Shown: positions 1-64,000 of the stretch, piece after piece
Position numbering within the stretch: the stretch's first letter is position 1
Layout: every line of letters begins with the position of its first letter
Assembly: GCF_000730425.1 (NCBI RefSeq)
Contig: NZ_CP008896.1
Coordinates: forward strand, 3,844,001 to 3,908,000
Direction of reading: 5' to 3'
Source: Pseudomonas fluorescens
Lineage (GTDB): Bacteria; Pseudomonadota; Gammaproteobacteria; Pseudomonadales; Pseudomonadaceae
Length of the DNA: 64,000 bases
The notes under the pieces: generated by a model
Seen by the model: the letters and a program-made list of their open reading frames with translations, nothing else
Databases searched by the model: none
What the model was told of the DNA's origin: nothing
Translations under genes and position numbers: made by a program

Positions 1-131
1 TTCCGATAGTATCAATATGGAATCACTGAAAATAGCACCTTACCCAGCAAACTTCAGGGCTTATCTCGATATCAGATATCACCGAAGGGCTCCAATACCT
101 ACCGATCAGTAAGGCTGCACGAACCCAATAA

Positions 132-147
132 CTGTATATGTATACAG
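132..147. promoter_or_regulatory. LexA (SOS) box
   Basis: The 16-mer CTGTATATGTATACAG fits the CTGT-N8-ACAG LexA operator exactly, with an AT-rich near-palindromic core. It lies at the edge of the truncated arsO gene. No intact SOS gene follows on either side. A plus-strand ATG at 159 opens a reading frame that runs into antisense arsO/arsC, and on the minus side the reading frames stop quickly. It is probably the orphaned promoter of an SOS-controlled gene whose body was lost when this junction formed. Confidence 0.6.
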
Positions 148-149
148 TA

Positions 150-254
150 TCATAATCTATGCCATTCATCAGCACGAGGAGCGGAGGGTTGAAGCGCGGA
201 TTGGCCGCCGCCAATAACCACGACATCAAATTTCGGATTATGACTCACCACCAT
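150..254 (-). pseudogene. arsO: arsO 5' remnant (flavin monooxygenase)
   Basis: An ATG at 254 with a strong G-rich Shine-Dalgarno (AGGGGGG) opens a 34-codon frame. Residues 8-21 (KFDVVVIGGGQSAL) are the FAD-binding Rossmann start of ArsO-type flavoprotein monooxygenases. After QSAL the frame loses all family resemblance and stops at 150. The gene follows the Grx-type arsC by 36 bp and would have been the last member of the ars operon; ArsO homologues often occur at that place. More than nine tenths of the expected protein is missing, so this is a truncated pseudogene. The break is near position 190. What lies beyond it, including a LexA box at 132-147, is unrelated sequence. Confidence 0.65.
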
Positions 255-290
255 CCCCCCCTACGTTTGCTGCGTATCGCTTACGTGGGA

Positions 291-719
291 TCAGACTTTA
301 CGGCCCAGATCATCAATTTTCACAACGACCTGTCCGTCCTCTTTGACGAAACTGCCGCGCTGCTCTTGTGGAAGCAGGTCGAGGACAGCCTCAGACGGAC
401 GACACAGGCGTGCCCCCAAGGGGGTCACGACGATGGGACGATTGATCAGGATGGGATGAGCCATCATGGCGTCAATGAGCTGGTCATCGGCAAGTGACGG
501 ATCGCCCAACCCAAGCTCTTCGTACGGCGTGCCTTTGATACGGAGGAGCGCCCGCACCTCTATACCCATATCCTTGATCAACCTGATTAGCGTTGGCCGA
601 TCAGGTGGGGTTTTCAGGTACTCAATTACCGTTGGCTCTTCACCGCTGTTGCGGATCAATGCCAAGGTATTGCGGGAAGTGCCACATTCCGGGTTGTGAT
701 AAATCGTGATCTGATTCAT
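291..719 (-). CDS. arsC: arsenate reductase, glutaredoxin-dependent (R773 ArsC type)
   Basis: This 142-residue cytoplasmic enzyme reduces arsenate to arsenite using glutathione and glutaredoxin. The start (MNQITIYHNPECGTSRN) matches the plasmid R773 ArsC family, with the catalytic cysteine at residue 12 in the NPxCGTSRNT motif. The conserved segment around HPILINRPIVVTPLGARLCRP carries the arginines that bind the oxyanion. Length equals the family norm of about 141 residues. I chose the ATG at 719 over an upstream in-frame start because the family begins there. It is unrelated in fold to the two LMW-phosphatase-type reductases in the same operon. It lies 25 bp downstream of arsH. Confidence 0.93.
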   Translation of the reverse strand: MNQITIYHNPECGTSRNTLALIRNSGEEPTVIEYLKTPPDRPTLIRLIKDMGIEVRALLRIKGTPYEELGLGDPSLADDQLIDAMMAHPILINRPIVVTPLGARLCRPSEAVLDLLPQEQRGSFVKEDGQVVVKIDDLGRKV

Positions 720-744
720 ATCTGATGTCTCGCTGTTGAGAGGC

Positions 745-1458
745 TCAAATGGATCGCTGGTTGACGCGTTCGGATAGCTCCCCAGCGGACTCTTTACGCT
801 CGGAGTAACGATCAACCAGGTAATCTTGGCGATCACGCAACAACAGCGTGAACTTCATCAGTTCTTCCATCACGTCGACCAGACGGTCGTAGTACGAGGA
901 CGGCTTCATCCGGCCCGTCTCATCGAATTCGGTGAAGGCCTTAGCTACTGAGGATTGGTTTGGGATGGTGAACATGCGCATCCAACGCCCCAGTACCCGC
1001 AGCTGATTAACTACGTTGAAGGACTGCGAGCCGCCGCAGACTTGCATCACCGCAAGGGTCTTTCCTTGCGTAGGTCGTACAGCACCTATCGCCAGCGGAA
1101 CCCAGTCAATCTGAGCCTTGAAAACCGCACTCATGGAGCCGTGTCGCTCAGGAGAGCACCACACCTGGCCTTCCGACCATTGCATCAGTTTGCGCAGCTC
1201 CGCGACTTTGGGGTGGGTGTCGGGTGCATCATCCGGCAGCGGAAGGCCCGACGGATCGAATATCTTTGTTTCAGCGCCAAACTGCTCCAGAAGTCGAGCG
1301 GCCTCCTGGGTCACCAACCGGCTGAAGGATCGCTCTCGTGTCGACCCATACAGAAGAAGGATTCGAGGTTTATGGAGTGAGGACGTGCGAGGCGCCAGTT
1401 GCTCCAGGGTTGGAATGTCAAGCAGCTCGGCTTGGACATTCGGCAGCGTATCTTGCAT
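745..1458 (-). CDS. arsH: ArsH, NADPH-dependent FMN reductase / organoarsenical oxidase
   Basis: A 237-residue flavodoxin-like protein. The phosphate-binding loop [12 protein letters not shown] (around residues 40-51) and the segment following [19 protein letters not shown] are typical of ArsH. The known role is NADPH-dependent oxidation of trivalent methyl- and aryl-arsenicals to less toxic pentavalent forms, and some members reduce quinones or metals. The ATG at 1458 is preceded by AGGAG at good spacing, so it is preferred over an in-frame start 33 bp upstream. It lies 46 bp downstream of the second LMW-type arsC and 25 bp upstream of the Grx-type arsC, as part of the ars operon. Confidence 0.93.
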
Positions 1459-1504
1459 ACAAACTCCTAGGGATGCGCCAAGTAGGCACAACTTCCATTG
1501 CTCT

Positions 1505-1975
1505 TCAAAGCGAACCGATACGGTTCAGTTCAGCTTTGAGCTGATCAGGGCTCATGGTTTTCAACGGCAGCGCAAGAAACGCGCTCACGCGTTCGCGAAT
1601 TTTGGCGAGAGTGGCGTCAAACGCTTTTGTGATCTCGATCTCCGACCCAGTGGCTTCCGACGGATCGGCCAAACCCCAATGGGCCTTCAAGGCTGGCCCG
1701 AAAAAGATGGGGCACGCTTCACCCGCTGCCCGGTCACATACGGTTACCACGATGTCTGGTGGAGAGCCTTCAAAAATATCCGAAGCTTTGCTGCTCAAGC
1801 CTGCCGTGGAAATGCCCGCAGCCTCCAGCGTTTGCAATGCCCTTTGGTTCACTCGACCGCTGGGAAAGCTTCCTGAGCTGACCGCCTCCACGCCCTCTGA
1901 CGCCAGGTGGTTGAAAAGTGCCTCGGAGAGGATGCTACGGCAGCTGTTGTGGGTACACATGAACAAGACTTTCAT
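1505..1975 (-). CDS. arsC: arsenate reductase, low-molecular-weight phosphatase type
   Basis: This 156-residue protein begins [14 protein letters not shown], the CX5R P-loop of the LMW tyrosine-phosphatase-like arsenate reductases. The acid loop (GLADPSEA, about residues 99-106) carries the general-acid aspartate, and a cysteine pair near 82-89 ([10 protein letters not shown]) is placed like the resolving cysteines of thioredoxin-coupled ArsC. It reduces arsenate to arsenite for export by ArsB. It starts 16 bp after arsB, with AAGGAA upstream of the ATG. It is the second LMW-type arsC in the operon and is clearly diverged from the one that precedes arsR. Confidence 0.9.
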
Positions 1976-1991
1976 CAGTAGATTCCTTGAT

Positions 1992-3275
1992 TCAGAAGCT
2001 GAGGCGCAATGCCAGGGCGCAGAGGGTGGCGATAAGGATGGGCAAGGTCAGCACGATCCCGGTCTTGAAGTAGTAACCCCAGCTGATCGTGATGTCCTTT
2101 TTGGCCAGCACGTGCAGCCACAAGAGCGTGGCCAGGCTACCGATGGGAGTGATTTTCGGCCCCAGGTCGCAGCCAATGATGTTGGCGTACACCATTGCTT
2201 GAAGAACGACGCCATCGACTTCGGCAGCATGAATGGACAAGGCACCGATCAGGACAGTGGGCATGTTGTTCATGATTGAAGACAGAAAGGCTGTGAGCAG
2301 CCCCGTACCCAAGGACGCGCCCCAGACACCGTAGCCGGCAAATACATTCAGGATCTGGGCGATGTGGTTGGTCAAACCGGCGTTCTTGAGGCCGTAGACG
2401 ACCAGATACATGCCCAGGGAAAAGATCACCACCTGCCATGGCGCGCCCTTGAGCACCTTGCCGGTGTCGATGGCGTGTCCACGGGCCGCGATGACGTAAA
2501 GAATGAATGCGCAGGCAGCCGCAATGGCACTGATCGGCACGCCCAGAGGCTCGACGACAAAGAAACCGACCAGCAGCAGAGCTAGAACCCACCAGCCTGC
2601 TATGAAAGTCGGACGATCACGTATCGCCTCTTTAGGATGATGCAACTGAGCAAGTTCGTAAGTCTTGGGCAATTCCTTGCGGAAGAACCACATCAGCATC
2701 ACCAGCGTAGCCGCAACGCTGACCAGATTCACCGGCACCATGACGGATGCGTATTCGCTGAACCCAATCTTGAAGTAATCCGCAGAGACAATGTTGACCA
2801 GATTCGAAACTACCAGAGGCAAACTCGCGGTATCAGCGATAAAACCGGCCGCCATGACGAATGCGAGGGTGGCAGCGGGCGAAAAGCGCAATGCAAATAG
2901 CATTGCGATCACGATGGGCGTGAGAATCAATGCCGCACCATCATTAGCAAATAATGCTGATACCGCAGCACCCAGTAGGATGATGAAAGCAAATAGCTTA
3001 CGAGTGCTGCCTCCGCCCCAGCGTGCGACATGCAATGCTGCCCATTCGAAAAAGCCGGCTTCATCGAGCAGAAGACTGATGATAATCACCGCGATGAACG
3101 TTGCAGTGGCATTCCAAACGATGTGCCACACCTCGGGGATATCCGCAAGAGTGACCACTCCAGTCAAGAGCGCGAGTACAGCGCCAAAGGTTGCACTCCA
3201 GCCAACACCCAGCCCTTTGGGCTGCCAGATCACCAGGACGATGGTGGCAATAAAGATCAGTACGGCAATCAACAT
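1992..3275 (-). CDS. arsB: ArsB arsenite efflux pump
   Basis: A 427-residue integral membrane protein of the ArsB (ion transporter) family that expels arsenite and antimonite using the proton-motive force. About twelve hydrophobic segments are visible, beginning [21 protein letters not shown]. Conserved stretches include [14 protein letters not shown] (about residues 120-133) and the C-terminal [11 protein letters not shown] and [19 protein letters not shown]. An upstream in-frame start at 3335 would overlap arsR and has no ribosome-binding site. The ATG at 3275 gives the family's usual length and N-terminus. It follows arsR by 25 bp. Confidence 0.95.
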
Positions 3276-3300
3276 TTCAATCACTCGATTTGGAAGCAGA

Positions 3301-3657
3301 TCAGCCACATACGAGCTGGTTGATAGGACGAGCATTCATGTCGCTTAGTCGTTTGGCTTCGGTATCTAGCCAATCCTGATTCGCATCCACGACGTCCTTC
3401 AGAATTGCACTCACCCAACTAGGAAGGCCGGGATTCAGGCGGTAGTAAACCCACTGGCCTTGACGACGATCCATCAGCAGTCCCGCTGAACGAAGCAGCG
3501 CCAAGTGGCGAGAAATCTTGGGCTGGCTCTGGTCGAGCGCAGCGGTAAGCTCGCATACGCACAGCTCTCCTTCGCTCACGATGAGCAGTGTGATTTTGGT
3601 TCGAGTGTCATCTGCCAAGCACTTGAATAGTGCCGTGGGATTCATAGGCTCTGTCAT
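3301..3657 (-). CDS. arsR: ArsR arsenite-responsive repressor
   Basis: This 118-residue SmtB/ArsR-family winged-helix protein carries the ELCVCEL metalloid-binding motif at about residues 31-37, whose cysteine pair binds As(III) and releases DNA. It is followed by the recognition helix region [20 protein letters not shown]. It should repress its own operon through the inverted repeat found upstream of the first arsC. Its ATG overlaps the stop of the preceding arsC (ATGA, 3654-3657), so the two are translationally coupled. An internal ATG four codons in is a possible alternative start. Confidence 0.95.
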
Positions 3658-4076
3658 AGATCCTCCAAGTGTTTTGTCTTGACCAAGACGAAGAGCTTAA
3701 TGCGCTCATGGATGTCATGAAGTGTGTGGCGAAACGCGTCGGGATGATCGCTGGTGACCGGATCTGCGAAATCCCAAGTGATGACTTCGCCAGCGGCGGG
3801 CATCCATGCACATTCCCGTGCGGACTTGTCACACAGCGTGATGACGTAATCGAATTTTTCGTCGCGAAGCTCATCAATGGATTTGCTATGCAGTCCGGAT
3901 GCATCTACGTCGACATTGGCCAGAGCAGCGACAGTACGCGGGTCGACGCTGGTTGGCTCCAAGCCCGCACTGTAAGCGGCAAAACGCGGATCTGTGTGCC
4001 GAAGCAATGCTTCTGCTAAATGGGAGCGGGCAGAGTTGGCAACGCAGATGAAAAGCACTTTGATTGGGGCAGACAT
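3654..4076 (-). CDS. arsC: arsenate reductase, LMW phosphatase type, first gene of the ars operon
   Basis: A 140-residue member of the LMW protein tyrosine phosphatase / ArsC family. The P-loop CVANSAR (about residues 11-17) has the catalytic cysteine and arginine. WDFADPVT (near 101-108) provides the acid loop, and VITLCDKSARECAW has the cysteines expected for disulfide relay. It precedes arsR, as is common in pseudomonad ars clusters, and is first to be translated from the ArsR-regulated promoter at 4102-4132. It differs strongly from the second LMW-type arsC, so the two are not a recent duplication. Some relatives may act on other phosphorylated substrates, so the precise substrate is inferred from context. 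Confidence 0.85.
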   Translation of the reverse strand: MSAPIKVLFICVANSARSHLAEALLRHTDPRFAAYSAGLEPTSVDPRTVAALANVDVDASGLHSKSIDELRDEKFDYVITLCDKSARECAWMPAAGEVITWDFADPVTSDHPDAFRHTLHDIHERIKLFVLVKTKHLEDL

Positions 4077-4101
4077 GGCAATCTCGACACATACGTTGAA
4101 T

Positions 4102-4132
4102 CGAATATATGATTTATCGCATATTCGGTAAA
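4102..4132 (-). promoter_or_regulatory. ars operon promoter with ArsR operator
   Basis: On the minus strand a -35-like TTTACC (4132-4127) and a -10-like TATATT (4109-4104) are 17 bp apart. A perfect 7-bp inverted repeat CGAATAT / ATATTCG (4102-4108 and 4121-4127) covers the spacer and the -10, as expected for an ArsR-family operator that blocks RNA polymerase. The predicted transcript would start about 20 bp before the first arsC ATG. The match is by eye; no binding data. Confidence 0.7.
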
Positions 4133-4456
4133 GCGTATATTTTTGCGTCGCCGGTCACCAGCGTGTAAGGGCAGCGCTCGTCAGATCGTCGGACGACTTT
4201 TCGTCGGAAGACGAGCTGATCACAACGCAAATCAGCTGTAACCAGTACAGCAAGTTCAACAGCAGCATTGGGCCGAATTTTTCCAACACTAAGAGGTGCC
4301 AGGATTGGGCCACAAAGCTCACTTGCTGAATTCTTTTTTGGCTGTTGGGCACAACATGCTAGTGCGACAGATTTCCTGTCATCAGCCAGCGGAGGCTTGT
4401 TGACGATCTGCATCCCCCAGATTATTGTTGCGGCTAACAACGAATTTGTGACGATT
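4133..4456. other. intergenic region between the ars operon and marR; no gene recognised
   Basis: About 320 bp separate the divergent ars and marR transcription units. Open frames exist on both strands (for example 4155-4352 on the minus strand) but none has a convincing start signal or a recognisable protein family. A short imperfect direct repeat CGTCGGACGAC / CGTCGGAAGAC lies near 4188-4212. The marR promoter must be here but I could not assign it. Confidence 0.5.
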
Positions 4457-4954
4457 ATGCCGAAGCGGAAAAAAGACCAGTTGTCCCAGGATGCCGAGGA
4501 TCTGTACGAGGCGTTGAATCAGCTCGTCCGTGTCTACCAGTTTCGAGATAGAGATCGGATTTGCTGCTACGACGTTTCAGTCACCCAGTGCTACGCGGTC
4601 GAAACGCTGGTCAAGAAAGGAGCCATGCGGCTTCAGGTCTTGGCTGAAAAGATGTTTTTAGACAAAAGCACGGCAAGCCGCGTAATCGATGCGCTCGAAC
4701 GCAAGGGGTATGTGTCACGCGCTGAGGATAACGAAGACCGCCGTGCCGTGAAGATCCAGGCCACGGACGCGGGCAGGGAACTCTACGAAAAAATCAGGGG
4801 CGATCTCATTGCCGAAGAGATAACAATGATCGAGAACCTTTCAGCCGAAGCCAGGCAAGGAGCATTAACCTTGCTCAGGCAGATTACACGAGCTACCGAA
4901 AAACGCTGCGGCCTCACAAATGAGCGTGGCTCAGATCCAACGCAAGCCTATTGA
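4457..4954 (+). CDS. MarR-family transcriptional regulator
   Basis: A 165-residue winged-helix protein. The DNA-binding core includes AEKMFLDKSTASRVIDALERKGYV (about residues 66-89) followed by the wing DNEDRRAVKIQATDAGREL, the characteristic MarR DxRx signature. N-terminal cysteines in RDRICCYDVSVTQCYAV could sense thiophilic ligands such as arsenicals, but that is inference. The ATG at 4457 is chosen because the family-like sequence starts there; upstream in-frame codons lack similarity. It stands 53 bp before the arsN-like acetyltransferase on the same strand and divergent from the ars operon, suggesting it controls that gene. Confidence 0.85.
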   Translation: MPKRKKDQLSQDAEDLYEALNQLVRVYQFRDRDRICCYDVSVTQCYAVETLVKKGAMRLQVLAEKMFLDKSTASRVIDALERKGYVSRAEDNEDRRAVKIQATDAGRELYEKIRGDLIAEEITMIENLSAEARQGALTLLRQITRATEKRCGLTNERGSDPTQAY

Positions 4955-5007
4955 ATCTCCATTTTTTGATTCAAACGTTGTTACTACCAACATAATGGAA
5001 CCCGATC

Positions 5008-5565
5008 ATGCGTATCCGTCCTGCTGAGCCAGTTGATGCAACCTCGATAGCCACTATTTATAACCAAGGGATTGCGGAACGAAGTTCCACGTTCGAGACC
5101 ACTCCGCGTAACCCTGATGACATGCTAGAGCGACTTGAGGCTCATGATCGTTATCCCGTTCTGGTGATGCTTGATGAGCACGATAAGGTCATCGGATGGG
5201 CGAGCCTTAGTGACTACCGCAATCGCGCGTGCTATGACGGCATCGCTGACTTTTCGATTTACATGAGCCGTGAGGTGCGAGGCCAAGGGCTGGGTAAGAA
5301 TCTCCTTCAGGCGCTGCTTAAAGAGGCAGAAGCTCGTGGATTTTGGAAAGTCCTTTCTCGCGTGTTCACATCTAACCGCGCCAGTCTCGCCCTGTGCGAA
5401 GCTTGCGGATTCCGCCAAGTCGGGGTTTACGAGAAACATGCATGCCTTGACGGTCGTTGGATCGACTGCGCAATTGTCGAGCGACTCATTCCTACGAATC
5501 AAATGCCGTGGCTAACACCAATGGCTGCAACCAAGACTGAATCAAATGGATTAAGCGGCTGTTAG
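5008..5565 (+). CDS. arsN: GNAT N-acetyltransferase, ArsN1 / phosphinothricin acetyltransferase type
   Basis: This 185-residue GNAT protein begins MRIRPAEPVDATSIATIYNQG. The acetyl-CoA pyrophosphate loop is SREVRGQGLGKNLL (about residues 88-101), followed by NRASLALCEACGFRQVGVYEKH, the pattern of the Pat/Bar/ArsN1 group. ArsN1 proteins acetylate the alpha-amino group of arsinothricin, an arsenic analogue of phosphinothricin, and many also act on phosphinothricin. Proximity to an ars operon favours the ArsN assignment. The C-terminal tail after about residue 165 is extended and low in similarity. The gene is likely co-transcribed with the preceding marR. Confidence 0.8.
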   Translation: MRIRPAEPVDATSIATIYNQGIAERSSTFETTPRNPDDMLERLEAHDRYPVLVMLDEHDKVIGWASLSDYRNRACYDGIADFSIYMSREVRGQGLGKNLLQALLKEAEARGFWKVLSRVFTSNRASLALCEACGFRQVGVYEKHACLDGRWIDCAIVERLIPTNQMPWLTPMAATKTESNGLSGC

Positions 5566-5951
5566 GGTTCTCTATCACACTTAAAATCTTGTCAGTCAGG
5601 CTACGTACAGCGAAACAATCAATCACGGCCTAACTGGTCAAGTCGAATGCAAATAGGTGGTCAAGCCTATGTAATTACGCAGCCCACTGGAGTGGATTGC
5701 GCTAGCGACGTAATTCCCCTGCTCATGCTTGAATCGACGTTGAGATAGATACCGATGTCTGCGGACATTGAATACGCGAAATCGACGTATGCGGCATAAA
5801 TCCCGTATATGCGTAAACCGCTGCTATCGGTGCACATCCAATGCCCGATCAATACGCAATAGGCGTCGGTATTAACAATGACATCCAACGCCCAGCAATA
5901 AGCCACAGAAATCACCGGATCCAGAGCAACTGCGCCACGCCATAAAAATAT
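5566..5951. other. intergenic region between arsN and the second tniQ; no confident gene
   Basis: About 385 bp of mixed composition. An 82-codon minus-strand frame (5667-5915) lies directly downstream of tniQ on the same strand, but its protein (rich in Tyr and Cys) resembles nothing I know. The DNA has weak internal repetition: CATCCAA-GCCC followed by CAATA, twice near 5835-5900, and ATCGACGT twice near 5732-5785. No transposon-end repeats or terminator are visible. Confidence 0.4.
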
Positions 5952-7625
5952 CTACTGGGGCTTTGAATTGGACGCGATCATCTCCATGTATGCATTGCCA
6001 CCCATGGGAATATCATAACCTAGTGGCCCTTCCCATTGCCGCGAGACGCCGGTATTTCTAAGCATAACCTCAACCTTAATGCCGTCCTTAACCATGCTGT
6101 CTAAATTCCACTCGAAGTGATTTATGAGAGCCTGGCAGGCCACATGAGGTACTGTTGTCAATAATCTCAAGCTGGAGTTGTTTGGCGGTAACTTAAGCCT
6201 CGCGATCTCCGACATCGTCCATATAAATCTCCGCAACCTAAAATGCCAAAGAGACTCAAATTGAAGTTCAAGTTGAGCTGACAACAACGGGAAAGACTTA
6301 CGAGTCGCACGCTGCCTACTTACTTTTCGCGGCAAAAGTGCAAGCATGTTACTGATATTTACTCGCACCTGTTTTTGGGTGATGCGGTACAAGTTCTCAA
6401 CGCCCTCTATAAGAATAGTTGCGTATTTTTCGTCCTCATCGTTCACCGCCGGCTCGGCACTACTCTTCTGCATTACGTTCCCTGTAATTTTACTCAACAA
6501 CCAGTCCTTATCGTTTTCGTTGAGCCAACGGGTTACTTGATAAGCACTTACCCAAAGATAGTCCATACCAATGCCTGGCTTCACTTCAAGTAGCATTGAG
6601 ATTTTTTCTCGATAAGCCTTTTTCTTATGTTCTGGCAAAGTTTTCTCTTTAAGACGGACCGTCGGGTTTGCCGAGCTAGCAAGTAGAGACTCTTCTGCCA
6701 AGCATTTCTCAAACTTTTCTGCACATCCAAAAAGATGGAGAGATATTAAAAGATGCCTTGCCAACGGCATATCAATTTGACCTCTTGTTGTCGATAGCCT
6801 AATCCATTGACTTCGAATTCCAGCTGCGTATGCCAAATCAATTTTTGAAATAATTTTATCGCTGAACTTATCACGAATACTGCTAAATAATTTAGCTGTG
6901 CCAATTAGGTTCCCATGAACAAACCCTTGCTTCTTTGCTTGACGCCGATAACAAGCAGCCAAAACCGTATAATCTATCGATGGCAGATTGCGTTGCAGAA
7001 TATCATTTACAAAAACTGCAAACTCGCGCTCTTCATTTGAGGCGAGTGAGCGGTTCGCAGGTTTAACAGCGTTCCACCCGCAAGCACAATCATCGGTCAA
7101 CCCCGGTAACAATCGGTTTTTACGATAAAAAGGATGAGAGCAATTAGGGCAAGATTGAAGAAGTTCTTCACCATGTCGCCAGCACGCTGTAACGCCCGGT
7201 ACATGATGAGCTCGGTGCCAATATGCGTAGCCACACTCTATGAGGTCGGCCTGCACACAGGCCAAGCAAATTTTAGCTCTGCTATTCCTCGTACCTTCTC
7301 TCCTAGGCACTCGAGCGACATCAGATAAAACCTTGTCAAACTCCTTAGAGGGTTCTTTTGATAATCCTATAAAAGGTTTGTAGGCTGGGAACGTAGTGTT
7401 AATCTCAAGCAACTCAGCCAAGTTGCTTTCTTTAACTCCCGGCAATCGAGAAGCAAGGTTTTCTAATTGCTTCGGTATGATAGATAGCTGAAATGGCGCA
7501 ACGCCAAAAAGATCACGAAAGGTTTCTGCCTCGGTTTTGTTTCCGGACAAAAAATGGTATCTCGTAATACGAGATAATAGTGTCTCGTCTGGCATAGACA
7601 TTGGGAAAAACAGAATACTGGACAT
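5952..7625 (-). CDS. second TniQ/TnsD-family transposition protein
   Basis: A 557-residue TniQ-domain protein. It begins MSSILFFPMSMPDETLLSRITRYH, the typical FFP-x-PDE-LLSR start of TnsD/TniQ proteins. The zinc site is visible as C120-x2-C123, YWHRAHH (137-141), C148 and H151, with a further C159-x2-C162. TniQ proteins bind a target site (or a guide complex) and recruit TnsC. The start at 7625 is chosen by family alignment; an in-frame GTG at 7691 is possible. The gene is clearly more AT-rich than tnsBCD and is separated from tnsD by 317 bp, so it was probably acquired separately. A second target selector could give the transposon another insertion pathway. It is not recognisable as TnsE. 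Confidence 0.85.
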   Translation of the reverse strand: MSSILFFPMSMPDETLLSRITRYHFLSGNKTEAETFRDLFGVAPFQLSIIPKQLENLASRLPGVKESNLAELLEINTTFPAYKPFIGLSKEPSKEFDKVLSDVARVPRREGTRNSRAKICLACVQADLIECGYAYWHRAHHVPGVTACWRHGEELLQSCPNCSHPFYRKNRLLPGLTDDCACGWNAVKPANRSLASNEEREFAVFVNDILQRNLPSIDYTVLAACYRRQAKKQGFVHGNLIGTAKLFSSIRDKFSDKIISKIDLAYAAGIRSQWIRLSTTRGQIDMPLARHLLISLHLFGCAEKFEKCLAEESLLASSANPTVRLKEKTLPEHKKKAYREKISMLLEVKPGIGMDYLWVSAYQVTRWLNENDKDWLLSKITGNVMQKSSAEPAVNDEDEKYATILIEGVENLYRITQKQVRVNISNMLALLPRKVSRQRATRKSFPLLSAQLELQFESLWHFRLRRFIWTMSEIARLKLPPNNSSLRLLTTVPHVACQALINHFEWNLDSMVKDGIKVEVMLRNTGVSRQWEGPLGYDIPMGGNAYMEMIASNSKPQ

Positions 7626-7942
7626 GAGTAGCCGACTTCTAACGTGGGTTCTGGTAGGACGCGAGTCCTGTGGATGGTGTTCTTTTATCACATATCACCG
7701 TGTACCCGGGTAAGGATTTTTAAAAATGAACGCCATACAGTAGCGAACAGCCAGCAATTATTTTATTAGAAAACAGCAGTTTTTACGCCAGAGTCAAAAT
7801 ACAATACACCACACATATAAATACTTTCACTGCACGCCTCGTCAAAATTCACACATCGAATCCACGCACAGCTCATATATATAGAGGCTTGTGCCGACGG
7901 CGTTACAGAGCAATATTCATACGCGGATCAGGGTGCATTCAC
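7626..7942. other. AT-rich spacer between tnsD and the second tniQ
   Basis: Some 317 bp with no convincing coding frame. It contains AT-rich tracts such as GGATTTTTAAAAATG near 7715 and TCATATATATAGAGG near 7870, compatible with a promoter for the second tniQ gene, but no clear -35/-10 pair could be assigned. An alternative GTG start for that gene lies at 7691. Confidence 0.4.
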
Positions 7943-9622
7943 TCATATTTGGAGTTTTCTGAGACACGCTGTTCGATACAGCGCTGATTGAGTGATTGGC
8001 TTGCCGTCAAGTTTTAGCTTCCGCTCGGCCCAGCTCAGGCGCCGCCGATGGAATGCATCAAGGGTTTCGCATTCGGCTGCCAGTGCAGCCGCACAGTGCG
8101 GCAGCTTGTTGAGCTGCTTTTCAAACCTAGATAACACATGAAGCTCTCTGCCTATTTTTGTCCGTGAGATGCGGACAGGTTTACCTGGAAGCGCTCGTAA
8201 CATTTCAGCGCATTGAACCACTTCGTTGGCAAGGTCGAGGTCTTTGAATCTTTCTGCCTGCTGTCCGCGCGGTCTGTGGGCTTTACCTGGCTCTTGTGTC
8301 AGCTCGGACAGCCATTGCCGATCGTTTCGATGAAGCCACACATAATCTCGACACTCATGAGCTAGGCGAGCTCTGTATTCCCCGTCAAATCGGTTCCTCC
8401 TATCAACCAGAAGTTTCGAAAGCCTCGCCTCTTTCCATAGGTCAGGTCCATTCGAAATCGCGCGTATCATTCGATAGACGCATGTAACCGAGCTCCTTGT
8501 TTCTGACGCTATGGTTTTAGCGTTAGCCCCCGAGAGCGCCAGCGTCCAGATCGTTTCAGATGCCTCACTCATATACTCATTGGTGCTTGAGCGATTGGTT
8601 GGAGATCTGTTGGCAGCTCGTCCACAGGGAGTTTCGGTATTGGCAGTTCGACTAAGCGACTCGGTAATAGGACCGTTTGGCCGCAGTATCCTTTCCATGT
8701 CGACCTTGAGCGCACAGGCCAGCAGGATGAATTTCAGTGGATGATGGGTGCCCCTCGGCTTACGTAAAAGCTTCACAATCCAGGCCGCCGGTATATCCGC
8801 AGACGACTTGCTCAGTATCGAGTACTCCCCTGAGGAGGGGAGCCCCTCAAAGAATGCAGACATGTGTCGCGCCAAAATGCCTAAGTGCAGCCGACCAGTA
8901 TCGGAAGCCATTTTCAAGGCAATAGCGCTATCCAGAAACACCGAGCGAATCGCATCAGGACATAATGGCGGAACATCGGTCTCAAGCACCTGCATCGAAC
9001 GCTGCGCTATTTCGTGCAGAGCACTTTGTAGATTTTGAGGGATCTCTAGCGAAATGGAGTGAGACTGAACGTCCTCATCGTCCGGTAAATGCATTCTTCG
9101 AGAGTTTCTGCTCAACCAGCGGTAATCAAGGAGCCTCAACGGAGTTCCATGGTGGGGACAGATCAAAACGCCTGGAAGCTGATGCACACGGTGCCAGTAC
9201 GCTGCTCCCACACAGGCCATGTCCTGTTCGACACAGTCGAAGCAAAATCGCACTCTCGAAGCAAACTGGAGTCGGCTCGCGATTAACCCCAACCTTAGCA
9301 TCAACCCCTTGCCGTTTCCCGCCATCAAGATATTGGCGTCGCCCACCTGTTGCGGGGTCAAAAAAGGTTCGTAGTAGGGCAGTTGCGTATGGCGCTTTAT
9401 GACAGCGGCTAGCGATAAGCCTGTATCACACGGCAGCGCCTCGACAAGCTCAGCTAGTCGACATGGAAAAGCAACGTTCTGCGAAAAGCATTTCGCGGAC
9501 TGCGCTCCATCGAAAACTGCTGCGCAACTACGTACGCCACAGAGCCGGGCGTATCTTGAGAGAACGCTGTGAAGCGTCTCATCGTGGAAAACGGCCGGAA
9601 AGAAATGGAATTTGAGCCCCAT
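7943..9622 (-). CDS. tnsD: TnsD-like target-site selector (TniQ family)
   Basis: This 559-residue TniQ-family protein begins MGLKFHFFPAVFHDETLHSVLSRYA. The CCHC-type zinc finger is formed by C127-x2-C130, H144/H147, C155 and H158 (AYWHRVHQLPGVLICPHHG). In Tn7, TnsD binds the 3' end of glmS and directs insertion just downstream. The location of this element beside glmS and the gene order tnsABCD make that the likely role here. It starts 15 bp after tnsC and is probably in the same transcript. The C-terminal half, which reads DNA in TnsD, shows no motif I can name. It is unlike the other TniQ gene at 5952-7625 beyond the shared domain. Confidence 0.87.
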   Translation of the reverse strand: MGLKFHFFPAVFHDETLHSVLSRYARLCGVRSCAAVFDGAQSAKCFSQNVAFPCRLAELVEALPCDTGLSLAAVIKRHTQLPYYEPFLTPQQVGDANILMAGNGKGLMLRLGLIASRLQFASRVRFCFDCVEQDMACVGAAYWHRVHQLPGVLICPHHGTPLRLLDYRWLSRNSRRMHLPDDEDVQSHSISLEIPQNLQSALHEIAQRSMQVLETDVPPLCPDAIRSVFLDSAIALKMASDTGRLHLGILARHMSAFFEGLPSSGEYSILSKSSADIPAAWIVKLLRKPRGTHHPLKFILLACALKVDMERILRPNGPITESLSRTANTETPCGRAANRSPTNRSSTNEYMSEASETIWTLALSGANAKTIASETRSSVTCVYRMIRAISNGPDLWKEARLSKLLVDRRNRFDGEYRARLAHECRDYVWLHRNDRQWLSELTQEPGKAHRPRGQQAERFKDLDLANEVVQCAEMLRALPGKPVRISRTKIGRELHVLSRFEKQLNKLPHCAAALAAECETLDAFHRRRLSWAERKLKLDGKPITQSALYRTACLRKLQI

Positions 9623-9637
9623 TTCGTCACCCTTAAT

Positions 9638-11107
9638 TCACCCCTTCCGATACAACGGAGAAAACTCAAAGAGATCACTGCTTATCCAACCGGCGCTCTT
9701 CAACGCCTCAATGGAGTCTTCACTTTCACTTAGCGCCTGTGCCTCTGAGGTCTCAACCGCCACCGCCGCAGGTGACTGCGATTTGACTTGGTTAACGGCC
9801 GCCACATTAGGTTTGGTAGCACTATTGTCGCTGCGACTGATGACACTGCGCAGCAATGCCAGTCGCTCCGGCCGAGCCACACCATCGAACGCCATCATGT
9901 CGCTTAGTTGGTCTTCAATCGGAAGCAAATCATCGAACTGCCGCATCCGTTTCGGATCTCGGCTTCGCAGAGCGGACAAAGCTGGCTTCAATATCTGCAT
10001 CTTGGTGTTGCTCACCAACGCAATTGTCTCGGCGGTAACGCATTCCGAACCACTCTGGATCGCATACCTTTGACTGAGCACCAAAAGCTTCACCAAAAAG
10101 TCGGTGACCCCTTGTGTATGCTCATACAGCGCATCAAACACATCCTCTGTCAGTTCGACCGGCTGCTGGTACCACTGATAGCTCCAGAGGTTTTCAACAA
10201 GCATGCGCCACTCGTCATCGTCCTTCTCAAAACGTTTAAATTCGAGTACCCCGACGCCGCAGCAACGCCTTGCGTTGCGCATGACGTCCGAAAATAGGCT
10301 GATCATCGAATTTGTCCCGATGAACACCACAGGAATTCCGATGTTGTTCACTAGATGGAGGAAGAAATTCAGCATGTTGTCCTTGCCCCCAGTTTTCGCG
10401 AGGTGCAGGTTCTGAAGTTCGTCGATCAGCAAAGCTCCGATGAAAAATGTACTCGCAACCTGTTCCATTTGTTGCAACGAGTCATTGATGTTCCGAGCCC
10501 TATACCGCTTGTAGTAATCCTCATCACCTAAAGCTCGCCCGACCGCATAGAAAAATTGCTGACAGAAGCCTGCCAGCGAACCATCTCGGGGGCAGTCAAG
10601 CTTGAGCCAGGTGATCTGGGTATGAACGAACTGCTTTCCTTCATAACGCTCGTGGCGAATCGTTTGAGGGTAGAGACTCAAAATGGCTTCGAGTGCGGTG
10701 GACTTTCCAATGCCACTAAGGCCAACCAGACTGAACGTTTCGGCAGTGGACTTGAATCCATCGTGGTAGCGCTGTGCGCCCGAAAGTGAGTGAAGATGTC
10801 TGACAGTGTCTGGAGAGGTCGGGTTGCGTCCGACGTACCCACGTCGTACCAGCAATGAAAATACGGACTCCAGATCCATGTGGACCAACAAAGGCTGGAC
10901 CACCGTTCTCAAGCGGTCGATGCAGTGAACCCGAGTCGATCGGTCGAGGGTCAGCTCTTCTGGATCAACAGGACGGGGGAAGTTCGAGATTAGTTGCATT
11001 GCCACCTCTTCTGAGAAGATCGGTGGCAGCGCTTCGATGAGTGGATTTCCCGCGTAGTCCGCTATCGCCTGCTTCGTGTAGCTTGCGAAAACTTGGGCGC
11101 CTTTCAT
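9638..11107 (-). CDS. tnsC: TnsC-like AAA+ ATPase
   Basis: A 489-residue transposition regulator. Walker A is GLSGIGKST (residues 129-137) and Walker B ALLIDELQN (225-233), followed by an AAA+ sensor region around PVVFIGTNSM. In Tn7-like systems TnsC polymerises on target DNA with ATP, links the TniQ/TnsD target complex to TnsA-TnsB, and enforces target immunity. Length is somewhat below Tn7 TnsC (555 residues). Its ATG overlaps the tnsB stop (ATGA, 11104-11107), indicating coupled translation. The C-terminal tail contacts TnsA in Tn7; whether it does so here is moot because tnsA is broken. Confidence 0.92.
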   Translation of the reverse strand: MKGAQVFASYTKQAIADYAGNPLIEALPPIFSEEVAMQLISNFPRPVDPEELTLDRSTRVHCIDRLRTVVQPLLVHMDLESVFSLLVRRGYVGRNPTSPDTVRHLHSLSGAQRYHDGFKSTAETFSLVGLSGIGKSTALEAILSLYPQTIRHERYEGKQFVHTQITWLKLDCPRDGSLAGFCQQFFYAVGRALGDEDYYKRYRARNINDSLQQMEQVASTFFIGALLIDELQNLHLAKTGGKDNMLNFFLHLVNNIGIPVVFIGTNSMISLFSDVMRNARRCCGVGVLEFKRFEKDDDEWRMLVENLWSYQWYQQPVELTEDVFDALYEHTQGVTDFLVKLLVLSQRYAIQSGSECVTAETIALVSNTKMQILKPALSALRSRDPKRMRQFDDLLPIEDQLSDMMAFDGVARPERLALLRSVISRSDNSATKPNVAAVNQVKSQSPAAVAVETSEAQALSESEDSIEALKSAGWISSDLFEFSPLYRKG

Positions 11108-13272
11108 GAGTTTTGTCCTGGGCGGAGGCGTTTGAGCATATCGATAACCTGAGCGCTGCGAGGGCCGGCAAAGTTTTCTGAGCGATCTTGGGAGATCTCT
11201 GTCTTGAGCACAGGCGATTCAATCCTCACACCCTCTGGCACATGGGCGGTCTCACGCTCCTTGAGGCGCTCAACGGCGCGATTCTCACGAATATTTCCAA
11301 TCATCTCAGCTTTGGTCGCAGGCGCTGGCTCATCATTTCGCTCAGCGATCGCACCGCTGACGACTTTATTAACTTCCTCCAGCAACGAAATCCGACTCTC
11401 CAGCTCAGCACGTTTATGAGTCGGTGGAGTCTGGCGGTAAGCTTCGAGCAGATCGAAAATCTCATCGGATCGATAACCAGCATACTTGCTATCAGACTTA
11501 CGCAAATCGCAACGGATGAACTGTTTGTTGTCTCCCCGAATCCAAATATGTGCTGAGGAATTTGGGTCATACCAACACTCTATCGACCAAACCCCGCGGC
11601 TACGGGCCTTCGCAAACCAGTTGTTCTCGATCGCTACATCACAGACATAGTGCATCCCTCGGAATAGCACACCACCCTTTTGCACCGTCGCTTGCTCACG
11701 CGGAAGCAAATGGAGATAGACCATCTCGTCGGGATGATTGTTTGGTTCGACATGACCATTTTCTAATGCCCAAGTCCAGATACCTGACGGCGTCGGATCG
11801 ACACCGTCGTTCATCATCTCTTGAGTGAGCCTGTCGGGCTGCCTGTTGAAGCGGTTATAGTGAAGGACACACTGGATGATAATCTTGGTGAACTCTTTAA
11901 TGCTCAGCGTTGCATCGAGTCGGTAATCTCGCTCGCCACGTTCCTTCTCCCTAGCAGCTACACCACCAGGAAGCCACCTGATGCCTGTCAGGTTGTTCAG
12001 GATACCGAACCGGCTCTCAACCATCGACTTCCAGTCAGGGCGGTAAGGCGGAGCGATTCCCAGCTCGATATTCAGGCCAGTGGCAAGACCCTCAGCTGCT
12101 TTCCCCAACATCTCGCCTCGATCAGCGTAGATGTGATGTGGGAGGTGATGACAGGCCCATTCCTCTGAATCGATTGTGACCCCATTGGTAGCGCAAAACT
12201 CAACCTTCGAAGTGAAAGCGTTGAAAAGCGCTTGCCTGGCTCCGTTCCAACTCGGGCCCTCTAATCCGATATAGAGACCGACGATCATGCCGGAAAAGCT
12301 ATCAATGACGACGTACACAACCGGCCGTCCAATGAGCATTCGCCTGGAGTATCCGTTCACGAGATAAATGTCCGCAATGGTGGCATCGATCTCAAACTGA
12401 TGGCAGGGGCCACGAAGCCAGTCACGGACGGTTCCAGAAAGGGGGCGGCAATCTTTTAGCCACTTACGCATTCCCTTACGGCCACGTTCAGTTTCAACCT
12501 CGTCGAAATATTGCTTTCCCCAATAATCGAACTGTCTAAAGGAAGGAATTTCCGATTCGGGTAGCAAACGACCGCCTGATTCTGGATTTTTCGACAGGTC
12601 TTTCGCGGTATAGAACCTCCTGAGCATCTCAACATAGGCGTTGGTTATCGTAGAAGTCTTATCCCCGACAAATAACGAGTAGCCGATACGGATACAGCGC
12701 TTATCCACTGCATCGATAACCTTGGTCGGTGAAACGGCAATACCTTGATACCTTGGCTTCCTACCCGGGGGCTTTGCGGGATCATACTTGCGCTCAGGAA
12801 CTCCGACGCCCGCATAGTTTTTCAAGAGCGCATTTCGAACTTGGCCGTTGATCCAGTAACGGTACAGAAGCCGATAGATGCTCTTGCGCTGTATACCGAG
12901 CTCAACAGCTCTAGCGCCGACCATTTGACCCATCTCACCAGGAGCGAATATCTGACCTGGATAACCTGAGTCGATCAGGGGTGCGATGATGTTCCACTTT
13001 TCATCCCTTTCCCGCTTCTTTTTCTCATCCAAGTCATCCTCTAACACTAAGAGAAACTCAGGCGTAACGACCTTGGCTAGCTTCGTATCACCTGCAATGA
13101 CGGATCCGCGAAGCTCCTCCAGGCCTAAACCAATCGGTTGGCGGGGCGGATCCGTTAATTGGATCAAAACGACCGCATCGTATCGCTCATTGAGGTACAA
13201 GACCCTAACGAAGCCCGGCACGACGGAAAACTCAGTAAGCGGTTCGAAACAATCATTGACTTGGACTTTCAT
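11104..13272 (-). CDS. tnsB: TnsB-like DDE transposase
   Basis: This 722-residue member of the TnsB/MuA-type retroviral integrase superfamily is close to Tn7 TnsB in length (702). The catalytic triad is visible as D296 (HQFEIDATIAD), D384 (HHIYADRGEM) and E419 (WKSMVESRFG). The N-terminal part (about 95-200) contains helix-turn-helix-type DNA-binding segments expected to read the repeats at the transposon ends. It makes the 3'-end cuts and strand transfer. The start ATG overlaps the tnsA stop (ATGA, 13269-13272). With the IS element inserted upstream, its transcription may be reduced or driven from the IS. Confidence 0.93.
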   Translation of the reverse strand: MKVQVNDCFEPLTEFSVVPGFVRVLYLNERYDAVVLIQLTDPPRQPIGLGLEELRGSVIAGDTKLAKVVTPEFLLVLEDDLDEKKKRERDEKWNIIAPLIDSGYPGQIFAPGEMGQMVGARAVELGIQRKSIYRLLYRYWINGQVRNALLKNYAGVGVPERKYDPAKPPGRKPRYQGIAVSPTKVIDAVDKRCIRIGYSLFVGDKTSTITNAYVEMLRRFYTAKDLSKNPESGGRLLPESEIPSFRQFDYWGKQYFDEVETERGRKGMRKWLKDCRPLSGTVRDWLRGPCHQFEIDATIADIYLVNGYSRRMLIGRPVVYVVIDSFSGMIVGLYIGLEGPSWNGARQALFNAFTSKVEFCATNGVTIDSEEWACHHLPHHIYADRGEMLGKAAEGLATGLNIELGIAPPYRPDWKSMVESRFGILNNLTGIRWLPGGVAAREKERGERDYRLDATLSIKEFTKIIIQCVLHYNRFNRQPDRLTQEMMNDGVDPTPSGIWTWALENGHVEPNNHPDEMVYLHLLPREQATVQKGGVLFRGMHYVCDVAIENNWFAKARSRGVWSIECWYDPNSSAHIWIRGDNKQFIRCDLRKSDSKYAGYRSDEIFDLLEAYRQTPPTHKRAELESRISLLEEVNKVVSGAIAERNDEPAPATKAEMIGNIRENRAVERLKERETAHVPEGVRIESPVLKTEISQDRSENFAGPRSAQVIDMLKRLRPGQNS

Positions 13273-13502
13273 GATAGGCCCTCCGCCGTCAGTGAAATTT
13301 TCATTGGTTTCTCAATGATTTCAAATGTTGGTAGTGGTGCAGTCATTTGAATGGGAGTACCAACCAAATCTACCTTGATCGACTTAGCCCATATCAGGTG
13401 ATGATATAAAGCCCGAGAGTCTTGATAGGAGATAAATAAACGTGCGGCAATCTTTCGCAGAGATTCAGCAGTACTCCACGGGTAGGGACGACAGCTCGCT
13501 AA

Positions 13503-14671
13503 GGAAGCTCCGATCAACTTGCCGCAACCGTGCGGCAAGTTGAAAATCCCGCTGAATTTGGCGCTATTGACCGCGAAATATCCCGTACGCGCCGCCTTGG
13601 CGAGCTTGTCAGCCCATTTCTCCGTGTTACGCGCGTAATTAGCCCATACCCATCAGCTTTTTTCGAGCCATCCATAAATTGGACAAGGCAAACAGCGTGG
13701 TCAATTGAGCGGTGTTTTTCATCAGGCCGCGAAAGCGCACTTTCACATAACCGAACTGACGTTTGATCACCCGAAATGGGTGTTCGACCTTGGCCCGTGT
13801 CTGGGCTTTGAGGTACTCGATTTTGCGCTTGGCTTTGTACAGCACGCTGCGCTTGCTCAGCTTGGAATAGGTGCTGCGTCGCGCGGCGATTTGCCAAACC
13901 ACTTCACGGTTTTCATGCTCTTCGCGCTTCTCGACACCGGTGTAACCAGCATCGGCGTAGACCGCGTTTTCCTCGCCGTGCAGCAGTTCGGCAACCTGAG
14001 TGACATCGGCTACATTCGCCGCGGTGCCGTGAACGTGGTGAACCAGCCCCGACTCAACGTCGGCACCAATATGGGCCTTCATTCCGAAGAAATATTGATT
14101 GCCTTTCTTCGTCTGATGCATCTCTGGATCGCGTTTACCGTCCTCGTTTTTAGTCGAACTGGGCGCGTGGATAATCGTCGCATCGACGATGGTGCCCTGG
14201 CGCAGCGAGAGGCCTTTCTCCTGCAAATAACCGTTGATGACCGCCAGGATCGCCGGCGCCAACTTATGTTTCTCCAGCAGGTGCCGGAAGTTCATGATCG
14301 TGGTGTCTTCAGGGATCGGCGCGCTCAGGGTCAAGTGCGCAAACTGGCGCATGGGCGTGATTTCATACAGCGCTTCTTCCATGGCAGGATCGCTCAGCGA
14401 GAACCAGTTTTGCAGCAAGTGAATGCGCAGCATGGTTTCCAGCGGATACGGTTTGCGGCCACCGCCAGCCTTCGGATAATACGGCTCGATCAACGCCAGT
14501 AAACCGCTCCAGGGCACGACCTGATCCATCTCGGCGAGGAACCGTTCGCGGCGTGTTTGCTTGCGCTTGCCCGCGTATTCGAAATCGGAAAAGCTCATCT
14601 GGCTCATGAAGCACTCGGGTCAGGTGGTGAGGCTGTATTTCAGCATACTTGGAGACTTGTTCGGAGTTTCC
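13503..14671 (-). mobile_element. IS5-family insertion sequence
   Basis: A 1169-bp element inside tnsA. Its terminal inverted repeats are imperfect: GGAAGCTCCGATCAACTTGC at the left end and, read from the right end on the minus strand, GGAAACTCCGAACAAGTCTC. Both resemble the start of IS5. It is flanked by the 4-bp direct repeat CTAA (13499-13502 and 14672-14675), matching the YTAR target preference of the IS5 group. It has one transposase gene. The single clean duplication and the intact frames around it suggest a recent insertion. Confidence 0.93.
13639..14607 (-). CDS. IS5-family transposase
   Basis: A 322-residue DDE transposase very similar to the IS5 protein along its whole length. It has DUF772-type N-terminal segments (GGGRKPYPLETMLRIHLLQ, about 48-66) and the catalytic residues D142 (TIVDATIIHAPSS), D219 (VYADAGYTG) and E275 (AKVEHPFRVIKRQFG). 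The length equals that of intact IS5 transposases and no stop or frameshift interrupts it, so the element may be active. It is transcribed in the same direction as the tns operon. About 135 bp of non-coding IS sequence separates its stop from the left inverted repeat. Confidence 0.95.
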   Translation of the reverse strand: MSQMSFSDFEYAGKRKQTRRERFLAEMDQVVPWSGLLALIEPYYPKAGGGRKPYPLETMLRIHLLQNWFSLSDPAMEEALYEITPMRQFAHLTLSAPIPEDTTIMNFRHLLEKHKLAPAILAVINGYLQEKGLSLRQGTIVDATIIHAPSSTKNEDGKRDPEMHQTKKGNQYFFGMKAHIGADVESGLVHHVHGTAANVADVTQVAELLHGEENAVYADAGYTGVEKREEHENREVVWQIAARRSTYSKLSKRSVLYKAKRKIEYLKAQTRAKVEHPFRVIKRQFGYVKVRFRGLMKNTAQLTTLFALSNLWMARKKLMGMG

Positions 14672-15456
14672 CTAAGTGCCCCAGAAAATCTGTGTGTAAT
14701 GATGGCTCTGCCAAGGCGCGCGGCAGTTGAGCGAACTTCCTGAGTAAGCCTAAATTTTTGATCAAATCGGGGCTGAACATTTCTTCGGTGACAATGGCCC
14801 AATCAACGTGTTGGCCAGTCCAGAAACGCTTTTCGATCTCAAATTTTTCCAACGTCCTCCTGGCTTTTTTGCCTTCGAGGTCACTGCGGTATTTGATTGT
14901 TCTGGCTACGGATTTAAAGCTGCCATCGGGCTTTTTTATCGTTAATAAAAAATCCGTGGTCATAACGTAAGGAAGCACTGTCTTCGGATACTTCGGGTAT
15001 CGCACTCCCATAGAGCTCGCGATTGCTTGAGCACTTTCTCGCGGTAGCAGTGGATACTGTTCGCGTATATCCACAACATTTTCCGAAAATTCACATACCA
15101 AAAAATAAGCGCGTTCGAGGTCAGAAAAGAGGTGGTGGAGACGATCGATCTTCACACCTTGGATCTTGTGGGAGCGTCCTCTGGAAGGCACGTCTTGGAC
15201 GCGCAGCCACGGCAGATAACTGGCACCAGCTCCGCTACCGAATCCATTCGAAATATGCCGCTGAATATCTGTCTCAGACGAAAACCTACGACCGCGCAAT
15301 GCTACCTCCTTCGTCCGCCGGGACCGCCTCTCCTCGCCCTGAAAAATAGTTATAGGAAAAAATCGCCCACCACCTGTTCATGGTACAGCCCTCTTTAGCC
15401 TACTCCCGGAGCGTGGCGAAGCGGAGAATCTAGACCGATGGCTCAGCCAAAAAATG

Positions 15457-15482
15457 GAAACCCCCGTAAATACGGGGGTTTC
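15457..15482 (-). terminator. strong intrinsic terminator between glmS and tnsA
   Basis: A perfect 12-bp inverted repeat (GAAACCCCCGTA / TACGGGGGTTTC) with a 2-base loop, followed on the minus strand by CATTTTTTGG. It is placed to stop leftward transcripts leaving glmS before they enter tnsA. It lies inside the transposon, inward of the TnsB repeats, so the element carries its own insulator. Confidence 0.85.
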
Positions 15483-15489
15483 GGCCTTG

Positions 15490-15549
15490 TGTCAATCTAT
15501 GTTACGGCGTGTCAATCTTTATTGTTAAGTGTCAATCTTTATTGTTAGA
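15490..15549. repeat. three tandem 20-bp TnsB-type binding repeats at the transposon right end
   Basis: The repeats start at 15490, 15510 and 15530. The two outer ones share an identical 18-bp block (TGTCAATCTTTATTGTTA) and the innermost is diverged (TGTCAATCTATGTTACGG). Read on the minus strand each gives AACAATAAAGATTGACA, which shares ACAATAAAG with TnsB sites of Tn7. The head-to-tail arrangement without gaps resembles Tn7-R, the end that faces glmS. Confidence 0.85.
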
Positions 15550-15613
15550 AGCCACCTGTCACAGGTTTGGTACTGCCTTACTCAACCGTCACCGACTTGG
15601 CCAGGTTGCGCGG
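15550..15613. other. attTn7 region: glmS 3' end and transposon junction
   Basis: The last glmS codons (15578-15613 on the minus strand, encoding [10 protein letters not shown]) are the conserved TnsD recognition site of Tn7-type elements. The following 28 bp contain the junction. A TGT-type end would begin at 15563 reading inward. The canonical spacing of about 25 bp from the stop would put it near 15552, where no TGT is present. I cannot decide between these without the empty site. Confidence 0.6.
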
Positions 15614-17410
15614 CTGGTCAACGTCGGTGCCCTTGAGCACCGCCACGTAATACGACAGCAGTTGCAACGGGATGGTGTAGAGGATGGGCGACAGGGTGTC
15701 ATGGATGTGCGGCATGTTGATGACGTGGGTGCCTTCACCGTTGGTCATGGCGGCCTTTTCGTCGGCGAACACGATCAGTTGGCCGCCCCGGGCGCGGACT
15801 TCCTGCAGGTTGGATTTGAGCTTCTCCAGCAGTTCATTGTTCGGCGCAACGGTGACCACCGGCATGTCATCGTCCACCAGGGCCAATGGGCCGTGCTTGA
15901 GTTCGCCGGCCGGGTAGGCTTCGGCGTGGATATAGGAGATTTCCTTGAGCTTCAGGGAGCCTTCCATTGCCACGGGGTACTGTGCACCACGCCCTAGGAA
16001 CAGGGTGTGGTTCTTGTCGGCAAACAGCTCAGCGACTTTCTCTACCGTGCTGTCCATGGCCAGGGCTTCGCCCAGGCGGGTCGGCAGGCGACGCAGTTCT
16101 TCTACCAGGGTGGCTTCGACGCCTTCGGCCAATGTGCCGCGAACCTGGCCCAGGGACAGGGTCAGCAGCAGCAAACCCACCAACTGAGTGGTGAAGGCTT
16201 TGGTGGACGCTACGCCAATTTCACGACCGGCCTGAGTCAGCAGGGTCAGGTCAGATTCACGCACCAGGGAGCTGATGCTGACGTTGCAGATCGCCAGGCT
16301 GGCCAGGTACCCCAGTTCTTTAGCATTACGCAAGGCGGCCAGGGTGTCGGCGGTCTCGCCGGACTGGGAGATGGTGACGAACAGGGTGTCGGGTTGCACC
16401 ACCACCTTGCGGTAGCGGAACTCACTGGCGACCTCGACTTGGCACGGAATACCGGCCAACTCTTCCAGCCAGTAACGGGCGACCATGCCGGCGTGATAGC
16501 TGGTACCGCAGGCGACGATCTGTACATTACGCACTTTGGCAAACAGCTCCGCGGCTTGCGGGCCGAAGGCGTTGACCAACACCTGGTGCTGGCTCAGGCG
16601 ACCTTCCAGGGTGCGTTGCACCACGGCCGGTTGCTCGTGGATTTCCTTGAGCATGAAGTGACGGAACTCGCCCTTGTCGGCGGCTTCGGCGCCGTCGCGA
16701 TACTGCACGGCTTCGCGCTCGACGGAGTTGCCGTTGACGTCCCAGATCGCCACGCTTTCACGGCGGATATCGGCGATATCGCCTTCTTCCAGGTACATGA
16801 AGCGGTCGGTGACCTGGCGCAGCGCCAATTGGTCGGAGGCGAGGAAGTTCTCTCCCAGGCCCAGGCCGATCACCAACGGGCTGCCACTGCGGGCGGCCAC
16901 CACACGGTCCGGCTGGCTGGCGCTGATGACCGCCAGGCCATAGGCGCCATGCAATTCCTTGACCGTGGCCTTGAGGGCGGTGGTCAGATCGCTATGGTCC
17001 TTGAGCTTGTGGTTGAGCAGGTGAGCAATGACTTCGGTGTCGGTGTCCGAGGTAAAGACGTAGCCCAGGCCCTTGAGTTGTTCACGCAGCACTTCGTGGT
17101 TTTCGATGATGCCGTTGTGTACCACCGCAATATCACCGGAGAAGTGCGGGTGGGCATTGCGCTCGCACGGCGCACCGTGGGTCGCCCAGCGGGTGTGGGC
17201 GATGCCCAGGCGGCCAACCAGGGGCTCGCCGGCCAGGGCCTGCTCCAGTTCGCTGACCTTGCCCGGGCGACGCATGCGTTCAAGCTTGCCAGCATTGCTG
17301 AAAACCGCCACCCCGGCACTGTCGTAGCCACGGTATTCCAGGCGCTTGAGGCCCTCGAGCAAAATGGCGGTAACGTTTCGTTCAGCAACTGCGCCTACAA
17401 TTCCACACAT
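15578..17410 (-). CDS. glmS: glutamine-fructose-6-phosphate aminotransferase (glucosamine-6-phosphate synthase)
   Basis: A 610-residue enzyme that makes glucosamine-6-phosphate from fructose-6-phosphate and glutamine, the first step to UDP-GlcNAc. The N-terminal glutamine amidotransferase domain starts MCGIVGAV with Cys2 as the nucleophile after Met removal. Two SIS sugar-isomerase domains follow (about 290-425 and 460-600; CGTSYHAG and SQSGETADT are visible). The extreme C-terminus NLAKSVTVE is intact, so the transposon insertion has not damaged the gene. It starts 10 bp after glmR with a GGAGAG ribosome-binding site. Confidence 0.98.
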
Positions 17411-17420
17411 GGTTTCTCTC

Positions 17421-18188
17421 CTAGATGACTGCCGCGCAAATCAGCGTAATGCCGCGGGCTTGAATCTGGTCGCGGGCCTCAAGCGGCAGGCGATCATCGG
17501 TAATAAGGGTATGGACGCTGCTCCAGGGCAGCTCCAGGTTGGGGATCTTGCGGCCGATCTTGTCGGACTCGACCATTACCACCACTTCACGGGCGACTTC
17601 GGCCATCACTCGGCTCAGGCCCAGCAGTTCATTGAAGGTGGTGGTGCCACGCTGCAGGTCGATGCCGTCAGCGCCGATAAACAGTTGGTCGAAGTCATAA
17701 GAACGCAGCACCTGTTCGGCGACCTGGCCCTGGAACGAATCCGAGTGCGGGTCCCAGGTGCCGCCGGTCATCAGCAACACCGGTTCATGCTCCAACTCAC
17801 TCAGGGCACTGGCCACATGCAAAGAGTTGGTCATCACCACCAGGCCGGGTTGATGGCCCAGTTCCGGGATCATCGCAGCAGTGGTGCTGCCGCTGTCGAT
17901 GATAATCCGCGCATGTTCGCGCAAGCGCTTGACCGCCGCCCGGGCGATGGCGCGCTTGTGCACAGAAACAGGCTGGGCTGGATCGCCGACCAGTTCCTGG
18001 GGCATGGTGATTGCGCCACCGTAGCGGCGCAGCAACAAACCGTTGCTTTCCAGCGCGGCGAGGTCCTTGCGGATGGTCACTTCGGAGGTTTCGAAACGCT
18101 TGGCCAATTCATCCACGCTCACTTCACCCTGCTCGGTGAGCAAGGTGAGGATGTTGTGGCGTCTTTGTGGTGTATTTCGTTTCGACAT
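17421..18188 (-). CDS. glmR: DeoR-family regulator GlmR
   Basis: This 255-residue DeoR-type regulator has an N-terminal helix-turn-helix ([25 protein letters not shown], then [13 protein letters not shown]) and a C-terminal sugar-phosphate sensing domain ([11 protein letters not shown] and LFIGADGID). The equivalent gene between glmU and glmS in P. aeruginosa is called glmR and is thought to adjust amino-sugar synthesis. The ATG at 18188 gives the typical [10 protein letters not shown] start; a longer in-frame start exists at 18227. The gene ends 10 bp before glmS, so both are probably one transcript. Confidence 0.9.
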
Positions 18189-18287
18189 GGTGATGATAAG
18201 TTTCGTTTCGAAAGATAACGAAGGCAATCAAAACCTATCGGCGAGAAATCGTCAAGCGCGGCGAGTAAAATTTTAAATCCCCAGAAA

Positions 18288-18387
18288 CCAAATGTGGGAG
18301 CGGGCTTGCTCGCGAATGCAGTCTGTCAGTTGATAAATGCATTGACTGACATTGCGCATTCGCGAACAAGCCCGCTCCCACATTGGA
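18288..18387. repeat. REPIN (inverted REP pair)
   Basis: Two copies of the pseudomonad REP core, AATGTGGGAGCGGGCTTGCT and its complement, face each other across a loop of about 45 bp, forming a 100-bp imperfect palindrome in the glmU-glmR gap. Nearly the same unit occurs at 53891-53987. Such REPINs are spread by RAYT transposases encoded elsewhere. Confidence 0.9.
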
Positions 18388-18416
18388 GATTTGTTACCTG
18401 TGACGGTGTGGATAAC

Positions 18417-19784
18417 TTAGGTCTTTTTGATTTTGACCGGGCGCTTCCAGCCGTCGATGTTGCGTTGGCGGGCACGAGCCACTGCCAATTGGGACTTATC
18501 CACATCCTGGTTGATCGTTGAGCCTGCCGCCGTGTTTGAACCGTCACCAATAGTCACCGGCGCAATCAGCGAATTGTTGGAGCCGATAAATACGTCTTCA
18601 CCAATCGTCGTCTGGTACTTGTTGGCACCATCGTAATTGCAGGTAATGGCGCCGGCGCCAATGTTGCTGCGGGCCCCAATCACTGCATCGCCAAGATAGG
18701 CCAGGTGCCCTGCCTTCGCATCGTCGCCCATCCGTGCGTTTTTCAGCTCGACAAAGTTACCCACATGGGCCCTGGCGCCCAGGACGCTACCAGGCCGCAA
18801 CCGTGCAAATGGACCCGCATCGCTACCCTCGCCCATCACCGCACCGTCGATATGGCTGTTGGCCTTGACCACCACGCCTTTGCGCAGGGTGCTGTCCTTG
18901 ATCACGCAGTTCGGGCCAATCACCACGTCGTCTTCGATGATCACGCGGCCTTCGAGGATCACGTTGATATCGATCAGCACGTCACGGCCTACGGTCACCT
19001 CACCACGTACGTCGAAACGCGCCGGGTCACGCAGTGTCACGCCCTGGGCCATCAGGCGGCGGCCTTCGCGCAGTTGATAGTGACGCTCCAGTTCGGCGAG
19101 TTGCTTGCGGTCGTTGGCGCCCTGCACTTCCATCGGGTCGTGGGGCTGCTCGGTGGCGACCAACAGGCCATCGCTCACTGCCATTTCGATGACATCGGTG
19201 AGGTAGTACTCGCCCTGGGCGTTGTTGTTGGACAGGCGGCTCATCCAATCAGCGAGCTTATTGGCAGGCACCGCAAGAATGCCGGTGTTGCCTTCGGTGA
19301 TGGCGCGCTGGGCTTCGCTGGCATCTTTATGCTCAACGATAGCTGCCACTTTGCCATCGGCGTTGCGCACGATGCGGCCGTAACCGGTCGGGTCGTCCAA
19401 CTCGACAGTGAGCAGGCCCATTTGGCCCGGCACCACGTGCTTGAGCAGGCGCTGCAGGGTTTCGACTTCGATCAGCGGCACATCACCATAGAGGATCAGC
19501 ACAGTGTCGGCCTTGATGAACGGTACGGCTTGCGCGGTGGCGTGACCGGTACCCAGTTGCTGGTCCTGCAACACGAAATTCAAGTCGTCGGCCGCCAGAC
19601 GCTCACGCACCACGTCGGCCCCGTGGCCAATCACTACGTGGATACGCTGTGGCTCCAGTTGCCGGGCGCTGTGGATAACATGGCCAAGCATGGAGTTGCC
19701 AGCAACCGGGTGCAGCACCTTGGGCAGGGCTGAGCGCATGCGGGTGCCCTGGCCTGCGGCGAGAATGACGATTTCAAGAGACAT
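18417..19784 (-). CDS. glmU: bifunctional GlmU (GlcN-1-P acetyltransferase / GlcNAc-1-P uridyltransferase)
   Basis: A 455-residue cytoplasmic enzyme catalysing the last two steps to UDP-GlcNAc. The uridyltransferase domain has the signature [18 protein letters not shown] (residues 7-24). The C-terminal half is a left-handed beta helix of hexapeptide repeats ([20 protein letters not shown], then [10 protein letters not shown] and [13 protein letters not shown]) that carries the acetyltransferase site. Length matches the family. It follows the atp operon terminator and precedes glmR-glmS, making an amino-sugar cluster. Confidence 0.98.
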
Positions 19785-19844
19785 GAATGGCTACCAATCC
19801 TGGGCGGTCCGGCTTCAGACCAAAGAAGTGTTTTGCAAAAAAAG

Positions 19845-19872
19845 AAAAAGGGTAGCCGAGGCTACCCTTTTT
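19845..19872 (-). terminator. atp operon terminator
   Basis: A perfect 12-bp stem (AAAAAGGGTAGC / GCTACCCTTTTT) with a CGAG loop lies 35 bp after the atpC stop and is followed by a T run on the minus strand. It separates the ATP synthase operon from glmU and works symmetrically. Confidence 0.92.
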
Positions 19873-19907
19873 AATCAATCGCGCATGAAGCATGACGGCG
19901 TGGCCGC

Positions 19908-20324
19908 TTACTTCTTGCGGATCTGCTGGAGCGTGCGCAGCTGAGCTGCAGCCTCGGCCAGACGTACAGCAGCAGCGCTGTAGTCGAAGTCCGCACCCTT
20001 TTCGTTCAGGGCCTTCTCAGCAGCCTTGACGGCTTCCTGAGCGGAGGCTTCATCCAGGTCGCCAGCACGTTGCACGGTGTCGGCAAGTACCTTGACCATG
20101 TTCGGCTGAACCTCGAGGAAACCACCAGAGATGTAAAACACCTCTTTTTCCCCGCCTTGCTTGGTCAGAGTGATCGGACCTGGCTTCAAGCTGGTGATCA
20201 ACGGCGCGTGACCCATGGCAATACCAAGGTCACCGAGTTCGCCGTGTGCAATCACCATCTCTACCAGACCGGAGAAGATTTCCCCTTCCGCGCTGACGAT
20301 ATCGCAATGGACTGTCATAGCCAT
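19908..20324 (-). CDS. atpC: F1 ATP synthase epsilon subunit
   Basis: A 138-residue subunit of the F1 central stalk that couples and inhibits ATP hydrolysis. The N-terminal beta sandwich ([34 protein letters not shown]) and the C-terminal helical hairpin ([15 protein letters not shown] to [10 protein letters not shown]) are both complete. It is the last gene of the operon, 44 bp after atpD. Confidence 0.98.
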
Positions 20325-20368
20325 CTGATTGCCTCAACCTGATGAGCGCCCGTTTCCGGGCGCCTGGA

Positions 20369-21772
<1,404 letters not shown>

Positions 21773-22633
21773 TTAAACCGCGGCAGCGCCGCCGACGATT
21801 TCCGAGATCTCTTGGGTGATCGCAGCCTGACGCGCCTTGTTGTAGATCAGCTGCAAATCGCTGATCAGATCACCGGCGTTGTCGGTAGCGTTTTTCATCG
21901 CGATCATCCGCGCTGCTTGTTCAGCTGCGTTGTTCTCGACCACCGCCTGGTACACCTGCGACTCCACGTAGCGCACCATCAAGCCGTCAAGCAGCTCTTT
22001 AGCGTCTGGTTCGTAGAGGTAGTCCCAGTGGTGCTTGAGTTCCTGATCCGGGGTCGCCACCAGTGGAATCAATTGCTCCACGGTTGGCTGCTGGGTCATG
22101 GTGTTGATGAACTTGTTGGATACCACGGACAGGCGATCAATCCGGCCTTCCAGATACGCATCCAGCATCACCTTCACACTGCCGATCAAATCATTGATCG
22201 ACGGCTCTTCACCCAGGTGGCTGATAGCTGCAACGACGTTACCGCCGAAGTTGCGGAAAAAGGCCGCACCCTTGCTACCAACAACACACAGATCAATCTC
22301 GACGCCGTTTTCGCGGTTTACCGCCATGTCCTTGACCAGGGCCTTGAACAGGTTGGTATTCAAACCACCGCACAAACCACGGTCACTGCTCACTACCACA
22401 TAACCCACACGCTTGACGGCGCGCTCGATCATGAACGGGTGGCGGTATTCCGGGTTGGCGTTGGCCAGATGCCCAATTACCTGGCGGATACGCTCCGCAT
22501 AAGGACGGCTAGCAGCCATGCGCATTTGTGCCTTGCGCATTTTGCTGACCGCCACTTTTTCCATGGCGCTGGTAATTTTTTGCGTGCTTTTGATGCTCGC
22601 AATCTTACTGCGAATCTCTTTTGCGCCTGCCAT
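21773..22633 (-). CDS. atpG: F1 ATP synthase gamma subunit
   Basis: A 286-residue central-stalk rotor subunit. The N-terminal helix ([24 protein letters not shown]) and the C-terminal helix ([28 protein letters not shown]) form the coiled-coil shaft typical of AtpG. Between them is the Rossmann-like domain with [11 protein letters not shown]. It lies between atpA and atpD in the canonical order. Confidence 0.98.
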
Positions 22634-22683
22634 GTAACACCTATCAGGTTAGCAAGCGGGAGCCTTGCGGCTCCCGCTGCGGC

Positions 22684-24228
22684 TTACCAGGTTTGGGTGG
22701 CCTTGAACTTCTCGATACCGGCTTTGAGGCCAGCGTCGATTTCGTCATTGAAGTCACCCTTCACGTTGATCTTGGCCAACAAGTCGGCGTGATCGCGGTT
22801 GAAGTAAGCAATCAGCGCTTGTTCAAAGCTGCCGACCTTGGCGATTTCGACGTCAGTCAGGAACCCACGCTCAGCGGCATACAGCGACAACGCCATGTCA
22901 GCGATCGACATTGGGGCGTATTGCTTCTGCTTCATCAGCTCGGTAACGCGCTGACCATGCTCAAGTTGCTTACGGGTCGCTTCGTCCAGGTCAGAAGCGA
23001 ACTGGGCGAATGCCGCCAGTTCACGGTACTGAGCCAGAGCGGTACGGATACCACCGGAGAGCTTCTTGATGATCTTGGTCTGAGCGGCACCACCCACACG
23101 GGATACCGAAACACCGGCGTTCACTGCAGGACGGATCCCGGAGTTGAACATGGCCGATTCCAGGAAGATCTGACCGTCGGTGATGGAAATCACGTTGGTC
23201 GGAACGAACGCGGAAACGTCGCCAGCCTGGGTTTCGATGATCGGCAGTGCGGTCAGGGAACCGGTTTTGCCGGTCACTGCGCCGTTGGTGAACTTCTCTA
23301 CGTACTCTTCGGAGACGCGGGATGCGCGCTCCAGCAGACGGGAGTGGAGATAGAACACGTCGCCTGGGTAGGCTTCACGGCCTGGCGGACGGCGCAGCAG
23401 CAGGGAAATCTGGCGGTAAGCCACTGCTTGCTTGGACAGATCGTCATAAACGATCAGCGCGTCTTCACCACGGTCGCGGAAGAATTCACCCATGGTGCAA
23501 CCGGCATACGGTGCCAGGTATTGCAGTGCAGGCGATTCCGAAGCACTGGCAGCCACGATGATCGTGTTTTTCAGTGCGCCGTTCTCTTCCAGCTTGCGAA
23601 CCACGTTGGCGATGGTCGATTGCTTCTGACCGATGGCTACGTAGACGCAGAAAATGCCGCTGTCTTTCTGGTTGATGATCGCGTCGATGGCCAGAGCGGT
23701 TTTACCGATCTGACGGTCACCGATGATCAGCTCACGCTGGCCACGGCCGACAGGGATCATGGCATCGACAGCCTTGTAGCCAGTCTGTACAGGCTGGTCT
23801 ACCGACTTACGCCAGATCACGCCTGGAGCAACTTTCTCGACCGCGTCGGTCTCGGTGTTGCCCAGTGGACCTTTGCCGTCAACAGGGTTACCCAGTGCGT
23901 CGACTACGCGACCCAGCAGTTCCTTACCAACCGGAACCTCCAGGATGCGGCCGGTGCACTTGGCGCTCATGCCTTCAGCCAGAGACTGGTAAGCGCCCAG
24001 GATTACGGCACCTACGGAGTCTTGCTCCAGGTTGAGGGCCATACCGAAGACGCCGCCCGGAAACTCGATCATCTCGCCGGACATTACGTCGGCCAGACCG
24101 TGAATCCGCACGATACCGTCAGATACGCTGACGACAGTGCCTTCGTTACGGGCTTGGGAGGTCACATCGAGCTTGTCGATGCGGCCCTTGATAATTTCAC
24201 TTATTTCGGAAGGATTGAGTTGCTGCAT
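22684..24228 (-). CDS. atpA: F1 ATP synthase alpha subunit
   Basis: The 514-residue non-catalytic nucleotide-binding subunit. Walker A is [13 protein letters not shown] (about 169-181) and the alpha signature [14 protein letters not shown] is near 365. The arginine finger lies in the same segment. It alternates with beta in the F1 hexamer. Intact and full length. Confidence 0.98.
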
Positions 24229-24249
24229 TGCTCTGCTGCCCCTTCAAAC

Positions 24250-24786
24250 TCAAGATTTCAATGCTTCGGCAAGATTCGCGAGTTTGCCGCGAATCGAGCC
24301 ATCGATAACCAGGTCGCCGGCGCGAATGACAATGCCCCCAATGAGGGACTTGTCTTCCGCAACTTGCAGGCGCACTTCCCGGTCGAGTCGTGCACTGAGA
24401 ACCTTGGCGAGTTTGTCTTGCTGTTCTTGGTTCAATGCAAAAGCACTGGTCACTTCAACGTCTACCGACTTCTCTTGCTCGGCCTTGTACAGGTCGAACA
24501 GAGCGGCAATCTCCGGCAGAAGCAGGAGACGGTCGTTTTCGGCAACGACGTGGATGAAGTTCTGCACTTTCACATCAAACTTGTCGCCGCACACTTCAAT
24601 AAAAGTGGCGGCCTTGTCTGCGCTCGTCAGTCGCGGGGCCTTGAGCACGCGCTGCATGGTGTCGTCTTGCGACACTGCTGCAGCCAGGCCGAGCATGGCT
24701 GACCAAGAGGCCAGCTGCTGGTGGGCCTGGGCGTGCTCGAAGGCTGCCTTAGCGTAAGGTCGGGCCAACGTGGTCAATTCTGCCAT
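24250..24786 (-). CDS. atpH: F1 ATP synthase delta subunit
   Basis: A 178-residue peripheral-stalk connector between F1 and the b subunits. The N-terminal six-helix domain begins [20 protein letters not shown], and the family signature [25 protein letters not shown] lies near the C-terminus. It starts 12 bp after atpF. Confidence 0.97.
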
Positions 24787-24798
24787 GATCGCCCTCGC

Positions 24799-25269
24799 TT
24801 AAATTTCAGCAGCCAGTTTGTTTACCAGCTCCGCGTGCGCGTTTTGATCGATTGTGGCACCCAGGATCTTCTCAGCACCGCCGACGGCCAGAGCACCCAG
24901 TTGGGCACGCAGCGCATCTTTGACACCGTTCAGTTCCTGCTCGATCTCGGCCTGAGCCTGAACCTTCACACGGTCAGCGTCGATACGGGCTTTTTCAACA
25001 GCCTCTTCAACGATCTGGTTACCGCGTTTCTTGGCTTGCTCAATGATTTCGGCTGCTTGAGCTTTCGCTTCGCGCAGTTGCTGACCCGCTTTATCTTGGG
25101 CCAACTCCAGGTCGCGAGCTGCTCGTGCTGCAGCGTCCAGCCCATCCGCGATCTTCTTCTGACGTTCGTGCAGAGCTGCGATGACCGGAGGCCATACGAA
25201 CTTCATGCAGAAAACGACAAAAATCAAGAACGCTAAGGACTGACCAATAATGGTTGCATTAATGTTCAC
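24799..25269 (-). CDS. atpF: Fo ATP synthase b subunit
   Basis: A 156-residue peripheral-stalk subunit. One N-terminal membrane helix ([22 protein letters not shown], about 4-25) is followed by a long charged helix expected to dimerise as a coiled coil. The start is a GTG at 25269, preceded by GAGGTATT and giving the usual MNINATI N-terminus and length. A longer in-frame start at 25305 adds 12 unrelated residues. Confidence 0.95.
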
Positions 25270-25325
25270 GCCAATACCTCGCTCATTCGTTGCACAACAC
25301 ACCAATCACTCGAAAAAACGAGTGA

Positions 25326-25598
<273 letters not shown>

Positions 25599-25671
25599 TT
25601 ACGTCGTATGGTTTAGGTTTTTTAGATTTTAAAGCGGTAAAACAAATCGTTTCATAGCCCGGTAGGGCCCA

Positions 25672-25693
25672 CCTTCCCGTTTTACCGGGAAGG
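25672..25693 (-). promoter_or_regulatory. hairpin in the atpB-atpE intercistronic region
   Basis: An 8-bp stem CCTTCCCG / CGGGAAGG with a 6-base loop lies between the atpB stop and atpE. No T run follows on the minus strand, so it looks like a stability or processing element that could help raise atpE expression, rather than a terminator. The role is inferred from position. Confidence 0.5.
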
Positions 25694-25717
25694 ACATCAG
25701 ACTAGTCGAGACTGGTC

Positions 25718-27011
<1,294 letters not shown>

Positions 27012-27159
27012 CACTCTTGCTCCTCAGTGGTCGGCTGCCGGAAATCAATAACTTGGCATAATTTGTGCCGACAAAATGCGCGCAGAGTATAGGGGCGGTT
27101 CTGCCCCTATTCAACTGCCGGGTAGTGATTTCCGACTGCACGCTACATAAGCAAATGTT

Positions 27160-28032
27160 TCAGCGGATGTGGGAAAGAACGCCCTGAAGCTCATCGAGGG
27201 AGTTATAGCCGATAACCAATTGCCCTTTGCCCTTCTTGCCGTGGCGAATTTGCACCGCAGAGCCCAGCCGCTCGGCCAGGCGCTGCTCCAGGCGCGCAAT
27301 GTCCGGATCAGTTTTGGCGGTTTCAACCGGTGCAGGTTTGCCACTGAGCCACTGGCGAACCAGGGCCTCGGTCTGACGAACGGTGAGACCTCGTGCGACA
27401 ACGTGTCGCGCCCCTTCAACCTGTTGATTTTCCGGCAAACCGAGCAAAGCACGGGCATGACCCATTTCCAGGTCACCGTGGGACAGCATGGTCTTGATCA
27501 CTTCCGGCAGTGCGATCAGGCGCAGCAGATTGGAAACCGTGACACGGGATTTGCCTACCGCGTCGGCCACTTCCTGCTGGGTCAGCTTGAATTCCTGCTG
27601 CAGGCGCTGCAGGGCAATCGCTTCCTCGATGGGGTTGAGGTCTTCGCGCTGGATGTTTTCGATCAGCGCCATGGCAATGGCCGTTTCATCCGGCACATCG
27701 CGCACCATCGCCGGAATGGTTTCCTGGCCGGCCTGCTGGCTGGCGCGCCAGCGGCGTTCGCCGGCGATGATTTCAAACCGACCACTACCAATGGGGCGCA
27801 CGACAATCGGCTGCATCACGCCCTGGGCCTTGATCGAGTTCGCCAACTCCTCCAGCGCCTGCGGGTCCATGTCCCGACGCGGCTGGTACTTGCCACGCTG
27901 GATCAGGTCCAGGGGCAAATGTTGCAGCTCACGGGAGTCGGCCTGCACCGCCTGCTCTTCCAGCGAAGTGACAGTCGGACCACTCAGCAGTGCATCCAGT
28001 CCACGTCCGAGACCTCGTTTCTTGACGGCCAT
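27160..28032 (-). CDS. parB: chromosome-partitioning protein ParB
   Basis: A 290-residue ParB/Spo0J CTPase clamp that loads at parS sites and spreads. The conserved box RGKYQPRRDMD (about 46-56) and the GERRWRA motif are in the N-terminal CTP-binding domain. The helix-turn-helix KLTQQEVADAVGKSRVTVSN follows, and the C-terminus dimerises. Its likely binding sites are in this window at 39664, 40294 and 42835. It starts 9 bp after parA. Confidence 0.98.
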   Translation of the reverse strand: MAVKKRGLGRGLDALLSGPTVTSLEEQAVQADSRELQHLPLDLIQRGKYQPRRDMDPQALEELANSIKAQGVMQPIVVRPIGSGRFEIIAGERRWRASQQAGQETIPAMVRDVPDETAIAMALIENIQREDLNPIEEAIALQRLQQEFKLTQQEVADAVGKSRVTVSNLLRLIALPEVIKTMLSHGDLEMGHARALLGLPENQQVEGARHVVARGLTVRQTEALVRQWLSGKPAPVETAKTDPDIARLEQRLAERLGSAVQIRHGKKGKGQLVIGYNSLDELQGVLSHIR

Positions 28033-28041
28033 GGGGGTTCC

Positions 28042-28839
28042 TTAAGTTGGCTGGGCTGCAGCGGTGCGTGAATTGCGGCGTTGGCGGCGAACCATCTCGC
28101 CGGCCAGCGCCAGGTAGGCAATGGCACCACGCGATGACTTGTCGTACGCCAGCGCGGGCATGCCATAGCTTGGGGCTTCGGCCAGGCGGATGTTACGTGG
28201 GATCACCGTGTCGTAGAGCTGGTCGCCAAAGTGTTCCTTGAGCTGCGCCGACACATCGTTCATCAGGCTCAGGCGCGGGTCATACATGGTCCGCAGCAGG
28301 CCTTCGACTTTCAGGTTCGGATTGAGCAACTCGGCGATACGCTTGATGTTATCCACAAGGTCGCTCAAGCCTTCGAGGGCGAAGTACTCGCACTGCATGG
28401 GGATAATCACCCCATCGGCGGCGACCAGCGCGTTGAGTGTCAGCATCGACAGCGACGGCGGGCAGTCGATCAAAATGTAGTCGTAGTTCTCGCGAATCGG
28501 CGCCAGGGCGCTGCGCAGACGGCTTTCTTTCATCTGCATTTCCAGCAGCACTACTTCCGCCGCGGTCAGATCGCGGTTGGCCGGCAGCAGTTGATAACCG
28601 CCGTGCTCGGAATAGTGCATGGCCTGGGCCAGGTCGCACTCGCCTATCAGCAAGTCGTAGACCGAGTTTTCCAGGCCGTGTTTATCCACACCGCTACCCA
28701 TGGTGGCGTTGCCCTGTGGATCGAGGTCGATCAACAGCACCCGACGCTTGGTAGCGACCAGGGATGCTGCGAGGTTGATGCAGGTGGTGGTTTTGCCCAC
28801 GCCACCTTTCTGGTTCGCTATCGCGAATACCTTAGCCAT
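28042..28839 (-). CDS. parA: chromosome-partitioning ATPase ParA (Soj)
   Basis: A 265-residue deviant-Walker ATPase. It starts MAKVFAIANQKGGVGKTTT, with the KGGVGKTT P-loop at residues 10-17 and the Walker B strand YDYILIDCPPSLSML. With ParB it positions the origin region. The start at 28839 gives the family N-terminus. It is 18 bp downstream of rsmG and probably part of the mnmG-rsmG-parA-parB transcript. Confidence 0.97.
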   Translation of the reverse strand: MAKVFAIANQKGGVGKTTTCINLAASLVATKRRVLLIDLDPQGNATMGSGVDKHGLENSVYDLLIGECDLAQAMHYSEHGGYQLLPANRDLTAAEVVLLEMQMKESRLRSALAPIRENYDYILIDCPPSLSMLTLNALVAADGVIIPMQCEYFALEGLSDLVDNIKRIAELLNPNLKVEGLLRTMYDPRLSLMNDVSAQLKEHFGDQLYDTVIPRNIRLAEAPSYGMPALAYDKSSRGAIAYLALAGEMVRRQRRNSRTAAAQPT

Positions 28840-28857
28840 TCTTGCTTGTGTTCCCAA

Positions 28858-29502
28858 TCATGCCGTGCGGCGCAGTATCAGCAGATGGCGTTGGCCTTGG
28901 CAACCGGGTACGGCCAAGGCGTGTTCGCTATCGAGGTGGAAGTCTGCCGGCAATGCTAACAGCTCGTCGCTTGGATGAACGCCCTTCATTGCCAGCCAAC
29001 GGGTGTTCAGGTCGCCCAGGTGGCGGGTCCAGTTGCTGAAGTTCTCCATGCTGCTGAAGGCCCTGGAAACAATTCCGTTGAAGGGCAGTTCAGGCACGAA
29101 GGCTTCGACGCGGCTGTGGATAACTTGCAGGTTGTCTAGCTTGAGTTCGAGTTTGACCTGGGTCAGGAAGCGGGTTTTCTTGCCGTTGCTGTCCAGGCAG
29201 GTCACTTGCGACCCGGGAAACAGGATGGCCAGCGGGATGCCAGGCATGCCACCGCCACTGCCTACATCGAGCCAGCGACCGTTTTCGATGAATGGCATCA
29301 CGCTCAAGCTGTCGAGCAGATGCCGCGACACCATTTCATCCGGATCGCGCACCGCCGTGAGGTTGTAGGCCTTGTTCCATTTGATCAACAGGGCCAGGTA
29401 GCCCAGCAGCAATTCGTGCTGGGCCTCGGTCAGTTCCACGCCCAATTGACGTGCTCCTGTGGATAACTCTTCGGCGTGTTGCAAGGTGACCAACGAACTC
29501 AA
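28858..29502 (-). CDS. rsmG: 16S rRNA (guanine-527-N7)-methyltransferase
   Basis: A 214-residue SAM-dependent methyltransferase that modifies G527 of 16S rRNA. Loss gives low-level streptomycin resistance in other bacteria. The SAM-binding motif is [17 protein letters not shown] (about 69-85). Its start overlaps the mnmG stop (ATGA, 29499-29502). Confidence 0.97.
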
Positions 29503-31394
29503 GCGCTTTGCTCCAACTGACGGCCCGCGCCGCGTTTTTTCAAATGAATCATCAACAGCGAAATGGCTGCCGGGGTGACGCCCGGGATACGGGAAGCCTG
29601 GCCCAGTGTCTCAGGGCGAGTTATCCCCAGCTTGCTTTGAATCTCTTTCGACAACCCGGAAATCCCGGTGTAATCGATATCCACAGGCAGCTTCGTGTCT
29701 TCACTGGCGCGCAGCCGAGCGATCTCATCCTGCTGGCGGTCAATGTAACCGGCATATTTGGTCTTGATTTCGACCTGCTCGGCGACCTGTGGATCTTCTG
29801 CACCGCCGCCGGTTACTTCAACCAGACCAGCGTAGTCGATTTCCGGACGGGACAGCAGGTTCAACAGGTTGTATTCGTGGGTCAGCGGCGTGCCGAATTT
29901 TTCGGCAATGGCGTCGCCCTGTTCGGTGCCCGGGCGCACCCAGGTACTTTTCAGGCGCTGCTCTTCGAGTTCGATGCTTTCGCGTTTTTTGCAGAACGCT
30001 TCCCAACGCGCGTCATCGACCAAGCCCAGCTCGCGGCCCTTTTCGGTCAAGCGCAAGTCGGCGTTGTCTTCGCGCAGGATCAGGCGATATTCGGCCCGGG
30101 AGGTGAACATACGGTACGGTTCCTGGGTGCCCAGGGTAATCAGGTCGTCAACCAACACCCCGATGTACGCTTCATCGCGACGCGGGCACCAGCTGTCTTT
30201 GCCCTGGGCACGCAATGCAGCGTTGGTCCCGGCCAGCAAACCCTGGGCGCCGGCTTCTTCGTAACCGGTGGTGCCGTTGATTTGCCCAGCGAAGAACAGG
30301 CCGCCGATCACTTTGGTTTCCAGGCTGTATTTCAGATCGCGCGGGTCGAAATAGTCATATTCGATGGCGTAGCCCGGGCGCACGATATGCGCGTTTTCCA
30401 TACCGCGAATCGACTGCACGATCTGGATTTGCACATCGAATGGCAGGGATGTGGAAATCCCGTTCGGGTACAGCTCATGGGTGGTCAAGCCTTCCGGCTC
30501 GATGAAGACCTGGTGGCTTTCCTTGTCGGCAAAGCGGTGGATCTTGTCTTCGATCGATGGGCAATAACGCGGGCCGATACCTTCGATCACACCGGAGTAC
30601 ATCGGCGAACGATCGAGGTTCGCGGCAATGATTTCGTGGGTGCGGGCGTTGGTGTGGGTGATCCAGCAGCTCACCTGTTTCGGGTGCTGCTCTTTGGAGC
30701 CCATGAACGACATGACCGGAATCGGCGTGTCACCGGCCTGTTCGGTCATCACCGAGAAATCCACAGAACGCCCGTCGATACGCGGCGGGGTCCCGGTTTT
30801 CAGGCGACCGACACGCAGCGGTAATTCACGCAGGCGTTTTGCCAGGGCAATCGACGGCGGATCACCGGCGCGGCCGCCGGAATAGTTCTGCATCCCTATG
30901 TGGATAAGTCCACCGAGGAACGTGCCGGTGGTCAACACCACGGACTCTGCGAAGAAACGCAGGCCCATTTGCGTGACAACACCGCGTACCTGGTCTTGCT
31001 CGACGATCAGGTCATCCGCTGCTTGTTGAAATATCCACAGGTTCGGCTGGTTTTCCAGGGTTTCGCGCACGGCCGCCTTGTACAGGATGCGGTCGGCTTG
31101 AGCCCGTGTCGCACGCACGGCTGGGCCTTTGCGGCTGTTGAGCACGCGAAATTGAATACCACCCTTATCGGTAGCCATGGCCATCACGCCGCCAAGGGCA
31201 TCGATTTCCTTGACCAGGTGGCTTTTGCCGATCCCACCAATGGCAGGGTTGCAACTCATTGCACCGAGGGTTTCCACGTTATGCGTCAACAACAGGGTTT
31301 TTACGCCCATGCGTGCTGACGCCAGTGCTGCCTCGGTACCGGCATGACCGCCGCCGATGACGATCACTTCAAAACGGGAAGGGAAATCCACCAC
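29499..31394 (-). CDS. mnmG: tRNA uridine 5-carboxymethylaminomethyl modification enzyme MnmG
   Basis: A 631-residue FAD enzyme that works with MnmE to modify wobble U34. The dinucleotide-binding start is [21 protein letters not shown] (about 10-30). The family signature [15 protein letters not shown] and the C-terminal helical domain ending in [12 protein letters not shown] are intact. It is the first gene left of the AT-rich region with DnaA boxes. Confidence 0.98.
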
Positions 31395-31967
31395 GCACCT
31401 CGTGCCTGCTTATGTAGGTAATCAGGAATTGTTTGTTGAAAGAGTTTTGGAGCTATGGCGGCAAGTATAGGGACTTAGCCCCACCTAAAGAACCCTTTGC
31501 ACAAAATTTAACCACCTGTGGATGAATCGAAGGTAATAGAAATTAAAAGAGAGAAATTTATTAAATCTTTGTTTTTATGTTTATTTCTATTGAACCTATT
31601 TTCTGTGGATAGATTTCTATAGGCCTTTATTTTCAATGTGTACAGAGATTCAAAAGTCTGTGGTTAGGTGCCAATGAGGTCCTTGGATAAGTGCGTTAAG
31701 CCTGTGGATTAAACAGGTGGTTATCCACAGATCGGTTTCTACTCAGGTTTCAAGCCCTGTTATCAACTGGGCACAGGGGCGGTTATTCACAGGGTTTAAT
31801 CCACAGAAAAACACCCAACTGGCTGAATGACAGCCACGCGAAAGCCGCTTCGGTGAGTCAGCAGACGGAATAAAACCGGAAATTCAGACGGGGATTGTGA
31901 AAACGAGAGCGATAAGCGAAGCAGAGCCTCGGGAATTTGTCCGTGGGCTTTGGTCGTGATTGCAAAC
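31395..31967. other. mnmG-mnmE intergenic region with a DnaA-box cluster
   Basis: About 570 bp without a gene. It includes one exact DnaA box, TTATCCACA at 31721-31729, and several one- or two-mismatch copies: TGTGGATAG 31604-31612, TGTGGATTA 31703-31711, TTATTCACA 31783-31791 and TAATCCACA 31797-31805, with TGTGGATGA near 31517. An AT-rich stretch lies at 31540-31640. The layout resembles an origin or a DnaA titration site. A minus-strand frame at 31796-32011 is mostly REP-derived and was not accepted as a gene. Confidence 0.65.
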
Positions 31968-32043
31968 CTGTAGGAGCCGGCTTGCCGGCGATGGCGACCT
32001 GAAGAACGCAAATGGTTTTTCGGGCCCTATCGCCGGCAAGTAG
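31968..32043. repeat. REP inverted pair
   Basis: GTAGGAGCCGGCTTGCCGGCGAT and the complementary CGCCGGCAAGTAGGG half lie about 40 bp apart, immediately next to the mnmE stop. This is a different REP subfamily from the GAGCGGGCTTGCTCGC type at 18288 and 53891. Confidence 0.8.
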
Positions 32044-32045
32044 GG

Positions 32046-33416
32046 TTATTTACCGATGCAGAAGCTGGAAAAGATCCTGCCGAGCAGATCATCAGAGCTG
32101 AACGCCCCGGTAATTTCCCCCAGCAGTTGCTGTGCCTGCCGTAAATCTTCGGCCAGCAGCTCTCCCGCGCCCGCCAGCGTCAGCTGTGCTCTACCGTGCT
32201 CAAGGGCGGCGCTGGCATGGCGTAGGGCTTCAAGGTGCCTGCGGCGAGCACTGAAGCTGCTTTCCGAGGTCTGTTCATAACCCATGCACGCCTTGAGATG
32301 ATCGCGCAGCAGTTCCAGGCCCGCCCCGGCAGACTTGGCGCTGAGGCTGATGGTGACATGGCCATCGTCGCTGACCTCCAGGGCAATGGCTTCACCCGTC
32401 AGGTCCGCCTTGTTGCGAATCAGCGTGACTTTGGCCGGGTCCGGCCGTTGTTCAAGGAATTCGGGCCACAGCGCAAAAGGATCCACAGCCTCAGGTGCTG
32501 TGGCATCCACCACCAACAGCACCCGATCTGCTTCACCGATGGCCTTGAGCGCCCGTTCCACACCGATTTTTTCCACCTGGTCATCGGTATCGCGTAAGCC
32601 GGCGGTATCAACCACGTGCAGTGGCATGCCATCAATGTGGATGTGTTCGCGCAAGATATCCCGGGTGGTGCCGGCAATCTCGGTGACAATGGCCGCTTCA
32701 CGGCCCGCAAGAGCGTTGAGCAAACTCGACTTGCCAGCGTTGGGCCGGCCAGCAATCACTACTGTCATCCCATCGCGCAGCAATGCGCCCTGGCCGGCTT
32801 CCTTCAGTACTGTGGATAACTCATCGCGGACCTTATCGAGCATGGCCAGGACATGGCCATCGGCGAGAAAGTCGATTTCCTCTTCGGGGAAATCAATTGC
32901 TGCCTCGACATAGATGCGCAAACTGATCAGTTGCTCGGTGAGGTTATGCACACGCAGGGAAAACGCCCCCTGCAACGAGCGCAGTGCATTGCGTGCGGCC
33001 TGTGCAGAACTGGCCTCGATCAGGTCGGCGATGGCCTCGGCCTGGGCAAGGTCGAGTTTGTCATTGAGAAACGCGCGCTCGCTGAATTCACCCGGCCGTG
33101 CAAGGCGGCAACCCAGTTGCAGGCAACGTTGCAGGAGCATGTCCAGGACGATAGGACCGCCATGGCCTTGCAATTCCAGCACATCCTCGCCGGTGAACGA
33201 GTTCGGCCCCGGGAAATACAGGGCCAGGCCCTCATCCAGCACCTCAAGATCCTCGCCGAAAAAAGGCCCGTAATGCGCATACCGGGGCTTCAGCTCGCGC
33301 CCACTGATCGCCTGGGCGGCAATGCCGGCAAGTGGTCCGGAAATACGGACGATACCGACACCGCCCCGGCCTTGAGCGGTGGCGACGGCGGCGATGGTTT
33401 CACGAGGAGCGCTCAT
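32046..33416 (-). CDS. mnmE: tRNA modification GTPase MnmE
   Basis: A 456-residue GTPase partner of MnmG. The N-terminal folate-binding domain is followed by the G domain with [16 protein letters not shown] (G1, about 224-239), [16 protein letters not shown] (G3) and NKAD (G4). The C-terminal CIGK ends the protein, with the catalytic cysteine. The ATG at 33416 gives the usual [10 protein letters not shown] start; an in-frame start six codons upstream is less likely. Confidence 0.98.
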
Positions 33417-33450
33417 CAGCGGTTTCCCAGACAAAAGTGACAGAATGCAA

Positions 33451-33470
33451 AACGCCCCACGAGGGGGCGT
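33451..33470 (-). terminator. probable terminator after yidC
   Basis: The inverted repeat AACGCCCC / GGGGCGT around a 5-base loop is followed on the minus strand by TTTTGC. It stands 25 bp after the yidC stop and before mnmE. The short T run makes it only moderately convincing. Confidence 0.6.
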
Positions 33471-33495
33471 CTTGAGTGGTTATCCACAGAGTAAG

Positions 33496-35178
33496 TTACG
33501 CCTCGGCTTTTTTGGCAGCCGCTTCGATCTTACGAGTGATGTACCACTGTTGAGAGATCGACAATACGTTGTTGACCACCCAGTACAGAACCAGACCAGC
33601 CGGGAACCACAGGAAGAAGAAGGTGAAGATGATTGGCATCATTTTCATCACCTTGGCCTGCATCGGATCCGGAGGTGTAGGGTTCAGACGCTGCTGGATG
33701 AACATGGTTGCGCCCATGATGATCGGCAGGATAAAGAACGGGTCTTTGATCGACAGGTCAGTTATCCACAGCATGAACGGTGCCTGGCGCATTTCCACGC
33801 TTTCCAGGAGTACCCAGTACAGCGACAGGAATACCGGCATCTGTACCAGAATCGGCAAGCATCCACCCAGCGGGTTGATCTTCTCTTTCTTGTACAGCTC
33901 CATCATGGCTTGGGACATTTTCTGCCGGTCGTCGCCATGTTGCTCTTTCAGTGCAGCCAGTTTCGGTGCAACGGCGCGCATACGAGCCATCGATTTGTAG
34001 CTGGCAGCCGACAACGGGAAGAAAATCCCTTTGATCAGCATGGTCAGGAAGATGATCGACCAGCCCCAGTTACCGACGATGCTGTGGATGTGTTGCAGCA
34101 ACCAGAAGATTGGCTGGGCAATGAACCACAGAATGCCGTAGTCCACAGTCAGTTCCAGGCCTGGGGATAACTCCTTGAGTACGGCCTGGCTTTTCGGGCC
34201 GGCATACAAGGTGGCGCTGGTTTCAGCTTTGGCGCCTGGCGCAACGGTCAACGCCGGGCCAGTGAAACCGATGATGTAGTTGCCCTGGTTGTCCTTGCGG
34301 GTCTGGACCAGGTTGGCTTCGCCCTTGTTCGGGATCCACGCTGTTACAAAGTAGTGTTGCAGCCAGGCTACCCAACCACCTTGCACCGTCTCTTTTAGCG
34401 TGCCCTTGTCGATATCTTTCATCGACACTTTTTTGTACGGCTCGTTACTTGTCCACAGGGCGGCGCCCAGGTAAGTCGCGGTGCCGGTGGCAGTGCTGGA
34501 AGACGGATCGGAGCTGCCATCACGCTTGAGCTGGGCAAACAGGTTGCCAGTCCAGGCTTTTTCGCTGGTGTTGTCGATCAGGTAGGTGACTTTCAGATCG
34601 TACAAACCGCGGGTGAAGCTGAAGCGTTTGATGTAATTGACGCCGTCGTGACTGAATTTCAGGTCGACGTTCAACTGGTTTTGGCCATCAGCCAGTTGAT
34701 AAGTCTTCTGTTCGGTCGAATAAACCGGACGACCGGTCGCACGAGCATCAGGACCATCAGTGCCGGTCAGGCCGCTTTGCGCCAGATAAATACGCTCGCC
34801 ACCATTATCGAACAACTGGAAAGGAACATCCGGATGGTCTTGGCGACGTGGATACAGTGGCAATTTCAGCTGGGCAATATCACCGCCCTGTGGATCGATC
34901 GCCAGGTCCAGTACATCCGTCTTGACGTGGATGAGGTCTTTATTGGTGATGACTGCGTTATCTACAGGGGTGCTGGTATCGGCATTCGCGCTGGGTACAT
35001 CGGCACTGGCGGAAGCGTTGTTACCCAACGGTGCATCCGGGATAGCCGGGGCAGACTGATTGGTAGCAACATTCTGAGTCGGCAGGGCAGCCTGGCCATA
35101 GTCCTGGTTCCATTTCAGAACCATAACGTAGGACACGATTGCCAGGGCGACGATCAGGATCGTGCGTTTAATATCCAT
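33496..35178 (-). CDS. yidC: membrane protein insertase YidC
   Basis: A 560-residue inner-membrane insertase and chaperone. The N-terminal helix (RTILIVALAIVSYVMVLKW, about 5-23) is followed by a large periplasmic beta domain (to about 340). The conserved five-helix core then contains KGIFFPLSAASYKSMARMR and GGCLPILVQMPVFLSLYWVL. Length and order match Gram-negative YidC. It lies 2 bp after yidD. Confidence 0.98.
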   Translation of the reverse strand: MDIKRTILIVALAIVSYVMVLKWNQDYGQAALPTQNVATNQSAPAIPDAPLGNNASASADVPSANADTSTPVDNAVITNKDLIHVKTDVLDLAIDPQGGDIAQLKLPLYPRRQDHPDVPFQLFDNGGERIYLAQSGLTGTDGPDARATGRPVYSTEQKTYQLADGQNQLNVDLKFSHDGVNYIKRFSFTRGLYDLKVTYLIDNTSEKAWTGNLFAQLKRDGSSDPSSSTATGTATYLGAALWTSNEPYKKVSMKDIDKGTLKETVQGGWVAWLQHYFVTAWIPNKGEANLVQTRKDNQGNYIIGFTGPALTVAPGAKAETSATLYAGPKSQAVLKELSPGLELTVDYGILWFIAQPIFWLLQHIHSIVGNWGWSIIFLTMLIKGIFFPLSAASYKSMARMRAVAPKLAALKEQHGDDRQKMSQAMMELYKKEKINPLGGCLPILVQMPVFLSLYWVLLESVEMRQAPFMLWITDLSIKDPFFILPIIMGATMFIQQRLNPTPPDPMQAKVMKMMPIIFTFFFLWFPAGLVLYWVVNNVLSISQQWYITRKIEAAAKKAEA

Positions 35179-35180
35179 GA

Positions 35181-35426
35181 TTACTCGGCCATCGAAGAAG
35201 AACGGGAGGTAGGGATAGGCGGAACCGGGTCATAACCACCGGGATTCCACGGATGACAGCGACCTAAACGACGAAAGGTCAGCCAGCCACCGCGCAGAAG
35301 GCCATGATTTTCTATGGCTTCATACGCGTAGCAGGAACAACTGGGGTAGAAACGACAGTGGCTGGCCATCAGCGGACTAATGGCATAGCGGTAAAACTGG
35401 ATCGGAACGAGGGCCAGTTTACGCAT
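35181..35426 (-). CDS. yidD: membrane protein insertion efficiency factor YidD
   Basis: An 81-residue protein with the conserved [20 protein letters not shown] segment and [12 protein letters not shown] near the end. YidD assists YidC-dependent membrane insertion. It overlaps rnpA by 8 bp and precedes yidC, the standard rpmH-rnpA-yidD-yidC order. Confidence 0.96.
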
Positions 35427-35826
35427 CAGTGCTGTCTACCCCTACAGTTTCGGGGCTGACTGCTGGGGTCGGCTTGCTGGTGCGAGCCAAACGTTTCCAG
35501 AGCTTGCCGAAATGCTGAATCAATTCGGGGTTTTCTACGTCCCCCAAGCCTTTGCGCGCGACGATAACAATATCCCAACCAACCAGAGTGTCCTGGTGGA
35601 GGCGAAACGATTCGCGCATCAGACGCTTGAGGCGATTGCGCTCAACGGAGAGCTTTACGCTCTTCTTGCCGATCACCAACCCGAGACGGGGGTGATCCAG
35701 ATCGTTGTTACGCGCAAGGAGCAGGAGATTTTTCCCCGGAACCTTGCCGGTGGGGGAGTCAAAGACTGCCTTGAAGTGCCGGGGGGTTAGCAGACGCTTT
35801 TCCCGACTGAAGTCCTGACTCACCAC
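35419..35826 (-). CDS. rnpA: ribonuclease P protein component
   Basis: This protein subunit of RNase P aids tRNA 5'-end maturation. The RNR motif is [18 protein letters not shown] (about 59-76 in the 135-residue form). A tandem GTG GTG at 35821-35826 gives the family start [18 protein letters not shown]; longer in-frame starts run into rpmH. The C-terminal tail after the core ([17 protein letters not shown]) is species-specific. It starts 13 bp after rpmH. Confidence 0.93.
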
Positions 35827-35839
35827 CAGTACCGGATTA

Positions 35840-35974
35840 TCAAACTGCCAGACGCGCACGACCTTTGGCGCGGCGACGCGACAGGACAGCACGGCCGTTC
35901 TTGGTAGCCATGCGAGCACGGAAACCGTGGGTACGGGCGCGTTTGATGGTGCTTGGTTGGAAAGTACGTTTCAT
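35840..35974 (-). CDS. rpmH: 50S ribosomal protein L34
   Basis: A 44-residue, very basic protein. The minus-strand frame begins [18 protein letters not shown] and ends GRARLAV, the highly conserved L34 sequence. It is the first gene of the rpmH-rnpA-yidD-yidC block and marks one border of oriC. Confidence 0.98.
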
Positions 35975-36558
35975 GGCGTGTTACCTGGTTCGTCCACAAC
36001 GGGCCGGAATGGCCCCCGTTTTAAGAGACCGGGGATTCTAGAGAAAGCAAGCCTCTAGGTCAATTTCCAACCAGCTATTCCTTCAATTAGATATCTGCAG
36101 GCCCGGGACCGATTCCTTGAGGCCTGGCTTTCACGAGCAATGCCATAGATATAAAAATAAAGAAGGAAGTTATTTAAAGCTTTTCTGTAAAGCTTATAAA
36201 AGCTAGGGCGGAGGTTATCTGTGGATAACTAGGTTAAGGCCATATTCTACGTGCTGTACAGAGAATGACAACACAGGGGAGAAACGGTGCTCTGCCTGTG
36301 CTGCGCTATCGGATAAGCTGTGTGTGGAAGGGCTACTTATCCACAAGCCAGTTACACACAGACTTTCGCCCCCACTTGTACAACGAGCTTAGGGTGGCTT
36401 ATCCACAGAGCCTATACACAGACCACTTGTCGGCTTTTTTACGGTTAAGGCATTGATTCTTGGCGGCCTGTGAGCAACCTACATGTGGATAAGTGGGCCG
36501 CTCGCCGCTACAATGGCGGCTGTTTTTGCCTCACCGGCTTTCAACTTAGGGGATATCC
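35975..36558. other. oriC: chromosomal replication origin oriC
   Basis: The 584-bp gap between divergent rpmH and dnaA is the classical Pseudomonas origin. Four exact DnaA boxes are present: TGTGGATAA at 36220-36228, TTATCCACA at 36337-36345 and 36399-36407, and TGTGGATAA at 36484-36492. Weaker boxes such as TATACACAG lie near 36413. An AT-rich stretch suitable for unwinding runs from about 36146 to 36205. Both the rpmH and dnaA promoters must also be here, so DnaA binding at the last box probably autoregulates dnaA. Confidence 0.95.
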
Positions 36559-38079
36559 GTGTCAGTGGAACTTTGGCAGCAGTGCGTGGAGCTTTTGCGC
36601 GATGAGCTGCCTGCCCAGCAATTCAACACCTGGATCCGTCCACTACAGGTCGAAGCCGAAGGCGACGAGTTGCGTGTCTACGCGCCGAATCGTTTTGTTC
36701 TCGACTGGGTCAACGAAAAATACCTGAGCCGCGTCCTCGAATTGTTCGATGAGCATGGCAACGGGATGGCTCCAGTGCTCTCCTTATTAATAGGCAGCAA
36801 GCGCAGTTCCGCTCCCCGTGCTGCGCCTAATGCGCCACTGGCGGCGGCTGCATCGCACGCCCAGGCTGCCGCAGCCCCGGTTAACCACGCACCGGCTCCC
36901 GCTGCACCAGCCGCGAGCAAGTCCGTGGTACAAAAAAATGCCCCGGTCAGTGAAGAGCCATCCCGGGACAGCTTCGACCCGATGGCAGGAGCCAGCTCCC
37001 AGCAGGCTCCGGTACGCGCCGAACAGCGTACGGTCCAGGTCGAAGGAGCGCTCAAGCACACCAGCTACCTGAACCGCACCTTTACCTTTGAAAACTTTGT
37101 CGAAGGCAAATCCAACCAGTTGGCCCGCGCCGCGGCCTGGCAGGTTGCCGACAATCCCAAGCACGGTTACAACCCCCTCTTCCTTTATGGTGGCGTTGGC
37201 TTGGGTAAAACGCACTTGATGCACGCTGTGGGTAACCACTTATTAAAGAAGAACCCGAATGCCAAGGTCGTGTACCTGCACTCGGAGCGTTTCGTGGCCG
37301 ACATGGTCAAGGCGTTGCAGCTCAATGCGATCAACGAATTCAAGCGCTTCTATCGTTCGGTCGATGCGCTGCTGATCGATGACATTCAATTCTTCGCACG
37401 CAAGGAACGTTCCCAGGAAGAGTTTTTCCACACGTTCAACGCCCTGCTTGAAGGTGGCCAACAGGTCATCCTCACCAGTGACCGTTACCCGAAGGAAATC
37501 GAAGGCCTTGAAGAGCGCCTCAAGTCGCGCTTTGGCTGGGGTCTCACCGTTGCGGTAGAGCCGCCGGAACTGGAGACCCGGGTCGCGATCCTGATGAAGA
37601 AGGCCGACCAGGCGAAAGTCGACCTGCCTCACGACGCAGCGTTCTTCATTGCCCAGCGCATCCGCTCCAACGTGCGTGAGCTCGAAGGCGCGCTCAAGCG
37701 CGTCATCGCCCATTCGCACTTCATGGGCCGCGATATCACCATCGAGTTGATTCGCGAATCCCTGAAGGACCTGTTGGCGCTGCAAGACAAGCTGGTGAGT
37801 GTGGATAACATTCAGCGCACCGTGGCCGAGTACTACAAGATCAAGATTTCCGACCTGTTGTCCAAGCGACGTTCGCGCTCGGTAGCACGTCCCCGTCAGG
37901 TGGCCATGGCACTCTCCAAGGAGCTGACCAACCACAGCCTGCCGGAAATTGGCGATGTATTTGGTGGTCGTGACCACACCACGGTCTTGCACGCGTGCCG
38001 CAAGATCAACGAACTTAAGGAATCCGACGCGGATATTCGCGAGGACTACAAGAACCTGCTGCGTACACTGACAACTTGA
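36559..38079 (+). CDS. dnaA: replication initiator DnaA
   Basis: A 506-residue AAA+ initiator. Domain I (1-90) is followed by an Ala/Pro-rich linker (about 90-165). The AAA+ domain has Walker [16 protein letters not shown] and Walker [11 protein letters not shown]. Domain IV has the DnaA-box recognition signature [19 protein letters not shown]. It starts with GTG at 36559 behind GGGGA. Full length and intact. Confidence 0.99.
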
Positions 38080-38118
38080 TGAACACCAGCGCAGCTTATT
38101 AAGGCAAGGGACTAGACC

Positions 38119-39222
38119 ATGCATTTCACCATTCAACGCGAAGCCCTGTTGAAACCCCTGCAACTGGTCGCAGGCGTCGTCGAGCGCCGACAGACCTTGC
38201 CGGTACTTTCCAACGTACTGTTGGTTGTCGAAGGCCAGCAATTGTCTTTGACCGGTACCGACCTGGAAGTCGAACTGGTTGGTCGTGTACAGCTGGAAGA
38301 ACCCGCCGAGCCGGGTGAGATCACCGTGCCTGCGCGCAAGCTGATGGATATCTGCAAAAGCCTGCCCAACGACGCACTGATCGACATCAAGGTCGATGAG
38401 CAGAAGTTGGTGGTCAAGGCCGGTCGCAGCCGTTTCACCTTGTCGACCTTGCCAGCCAACGACTTCCCGACCGTGGAAGAAGGCCCGGGCTCGCTGACCT
38501 GCAGCCTGGAACAAAGCCGCCTGCGTCGTTTGATCGAGCGCACCAGCTTCGCCATGGCCCAGCAGGACGTGCGTTACTACCTCAACGGTATGCTGCTGGA
38601 AGTCTCCGAAGGCATCATCCGTGCCGTGGCTACCGACGGTCACCGCCTGGCCATGTGCTCGATGAAGGCCGATATCGGCCAACCGGATCGCCATCAGGTG
38701 ATCGTGCCGCGTAAAGGTATCCTTGAACTGGCGCGTCTGCTCACCGAGCCGGATGGCAATGTCAGCATCGTCCTGGGTCAGCATCACATTCGTGCCACCA
38801 CTGGCGAGTTCACCTTTACCTCCAAGCTGGTAGACGGCAAGTTCCCGGATTACGAGCGCGTGCTGCCGAAGGGTGGCGACAAGCTGGTGATCGGTGATCG
38901 GCAGGCCTTGCGTGAAGCGTTCAGCCGTACCGCGATCCTGTCCAATGAAAAGTACCGTGGTATCCGTCTGCAATTGGCCAACGGCCAACTGAAAATCCAG
39001 GCTAACAACCCGGAACAGGAAGAGGCGGAAGAGGAAATCAGCGTTGATTACAACGGTGGTTCGCTGGAGATTGGCTTTAACGTCAGCTACCTGCTGGACG
39101 TTCTGGGTGTAATGACCACTGAGCAAGTGCGCCTGATCCTGTCGGATTCCAATAGCAGTGCCCTGGTGCAAGAATCCGATAACGACGACTCGGCCTACGT
39201 TGTTATGCCGATGCGCCTGTAA
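38119..39222 (+). CDS. dnaN: DNA polymerase III beta sliding clamp
   Basis: A 367-residue three-domain clamp. It begins MHFTIQREALLKPLQLVAGVVERRQTLPVLSNVLL and ends with the conserved YVVMPMRL. It tethers polymerase III to DNA and recruits repair and regulatory factors. It follows dnaA by 39 bp in the dnaA-dnaN-recF-gyrB operon. Confidence 0.99.
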   Translation: MHFTIQREALLKPLQLVAGVVERRQTLPVLSNVLLVVEGQQLSLTGTDLEVELVGRVQLEEPAEPGEITVPARKLMDICKSLPNDALIDIKVDEQKLVVKAGRSRFTLSTLPANDFPTVEEGPGSLTCSLEQSRLRRLIERTSFAMAQQDVRYYLNGMLLEVSEGIIRAVATDGHRLAMCSMKADIGQPDRHQVIVPRKGILELARLLTEPDGNVSIVLGQHHIRATTGEFTFTSKLVDGKFPDYERVLPKGGDKLVIGDRQALREAFSRTAILSNEKYRGIRLQLANGQLKIQANNPEQEEAEEEISVDYNGGSLEIGFNVSYLLDVLGVMTTEQVRLILSDSNSSALVQESDNDDSAYVVMPMRL

Positions 39223-39242
39223 TCATGCTCAGCAGACGCTAG

Positions 39243-42768
<3,526 letters not shown>

Positions 42769-42785
42769 TAAAGCTATTGCGCAAC

Positions 42786-42818
42786 AAAAAAGGCCAACGC
42801 TTAGCGTTGGCCTTTTTT
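42786..42818 (+). terminator. bidirectional terminator between gyrB and the response regulator
   Basis: The stem AAAAAAGGCCAACGC / GCGTTGGCCTTTTTT with a 3-base loop begins 17 bp after the gyrB stop. It also faces the convergent response-regulator gene, so it can end both transcripts. Confidence 0.93.
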
Positions 42819-42834
42819 ATTGCCCATTTTTTAA

Positions 42835-42850
42835 TGCTCCACGTGGAACA
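42835..42850. promoter_or_regulatory. parS site (one mismatch)
   Basis: TGCTCCACGTGGAACA has one change in the left arm relative to consensus parS. It is the only one of the three that is intergenic, between the gyrB terminator and the convergent regulator gene. Confidence 0.85.
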
Positions 42851-42854
42851 TCTG

Positions 42855-43574
42855 CTATGCCGTGGCAGAGGTCACGCTCTCCAACCGATAGCCGTAGCCA
42901 TAGATGGTCAACAACTGCCAACCCCGTTCGGGTGTCAGCCCAAGCTTGTTGCGCAGTCGATAGATGTGGGTATCCAGTGGTCGTGAGGACACCATCTCTT
43001 CATGGGTCCAGAACCGTTCATAGAGATACTCCCGTGACAGCGGCCGGGCCAGGTTAGCGAACAGGCAGCGCGCCAGACGGTATTCCCGTTCTGTCAGGTT
43101 GATTGGATCACCGGCCCGGCTAACCGTCAGCTCGGCGTCATCGAAGGTCAGGTCGTTGAACACCAGCACTTCGGTGGCCGCAGATTTCTGCAGGCCGTGA
43201 CGACGCAGGACTGCACTGACCCGCGCCTTCAGTTCGTTGGGGCGAAACGGTTTGCTGACGTAGTCATCCGCACCGCTGTTCAATGCCTGGACGATATCGC
43301 TCTCGGCATCGCGGCTGGTAAGCATGATCACAGGAGGTGGTGCCTCCATGTGTTCACGGGTCCAGCGCAGGATCGCGATACCGCTCAGGTCTGGCAACTG
43401 CCAGTCGAGTACCAGCAAGTCGAAGGTTTCTCGGCGCAGTTGGCGCAGCAAGTCTTCGCCGCGCTCGAAACAATGCAGCGCCCATGGCTGCTCCGAGGTA
43501 CTCGGGATTTGTCGCAGTGTCTGTTCCACCCGCCGCAATTCGGCAGGTTCGTCATCCAGTATCGCGACACGCAT
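42855..43574 (-). CDS. OmpR-family response regulator
   Basis: This 239-residue protein has a receiver domain (acidic pair D7-D8, phospho-acceptor D57 in LLVLDWQLPDLSG, and conserved lysine in YVSKPFRPNEL) and a C-terminal winged helix (LTEREYRLARCLFANLARPLSREYL to SRPLDTHIYRLRNKLGL). The ATG at 43574 gives a standard receiver start; the in-frame upstream extension is non-conserved. The histidine kinase at 45424-47727, on the opposite strand two genes away, is the likely partner, though the pairing is inferred from position. Confidence 0.93.
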   Translation of the reverse strand: MRVAILDDEPAELRRVEQTLRQIPSTSEQPWALHCFERGEDLLRQLRRETFDLLVLDWQLPDLSGIAILRWTREHMEAPPPVIMLTSRDAESDIVQALNSGADDYVSKPFRPNELKARVSAVLRRHGLQKSAATEVLVFNDLTFDDAELTVSRAGDPINLTEREYRLARCLFANLARPLSREYLYERFWTHEEMVSSRPLDTHIYRLRNKLGLTPERGWQLLTIYGYGYRLESVTSATA

Positions 43575-43773
43575 GGCAGGGTCCTTTCTTCTTGAAGAGT
43601 GTTGCTGCGGTTGAAGAGAGCGAATGGGGTCGGCGTTGAATCTGAACAATTATGGTCAGTTTCTCAAGCTCCCTGAATCTCTCGGTACGCTGATATCAGA
43701 TAGCCCAAGGGCTGTAAGACATCGCGTACCCAGCTGGAAAGATACCGGCTCAAGCCCCTCAGGAAAAGGATCA

Positions 43774-44046
43774 ATGGCAATCAGGTTTTATGCGCTGTCG
43801 GGACAAGTGAGTCTCGTGCAGAAGGTCAGAGTGTGGGGAAAGATGTTGGGGCTGGTTGTAGCAACGGGTTTTGGGATGGACATGGTGGACGCCAGCAGCC
43901 CGGCGCAGTCTGCTTCACTTGACGAAATGGTGGTGTACACCGAATCCGTAGACGGTCTCGGTTACGCGGGACTCAGAGAGGTTGACGCCCCGCAGGCCTT
44001 TCAACACGGTAGTGTGCTGGACCAGGACCAGCGATGGGTCTTCTGA
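43774..44046 (+). CDS. small hypothetical protein with an N-terminal hydrophobic segment
   Basis: A 90-residue protein of unknown function. The ATG at 43774 is preceded by AGGAAAAGGA. A hydrophobic stretch (MLGLVVATGFGMDMVDAS, about residues 24-41) could be a signal peptide, with a possible processing site before SSPAQSAS. The remainder is short, acidic and polar. It is divergent from the response regulator and upstream of the FecR-domain gene. I recognise no family; the case for a real gene rests on the ribosome-binding site, codon usage and position. Confidence 0.55.
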   Translation: MAIRFYALSGQVSLVQKVRVWGKMLGLVVATGFGMDMVDASSPAQSASLDEMVVYTESVDGLGYAGLREVDAPQAFQHGSVLDQDQRWVF

Positions 44047-44415
44047 ATCTGAACAAATGTTGCGCTACGCCCCTATGCACCACTCTTGTAGGTAAATTCT
44101 CTTTCGCTGAGTGGCACACGGAGGGCGTGCGCGGGAAGCGCTCTCGATACACGGACGTATCATCTGTAGTCCGCAATTCGCTACGGGCTGCTGTCGGAGG
44201 GATGTGAGGGACAGTATTTCTTCGATATACAACCGGTTCGGTATCGCCGATCCGGCAGACACAGGGATGTGTCACCTTTATCTAGCACCTCATCCCTGAC
44301 TCTACGGCTATCGAGTTCGATGCGTCATCAGGTATCGTAGGCAAAATTCAAGGCCTACCGCCGCAAGACACTTTCTGAATGTGCAGTCTGACGGACCTTT
44401 AGAACTAGAACCTTG
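44047..44415. other. intergenic region upstream of the FecR-domain gene; no gene recognised
   Basis: About 370 bp. A small inverted repeat GTAGGC / GCCTAC (44337-44342 and 44353-44358) lies 58 bp before the FecR-domain start and may be regulatory. Minus-strand frames here (43973-44275) lack family resemblance and start signals. Confidence 0.4.
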
Positions 44416-45405
44416 ATGAGTGCCATGACCCTCTTTCCTCGCCACTATTGCCTTTCCTCTCTGTTCGGCTCAAGCCTGGCGTTGGTGCTTGCTATCAATA
44501 GCCCGCATGTTCTGGCCAAGCCTGCACCTGTGCGTGCGCCCTACGTCGATGACAACCTGATGTGCCGGGCACAGCCGCTGCCGGCAGTCGTCCAGCACCT
44601 GACCGGTGAAGCCTGGAAGCTGGACATCAAGGGACGCCCCAGCGTGTTGGAGGAAGGCATGCTGATTGATGAACAGGAAAGCGTAAAAACCTCACCCTCG
44701 GCGTTTGTCAGCTTGTTGTTGGGCGATGGTTCGCGGATTGTCTTGCCTTCCAGTTCCGAAGTGCGTTTGCATCTGGTGGAAGAACAGGCGATCCCCCAGG
44801 TGATCCTGCAACAAGGGCAAGTGGAAGCCTATGTACTCAAGCGGACCAGCGACTATGACCGCTTTCAGATCGTGACGCCGGTGGGCGTACTCGGTGTGCG
44901 CGGTACGCACTTTCGTGTGCGTAACGACGATCAGCAATCGGTTGTCGAAGTGCTCAACGGCCAGGTGGCCGCCAGCCGTGCCGAGCCGCCGCCGGTGGGC
45001 AAACAGCCCAAGAAAAAGCCGCAGACGGGCCCGGTGGAAGGTGAACTGAAGGTCGGCGCCCTCCAAGGGGTGCTTCTCAAGACCCAGGGCGAGTTGAAGA
45101 CGATCGACCTCCTGCCCGCTCCGCGCCTGATGGGCCAGGACGGCCAGAAAGGCGATGCGCCCGTCTGGACATTGATCCTGCATCCGCAACCGGGCGCCCA
45201 GCGCTACCGTGCGCAAGTGGCCACCGATAAAACCTTCATGAACATCAAGCAGGAAAACTTCTCCAGTGAACCGCGCTTGAGCTTCACTGGACTCAAGGCC
45301 TCGTTCTATCACGTTCGCGTGTCGGCCTTTGACGACCAGGGACTGGAAGGAGAAGCGGGCGTTTATGACATCTTCTATTACCCACCTGCCACCCGTGTGC
45401 AGTAG
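44416..45405 (+). CDS. FecR-domain exported protein
   Basis: A 329-residue protein with an N-terminal signal peptide (SSLFGSSLALVLAINSPHVLA, about 15-35). A FecR-type domain follows, with the typical beta-rich segments VKTSPSAFVSLLLGDGSRIVLPSSSEV and VTPVGVLGVRGTHFRVRNDD. A Pro/Lys-rich linker and a C-terminal fibronectin-III-like region (PQPGAQRYRAQVATDKTF, then FYHVRVSAFDDQGLEGEAG) come after. FecR domains in sensor loci act in the periplasm. The gene precedes a CHASE2 kinase by 18 bp, a frequent pairing, so the protein probably works with that sensor. The start is ATG 44416, three bases after an in-frame TTG. Confidence 0.88.
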   Translation: MSAMTLFPRHYCLSSLFGSSLALVLAINSPHVLAKPAPVRAPYVDDNLMCRAQPLPAVVQHLTGEAWKLDIKGRPSVLEEGMLIDEQESVKTSPSAFVSLLLGDGSRIVLPSSSEVRLHLVEEQAIPQVILQQGQVEAYVLKRTSDYDRFQIVTPVGVLGVRGTHFRVRNDDQQSVVEVLNGQVAASRAEPPPVGKQPKKKPQTGPVEGELKVGALQGVLLKTQGELKTIDLLPAPRLMGQDGQKGDAPVWTLILHPQPGAQRYRAQVATDKTFMNIKQENFSSEPRLSFTGLKASFYHVRVSAFDDQGLEGEAGVYDIFYYPPATRVQ

Positions 45406-45423
45406 CACTGCGGCGCTCGGACG

Positions 45424-47727
45424 GTGAAGTGGTGGCGCCGGGCTGAACAGCGTCAGCCGACCCAGGCACAACGCCTGTTCAATGGGCTGGTCCGTGAGTG
45501 GCTGTGGATCAGCTTGCTTCTGCTGCCGATGACGGCTTTTCTGTCCCTGAGCCCTGGCCTGTCCCTGAATAACCTGTTGTACGACAGCCTGCGGCGCATG
45601 GCGCCGTTGCCGGTGGATCCGCGCATTCTGTTGGTGAACATTGACGACATGAGTCTCCGGGAGCTCGGCCAGTGGCCATGGTCGCGCCGCCTGCACGCCG
45701 ACCTGATCGACCAGTTGAGTGCCGCCAAACCCGCCGGGATCCTACTCGATGTGATCTTCAGCGAACCGGCGCGTGAGCCGGCCAATGATCAACGCCTGGC
45801 CCACGCGATCTGCAATGCCGGCAATGTCCTGTTGCCGTTGATTCGTGAAGGAACGCCGCGCCTGGGGCAACCCCTCATGCAGATTCTCCCGGTGCTGCCC
45901 CTGCGCGACTGTGCCAGGGGGGTGGGTCATATCAACGTGGAAGCTGACAGCGACGGCATTGTGCGCAGTCTCTACTTGCGTGAAGGGCCGCCGGGGCAAC
46001 TGGTCCCGCAACTGGCTTGGTTGGCCTTTGAGCTGACCGGCCAGCACACCGATATGCCTGGGCTGTCAGCGCCTTCTGAAGCATCCGATTGGCAACGGGA
46101 CAAAGCCATCCGCATTCCGTTTATCGCTGCCGACAATGGCTTTCCCAGCGTGCCGTATGTCAGCGTGCTACGCGGTGAAGTCCCCGCCCAATTGCTGCGT
46201 GATCGGATCATCCTGGTGGGAGCCACTGCGCCGGGCATGGGCGATCGCTATGTGACACCGCTTTCGGCCACTGTCGGTACCACCCCGGGCGTCGAGATCC
46301 AGGCCAATATCCTCAACGGCCTGCTGCAAGGGCGCAGCATTACCGTGTTGCCTGGCTGGCTGGCCACGCTGCTGTCCACCTCAATGGTCGCATTGTTGCT
46401 GGGCTTGCTGTTGTTGCGCCCGCGTTATGCGCTGTGGCTGACCCTGGGCTGCATGGGTGGCGCCCTCCTCGCTTCCTGGGGCTTGCTGCGCCTGGGGCTT
46501 TGGTGGTCGCCAGCGGCCACGCTGATCGGCATGCTGCTGGGCTACCTGATTTGGAACTGGCGCCGCCTGAGCGTGATTCTGGCCTACTTCGGCTGGGAGT
46601 TGGCGCGCCTCGACAGCGAACCCAAGGTGCTGCCGGAGCGCCGTCGTGCCGCCGTCAGCAATGGCGACGTGTTGCAGGGCCGTATCGTGGCCCTGGAGCA
46701 AGCGGTCAGCCGTACCCGCGACACCCGACGCTTTATGGCCGATGGCCTGGAGTGCCTGCCGGTGGCCACATTGATTACCGATCCCTCGGGCGAGATATTG
46801 CTGGCAAACCGCATTGCTCGGGATGTGTTTGGCAGCGAGCTGATTACCGAGAACCTGTTGGAGCAACTGGCGGCATTGGGTTACCCGCCCTTGCAGGGCC
46901 AGGTACACACGCCGCTGTCGGCCCTGGAAATCGTCGAGTTCCGCGATACCCAGCAACGCAGTCTGCGCCTGGAGCTGGCCCCTCTGTTACCGGCCGATGG
47001 TGATGTAGCCCTGGGCTGGCTGTTGAGCCTGACTGACCTGAGTATCGAACGTGACGCCCAGCAGCAGCGTGAGACCCTGCTGCGCTTTCTCTCCCATGAT
47101 CTGCGGGCTCCCCACTCGGCAATTCTGGCGTTGCTGGATGTGCAACGGCACGAGACCTCGGATGTCTCGCAGGTGTTTACCCAGATCGAACAGCAAGTGC
47201 GGCGGGCATTGAATCTGACCGAATCGTTCGTTCAATTGGCCAAGGCCGAGTCCGACGGTTATCAGTTTGAGCCCAGCCTGTTTGCCATGCTGGTTCTCGA
47301 TGCATTTGACCAGGTCGCGCTGCTGGCCCAATTGAAAAAAATCCAGTTGGTCCATGACCTGCACGAGGCGGGTGAGGATATGGTCCTGGCGGATCAATCG
47401 CTACTGACCCGTGCCCTGTTCAACCTGATGGAGAATGCGATCAAGTACAGCCCATCCGGGACCACGGTAACGGTGCGCCTTGAACGCAACGGTCAATGGC
47501 TGGCCTGTCATATCCAGGATCAGGGCCCCGGCATCGCAGCCCAGGACCTTCCTGAACTGTTCAGTCAATATCGGCGTTTTGCTTCTGCCCAGGGCAGTGA
47601 AGGCCTGGGGCTGGGACTGACCATGGTCAAGGCCGTGATGGACCGTCATGGGGGGCGGATTGGCTGTGAGAGTGTGGTGGGACAAGGTACGGTTTTCAGC
47701 CTGCAATTGCCGTTGTGGGACGAGTAA
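45424..47727 (+). CDS. CHASE2-domain sensor histidine kinase
   Basis: A 767-residue membrane kinase. One N-terminal membrane helix (about 20-40) leads into a periplasmic CHASE2 domain (about 45-305). Three close membrane helices (about 310-375) follow, then a PAS-like region (440-540). The HisKA segment FLSHDLRAPHSAI has phospho-acceptor H558, and the ATPase domain shows NLMENAIKYSP, DQGPGIA and GLGLGLTMVK. It begins with GTG at 45424, directly after the FecR-domain gene. The likely partner is the OmpR-type regulator at 42855. The stimulus is unknown. Confidence 0.93.
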   Translation: MKWWRRAEQRQPTQAQRLFNGLVREWLWISLLLLPMTAFLSLSPGLSLNNLLYDSLRRMAPLPVDPRILLVNIDDMSLRELGQWPWSRRLHADLIDQLSAAKPAGILLDVIFSEPAREPANDQRLAHAICNAGNVLLPLIREGTPRLGQPLMQILPVLPLRDCARGVGHINVEADSDGIVRSLYLREGPPGQLVPQLAWLAFELTGQHTDMPGLSAPSEASDWQRDKAIRIPFIAADNGFPSVPYVSVLRGEVPAQLLRDRIILVGATAPGMGDRYVTPLSATVGTTPGVEIQANILNGLLQGRSITVLPGWLATLLSTSMVALLLGLLLLRPRYALWLTLGCMGGALLASWGLLRLGLWWSPAATLIGMLLGYLIWNWRRLSVILAYFGWELARLDSEPKVLPERRRAAVSNGDVLQGRIVALEQAVSRTRDTRRFMADGLECLPVATLITDPSGEILLANRIARDVFGSELITENLLEQLAALGYPPLQGQVHTPLSALEIVEFRDTQQRSLRLELAPLLPADGDVALGWLLSLTDLSIERDAQQQRETLLRFLSHDLRAPHSAILALLDVQRHETSDVSQVFTQIEQQVRRALNLTESFVQLAKAESDGYQFEPSLFAMLVLDAFDQVALLAQLKKIQLVHDLHEAGEDMVLADQSLLTRALFNLMENAIKYSPSGTTVTVRLERNGQWLACHIQDQGPGIAAQDLPELFSQYRRFASAQGSEGLGLGLTMVKAVMDRHGGRIGCESVVGQGTVFSLQLPLWDE

Positions 47728-47740
47728 AACAGCTGTGCAT

Positions 47741-47764
47741 AAAAAACCGGCCGCAAGGGCCGGT
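47741..47764 (-). terminator. terminator downstream of the acyltransferase gene
   Basis: The stem ACCGGCC / GGCCGGT with a GCAAG loop is followed by six T on the minus strand (AAAAAA at 47741-47746 on plus). It ends leftward transcription from the gene at 47898. On the plus strand the T run is poor, so the kinase transcript is ended less efficiently. Confidence 0.75.
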
Positions 47765-47897
47765 CTTCAATGGTCGAAAAAACTTATGCACGTTTTTCGT
47801 CGTTTTATTAGCTTAAGAAATATGTAATAAAATCATAAGGCTACATGCCGAAAATTGCATTTCGCCAACAAACCGTACACAGGTTATCCACAGAACG

Positions 47898-48668
47898 TCA
47901 GATCACCGCGTGGTCTTCTGCAACGGGCAGTGGCGGCAGCGAACCCATGGCCCGTTGCTGCGCTTCATTCCAGGCGGCAGCGCGGTCATTGAGTGCGGCA
48001 ATTGCACGTGGTCCTTCCCCTTCGGCATACATCGGCTCGCCGATCACCACGGTAATGGTGCCTTTACGCTTGGCCCAACCTTCCTTGGGCCAGAACTTTC
48101 CAGCGTTGTGGGCAATCGGCAGTACCGGCAGGTTGGCGTTAACCGCCAATGCCGTACCGCCCCGAGAGAATTTGCCTACAGTGCCAAAGGGAACGCGGGT
48201 GCCTTCTGGGAAGATCAGTACCCAAACGCCATCCTTGAGCAACTCGTCACCCTTCTTCGCCACATGCTTGAGCGCAGCCTTGGGGTTGTCCCGGTCGATG
48301 GCAATCGGGCGCAGCATGGCCATGGCCCAGCCAAAGAACGGTACGAACAGCAGCTCACGCTTGAGCACCTGGCTCAGGGGCGAGAAATACGCAGAAAGGA
48401 AGAAGGTCTCCCAGGTGCTCTGGTGGTTCGACAGAATCACGCACGGTTGGTCCGGGACATTCTCGGCGCCCTTGACCTCGAAACGAATGCCCAGGAACAC
48501 CTTGGTCAGCCACAAAGCGCAGCGGCACCAATAGACATTGATAAAGCGATAGCGCGCCTTGAATGGCAAAAAGGGCGCAATGAAAAAGCTCAGGGTGCAC
48601 CAGAGAAACGAACTGGTGCCCAGCAGCAGGTAAAAGAAGAAGGTTCTGATGGCCTGCAAAATCGACAT
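47898..48668 (-). CDS. 1-acyl-sn-glycerol-3-phosphate acyltransferase (LptA/HdtS/PlsC family)
   Basis: A 256-residue inner-membrane enzyme that acylates lysophosphatidic acid. One N-terminal membrane helix (about 10-35) is present. The catalytic box is NHQSTWE (an H-X4-E variant of the usual H-X4-D), with FPEGTRVPFG as the substrate-binding motif. The position between gyrB and gmhB corresponds to lptA of P. aeruginosa and hdtS of P. fluorescens. The ATG at 48668 gives the family length; a longer frame extends upstream over gmhB's end. Confidence 0.9.
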   Translation of the reverse strand: MSILQAIRTFFFYLLLGTSSFLWCTLSFFIAPFLPFKARYRFINVYWCRCALWLTKVFLGIRFEVKGAENVPDQPCVILSNHQSTWETFFLSAYFSPLSQVLKRELLFVPFFGWAMAMLRPIAIDRDNPKAALKHVAKKGDELLKDGVWVLIFPEGTRVPFGTVGKFSRGGTALAVNANLPVLPIAHNAGKFWPKEGWAKRKGTITVVIGEPMYAEGEGPRAIAALNDRAAAWNEAQQRAMGSLPPLPVAEDHAVI

Positions 48669-48750
48669 GGCAGCATTTACCGTTGCGGGACAACGCCCGC
48701 CTGTTAAAAGTGCACTCCCGAACAATCCCTGGTCAGGAAGTCGAGGGCGA

Positions 48751-49287
48751 CTAGTTGTTGATAAGTTCTGCGGCAACCGCCGCCAGATCGTCAAAAATCA
48801 AGGTGCCGACCGGCAGGCTTTTTGCCTGGGTCTTTTCGCCTTTCCCGGTCTTTACCAAAACTGGCTGAGAGTCGACGGCTTTGGCCGCCTCCAGGTCACC
48901 GAGACTGTCCCCGACGAACCATATCCCAGCCAGGGGCACCTTGTAATGTTCTGAAATGATTTTCAACATGCCAGGCTTGGGTTTGCGGCAAGCGCAGCCC
49001 TCGTCCGGCCCGTGGGGGCAGTACACCACCAGCCCCACCTCACCGCCCTGCTCCGCCACCAATGCGCGCAAGCGCGCGTGCATGGCGTCCAGGGTAGCGA
49101 TGTCGTAGTAGCCGCGGGCGATGCCGGACTGGTTGGTCGCAATGGCGACTGTCCAGCCGGCCTTGCTCAACTGCGCGATGGCCTCGATCGAGCCGGGCAG
49201 CGGGATCCACTCCTCCACCGACTTGATGTATGCGTCGGAGTCGTAGTTGATCACCCCGTCCCGATCGAGAATCAGCAGTTTCAACAT
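48751..49287 (-). CDS. gmhB: D-glycero-beta-D-manno-heptose-1,7-bisphosphate 7-phosphatase
   Basis: A 178-residue HAD phosphatase of the ADP-heptose pathway for LPS inner core. The nucleophile motif is LILDRDGVINYDSD (about 4-17). The zinc loop is CPHGPDEGCACRKPKPGM, and GDSLGDLEAA is the third HAD motif. It ends before the acyltransferase gene and starts 2 bp after glyS. Confidence 0.95.
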   Translation of the reverse strand: MLKLLILDRDGVINYDSDAYIKSVEEWIPLPGSIEAIAQLSKAGWTVAIATNQSGIARGYYDIATLDAMHARLRALVAEQGGEVGLVVYCPHGPDEGCACRKPKPGMLKIISEHYKVPLAGIWFVGDSLGDLEAAKAVDSQPVLVKTGKGEKTQAKSLPVGTLIFDDLAAVAAELINN

Positions 49288-49289
49288 GA

Positions 49290-51344
49290 TCAGCTCAGCG
49301 TCGAAATGTCAGCGATGTTGACGAACAAACCGCGCAGGCGCGCCAGCATGGCGTAGCGGTTTTTCCGCACGCCGGCATCTTCGGCATTGATCATCACCGC
49401 TTCGAAGAACGCATCCACCGGCTCGCGCAAGGTGGCCAGGCGTGCCAGCGCTTCGGCGTAGTTGCGTTCGGCGATCAGCGGTTTCACCGCGTTTTCTGCC
49501 TTGGCGATGGCCGAGTTCAGCGAGAACTCCTTGGCATCGGCAAACAGGCCAGGATCGACATCGGCGTTGCCCAGGCCCTCGGCCTTGCTCAACAGGTTTG
49601 ACACGCGCTTGTTCACGGCGGCCAGGGCATCGGCTTCCGGCAGCTTGCGGAAGGCCTGCACGGCTTGTACGCGCTGGTCGAAGTCCAGCGCCGAACCCGG
49701 TTGCAGGGCACGTACCGACAGGTACACCGAAACATCCACGCCTTCGTCTTCGTAGCGGGCACGCAGGCGGTCGAACACGAACTCCAGCACCTGCTCGGCC
49801 AGGCCGGCTTGCTTGACCTTGCTGGCGAACTGACCCACCGCAAACACCACGGCCTGGGTCAGGTCGAGGTCCAGTTTCTTGTCGATCAGGATACGCAGCA
49901 CGCCGAGGGCGGCGCGGCGCAGGGCATACGGGTCTTTGCTGCCGGTAGGCAACATGCCGATGCCGAAGATACCGACCAGGGTGTCCAGCTTGTCAGCGAT
50001 GGCCACGGCCGCACCGGTCAGGGTGGTCGGCAGCTCGGCGCCAGCGCCACGCGGCATGTACTGCTCGTTCAACGCCAGGGCGACGTCTTCAGGCTCGCCG
50101 TCATTGAGTGCGTAGTAGTAACCGGCAACGCCTTGCATTTCCGGGAACTCGCCGACCATCTCGGTGGCCAGGTCGCACTTGCACAGCAGGCCAGCGCGTG
50201 CGGCCAGGGCCGCATCGCCGCCAATACGCGGGGCGATGTAGGCCGCGAGCTTGGAAACCCGTACAGCCTTGTCGTAGACGCTGCCCAGCTTCTCCTGGAA
50301 CACCACGTTCTGCAGGCGCAGGTTGAAGTCTTCGAGTTTCTGCTTCTTGTCTTGCTTGAAGAAAAACTCGGCATCGGTCAGGCGCGGGCGAACGACTTTC
50401 TCGTTACCGGCGATGATCTGCTGCGGGTCCTTGCTTTCGATGTTGGCCACGGTGATAAAGCGCGGCAGCAACTTGCCGTCCACATCCAGCAGGCAGAAAT
50501 ACTTCTGGTTGTCCTGCATGGTGGTGATCAGGGCTTCTTGCGGTACATCGAGGAAGCGCTCTTCGAACGAGCACACCAGCGGCACCGGCCACTCGACCAG
50601 GGCTGTCACTTCGTCGAGCAGGCTTGGCGGCACGATAGCCGTGCCTTCCTGCAAGCGGGCCAGCTCTTCGGTGCGTTTGCTGATCAGCTCGCGACGCTCG
50701 TTGGCATCCGCCAGCACATAGGCTGCACGCAGGTCATTGAGGTAATTGGCGGGCGAGGTGATGCGCACGTCTTGCGGGTGGTGGAAACGGTGGCCACGGG
50801 AGTCGCGACCGGCCTTCTGGGCGAGGATGGTGCAGTCGATGACTTGATCACCGAGCAGCATCACCAACCATTGGGTCGGACGTACGAACTCTTCCTTGCG
50901 AGCCCCCCAGCGCATGCGCTTGGGGATCGGCAGGTCGTTCAGGGAGTCTTCAACGATGGTCGGCAGCAGGCTGGCGGTCGGCTTGCCCTTGATGACCTGG
51001 CTGAAACGCAGTTTCGGGCCGCTCTGGTCGATCTCGCTCAGCTCGACGCCGCACTTCTTGGCAAAACCCAGGGCGGCCTGGGTCGGGTTGCCTTCGGCAT
51101 CGAAAGCGGCCTGGCGCGGTGGGCCGTCGAGGTTGATGCTGCGGTCCGGCTGTTGGGTTTGCAGCGCGGTCAGCAACACGGCCAGGCGACGTGGCGCGGC
51201 ATAGACTTTCTTCGCTTCGAATTTCAGGCCAGCGGTCTGCAGGCCTTTTTCGATACCGGCCAGGAAGGCGTCGGCCAGTGTGTTCAGGGCCTTGGGTGGC
51301 AGCTCTTCGGTGCCCAGTTCAACCAGGAAATCTTGAGCACTCAT
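49290..51344 (-). CDS. glyS: glycyl-tRNA synthetase beta subunit
   Basis: A 684-residue subunit of the heterotetrameric bacterial GlyRS, beginning [19 protein letters not shown]. It carries the tRNA-binding and HD-type domains; the C-terminal anticodon region ends near [19 protein letters not shown]. The start overlaps the glyQ stop (ATGA, 51341-51344). Confidence 0.98.
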
Positions 51345-52294
51345 TGTGCAGCCTCCAGCTTAGCCAACACTTCATCACGCAAATCCGGGGTTGCCATCGG
51401 GAAGCCCAGCTTGGCGCGAGCCAGCAGGTAGGCTTGGGCGACAGAACGCGCCAGGGTGCGCACACGCAGGATGTATTGCTGGCGCGCGGTGACCGAGATG
51501 GCACGGCGAGCATCCAGCAGGTTGAAGGTATGGGAAGCCTTCAGGACCATTTCATAGCTTGGCAGCGGCAGCGGCTGATCCAGTTCGATCAGGCGCTTGG
51601 CTTCGCTTTCGTAGAAGTCGAACAACTCGAACAGCTTCTCGACGTTGGCGTGTTCGAAGTTGTAGGTGGACTGCTCCACTTCGTTCTGGTGGAACACATC
51701 GCCATAAGTCACTTTGCCGAACGGACCGTCAGCCCACACCAGGTCGTAGACCGAGTCCACACCTTGCAGGTACATGGCCAGGCGTTCCAGGCCGTAGGTG
51801 ATCTCGCCGGTCACCGGGTAGCACTCGATACCGCCCGCTTGCTGGAAGTAAGTGAACTGCGTCACTTCCATGCCATTGAGCCAGACTTCCCAGCCCAGGC
51901 CCCAGGCGCCGAGGGTTGGCGATTCCCAGTTGTCTTCGACGAAACGGATATCGTGGACCAGCGGGTCCAGGCCGACATGCTTCAACGAGCCCAGGTACAG
52001 CTCCTGGAAGTTGTCCGGGTTTGGCTTGAGGACCACCTGGAACTGGTAGTAGTGCTGCAGACGGTTGGGGTTTTCGCCGTAGCGGCCGTCAGTCGGGCGA
52101 CGACTGGGCTGCACATAAGCGGCGTTCCAGGTTTCCGGGCCGATGGCCCGCAGGAATGTTGCGGTGTGGAAAGTGCCGGCGCCTACTTCCATATCGTAGG
52201 GCTGAAGTACCACACAACCTTGCTCGGCCCAGTATTGCTGGAGGGCGAGGATCAAGTCTTGGAAGGTACGCACGGCTGGCGTAGGCTGGCTCAC
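51341..52294 (-). CDS. glyQ: glycyl-tRNA synthetase alpha subunit
   Basis: A 317-residue class II synthetase core carrying the aminoacylation site, with [19 protein letters not shown] and [19 protein letters not shown]. The start is GTG at 52294, giving the usual [14 protein letters not shown]-terminus, with AGGTGA seven bases ahead; a GTG three codons upstream is the alternative. Divergent from tag. Confidence 0.96.
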
Positions 52295-52375
52295 AAAATT
52301 CACCTGTTACTTGGGCTGCGATTTAAAGGGCGGGAGTATACCCGATTCGGCCCCGCCACCACTCCCTGGAGCCTT

Positions 52376-52933
52376 ATGCCACGCTGCTTTTGGTGTTCTG
52401 AAGATCCGCTGTACATGGCTTATCACGATCAAGAGTGGGGAACGCCGCTGCGTGATGCGCAGGGATTGTTCGAGTTGCTTTTGCTCGAAGGGTTCCAGGC
52501 GGGCCTGTCCTGGATCACCGTTTTACGCAAACGCGAGCATTATCGAAAGGTCTTGTTCGGTTTTGATCCCCAACGCCTGGCGCAGTTGAGCGATGCAGAG
52601 ATTGAGCAGTTGATGCTTGACCCAGGCATCGTGCGCAACCGTTTGAAACTCAATGCCACCCGGCGCAATGCGGCGGCCTGGCTGGCGCTGGAGGACCCGG
52701 TGGGGTTGCTCTGGTCGTTTGTCGACGGCGTGCCCAAGGTCAATCATTTCAAGGATCGCAGCGAAGTCCCGGCGATCACGCCACAGGCCGAGGCCATGAG
52801 CAAAGCCCTCAAGAAAGCCGGCTTCACGTTCGTCGGGCCGACCATCTGCTACGCGTTCATGCAGGCCTCGGGCATGGTCATGGACCACACCCAGGACTGC
52901 GACCGTTACGCGGACTGGGCCAACGCCGGGTAG
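52376..52933 (+). CDS. tag: DNA-3-methyladenine glycosylase I
   Basis: A 185-residue base-excision enzyme that removes 3-methyladenine. The zinc ligands are in the N-terminal CFWC...YHDQEWG (about C4 and H17) and the C-terminal MDHTQDCDRY. The helix-hairpin-helix core includes NRLKLNATRRNAAAW. The ATG at 52376 has GGAG upstream. It is divergent from glyQ. Confidence 0.95.
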   Translation: MPRCFWCSEDPLYMAYHDQEWGTPLRDAQGLFELLLLEGFQAGLSWITVLRKREHYRKVLFGFDPQRLAQLSDAEIEQLMLDPGIVRNRLKLNATRRNAAAWLALEDPVGLLWSFVDGVPKVNHFKDRSEVPAITPQAEAMSKALKKAGFTFVGPTICYAFMQASGMVMDHTQDCDRYADWANAG

Positions 52934-52973
52934 AATGGCCGCTTTGCGCACCACACACGATCAGGAGTGACCT

Positions 52974-53861
52974 GTGGAAAAGTTAAAAGGCGCCTTGCTG
53001 GTAGGCGCTCTGCGGTTGTTTGCCCTGCTGCCCTGGCGCGCTGTCCAGGCCGTCGGCACGGCGATTGGCTGGATCATGTGGAAAACCCCCAACCGCTCCC
53101 GCGACACGGTGCGGATCAATCTGTCCAAATGCTTCCCGGACATGGACCCAGGCGAACGTGAAGCGCTGGTCGGTCGCAGCCTGATGGACATCGGCAAGTC
53201 CCTGACCGAAAGCGCCTGCGCCTGGATCTGGCCGGCCCAGCGTTCCATCGACCTGGTGCGCGAAGTCGAAGGCCTGGAAGTGCTGCAGCAAGCCCTGGCT
53301 TCGGGCAAAGGGGTGGTTGGCATCACCAGCCACCTGGGCAACTGGGAAGTGTTGAATCACTTCTATTGCAGCCAGTGCAAACCGATCATTTTCTACCGCC
53401 CGCCCAAGCTCAAGGCGGTGGATGAGCTGCTGCGCAAGCAACGTGTGCAGTTGGGCAACCGGGTGGCGGCGTCGACCAAGGAAGGCATCCTCAGTGTCAT
53501 CAAGGAAGTGCGCAAGGGCGGCCAGGTGGGGATTCCTGCTGACCCGGAGCCGGCGGAATCGGCCGGGATCTTCGTGCCGTTCTTTGCTACCCAGGCGCTG
53601 ACCAGCAAGTTCGTGCCGAACATGCTCGCGGGCCATAAGGCGGTCGGTGTGTTCCTGCATGCCCTGCGGCTGCCGGACGGCTCGGGTTACAAAGTGATCC
53701 TGGAGGCGGCGCCAGAAGACATGTACAGCACCGACACCGCCACGTCCTGCGCGGCGATGAGCAAGGTGGTGGAGCGCTATGTCGGCGCTTACCCGAGCCA
53801 GTACATGTGGAGCATGAAGCGCTTCAAGAAACGCCCGCCGGGTGAGGCGCGGTGGTACTGA
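52974..53861 (+). CDS. lipid A lauroyl acyltransferase family protein (LpxL/HtrB type)
   Basis: This 295-residue inner-membrane acyltransferase has an N-terminal hydrophobic segment (LLVGALRLFALLPWRAV) and the H-X4-E catalytic motif in SHLGNWEVLNHF (about residues 119-130). It adds secondary acyl chains to lipid A. The corresponding P. aeruginosa gene is PA0011. It begins with GTG at 52974 after AGGAGTGA. It directly follows tag. Confidence 0.9.
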   Translation: MEKLKGALLVGALRLFALLPWRAVQAVGTAIGWIMWKTPNRSRDTVRINLSKCFPDMDPGEREALVGRSLMDIGKSLTESACAWIWPAQRSIDLVREVEGLEVLQQALASGKGVVGITSHLGNWEVLNHFYCSQCKPIIFYRPPKLKAVDELLRKQRVQLGNRVAASTKEGILSVIKEVRKGGQVGIPADPEPAESAGIFVPFFATQALTSKFVPNMLAGHKAVGVFLHALRLPDGSGYKVILEAAPEDMYSTDTATSCAAMSKVVERYVGAYPSQYMWSMKRFKKRPPGEARWY

Positions 53862-53890
53862 TACACGACTGATTCAAGGTCGATGCGAAA

Positions 53891-53987
53891 CCAATGTGGG
53901 AGCGGGCTTGCTCGCGAATGCAGAGTCTCAGTCACTGAATGTGTAGCTGATACACCGCATTCGCGAGCAAGCCCGCTCCCACATTGG
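53891..53987. repeat. REPIN (inverted REP pair)
   Basis: CCAATGTGGGAGCGGGCTTG and its complement flank a loop of about 40 bp in a 97-bp palindrome. It is nearly identical to the unit at 18288-18387. It lies between two convergent genes and may also act as a transcription block. Confidence 0.9.
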
Positions 53988-53997
53988 TGATCTCCAT

Positions 53998-54309
53998 TCA
54001 GGTCTGGCGGTCGAGCTTCTTCAGGAACACGATCATCTCTTTTTCGGCCTGTTTGTCGCCATGGGCCTGGGCCGCTTCGATGCCCTTCTCCCAGGCTTGC
54101 CGTGCCGCGTCTTTATCGCCCAGCGCAGCGTGTGCCTTGCCCAACAGCTTCCACGCCGCTGAATACTTAGGATCGAACTCGACGCATTTTTGCAAATGCA
54201 CCGCCGCCTGGGCGTTGTCCTTCAAGTCCAGATAACCCTTGCCCAGGCCAAAGCGCAGCAGTGAGTTATCCACACCCTTGGCGAGCATCTTTTCCAGCGA
54301 CTCAAGCAT
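53998..54309 (-). CDS. TPR-repeat protein
   Basis: A 103-residue protein built of two to three tetratricopeptide-like helices: NSLLRFGLGKGYLDLKDNAQA, then KYSAAWKLLGKAHAALGDKDAAR, then a final helix to EMIVFLKKLDRQT. No signal peptide, so probably cytoplasmic. The partner is unknown. It is convergent with the acyltransferase gene and lies downstream of trkA on the same strand. Confidence 0.88.
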   Translation of the reverse strand: MLESLEKMLAKGVDNSLLRFGLGKGYLDLKDNAQAAVHLQKCVEFDPKYSAAWKLLGKAHAALGDKDAARQAWEKGIEAAQAHGDKQAEKEMIVFLKKLDRQT

Positions 54310-54320
54310 ACAAAGATCCT

Positions 54321-54350
54321 TGTAGGAGCCGGCTTGCCGGCGATGGCGCC
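54321..54350. repeat. single REP element
   Basis: TGTAGGAGCCGGCTTGCCGG followed by CGATGGC is one REP unit of the same subfamily as those at 31968 and 63571, without its inverted partner. Confidence 0.7.
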
Positions 54351-54372
54351 ATCACCGACGGCACAATCCACA

Positions 54373-55746
54373 TCAAAAAAAGCTCAACCCCACGTGGAAT
54401 AATTTCTCCACATCGCGGATATGTTTTTTATCCACCAGGAACAGAATCACATGGTCCCCAGCGGCGATCACCGTGTCGTCATGGGCGATGATCACTTCTT
54501 CATCCCGAATGATCGCGCCAATGGTGGTACCCGGCGGCAAGCCGATATCGCGGATCGCCCGGCCAATCACCTTGCTCGACTTGGAGTCGCCATGGGCAAT
54601 CGCTTCGATGGCTTCCGCCGCGCCGCGGCGCAATGAGTGCACGCTGACGATATCGCCGCGCCGCACGTGGGCCAGCAAGGTGCCGATGGTGGCCAACTGC
54701 GGGCTGATGGCGATGTCGATATCGCCGCCCTGGATCAGGTCCACATAGGCGGGGTTGTTGATGATGGTCATCACCTTCTTCGCCCCCATTCGCTTGGCCA
54801 GCAGCGACGACATGATATTGGCCTCGTCGTCGTTGGTCAGGGCCAGGAAGATATCGGCGTCGGCGATGTTTTCTTCCATCAGCAGGTCACGGTCCGAAGC
54901 GCTGCCTTGCAGGACCACGGTGCTATCGAGGGTGTCGGACAAATGCCGGCAACGTGCCGGGTTCATCTCGATGATCTTTACCTGATAGCGGCTTTCGATG
55001 GCTTCGGCCAGGCGTTCGCCGATCTGCCCGCCGCCGGCGATGACGATGCGCTTGTAGTTTTCGTCGAGCCGGCGCATTTCGCTCATCACGGCACGAATGT
55101 TGGCCTTGGCGGCGATGAAGAATACTTCGTCGTCGGCTTCGATCACTGTGTCGCCCTGGGGCAGGATCGGCCGGTCGCGGCGGAAAATTGCGGCCACGCG
55201 GGTTTCCACATTCGGCATGTGTTCGCGCAGCTGGCGCAGCTGCTGGCCCACCAGCGGCCCGCCGTAGTAGGCCTTGACCGCCACCAGTTGCGCCTTGCCT
55301 TCGGCAAAGTCGATCACCTGCAACGCACCGGGGATTTCGATCAGGCGCTTGATGTAGTGGGTCACCACCTGCTCGGGGCTGATCAGCACGTCCACGGGGA
55401 TCGCGTCGTTGTCGAACAGGCCGGCGCGGGTCAGGTAGGCCGCTTCACGCACCCGGGCGATCTTGGTCGGGGTGTGGAACAGGGTGTGGGCGACCTGGCA
55501 GGCAACCATGTTGGTCTCGTCACTGTTGGTCACTGCCACCAGCATGTCGGCATCGTCGGCCCCGGCCTGGCGCAGCACGGTGGGGAACGAGGCGCGGCCC
55601 TGGACTGTGCGGATATCCAGGCGGTCGCCCAGGCCGCGCAGGCGTTCGGCGTCGGTGTCGACCACGGTAATGTCGTTGGCTTCACTGGCCAAATGCTCGG
55701 CCAGCGTACCGCCGACCTGCCCTGCGCCGAGGATGATGATCTTCAT
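54373..55746 (-). CDS. trkA: Trk potassium uptake regulator TrkA
   Basis: A 457-residue peripheral membrane regulator of the TrkH/TrkG K+ channels. It has two RCK modules, each with an NAD-binding loop: [14 protein letters not shown] (residues 7-20) and [13 protein letters not shown] (about 239-251), each followed by a TrkA-C domain. It lies 23 bp after rsmB in the dprA-distal block fmt-rsmB-trkA. Confidence 0.97.
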
Positions 55747-55769
55747 CCGGTCACTCCCTTAAAAACCAT

Positions 55770-57080
55770 TCAGCCGCGTGCAGCGGCAATCTTGATCAGT
55801 TTGGCGTAGTAAAAACCATCGTGTCCGCCTTCCTGCGCCAACAGCTGGCGGCCATGGGGCTGCTTGAGGCCCGCCGTGGTAGCCATGTCCAACTCCCGCG
55901 CGCCGCTGGTGCGCGCGAGGAAGGCTTCGATGACCTCGGTGTTTTCGGTCGGCAGGGTCGAGCAGGTGGCGTAGAGCAGGATGCCACCGACTTCCAGCGT
56001 CGGCCACAGTGCGTCCAGCAGCTCGCCTTGCAACGCGGCCAGGGAGGCGATGTCATCGGGTTGGCGGGTCAGCTTGATATCCGGGTGACGGCGGATCACG
56101 CCGGTGGCGGAACAGGGCGCGTCCAGCAGGATGCGCTGGAACGGCTTGCCATCCCACCAGGTGGCGGTATCGCGACCATCGGCGGCAATCAGCTCGGCGT
56201 CCAGGCCCAGGCGTGCAAGGTTTTCGCGCACCCGTACCAGGCGCTTGGCTTCCAGGTCGACGGCGACGACTCCGGCCAGGCCGGGCTCGACTTCCATGAT
56301 GTGGCAGGTCTTGCCGCCTGGGGCGCAGCAGGCGTCCAGCACCCGCTGGCCCGGTGCCAGGTCGAGCAGGCCGGCGGCCAGTTGCGCCGCTTCGTCCTGC
56401 ACGCTGATCCAGCCTTCGGCAAAGCCCGGCAGGCTGCGTACATCGCAGGCGGTCTCCAGCACGATTCCGTCCTGGCTGTACACACAGGCGCTAGCATTGA
56501 TGCTGGCATCGGCCAGTAACGTGAGATAGGCATTACGGTGGTGATGGCGGCGATTGACCCGCAAAATCATCGGCGGGTGCGCGTTGTTGGCGGCACAGAT
56601 GGCTTCCCACTGCTTGGGCCAGAACGCCTTGAGGGATTTTTGCAGCCAGCGTGGGTGTGCGGTGCGCACTACCGGGTCGTGTTCGAGCTCGGCCAGCAAC
56701 CCCTCGCTTTCGCGCTGGGCGCGGCGCAACACGGCGTTGAGCAAGGCTTTGGCCCAGGGCTTTTTCAGCTTGTCGGCGCAGCCCACGGTTTCACCGATGG
56801 CGGCGTGGGCGGGCACCCGGCTGTAGAGCAACTGGTAGAGCCCCACCAGCAACAGCGCCTCGACATCGGCATCGGCAGCCTTGAACGGCTTTTGCAGCAG
56901 CTTGGCTGCCAGCGCCGACAGGCGCGGCTGCCAGCGGGCGGTGCCAAAGGCCAGGTCCTGGGTGAAGCCGCGATCACGGTCTTCGACTTTATCCAGTTGC
57001 ACTGGCAACGAACTGTTCAGGGAAGCCTTGCCAGTTAGCACGGCGGCCAGGGCCTTGGCAGCGGCCAAACGCGGGTTCAT
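55770..57080 (-). CDS. rsmB: 16S rRNA (cytosine-967-C5)-methyltransferase
   Basis: A 436-residue enzyme with an N-terminal NusB-like RNA-binding domain (about 1-140) and a C-terminal methyltransferase. The SAM loop is [15 protein letters not shown]. The catalytic cysteines are in [16 protein letters not shown] and [14 protein letters not shown]. The ATG at 57080 overlaps the fmt stop by one base; a TTG directly before it is not needed. Confidence 0.97.
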
Positions 57081-58030
57081 CAAGCGTCCACTCCAAGAAT
57101 GATACCGGGGGAAAATTTCTCACGGCGGCTGTTGAACAAATCGCTGAAGTTCAGCGCCTTGCCGCCGGGCAATTGCAAACGGGTCAGACACAGTGCCTGT
57201 TCACCGCAGGCCACCAGCAGGCCTTCCCTGCTGGCGCCGATGATTTCACCGGGCGCGCCGCTGCCTTCGGCCAGGGTGGCGGCGAGGACTTTCAAGGCTT
57301 CGCCATTGAGGGTGCTGTGGCAGATCGGCCACGGGTTGAAGGCGCGTACCAGGCGCTCCAGCTCCACGGCCGGGCGGCTCCAGTCGATGCGCGCTTCGTC
57401 CTTGTTCAGCTTGTGGGCGTAGGTGGCGAGGCTGTCGTCCTGTATTTCGCCTTGCAGGGTACCGGCGGCGAGGCCGGCAATTGCCGCGACCACCGCTGGC
57501 GGGCCCATCTCGGCCAGCCGGTCATGCAGGCTGCCGCCGGTGTCTTGCGCGGTGATGGGTGTGGTGACCTTGAGCAGCATTGGCCCGGTGTCCAGGCCGG
57601 CCTCCATGCGCATCACGGTCACGCCGCTTTCTGCATCACCGGCTTGCACCGCGCGCTGGATCGGCGCGGCTCCGCGCCAGCGCGGCAGCAGCGAGGCGTG
57701 ACTGTTGATGCAGCCCAGGCGTGGGATATCCAGTACTGCCTGCGGGAGGATCAGGCCATAGGCCACCACTACAAGCAGGTCCGGTTTCAACGCGGCCAGT
57801 TCAGCCTGGGCCTCGGCGTTGCGCAGGGTCGGTGGTTGCAGCACAACGATGCCGTTTTCCAGCGCCAGTTGCTTGACCGGGCTGGGCATCAGTTTTTGCC
57901 CACGGCCGGCCGGGCGATCCGGCTGGGTATACACCGCGACGATTTCATAAGGGCTGGCAAGCAGGGCCTTGAGGTGTTCGGCGGCAAATTCGGGGGTGCC
58001 GGCAAAAACGATGCGCAGTGGCTCGGTCAT
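57080..58030 (-). CDS. fmt: methionyl-tRNA formyltransferase
   Basis: A 316-residue enzyme that formylates initiator Met-tRNA. It begins [17 protein letters not shown] and has the formyl-transfer signature [18 protein letters not shown] (about 107-124). The C-terminal OB-like domain follows. The upstream in-frame start at 58069 would run through the terminator hairpin and was rejected. It lies downstream of def. Confidence 0.97.
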
Positions 58031-58049
58031 GGGAAACGTCTCACAAAAG

Positions 58050-58075
58050 AAAAAGGCTTGCCGGAGCAAGCCTTT
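58050..58075 (-). terminator. terminator between def and fmt
   Basis: AAAGGCTTGC / GCAAGCCTTT with a 4-base loop, followed on the minus strand by TTCTTTTG. It starts 13 bp after the def stop and 20 bp before the fmt start, suggesting attenuation between the two genes of a usually co-transcribed pair. Confidence 0.75.
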
Positions 58076-58087
58076 GGAGGAAGGGAA

Positions 58088-58594
58088 TCAAGCTTGCTGG
58101 CGATGCTTCTTTTCCAGTTTCTTCTTGATCCGGTCGCGTTTGAGCGTGGACAGGTAATCGACAAACAGCTTGCCGTTGAGGTGGTCGCACTCATGCTGGA
58201 TGCATACTGCCAGCAGGCCTTCGGCAATCAGCTCGAATGGCTTGCCGTCACGGTCCAGGGCCTTGATCTTGACGCGCAGTGGGCGTTCGACGTTCTCGTA
58301 GAACTCGGGCACCGACAGGCAGCCTTCCTGGTATTCGCCCATCTCGTCGGTCAGCGGCTCGAACTGCGGGTTGATGTACACCATCGGTTCGCTGCGGTCT
58401 TCGGACAGGTCCATGACCACCACGCGCAGGTGCACGTTGACCTGGGTCGCGGCGAGGCCGATGCCCGGGGCTTCATACATTGTTTCAAACATGTCATCGA
58501 CCAGCTGACGAACCTTGTCGTCCACTACGGCCACCGGTTTGGCAATAGTGCGCAGGCGCGAGTCCGGGAATTCGAGGATGTTCAAAATAGCCAT
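58088..58594 (-). CDS. def: peptide deformylase
   Basis: A 168-residue metalloenzyme that removes the N-formyl group. All three motifs are present: GIGLAATQ (about 45-52), EGCLSVPE (near 90) and QHECDHLNG (near 133) with the metal-binding cysteine and two histidines. The ATG at 58594 gives the usual [15 protein letters not shown] start. Confidence 0.98.
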
Positions 58595-58728
58595 AAGCGT
58601 AATTGCTGCACATGTGAGGTAAAGGCAAATCGGCCTCGGGACAACCCGCACGACCGGTGTGAAACGCTCGCAGGCCGCGAAGGCCAAGGCATTTCACGCG
58701 AACCGACATAATAAAGGAGATTGCCCCC

Positions 58729-58782
58729 ATGAGGAAATCGCTACTCGTCTTCAAAACGAGCCGACGGGTTGAGCGGCAGTGA
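58729..58782 (+). pseudogene. possible 5' stump of a LysM-domain gene
   Basis: An ATG with AAAGGAG nine bases upstream opens a 17-codon frame (MRKSLLVFKTSRRVERQ) between def and dprA. In other pseudomonads this gap holds a plus-strand gene for a LysM-domain secreted protein. The first six residues and the ribosome-binding site look like the start of such a signal peptide; the rest does not. I infer that an internal deletion removed nearly all of the gene. From sequence alone this could also be a chance frame. Confidence 0.4.
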
Positions 58783-58859
58783 CCCGTTGCAATTATTAGC
58801 CTGCTACAGAAGTTACCAACAGAGTTATCCACAGCTTGTTCCTGATCAAGGATGATCAT

Positions 58860-59954
58860 ATGTCAGCAATCCATCGCCCGGATATTTCCCCCGCCGAACT
58901 GGAAGCCCGCCTGCGTTTGCACCGTATGCCGGAGCTGGGGCCCAAGCGTTTCAAAACACTGATCGAGGCCTTTGGTTGCGCCTCGAAAGCCATTGGTGCC
59001 CCGGCCAGTGCCTGGCGTTCCCTGGGGTTGCCTACGGCCTGCGCCGAGGCCCGGCGCAGCGTGCCAGTGCGCGATGGCGCCAGCGTTGCATTGGCCTGGC
59101 TAGAGCGTGCGGGCCAGCATTTGCTGATGTGGGACCAGCCCGATTACCCCGCCTTGCTGGCCGAGTTGGACGATGCGCCACCCTTGTTGTTCGTGGCCGG
59201 CAACCCCGCGATCCTGGAAAAGCCGCAGTTGGCCATGGTCGGCAGCCGCCACGCTTCCCGACCCGGGATCGATACGGCGGCGGCCTTTTCCCGCAGTCTG
59301 GCGAGTGCTGGTTTTGTCATCACCAGCGGCCTGGCCCTGGGTATCGATGGGGCTGCGCATCAGGCGGCATTGGATGTCGGGGGGCAGACTGTCGGGGTGT
59401 TGGGCACCGGCCTGGAAAATTTTTATCCACAGCGCCACCGCCGGCTTGCCGAGGCGATGATCGCCCAGGGCAGCGCGGTGGTTTCCGAGTTCCCGTTGGA
59501 CGCCGCTCCCCAGGCCGGCAACTTCCCGCGACGCAACCGTATTATCAGCGGCCTGTCCCTGGGGGTGCTGGTGGTGGAAGCCAGCGTCGCCAGCGGATCG
59601 CTGATCACCGCACGGCTGGCGGCCGAGCAGGGGCGCGAGGTGTATGCGATACCGGGGTCGATTCATCATCCGGGTGCCAGGGGCTGTCACCAGTTGATTC
59701 GTGAGGGGGCGGTGTTGGTGGAAACCATCGAACACATTCTTGAAGGGCTGCGCGGTTGGCAGGCGTTGTCGCGGCCCGCGCCGGTGGCGGTGCCCCACCC
59801 GCTGGTGGCGCTGTTGCACGCGGCACCCCACACCAGCGAAGGCTTGGCCATTGCCAGCGGCCAGAGTCTTTCCCAGGTGCTGGCGAGCCTCACCGAACTG
59901 GAGTTGGAGGGCCGGGTGGTTTGCGAAAGTGGTCGCTGGCTTGCGCGCAGTTAG
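58860..59954 (+). CDS. dprA: DNA-processing protein DprA
   Basis: A 364-residue DprA/Smf protein that protects incoming single-stranded DNA and loads RecA. The Rossmann core has MVGSRHASRPGID, TSGLALGIDGAAHQAAL, GTGLENFYPQRHR and FPRRNRIISGLS. A C-terminal winged-helix-like domain (HTSEGLAIASGQSLSQVLASL) follows. The ATG at 58860 is preceded by AAGGATG. A perfect DnaA box, TTATCCACA, lies just upstream at 58825-58833. Confidence 0.96.
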   Translation: MSAIHRPDISPAELEARLRLHRMPELGPKRFKTLIEAFGCASKAIGAPASAWRSLGLPTACAEARRSVPVRDGASVALAWLERAGQHLLMWDQPDYPALLAELDDAPPLLFVAGNPAILEKPQLAMVGSRHASRPGIDTAAAFSRSLASAGFVITSGLALGIDGAAHQAALDVGGQTVGVLGTGLENFYPQRHRRLAEAMIAQGSAVVSEFPLDAAPQAGNFPRRNRIISGLSLGVLVVEASVASGSLITARLAAEQGREVYAIPGSIHHPGARGCHQLIREGAVLVETIEHILEGLRGWQALSRPAPVAVPHPLVALLHAAPHTSEGLAIASGQSLSQVLASLTELELEGRVVCESGRWLARS

Positions 59955-60008
59955 GTTTTGTAACGAAGATCGGTAAACTGCGCAGAGCTTTAGTCCGGAG
60001 AGTGAGTA

Positions 60009-60566
60009 ATGGTCAACAGGTGGCGTGTGCAAGAAGCCGCACGAGAAGTTCGCGCAGGCGCGGTGATTGCCTATCCGACCGAGGCCGTGTGGGGCCTGGG
60101 CTGCGACCCGTGGAACGAGGAGGCGGTGGATCGCTTGCTGGCGATCAAGGGCCGTTCGGTGGACAAAGGCTTGATCCTGGTCGCCGACAATATCCGGCAA
60201 TTCGACTTTCTTTTCGAAGACTTCCCCGACACCTGGATCGACCGCATGGCCAGCACCTGGCCGGGGCCCAATACCTGGCTGGTGCCCCACCAGGATCTGC
60301 TGCCTGAATGGATTACCGGTAAGCACGACACCGTGGCACTGCGGGTCAGCGATCATCCACTGGTGCGGGATTTGTGTTCATTGGTGGGGCCGTTGATCTC
60401 CACCTCGGCCAACCCTCAGGGCCGGCCAGCGGCGCGCACGCGGATCCGGGTGGAGCAGTATTTCCGTGGGCAGGTGGATTGTGTGTTGGGCGGCAGCCTG
60501 GGCGGGCGCAAGAACCCTAGCTTGATTCGGGATCTGGCGACTGGCGAGGTTCGTCGCCCGTCCTGA
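60009..60566 (+). CDS. tsaC: threonylcarbamoyl-AMP synthase TsaC
   Basis: This 185-residue YrdC-family enzyme makes the activated intermediate for t6A at position 37 of ANN-decoding tRNAs. [15 protein letters not shown] (about 21-35), [15 protein letters not shown] and [12 protein letters not shown] are the conserved segments. It lies 54 bp after dprA. Confidence 0.96.
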
Positions 60567-60580
60567 GACCGTGGTGGTGC

Positions 60581-60648
60581 CATCGCGAGCAAGCCCGCTC
60601 CCATATTGGAATGCGATCAACCTGTGGGAGCGGGCTTGCCCGCGATAG
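60581..60648. repeat. REP pair
   Basis: TCGCGAGCAAGCCCGCTCCC and the opposite CTGTGGGAGCGGGCTTGCCC lie close together in the tsaC-qor convergent gap. The spacer is only about 20 bp and the arms are in the reverse order compared with the REPINs at 18288 and 53891. Confidence 0.8.
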
Positions 60649-60671
60649 CAACCTTCCAGACAACCCAGCGC

Positions 60672-61649
60672 TTACGGCATCAAAATGGTCGACCCGGTGG
60701 TGCGCCGCCCCGACAACTCAATCTGTGCCTTCGCCGCCTCCGCCAGGGAATAACGCTGGTTGATATCAATCCGTACCTTGCCACTGGCGATCATGCCAAA
60801 CAGGTCATCGGCCATGGCCTGCAGGTTCTGCGGATTGTTGGCGTAGGTCGCCAGTGTTGGGCGGGTGACATACAACGAGCCTTTGGCGGAGAGAATGCCC
60901 AGGTTGACGCCCTCCACCGCACCCGACGCATTACCGAAACTCACCAACAGGCCACGGGGCGCCACGCTGTCCAGCGAGGCAAGCCAGGTGTCCTTGCCGA
61001 CGCCGTCGTACACCACCGGGCATTTCTTGCCATCAGTCAGTTCCAGCACCCGTTGTGGGACATTTTCCTTGCTGTAGTCAATGGTTTCCCAGGCACCGAG
61101 GGATTTGGCCAGGGCGGCTTTTTCCGGCGAACTGACCGTACCGATCAGCTTCACGCCCAGGGCCTTGGCCCATTGGCAGGCCAGGGAGCCGACGCCACCG
61201 GCGGCGGCATGAAACAGGATGGTTTCACCGCCTTTGAGCTCATAGGTCTGGCGCAGCAGGTACTGCACGGTCAGGCCCTTGAGCATGGCGCCAGCGGCCT
61301 GCTCGAAGCTGATCGCGTCTGGCAGATGCACCAGGTTGGCCGCTGGCAGCACATGTAACTCGCTGTAGGCACCCAGCGGGCCGCTGCCGTAGGCCACCCG
61401 GTCGCCGACCTTGAACTGCGTGACTTCGCTGCCCACCGCATCCACCACGCCAGCGCCTTCCGCGCCCAGGCCCGAGGGCAAGGCTGGCGGTGCATACAGG
61501 CCACTGCGAAAATACGTGTCGATGAAGTTCAGGCCAATGGCCTTGTTGCGCACCCGAACCTGCTGTGGGCCGGGCTCTGCTGGCGTGTAGTCCACATACT
61601 CAAGTACTTCGGGGCCGCCATGGGCGCTGAACTGGATACGTTTGGCCAT
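60672..61649 (-). CDS. qor: NADPH:quinone oxidoreductase
   Basis: A 325-residue zinc-independent medium-chain reductase. The catalytic-domain GroES fold begins MAKRIQFSAHGGPEVLEYVDYTP. The nucleotide loop is AAAGGVGSLACQWAKALG (about 147-164). The ATG at 61649 follows GGAGAG. It lies convergent with tsaC and divergent from hemF. Confidence 0.94.
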   Translation of the reverse strand: MAKRIQFSAHGGPEVLEYVDYTPAEPGPQQVRVRNKAIGLNFIDTYFRSGLYAPPALPSGLGAEGAGVVDAVGSEVTQFKVGDRVAYGSGPLGAYSELHVLPAANLVHLPDAISFEQAAGAMLKGLTVQYLLRQTYELKGGETILFHAAAGGVGSLACQWAKALGVKLIGTVSSPEKAALAKSLGAWETIDYSKENVPQRVLELTDGKKCPVVYDGVGKDTWLASLDSVAPRGLLVSFGNASGAVEGVNLGILSAKGSLYVTRPTLATYANNPQNLQAMADDLFGMIASGKVRIDINQRYSLAEAAKAQIELSGRRTTGSTILMP

Positions 61650-61785
61650 CTGCTCTCTCCTCAAGTCTGTTTCGCCAAAGGCTCCTATCGGACTCCTATG
61701 CATGATCTTCGTCAACTGTGGCAGCGGCTGGCGCGGTGGTATCCTGTGCGCCCATTTGCCGCCGAGGCCCAACGGCCTCGCGTAG

Positions 61786-62741
<956 letters not shown>

Positions 62742-62742
<1 letters not shown>

Positions 62743-63563
62743 TGGACCGCTATGTGGTGTTCGGCAACCCCATCGGCCACAGCAAATCGCCACTGATCCA
62801 TGGCCTGTTTGCCGAGCAGACCGGCGAGGCGCTGGACTACAGCACCCTGCTGGCGCCGCTTGAGGATTTCACTGGCTGTGCCCGGGCGTTTTTCCTGCAA
62901 GGGCGCGGTGCCAACGTCACCGTGCCCTTCAAGGAAGAAGCCTACCGCCTGGCCGACACCCTGACCGAGCGCGCGCAACGCGCAGGCGCGGTGAACACCC
63001 TGAGCAAGCTGGCCGATGGCAGCCTGCTGGGCGATAACACCGACGGTGCCGGCCTGGTGCGCGACTTGACCGTCAATGCCGGCTTGAGCCTGGTGGGCAA
63101 ACGCATCCTGCTGCTCGGTGCCGGTGGCGCGGTGCGCGGGGCGTTGGAGCCGCTGCTGGCGCAACAGCCCGCCTCGTTGGTCATCGCCAACCGCACCGTG
63201 GAAAAAGCCGAGCGGCTGGCCGAGTTGTTCGATGACCTGGGGCGGGTCTGCGCCAGTGGTTTCGATTGGCTGAGCGAGCCGGTCGACCTGATCATCAACG
63301 CCACTTCCGCCAGCCTGTCAGGCGATGTACCGCCGATTGCCAGCAGCCTGATCGAGCCGGGCAAGACGATTTGCTACGACATGATGTACGCCAAGGAACC
63401 GACGGCATTCTGCCGCTGGGCCACTGGACACCGTGCGGCGGTGGCGATGGATGGCCTGGGTATGTTGGTGGAGCAGGCGGCAGAAGCCTTCTACCTGTGG
63501 CGCGGCGTGCGGCCTGATTCGGCGCCGGTGCTGGCCGAGCTGCGGCGCCAGTTGGCCCTGTAA
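62742..63563 (+). CDS. aroE: shikimate dehydrogenase
   Basis: A 273-residue NADP-dependent enzyme of aromatic amino acid synthesis. Substrate-binding [15 protein letters not shown] (about 6-20), the catalytic lysine and neighbours in [11 protein letters not shown], the cofactor loop [13 protein letters not shown] and [10 protein letters not shown] are all present. It overlaps hemF by one base. Confidence 0.98.
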
Positions 63564-63570
63564 TCGCGCC

Positions 63571-63641
63571 CCTGTAGAAGCCCGGCTTGCCGGCGATGGC
63601 GGCCTTGAGATCGCCATCGCCGGCAAGCCGGGCTCCTACAC
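63571..63641. repeat. REP inverted pair
   Basis: AGCCCGGCTTGCCGGCGATGGC and its complement GCCATCGCCGGCAAGCCGGGCT face each other with an 11-bp loop just after aroE. It can form a very strong hairpin and probably serves as the aroE terminator as well. Confidence 0.85.
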
Positions 63642-63652
63642 AAAAGCACTGT

Positions 63653-64000
63653 TCAGTCTTCAAAAAGAATCGGGCACTTGTCGGCCCCTTCCAGCTTTTT
63701 CAATTCTTCGACCACCTGCGGTCGCGCCCGGCGCAACGTCAGACTGCGCCCCAATCCGCGCAAACGGCGGGCTTCCTGGTGCAGCATCTCCACCCCGGAA
63801 TAGTCGATAAAGTTGATCTGCTGTGCCTCGATCACCACCCGCTGGCCTTGCAGGCGCTGCAAGCGCACTTGCAGGTAATGGCTGGCGCCAAAGAAGATCG
63901 AGCCACCGACCCGCAGCACATCGTCTTCACCATCGCGCCACTGCTGTATCCGTGGCTGCGAGGTGCGCTTGAGGTAGAAGAACAGCGACGCCAGCACCCC
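63653..64000 (-). CDS. SulP-type anion transporter, C-terminal STAS domain (partial)
   Basis: The visible 116 codons are the 3' end of a minus-strand gene that continues past the window edge. The sequence FFGASHYLQVRLQRLQGQRVVIEAQQINFIDYSGVEML is a STAS domain as found at the C-terminus of SulP transporters, here preceded by hydrophobic residues (LASLFFYLKR) that look like the end of the last membrane segment. The substrate cannot be inferred from this part. Confidence 0.75.
   Translation of the reverse strand, partial: GVLASLFFYLKRTSQPRIQQWRDGEDDVLRVGGSIFFGASHYLQVRLQRLQGQRVVIEAQQINFIDYSGVEMLHQEARRLRGLGRSLTLRRARPQVVEELKKLEGADKCPILFED

Follow-up and report, generated by a model that had tools for sequence, protein, structure and literature searches.

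A second TnsD-type protein in a glmS-inserted Tn7-like element of Pseudomonas fluorescens is a candidate selector of a gene-boundary box on plasmids and ICEs

The stretch of Pseudomonas fluorescens DNA analyzed here (the window; 64,000 nucleotides, NZ_CP008896.1, 3844001-3908000) contains the right part of a Tn7-like element inserted behind glmS. The complete element measures 51,471 bp (∼51.5 kb), has both ends, and is flanked by a 5-bp target duplication, CCTGT, the right copy of which occupies window positions 15555-15559 (forward strand) and the left copy positions -35921 to -35917 (genome 3808079-3808083), adjoining the left terminus at genome position 3808084, 35.9 kb before the window. 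The right end (15489-15554, reverse strand) has three TnsB-site-like repeats (GATTGACAC) and terminates at 15554 in TGG, not TGT; this terminus is identical in relatives of the element. It lies 23 nt past the stop codon of the homing target glmS (15578-17410, reverse strand; SIS and glutamine amidotransferase domains), in line with the distance of about 20-25 bp expected of glmS-type insertions, and the glmS pathway that the original prediction expected of tnsD agrees with this position.

Read from the right end, the gene order is tnsA, an IS5-family insertion, tnsB, tnsC, and two TniQ/TnsD genes that we term TniQ1 and TniQ2, followed by arsenic and copper genes. TnsA-, TnsB-, TnsC-, and TniQ-type proteins are all recognized by Pfam, and their genes are on the reverse strand. 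The 219-residue N-terminal part of TnsA (14640-15299; Tn7_TnsA-like_N) is separated by an IS5-family transposase gene (13639-14607, reverse strand; DDE_Tnp_1 and DUF772) from an 89-residue frame (13269-13538, reverse strand), which has no Pfam match and by eye resembles the end of TnsA in uninterrupted relatives, a comparison that marks it as the cut-off C-terminal part. Because tnsA is split in this way, the window copy may be handicapped and unable to move by cut and paste. The transposase TnsB (722 residues, 11104-13272; Mu-transpos_C) and the AAA ATPase TnsC (489 residues, 9638-11107; AAA_22 and TniB) complete the core set.

The two TniQ/TnsD genes lie in tandem as predicted, TniQ1 (TnsD, 559 residues) at 7943-9622 and TniQ2 (557 residues) at 5952-7625, with the expected 317 bp between them (7626-7942, 43.8% G+C). 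The TniQ2 reading frame opens at a GTG at 7691, and its 557 residues are counted from an inner ATG. TniQ2 is also the more AT-rich gene (44.4% G+C versus 52.9% for TniQ1, 52.6% for tnsC, and 51.8% for tnsB). Both proteins score above the Pfam cut-offs for TniQ and for TnsD, and NCBIfam holds no model for either. They are alike at 32% over approximately the first 155 residues (tblastn) and align over nearly their full length at 23% in a profile comparison. Structure models of both find Tn7 TnsD as the best PDB match, the TniQ2 model resembling TnsD residues 1-318, and TniQ2 has the TnsD-type build of a TniQ domain followed by a long C-terminal TnsD-type part. The zinc finger that had been ascribed to TniQ2 finds its counterpart in eight residues invariant among 41 TniQ2-type proteins (Cys-120, Cys-123, Cys-148, His-151, Cys-159, Cys-162, Cys-180, and Cys-182), a set that fits a candidate zinc-binding region.

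In a tree of 58 proteins, for which the tool warned of long branches and possible false joins, the TniQ2 group (20 rows, 99/98) stands apart from the TniQ1 group (30 rows, 98/96). TniQ1 sits in the clade of the large TniQ proteins of other glmS-inserted elements. TniQ2 does not group with these glmS selectors, as it might have if it were a second protein of their kind; neither TniQ1 nor the large TniQ proteins of 12 other glmS elements fall in its clade, which it shares with the single TniQ of elements from Burkholderiales. Against TniQ2, the Burkholderiales proteins can be aligned along almost the entire length (33-34% identity), against TniQ1 only over residues ∼7-162. Short TniQ-like proteins, present also in 7 of the 12 glmS comparison elements, fall outside both groups.

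Relatives were drawn from 47 loci of named genomes, from genus and family genomes, and from plasmids. TnsB was found at an E-value of 1e-150 in 23/398 genus genomes (in 19 at 69% identity or more) and at 1e-200 in 20/398 family genomes, a set that overlaps the former; the order-level search returned the window's own genome alone (1/390). The evidence gathered in this way is all comparative, with few sites and those from deposited sequences. Right ends adjoin glmS in 68 copies with 32 distinct flanks, the same sites recurring in overlapping loci, and most chromosomal copies that encode both TniQ proteins sit there. Away from glmS we collected 22 insertions, 18 of them on plasmid records. The other four are L040, L079, L088, and L090, the last of which adjoins ICE conjugation genes and defence-like genes. 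The proposal that TniQ2 serves another chromosomal or plasmid site as an alternative pathway gains support from the distribution of elements with TniQ2-type proteins, which occur at glmS and also on plasmids and in an ICE; close homologues of TniQ2 are not confined to glmS-inserted elements.

Several loci do not enter this count as separate sites. L041, L045, and L048, whose right ends abut another Tn7-like end, were treated as tandem insertions and not counted (L163 and L175 represent these sites again), and no right terminus was recognized in L200 and L203. L061 was merged with L085, and L101 and L102 with L087. No usable right flank was available for L046, L051, L057, L068, and L069, and L055 and L106-L108 have TniQ2 without tnsABC in the stretch examined. 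The more distant elements L191 and L192 show no box by eye and stand outside the 22.

Nearly identical elements occupy both types of target. Genome G320 carries two copies, one at glmS (L089) and one at a box (L088), which are 99.94% identical over 8.2 kb, and the tns genes of the window are 99.8-100% identical to those of L088 outside the IS. Three further pairs of glmS and plasmid copies (L059/L085, L062/L109, and L053/L105) are 97.3-99.4% identical.

A motif is found at 18 of the 22 non-glmS sites, 47-52 bp outside the right end, either as a box, [A/G]GGAAA, after which nC and a start codon usually come next (12 sites), or as a hairpin with GTAnnAGG (6 sites). It was derived from the first 12 sites themselves: L087, L088, L103, L104, and L105 have AGGAAA or GGGAAAA starting 47-49 bp out, and L085, L086, L090, and L111 show GTAGAAGG, or a variant close to it, after a hairpin, 50-52 bp out. 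Neither form fits L040, L109, L110, and L177. The conserved core of the motif is short. An Rfam search of L085, L086, and L109 gave no match above the gathering score.

Ten later sites (L079, L176, L177, L193, three in L195, L199, L201, and L202) were scored against a same-strand background of at most 3 kb from the DNA in question. The strict rule, set when L079 and L176 were already known, holds at 7/10 sites (expected 0.07, p = 4e-14), and the widened rule [AG]GGAAA / GTA[CG][ACG]AGG, adopted after L195c and L199 had been seen, at 9/10 (expected 0.075, p = 1e-19). For the eight sites read last, the figures are 5/8 and 7/8, respectively; L177 is a misfit under both rules. By contrast, none of the 32 distinct glmS flanks fits the motif, nor does any of four left-end sides tested. 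A direct selector of the TnsD type would place insertions at a fixed distance from one sequence, and such a motif is present at 18/22 sites overall and, by the strict rule, at 7 of the 10 later ones. The spacing falls within the stretch from +23 to +58 that makes up the minimal Tn7 TnsD site (PMC2918618).

On plasmids, arrays of small genes arranged head to tail contain the box again and again. Several insertions have the marks of transposition. Target site duplications were verified in L105, L195a, L195b, and L199. In L105 the duplication is GCGCA and the element lies at about codon 11 of an array gene. L195 contains two 395-bp miniature elements with both ends, flanked by AACAA and CCCGC, at two boxes of one array and each at -48; L199 has a 399-bp miniature element flanked by TGATT. 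The miniature elements encode no selector, so they show the target and not which protein reads it.

We propose, with a probability of about 0.8, that two direct protein-guided pathways share TnsABC, TniQ1 directing the element to glmS and TniQ2 to the box or hairpin in small-gene arrays of plasmids and ICEs. TniQ1 would bind the end of glmS, as its clade and the insertion site suggest, and TniQ2 would bind around the box. Either protein could then recruit TnsC and next TnsAB, as Tn7 TnsD does, and at the second target TnsAB would join the right end, in a single orientation, ∼48 bp downstream of the box, generating a 5-bp duplication. The glmS route would keep the element in the chromosome and the box route would load it onto plasmids and ICEs, and this second target could explain the spread of the element. 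As a working hypothesis, the TniQ2 target can be named as a box at fixed distance and orientation. Mapping of elements with TniQ2 only, which had been suggested as a way to find a shared flanking gene, did reveal a recurrent box at 2 of 3 sites, but the plasmid sites have no flanking gene in common, and the upstream frames look unrelated.

Could TniQ2 instead be a redundant or decaying second glmS selector, with the copies elsewhere arising from off-target events? The concentration at glmS of chromosomal copies with both proteins would agree with this, as would the few TniQ2 genes that are broken or interrupted (in G005, the second copy of G320, and Polaromonas). However, in seven element pairs dN/dS is 0.08-0.15 for TniQ2 and 0.19-0.42 for TniQ1, with TniQ2 lower in each pair, values indicating that TniQ2 is under purifying selection. 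Together with a motif at fixed distance common to the non-glmS insertions and the location away from glmS of elements with TniQ2 alone (L079, L176, and L177), this makes a redundant selector improbable.

We likewise give little credence to TniQ1 serving both targets while TniQ2 has some other role, for example in regulation. It is true that every dual element at a box encodes TniQ1 or its remains, with the exception of L090, where TniQ1 is deleted. That locus (genome G138) was rejected as proof of TniQ2 acting without TniQ1, IS3-type genes having replaced TniQ1 and the end of tnsC. The Burkholderiales elements L079, L176, and L177 encode tnsABC and a TniQ2-type protein only, as judged from the 10-15 kb seen beyond TniQ, so that a second selector elsewhere on these replicons is possible. 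None of them adjoins glmS, and L079 and L176, two of the three, have a box (at -47 and -48, respectively), no TniQ1-type protein having been seen in their vicinity; L177 is the misfit. In the Polaromonas locus L193, a box lies at -48 and the TniQ2-type gene is in pieces ∼30 kb away. Conversely, all 12 of the other Pseudomonas elements that we fetched, in which the large TniQ is of TniQ1 type, are inserted at glmS. In the sites compared, each selector clade is linked with one target type.

Very improbable, finally, is a guidance of plasmid insertion by replication or conjugation structures, in the manner of TnsE, or by a local TnsB preference, the box being a bystander of gene-dense arrays: most non-glmS sites are indeed on plasmids, the arrays are rich in boxes, and Tn7 TnsE acts through lagging-strand structures (PMC11406308), but the box is fixed at 47-52 bp although even arrays contain just 0.3-2 boxes per kb, it is absent from the 32 glmS flanks, which the same transposase produced, and from the left-end side (4/4 tested), and a TnsE_C profile search gave no match in the window's genome, with all 14 control genomes equally silent. 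In the two-selector reading, the plasmid pathway most likely operates without TnsE.

Tn7 itself reaches glmS with TnsABC plus TnsD and conjugal plasmids with TnsABC plus TnsE (PMC11406308). The element described here resembles it in its heteromeric transposase, TnsC, a TnsD-type glmS selector, 5-bp duplication, fixed orientation, and the pairing of one chromosomal with one mobile-DNA target, and differs in that the proposed second selector is a TnsD-type protein with a sequence target and not TnsE. Two TniQ/TnsD genes in one element have precedent in the 998 dual tniQ-tnsD loci reported by Faure et al. in 2023 (PMC10293859); in those loci one of the two proteins is as a rule far shorter, and it is suggested to act via a partner, whereas both proteins exceed 550 residues in our case and the insertion sites lead us to propose a second target. 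Steering by TniQ to plasmid sites is known from the Tn5053 family (PMC11406308), which uses a single TniQ and resolvase resolution sites, in contrast to a gene-boundary box and a further TniQ for glmS. A division of labor between one TniQ for glmS and another for mobile DNA also exists where the second TniQ is coupled to CRISPR-Cas; here, unlike there, no Cas gene was found among nine cargo proteins run on Pfam or recognized by eye in the ORF lists. Tn6411 of Pseudomonas aeruginosa (PMC11232968) is likewise a Pseudomonas Tn7-like element at glmS with relatives on plasmids, but it is described with TnsABCDE and its plasmid location is credited to TnsE.

Earlier publications thus already cover a life with two pathways, elements with two TniQ genes, and the guidance of insertions to plasmid sites by TniQ (PMC11406308, PMC10293859). 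A survey reports plasmid insertions of elements without identifiable tnsE and counts as-yet-unknown plasmid target-selecting genes among the possible causes (PMC8649781), and a Burkholderia survey describes tnsABC-tniQ metal islands and, in the part considered here, names no such target (PMC10702557). In the literature searched, largely outside the subscription journals, we found no description of two full-length direct selectors with a box target. Tn7-like elements are known to pair a safe chromosomal route with a mobile-DNA route, and TniQ2 is a concrete candidate for the latter. The motif at which this second TnsD-type protein would aim, a gene-boundary box recurring on one plasmid, is short and can be put to the test. 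If the reading is correct, the solution relies on neither a conserved gene nor a replication structure nor a guide RNA and adds another natural protein-guided target.

Either a ribosome-binding site whose sequence has stayed uniform in these arrays or a recombination boundary could account for the box. AGGAAA or GGGAAA occurs within ∼20 nt of the start in 16 of 46 listed array genes (by eye), often overlapping the preceding stop codon. Of eight array stretches, seven have 1.2-2.0 sense-strand boxes before ATG per kb and one, in L176, has 0.31; the corresponding densities per strand are 0.06-0.16 per kb when seven loci are taken whole and 0.10 for the chromosome that contains the window. It is conceivable, though we would sooner bet against it, that TniQ2 hunts the boundary sites of a so far undescribed, tyrosine-recombinase-linked cassette-array system of plasmids and ICEs, recognizing the repeated box or hairpin at the borders of the cassettes; any array-bearing mobile DNA could then be entered with no particular gene needed. 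A tyrosine-recombinase gene or its C-terminal part lies near the arrays in L105, L109, and L090, and one in L102 scores below the Pfam cut-off. Over 11.2 kb of array, AGGAAA precedes ATG 15 times (19 with GGGAAA), and seven rearranged hexamers do so 0-3 times each.

Comparison of TniQ2, the proposed selector of a box on mobile DNA (window 5952-7625), with its relatives revealed higher synonymous divergence than in tnsC and than in TniQ1, the proposed glmS selector, in all seven pairs; the TniQ2 gene may therefore have a partly separate history. The hits at L162:6062-8099 (genome G599) suggest a chimeric TniQ gene, of TniQ1 type in its front part and of TniQ2 type toward its end. Two more TniQ-domain genes are located in the same genome as the window (G000:C1:4758261-4758734, locus L001, and 739630-740010, locus L004), with distant TnsB-like genes in their neighborhood.

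In the window copy of the element, tnsA (13269-15299) is split by an IS5-family element, whereas relatives such as those on a plasmid (L085) and beside ICE conjugation genes (L090) contain an uninterrupted single frame of ∼284 residues. Ahead of the window, the element carries a CBASS-like defense set (L196:6987-11219) comprising a SMODS cyclase, an E1-E2-type protein, and a SAVED-HNH effector.

We located miniature non-autonomous Tn7-like elements on plasmids, two of 395 bp (L195:11356 and 10761, minus strand) and one of 399 bp (L199:2501-2899), each with both ends and 5-bp duplications. Pseudomonas plasmids also contain a dispersed repeat with the layout hairpin-GTAGAAGG-hairpin (L111:13084-13150, L086:11920-11985, and L085:13104-13169). 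The L111 flank is matched by 41 plasmid records, and an Rfam scan of three loci (L085, L086, and L109) returned no match above the gathering score. Three plasmid sites harbor runs of small head-to-tail genes (L105:6076-9450, L102:10555-12898, and L109:9873-13201), in which many gene starts are preceded by similar boxes and which lie close to a tyrosine recombinase (below the Pfam cut-off in L102), possibly representing an undescribed cassette-array system.
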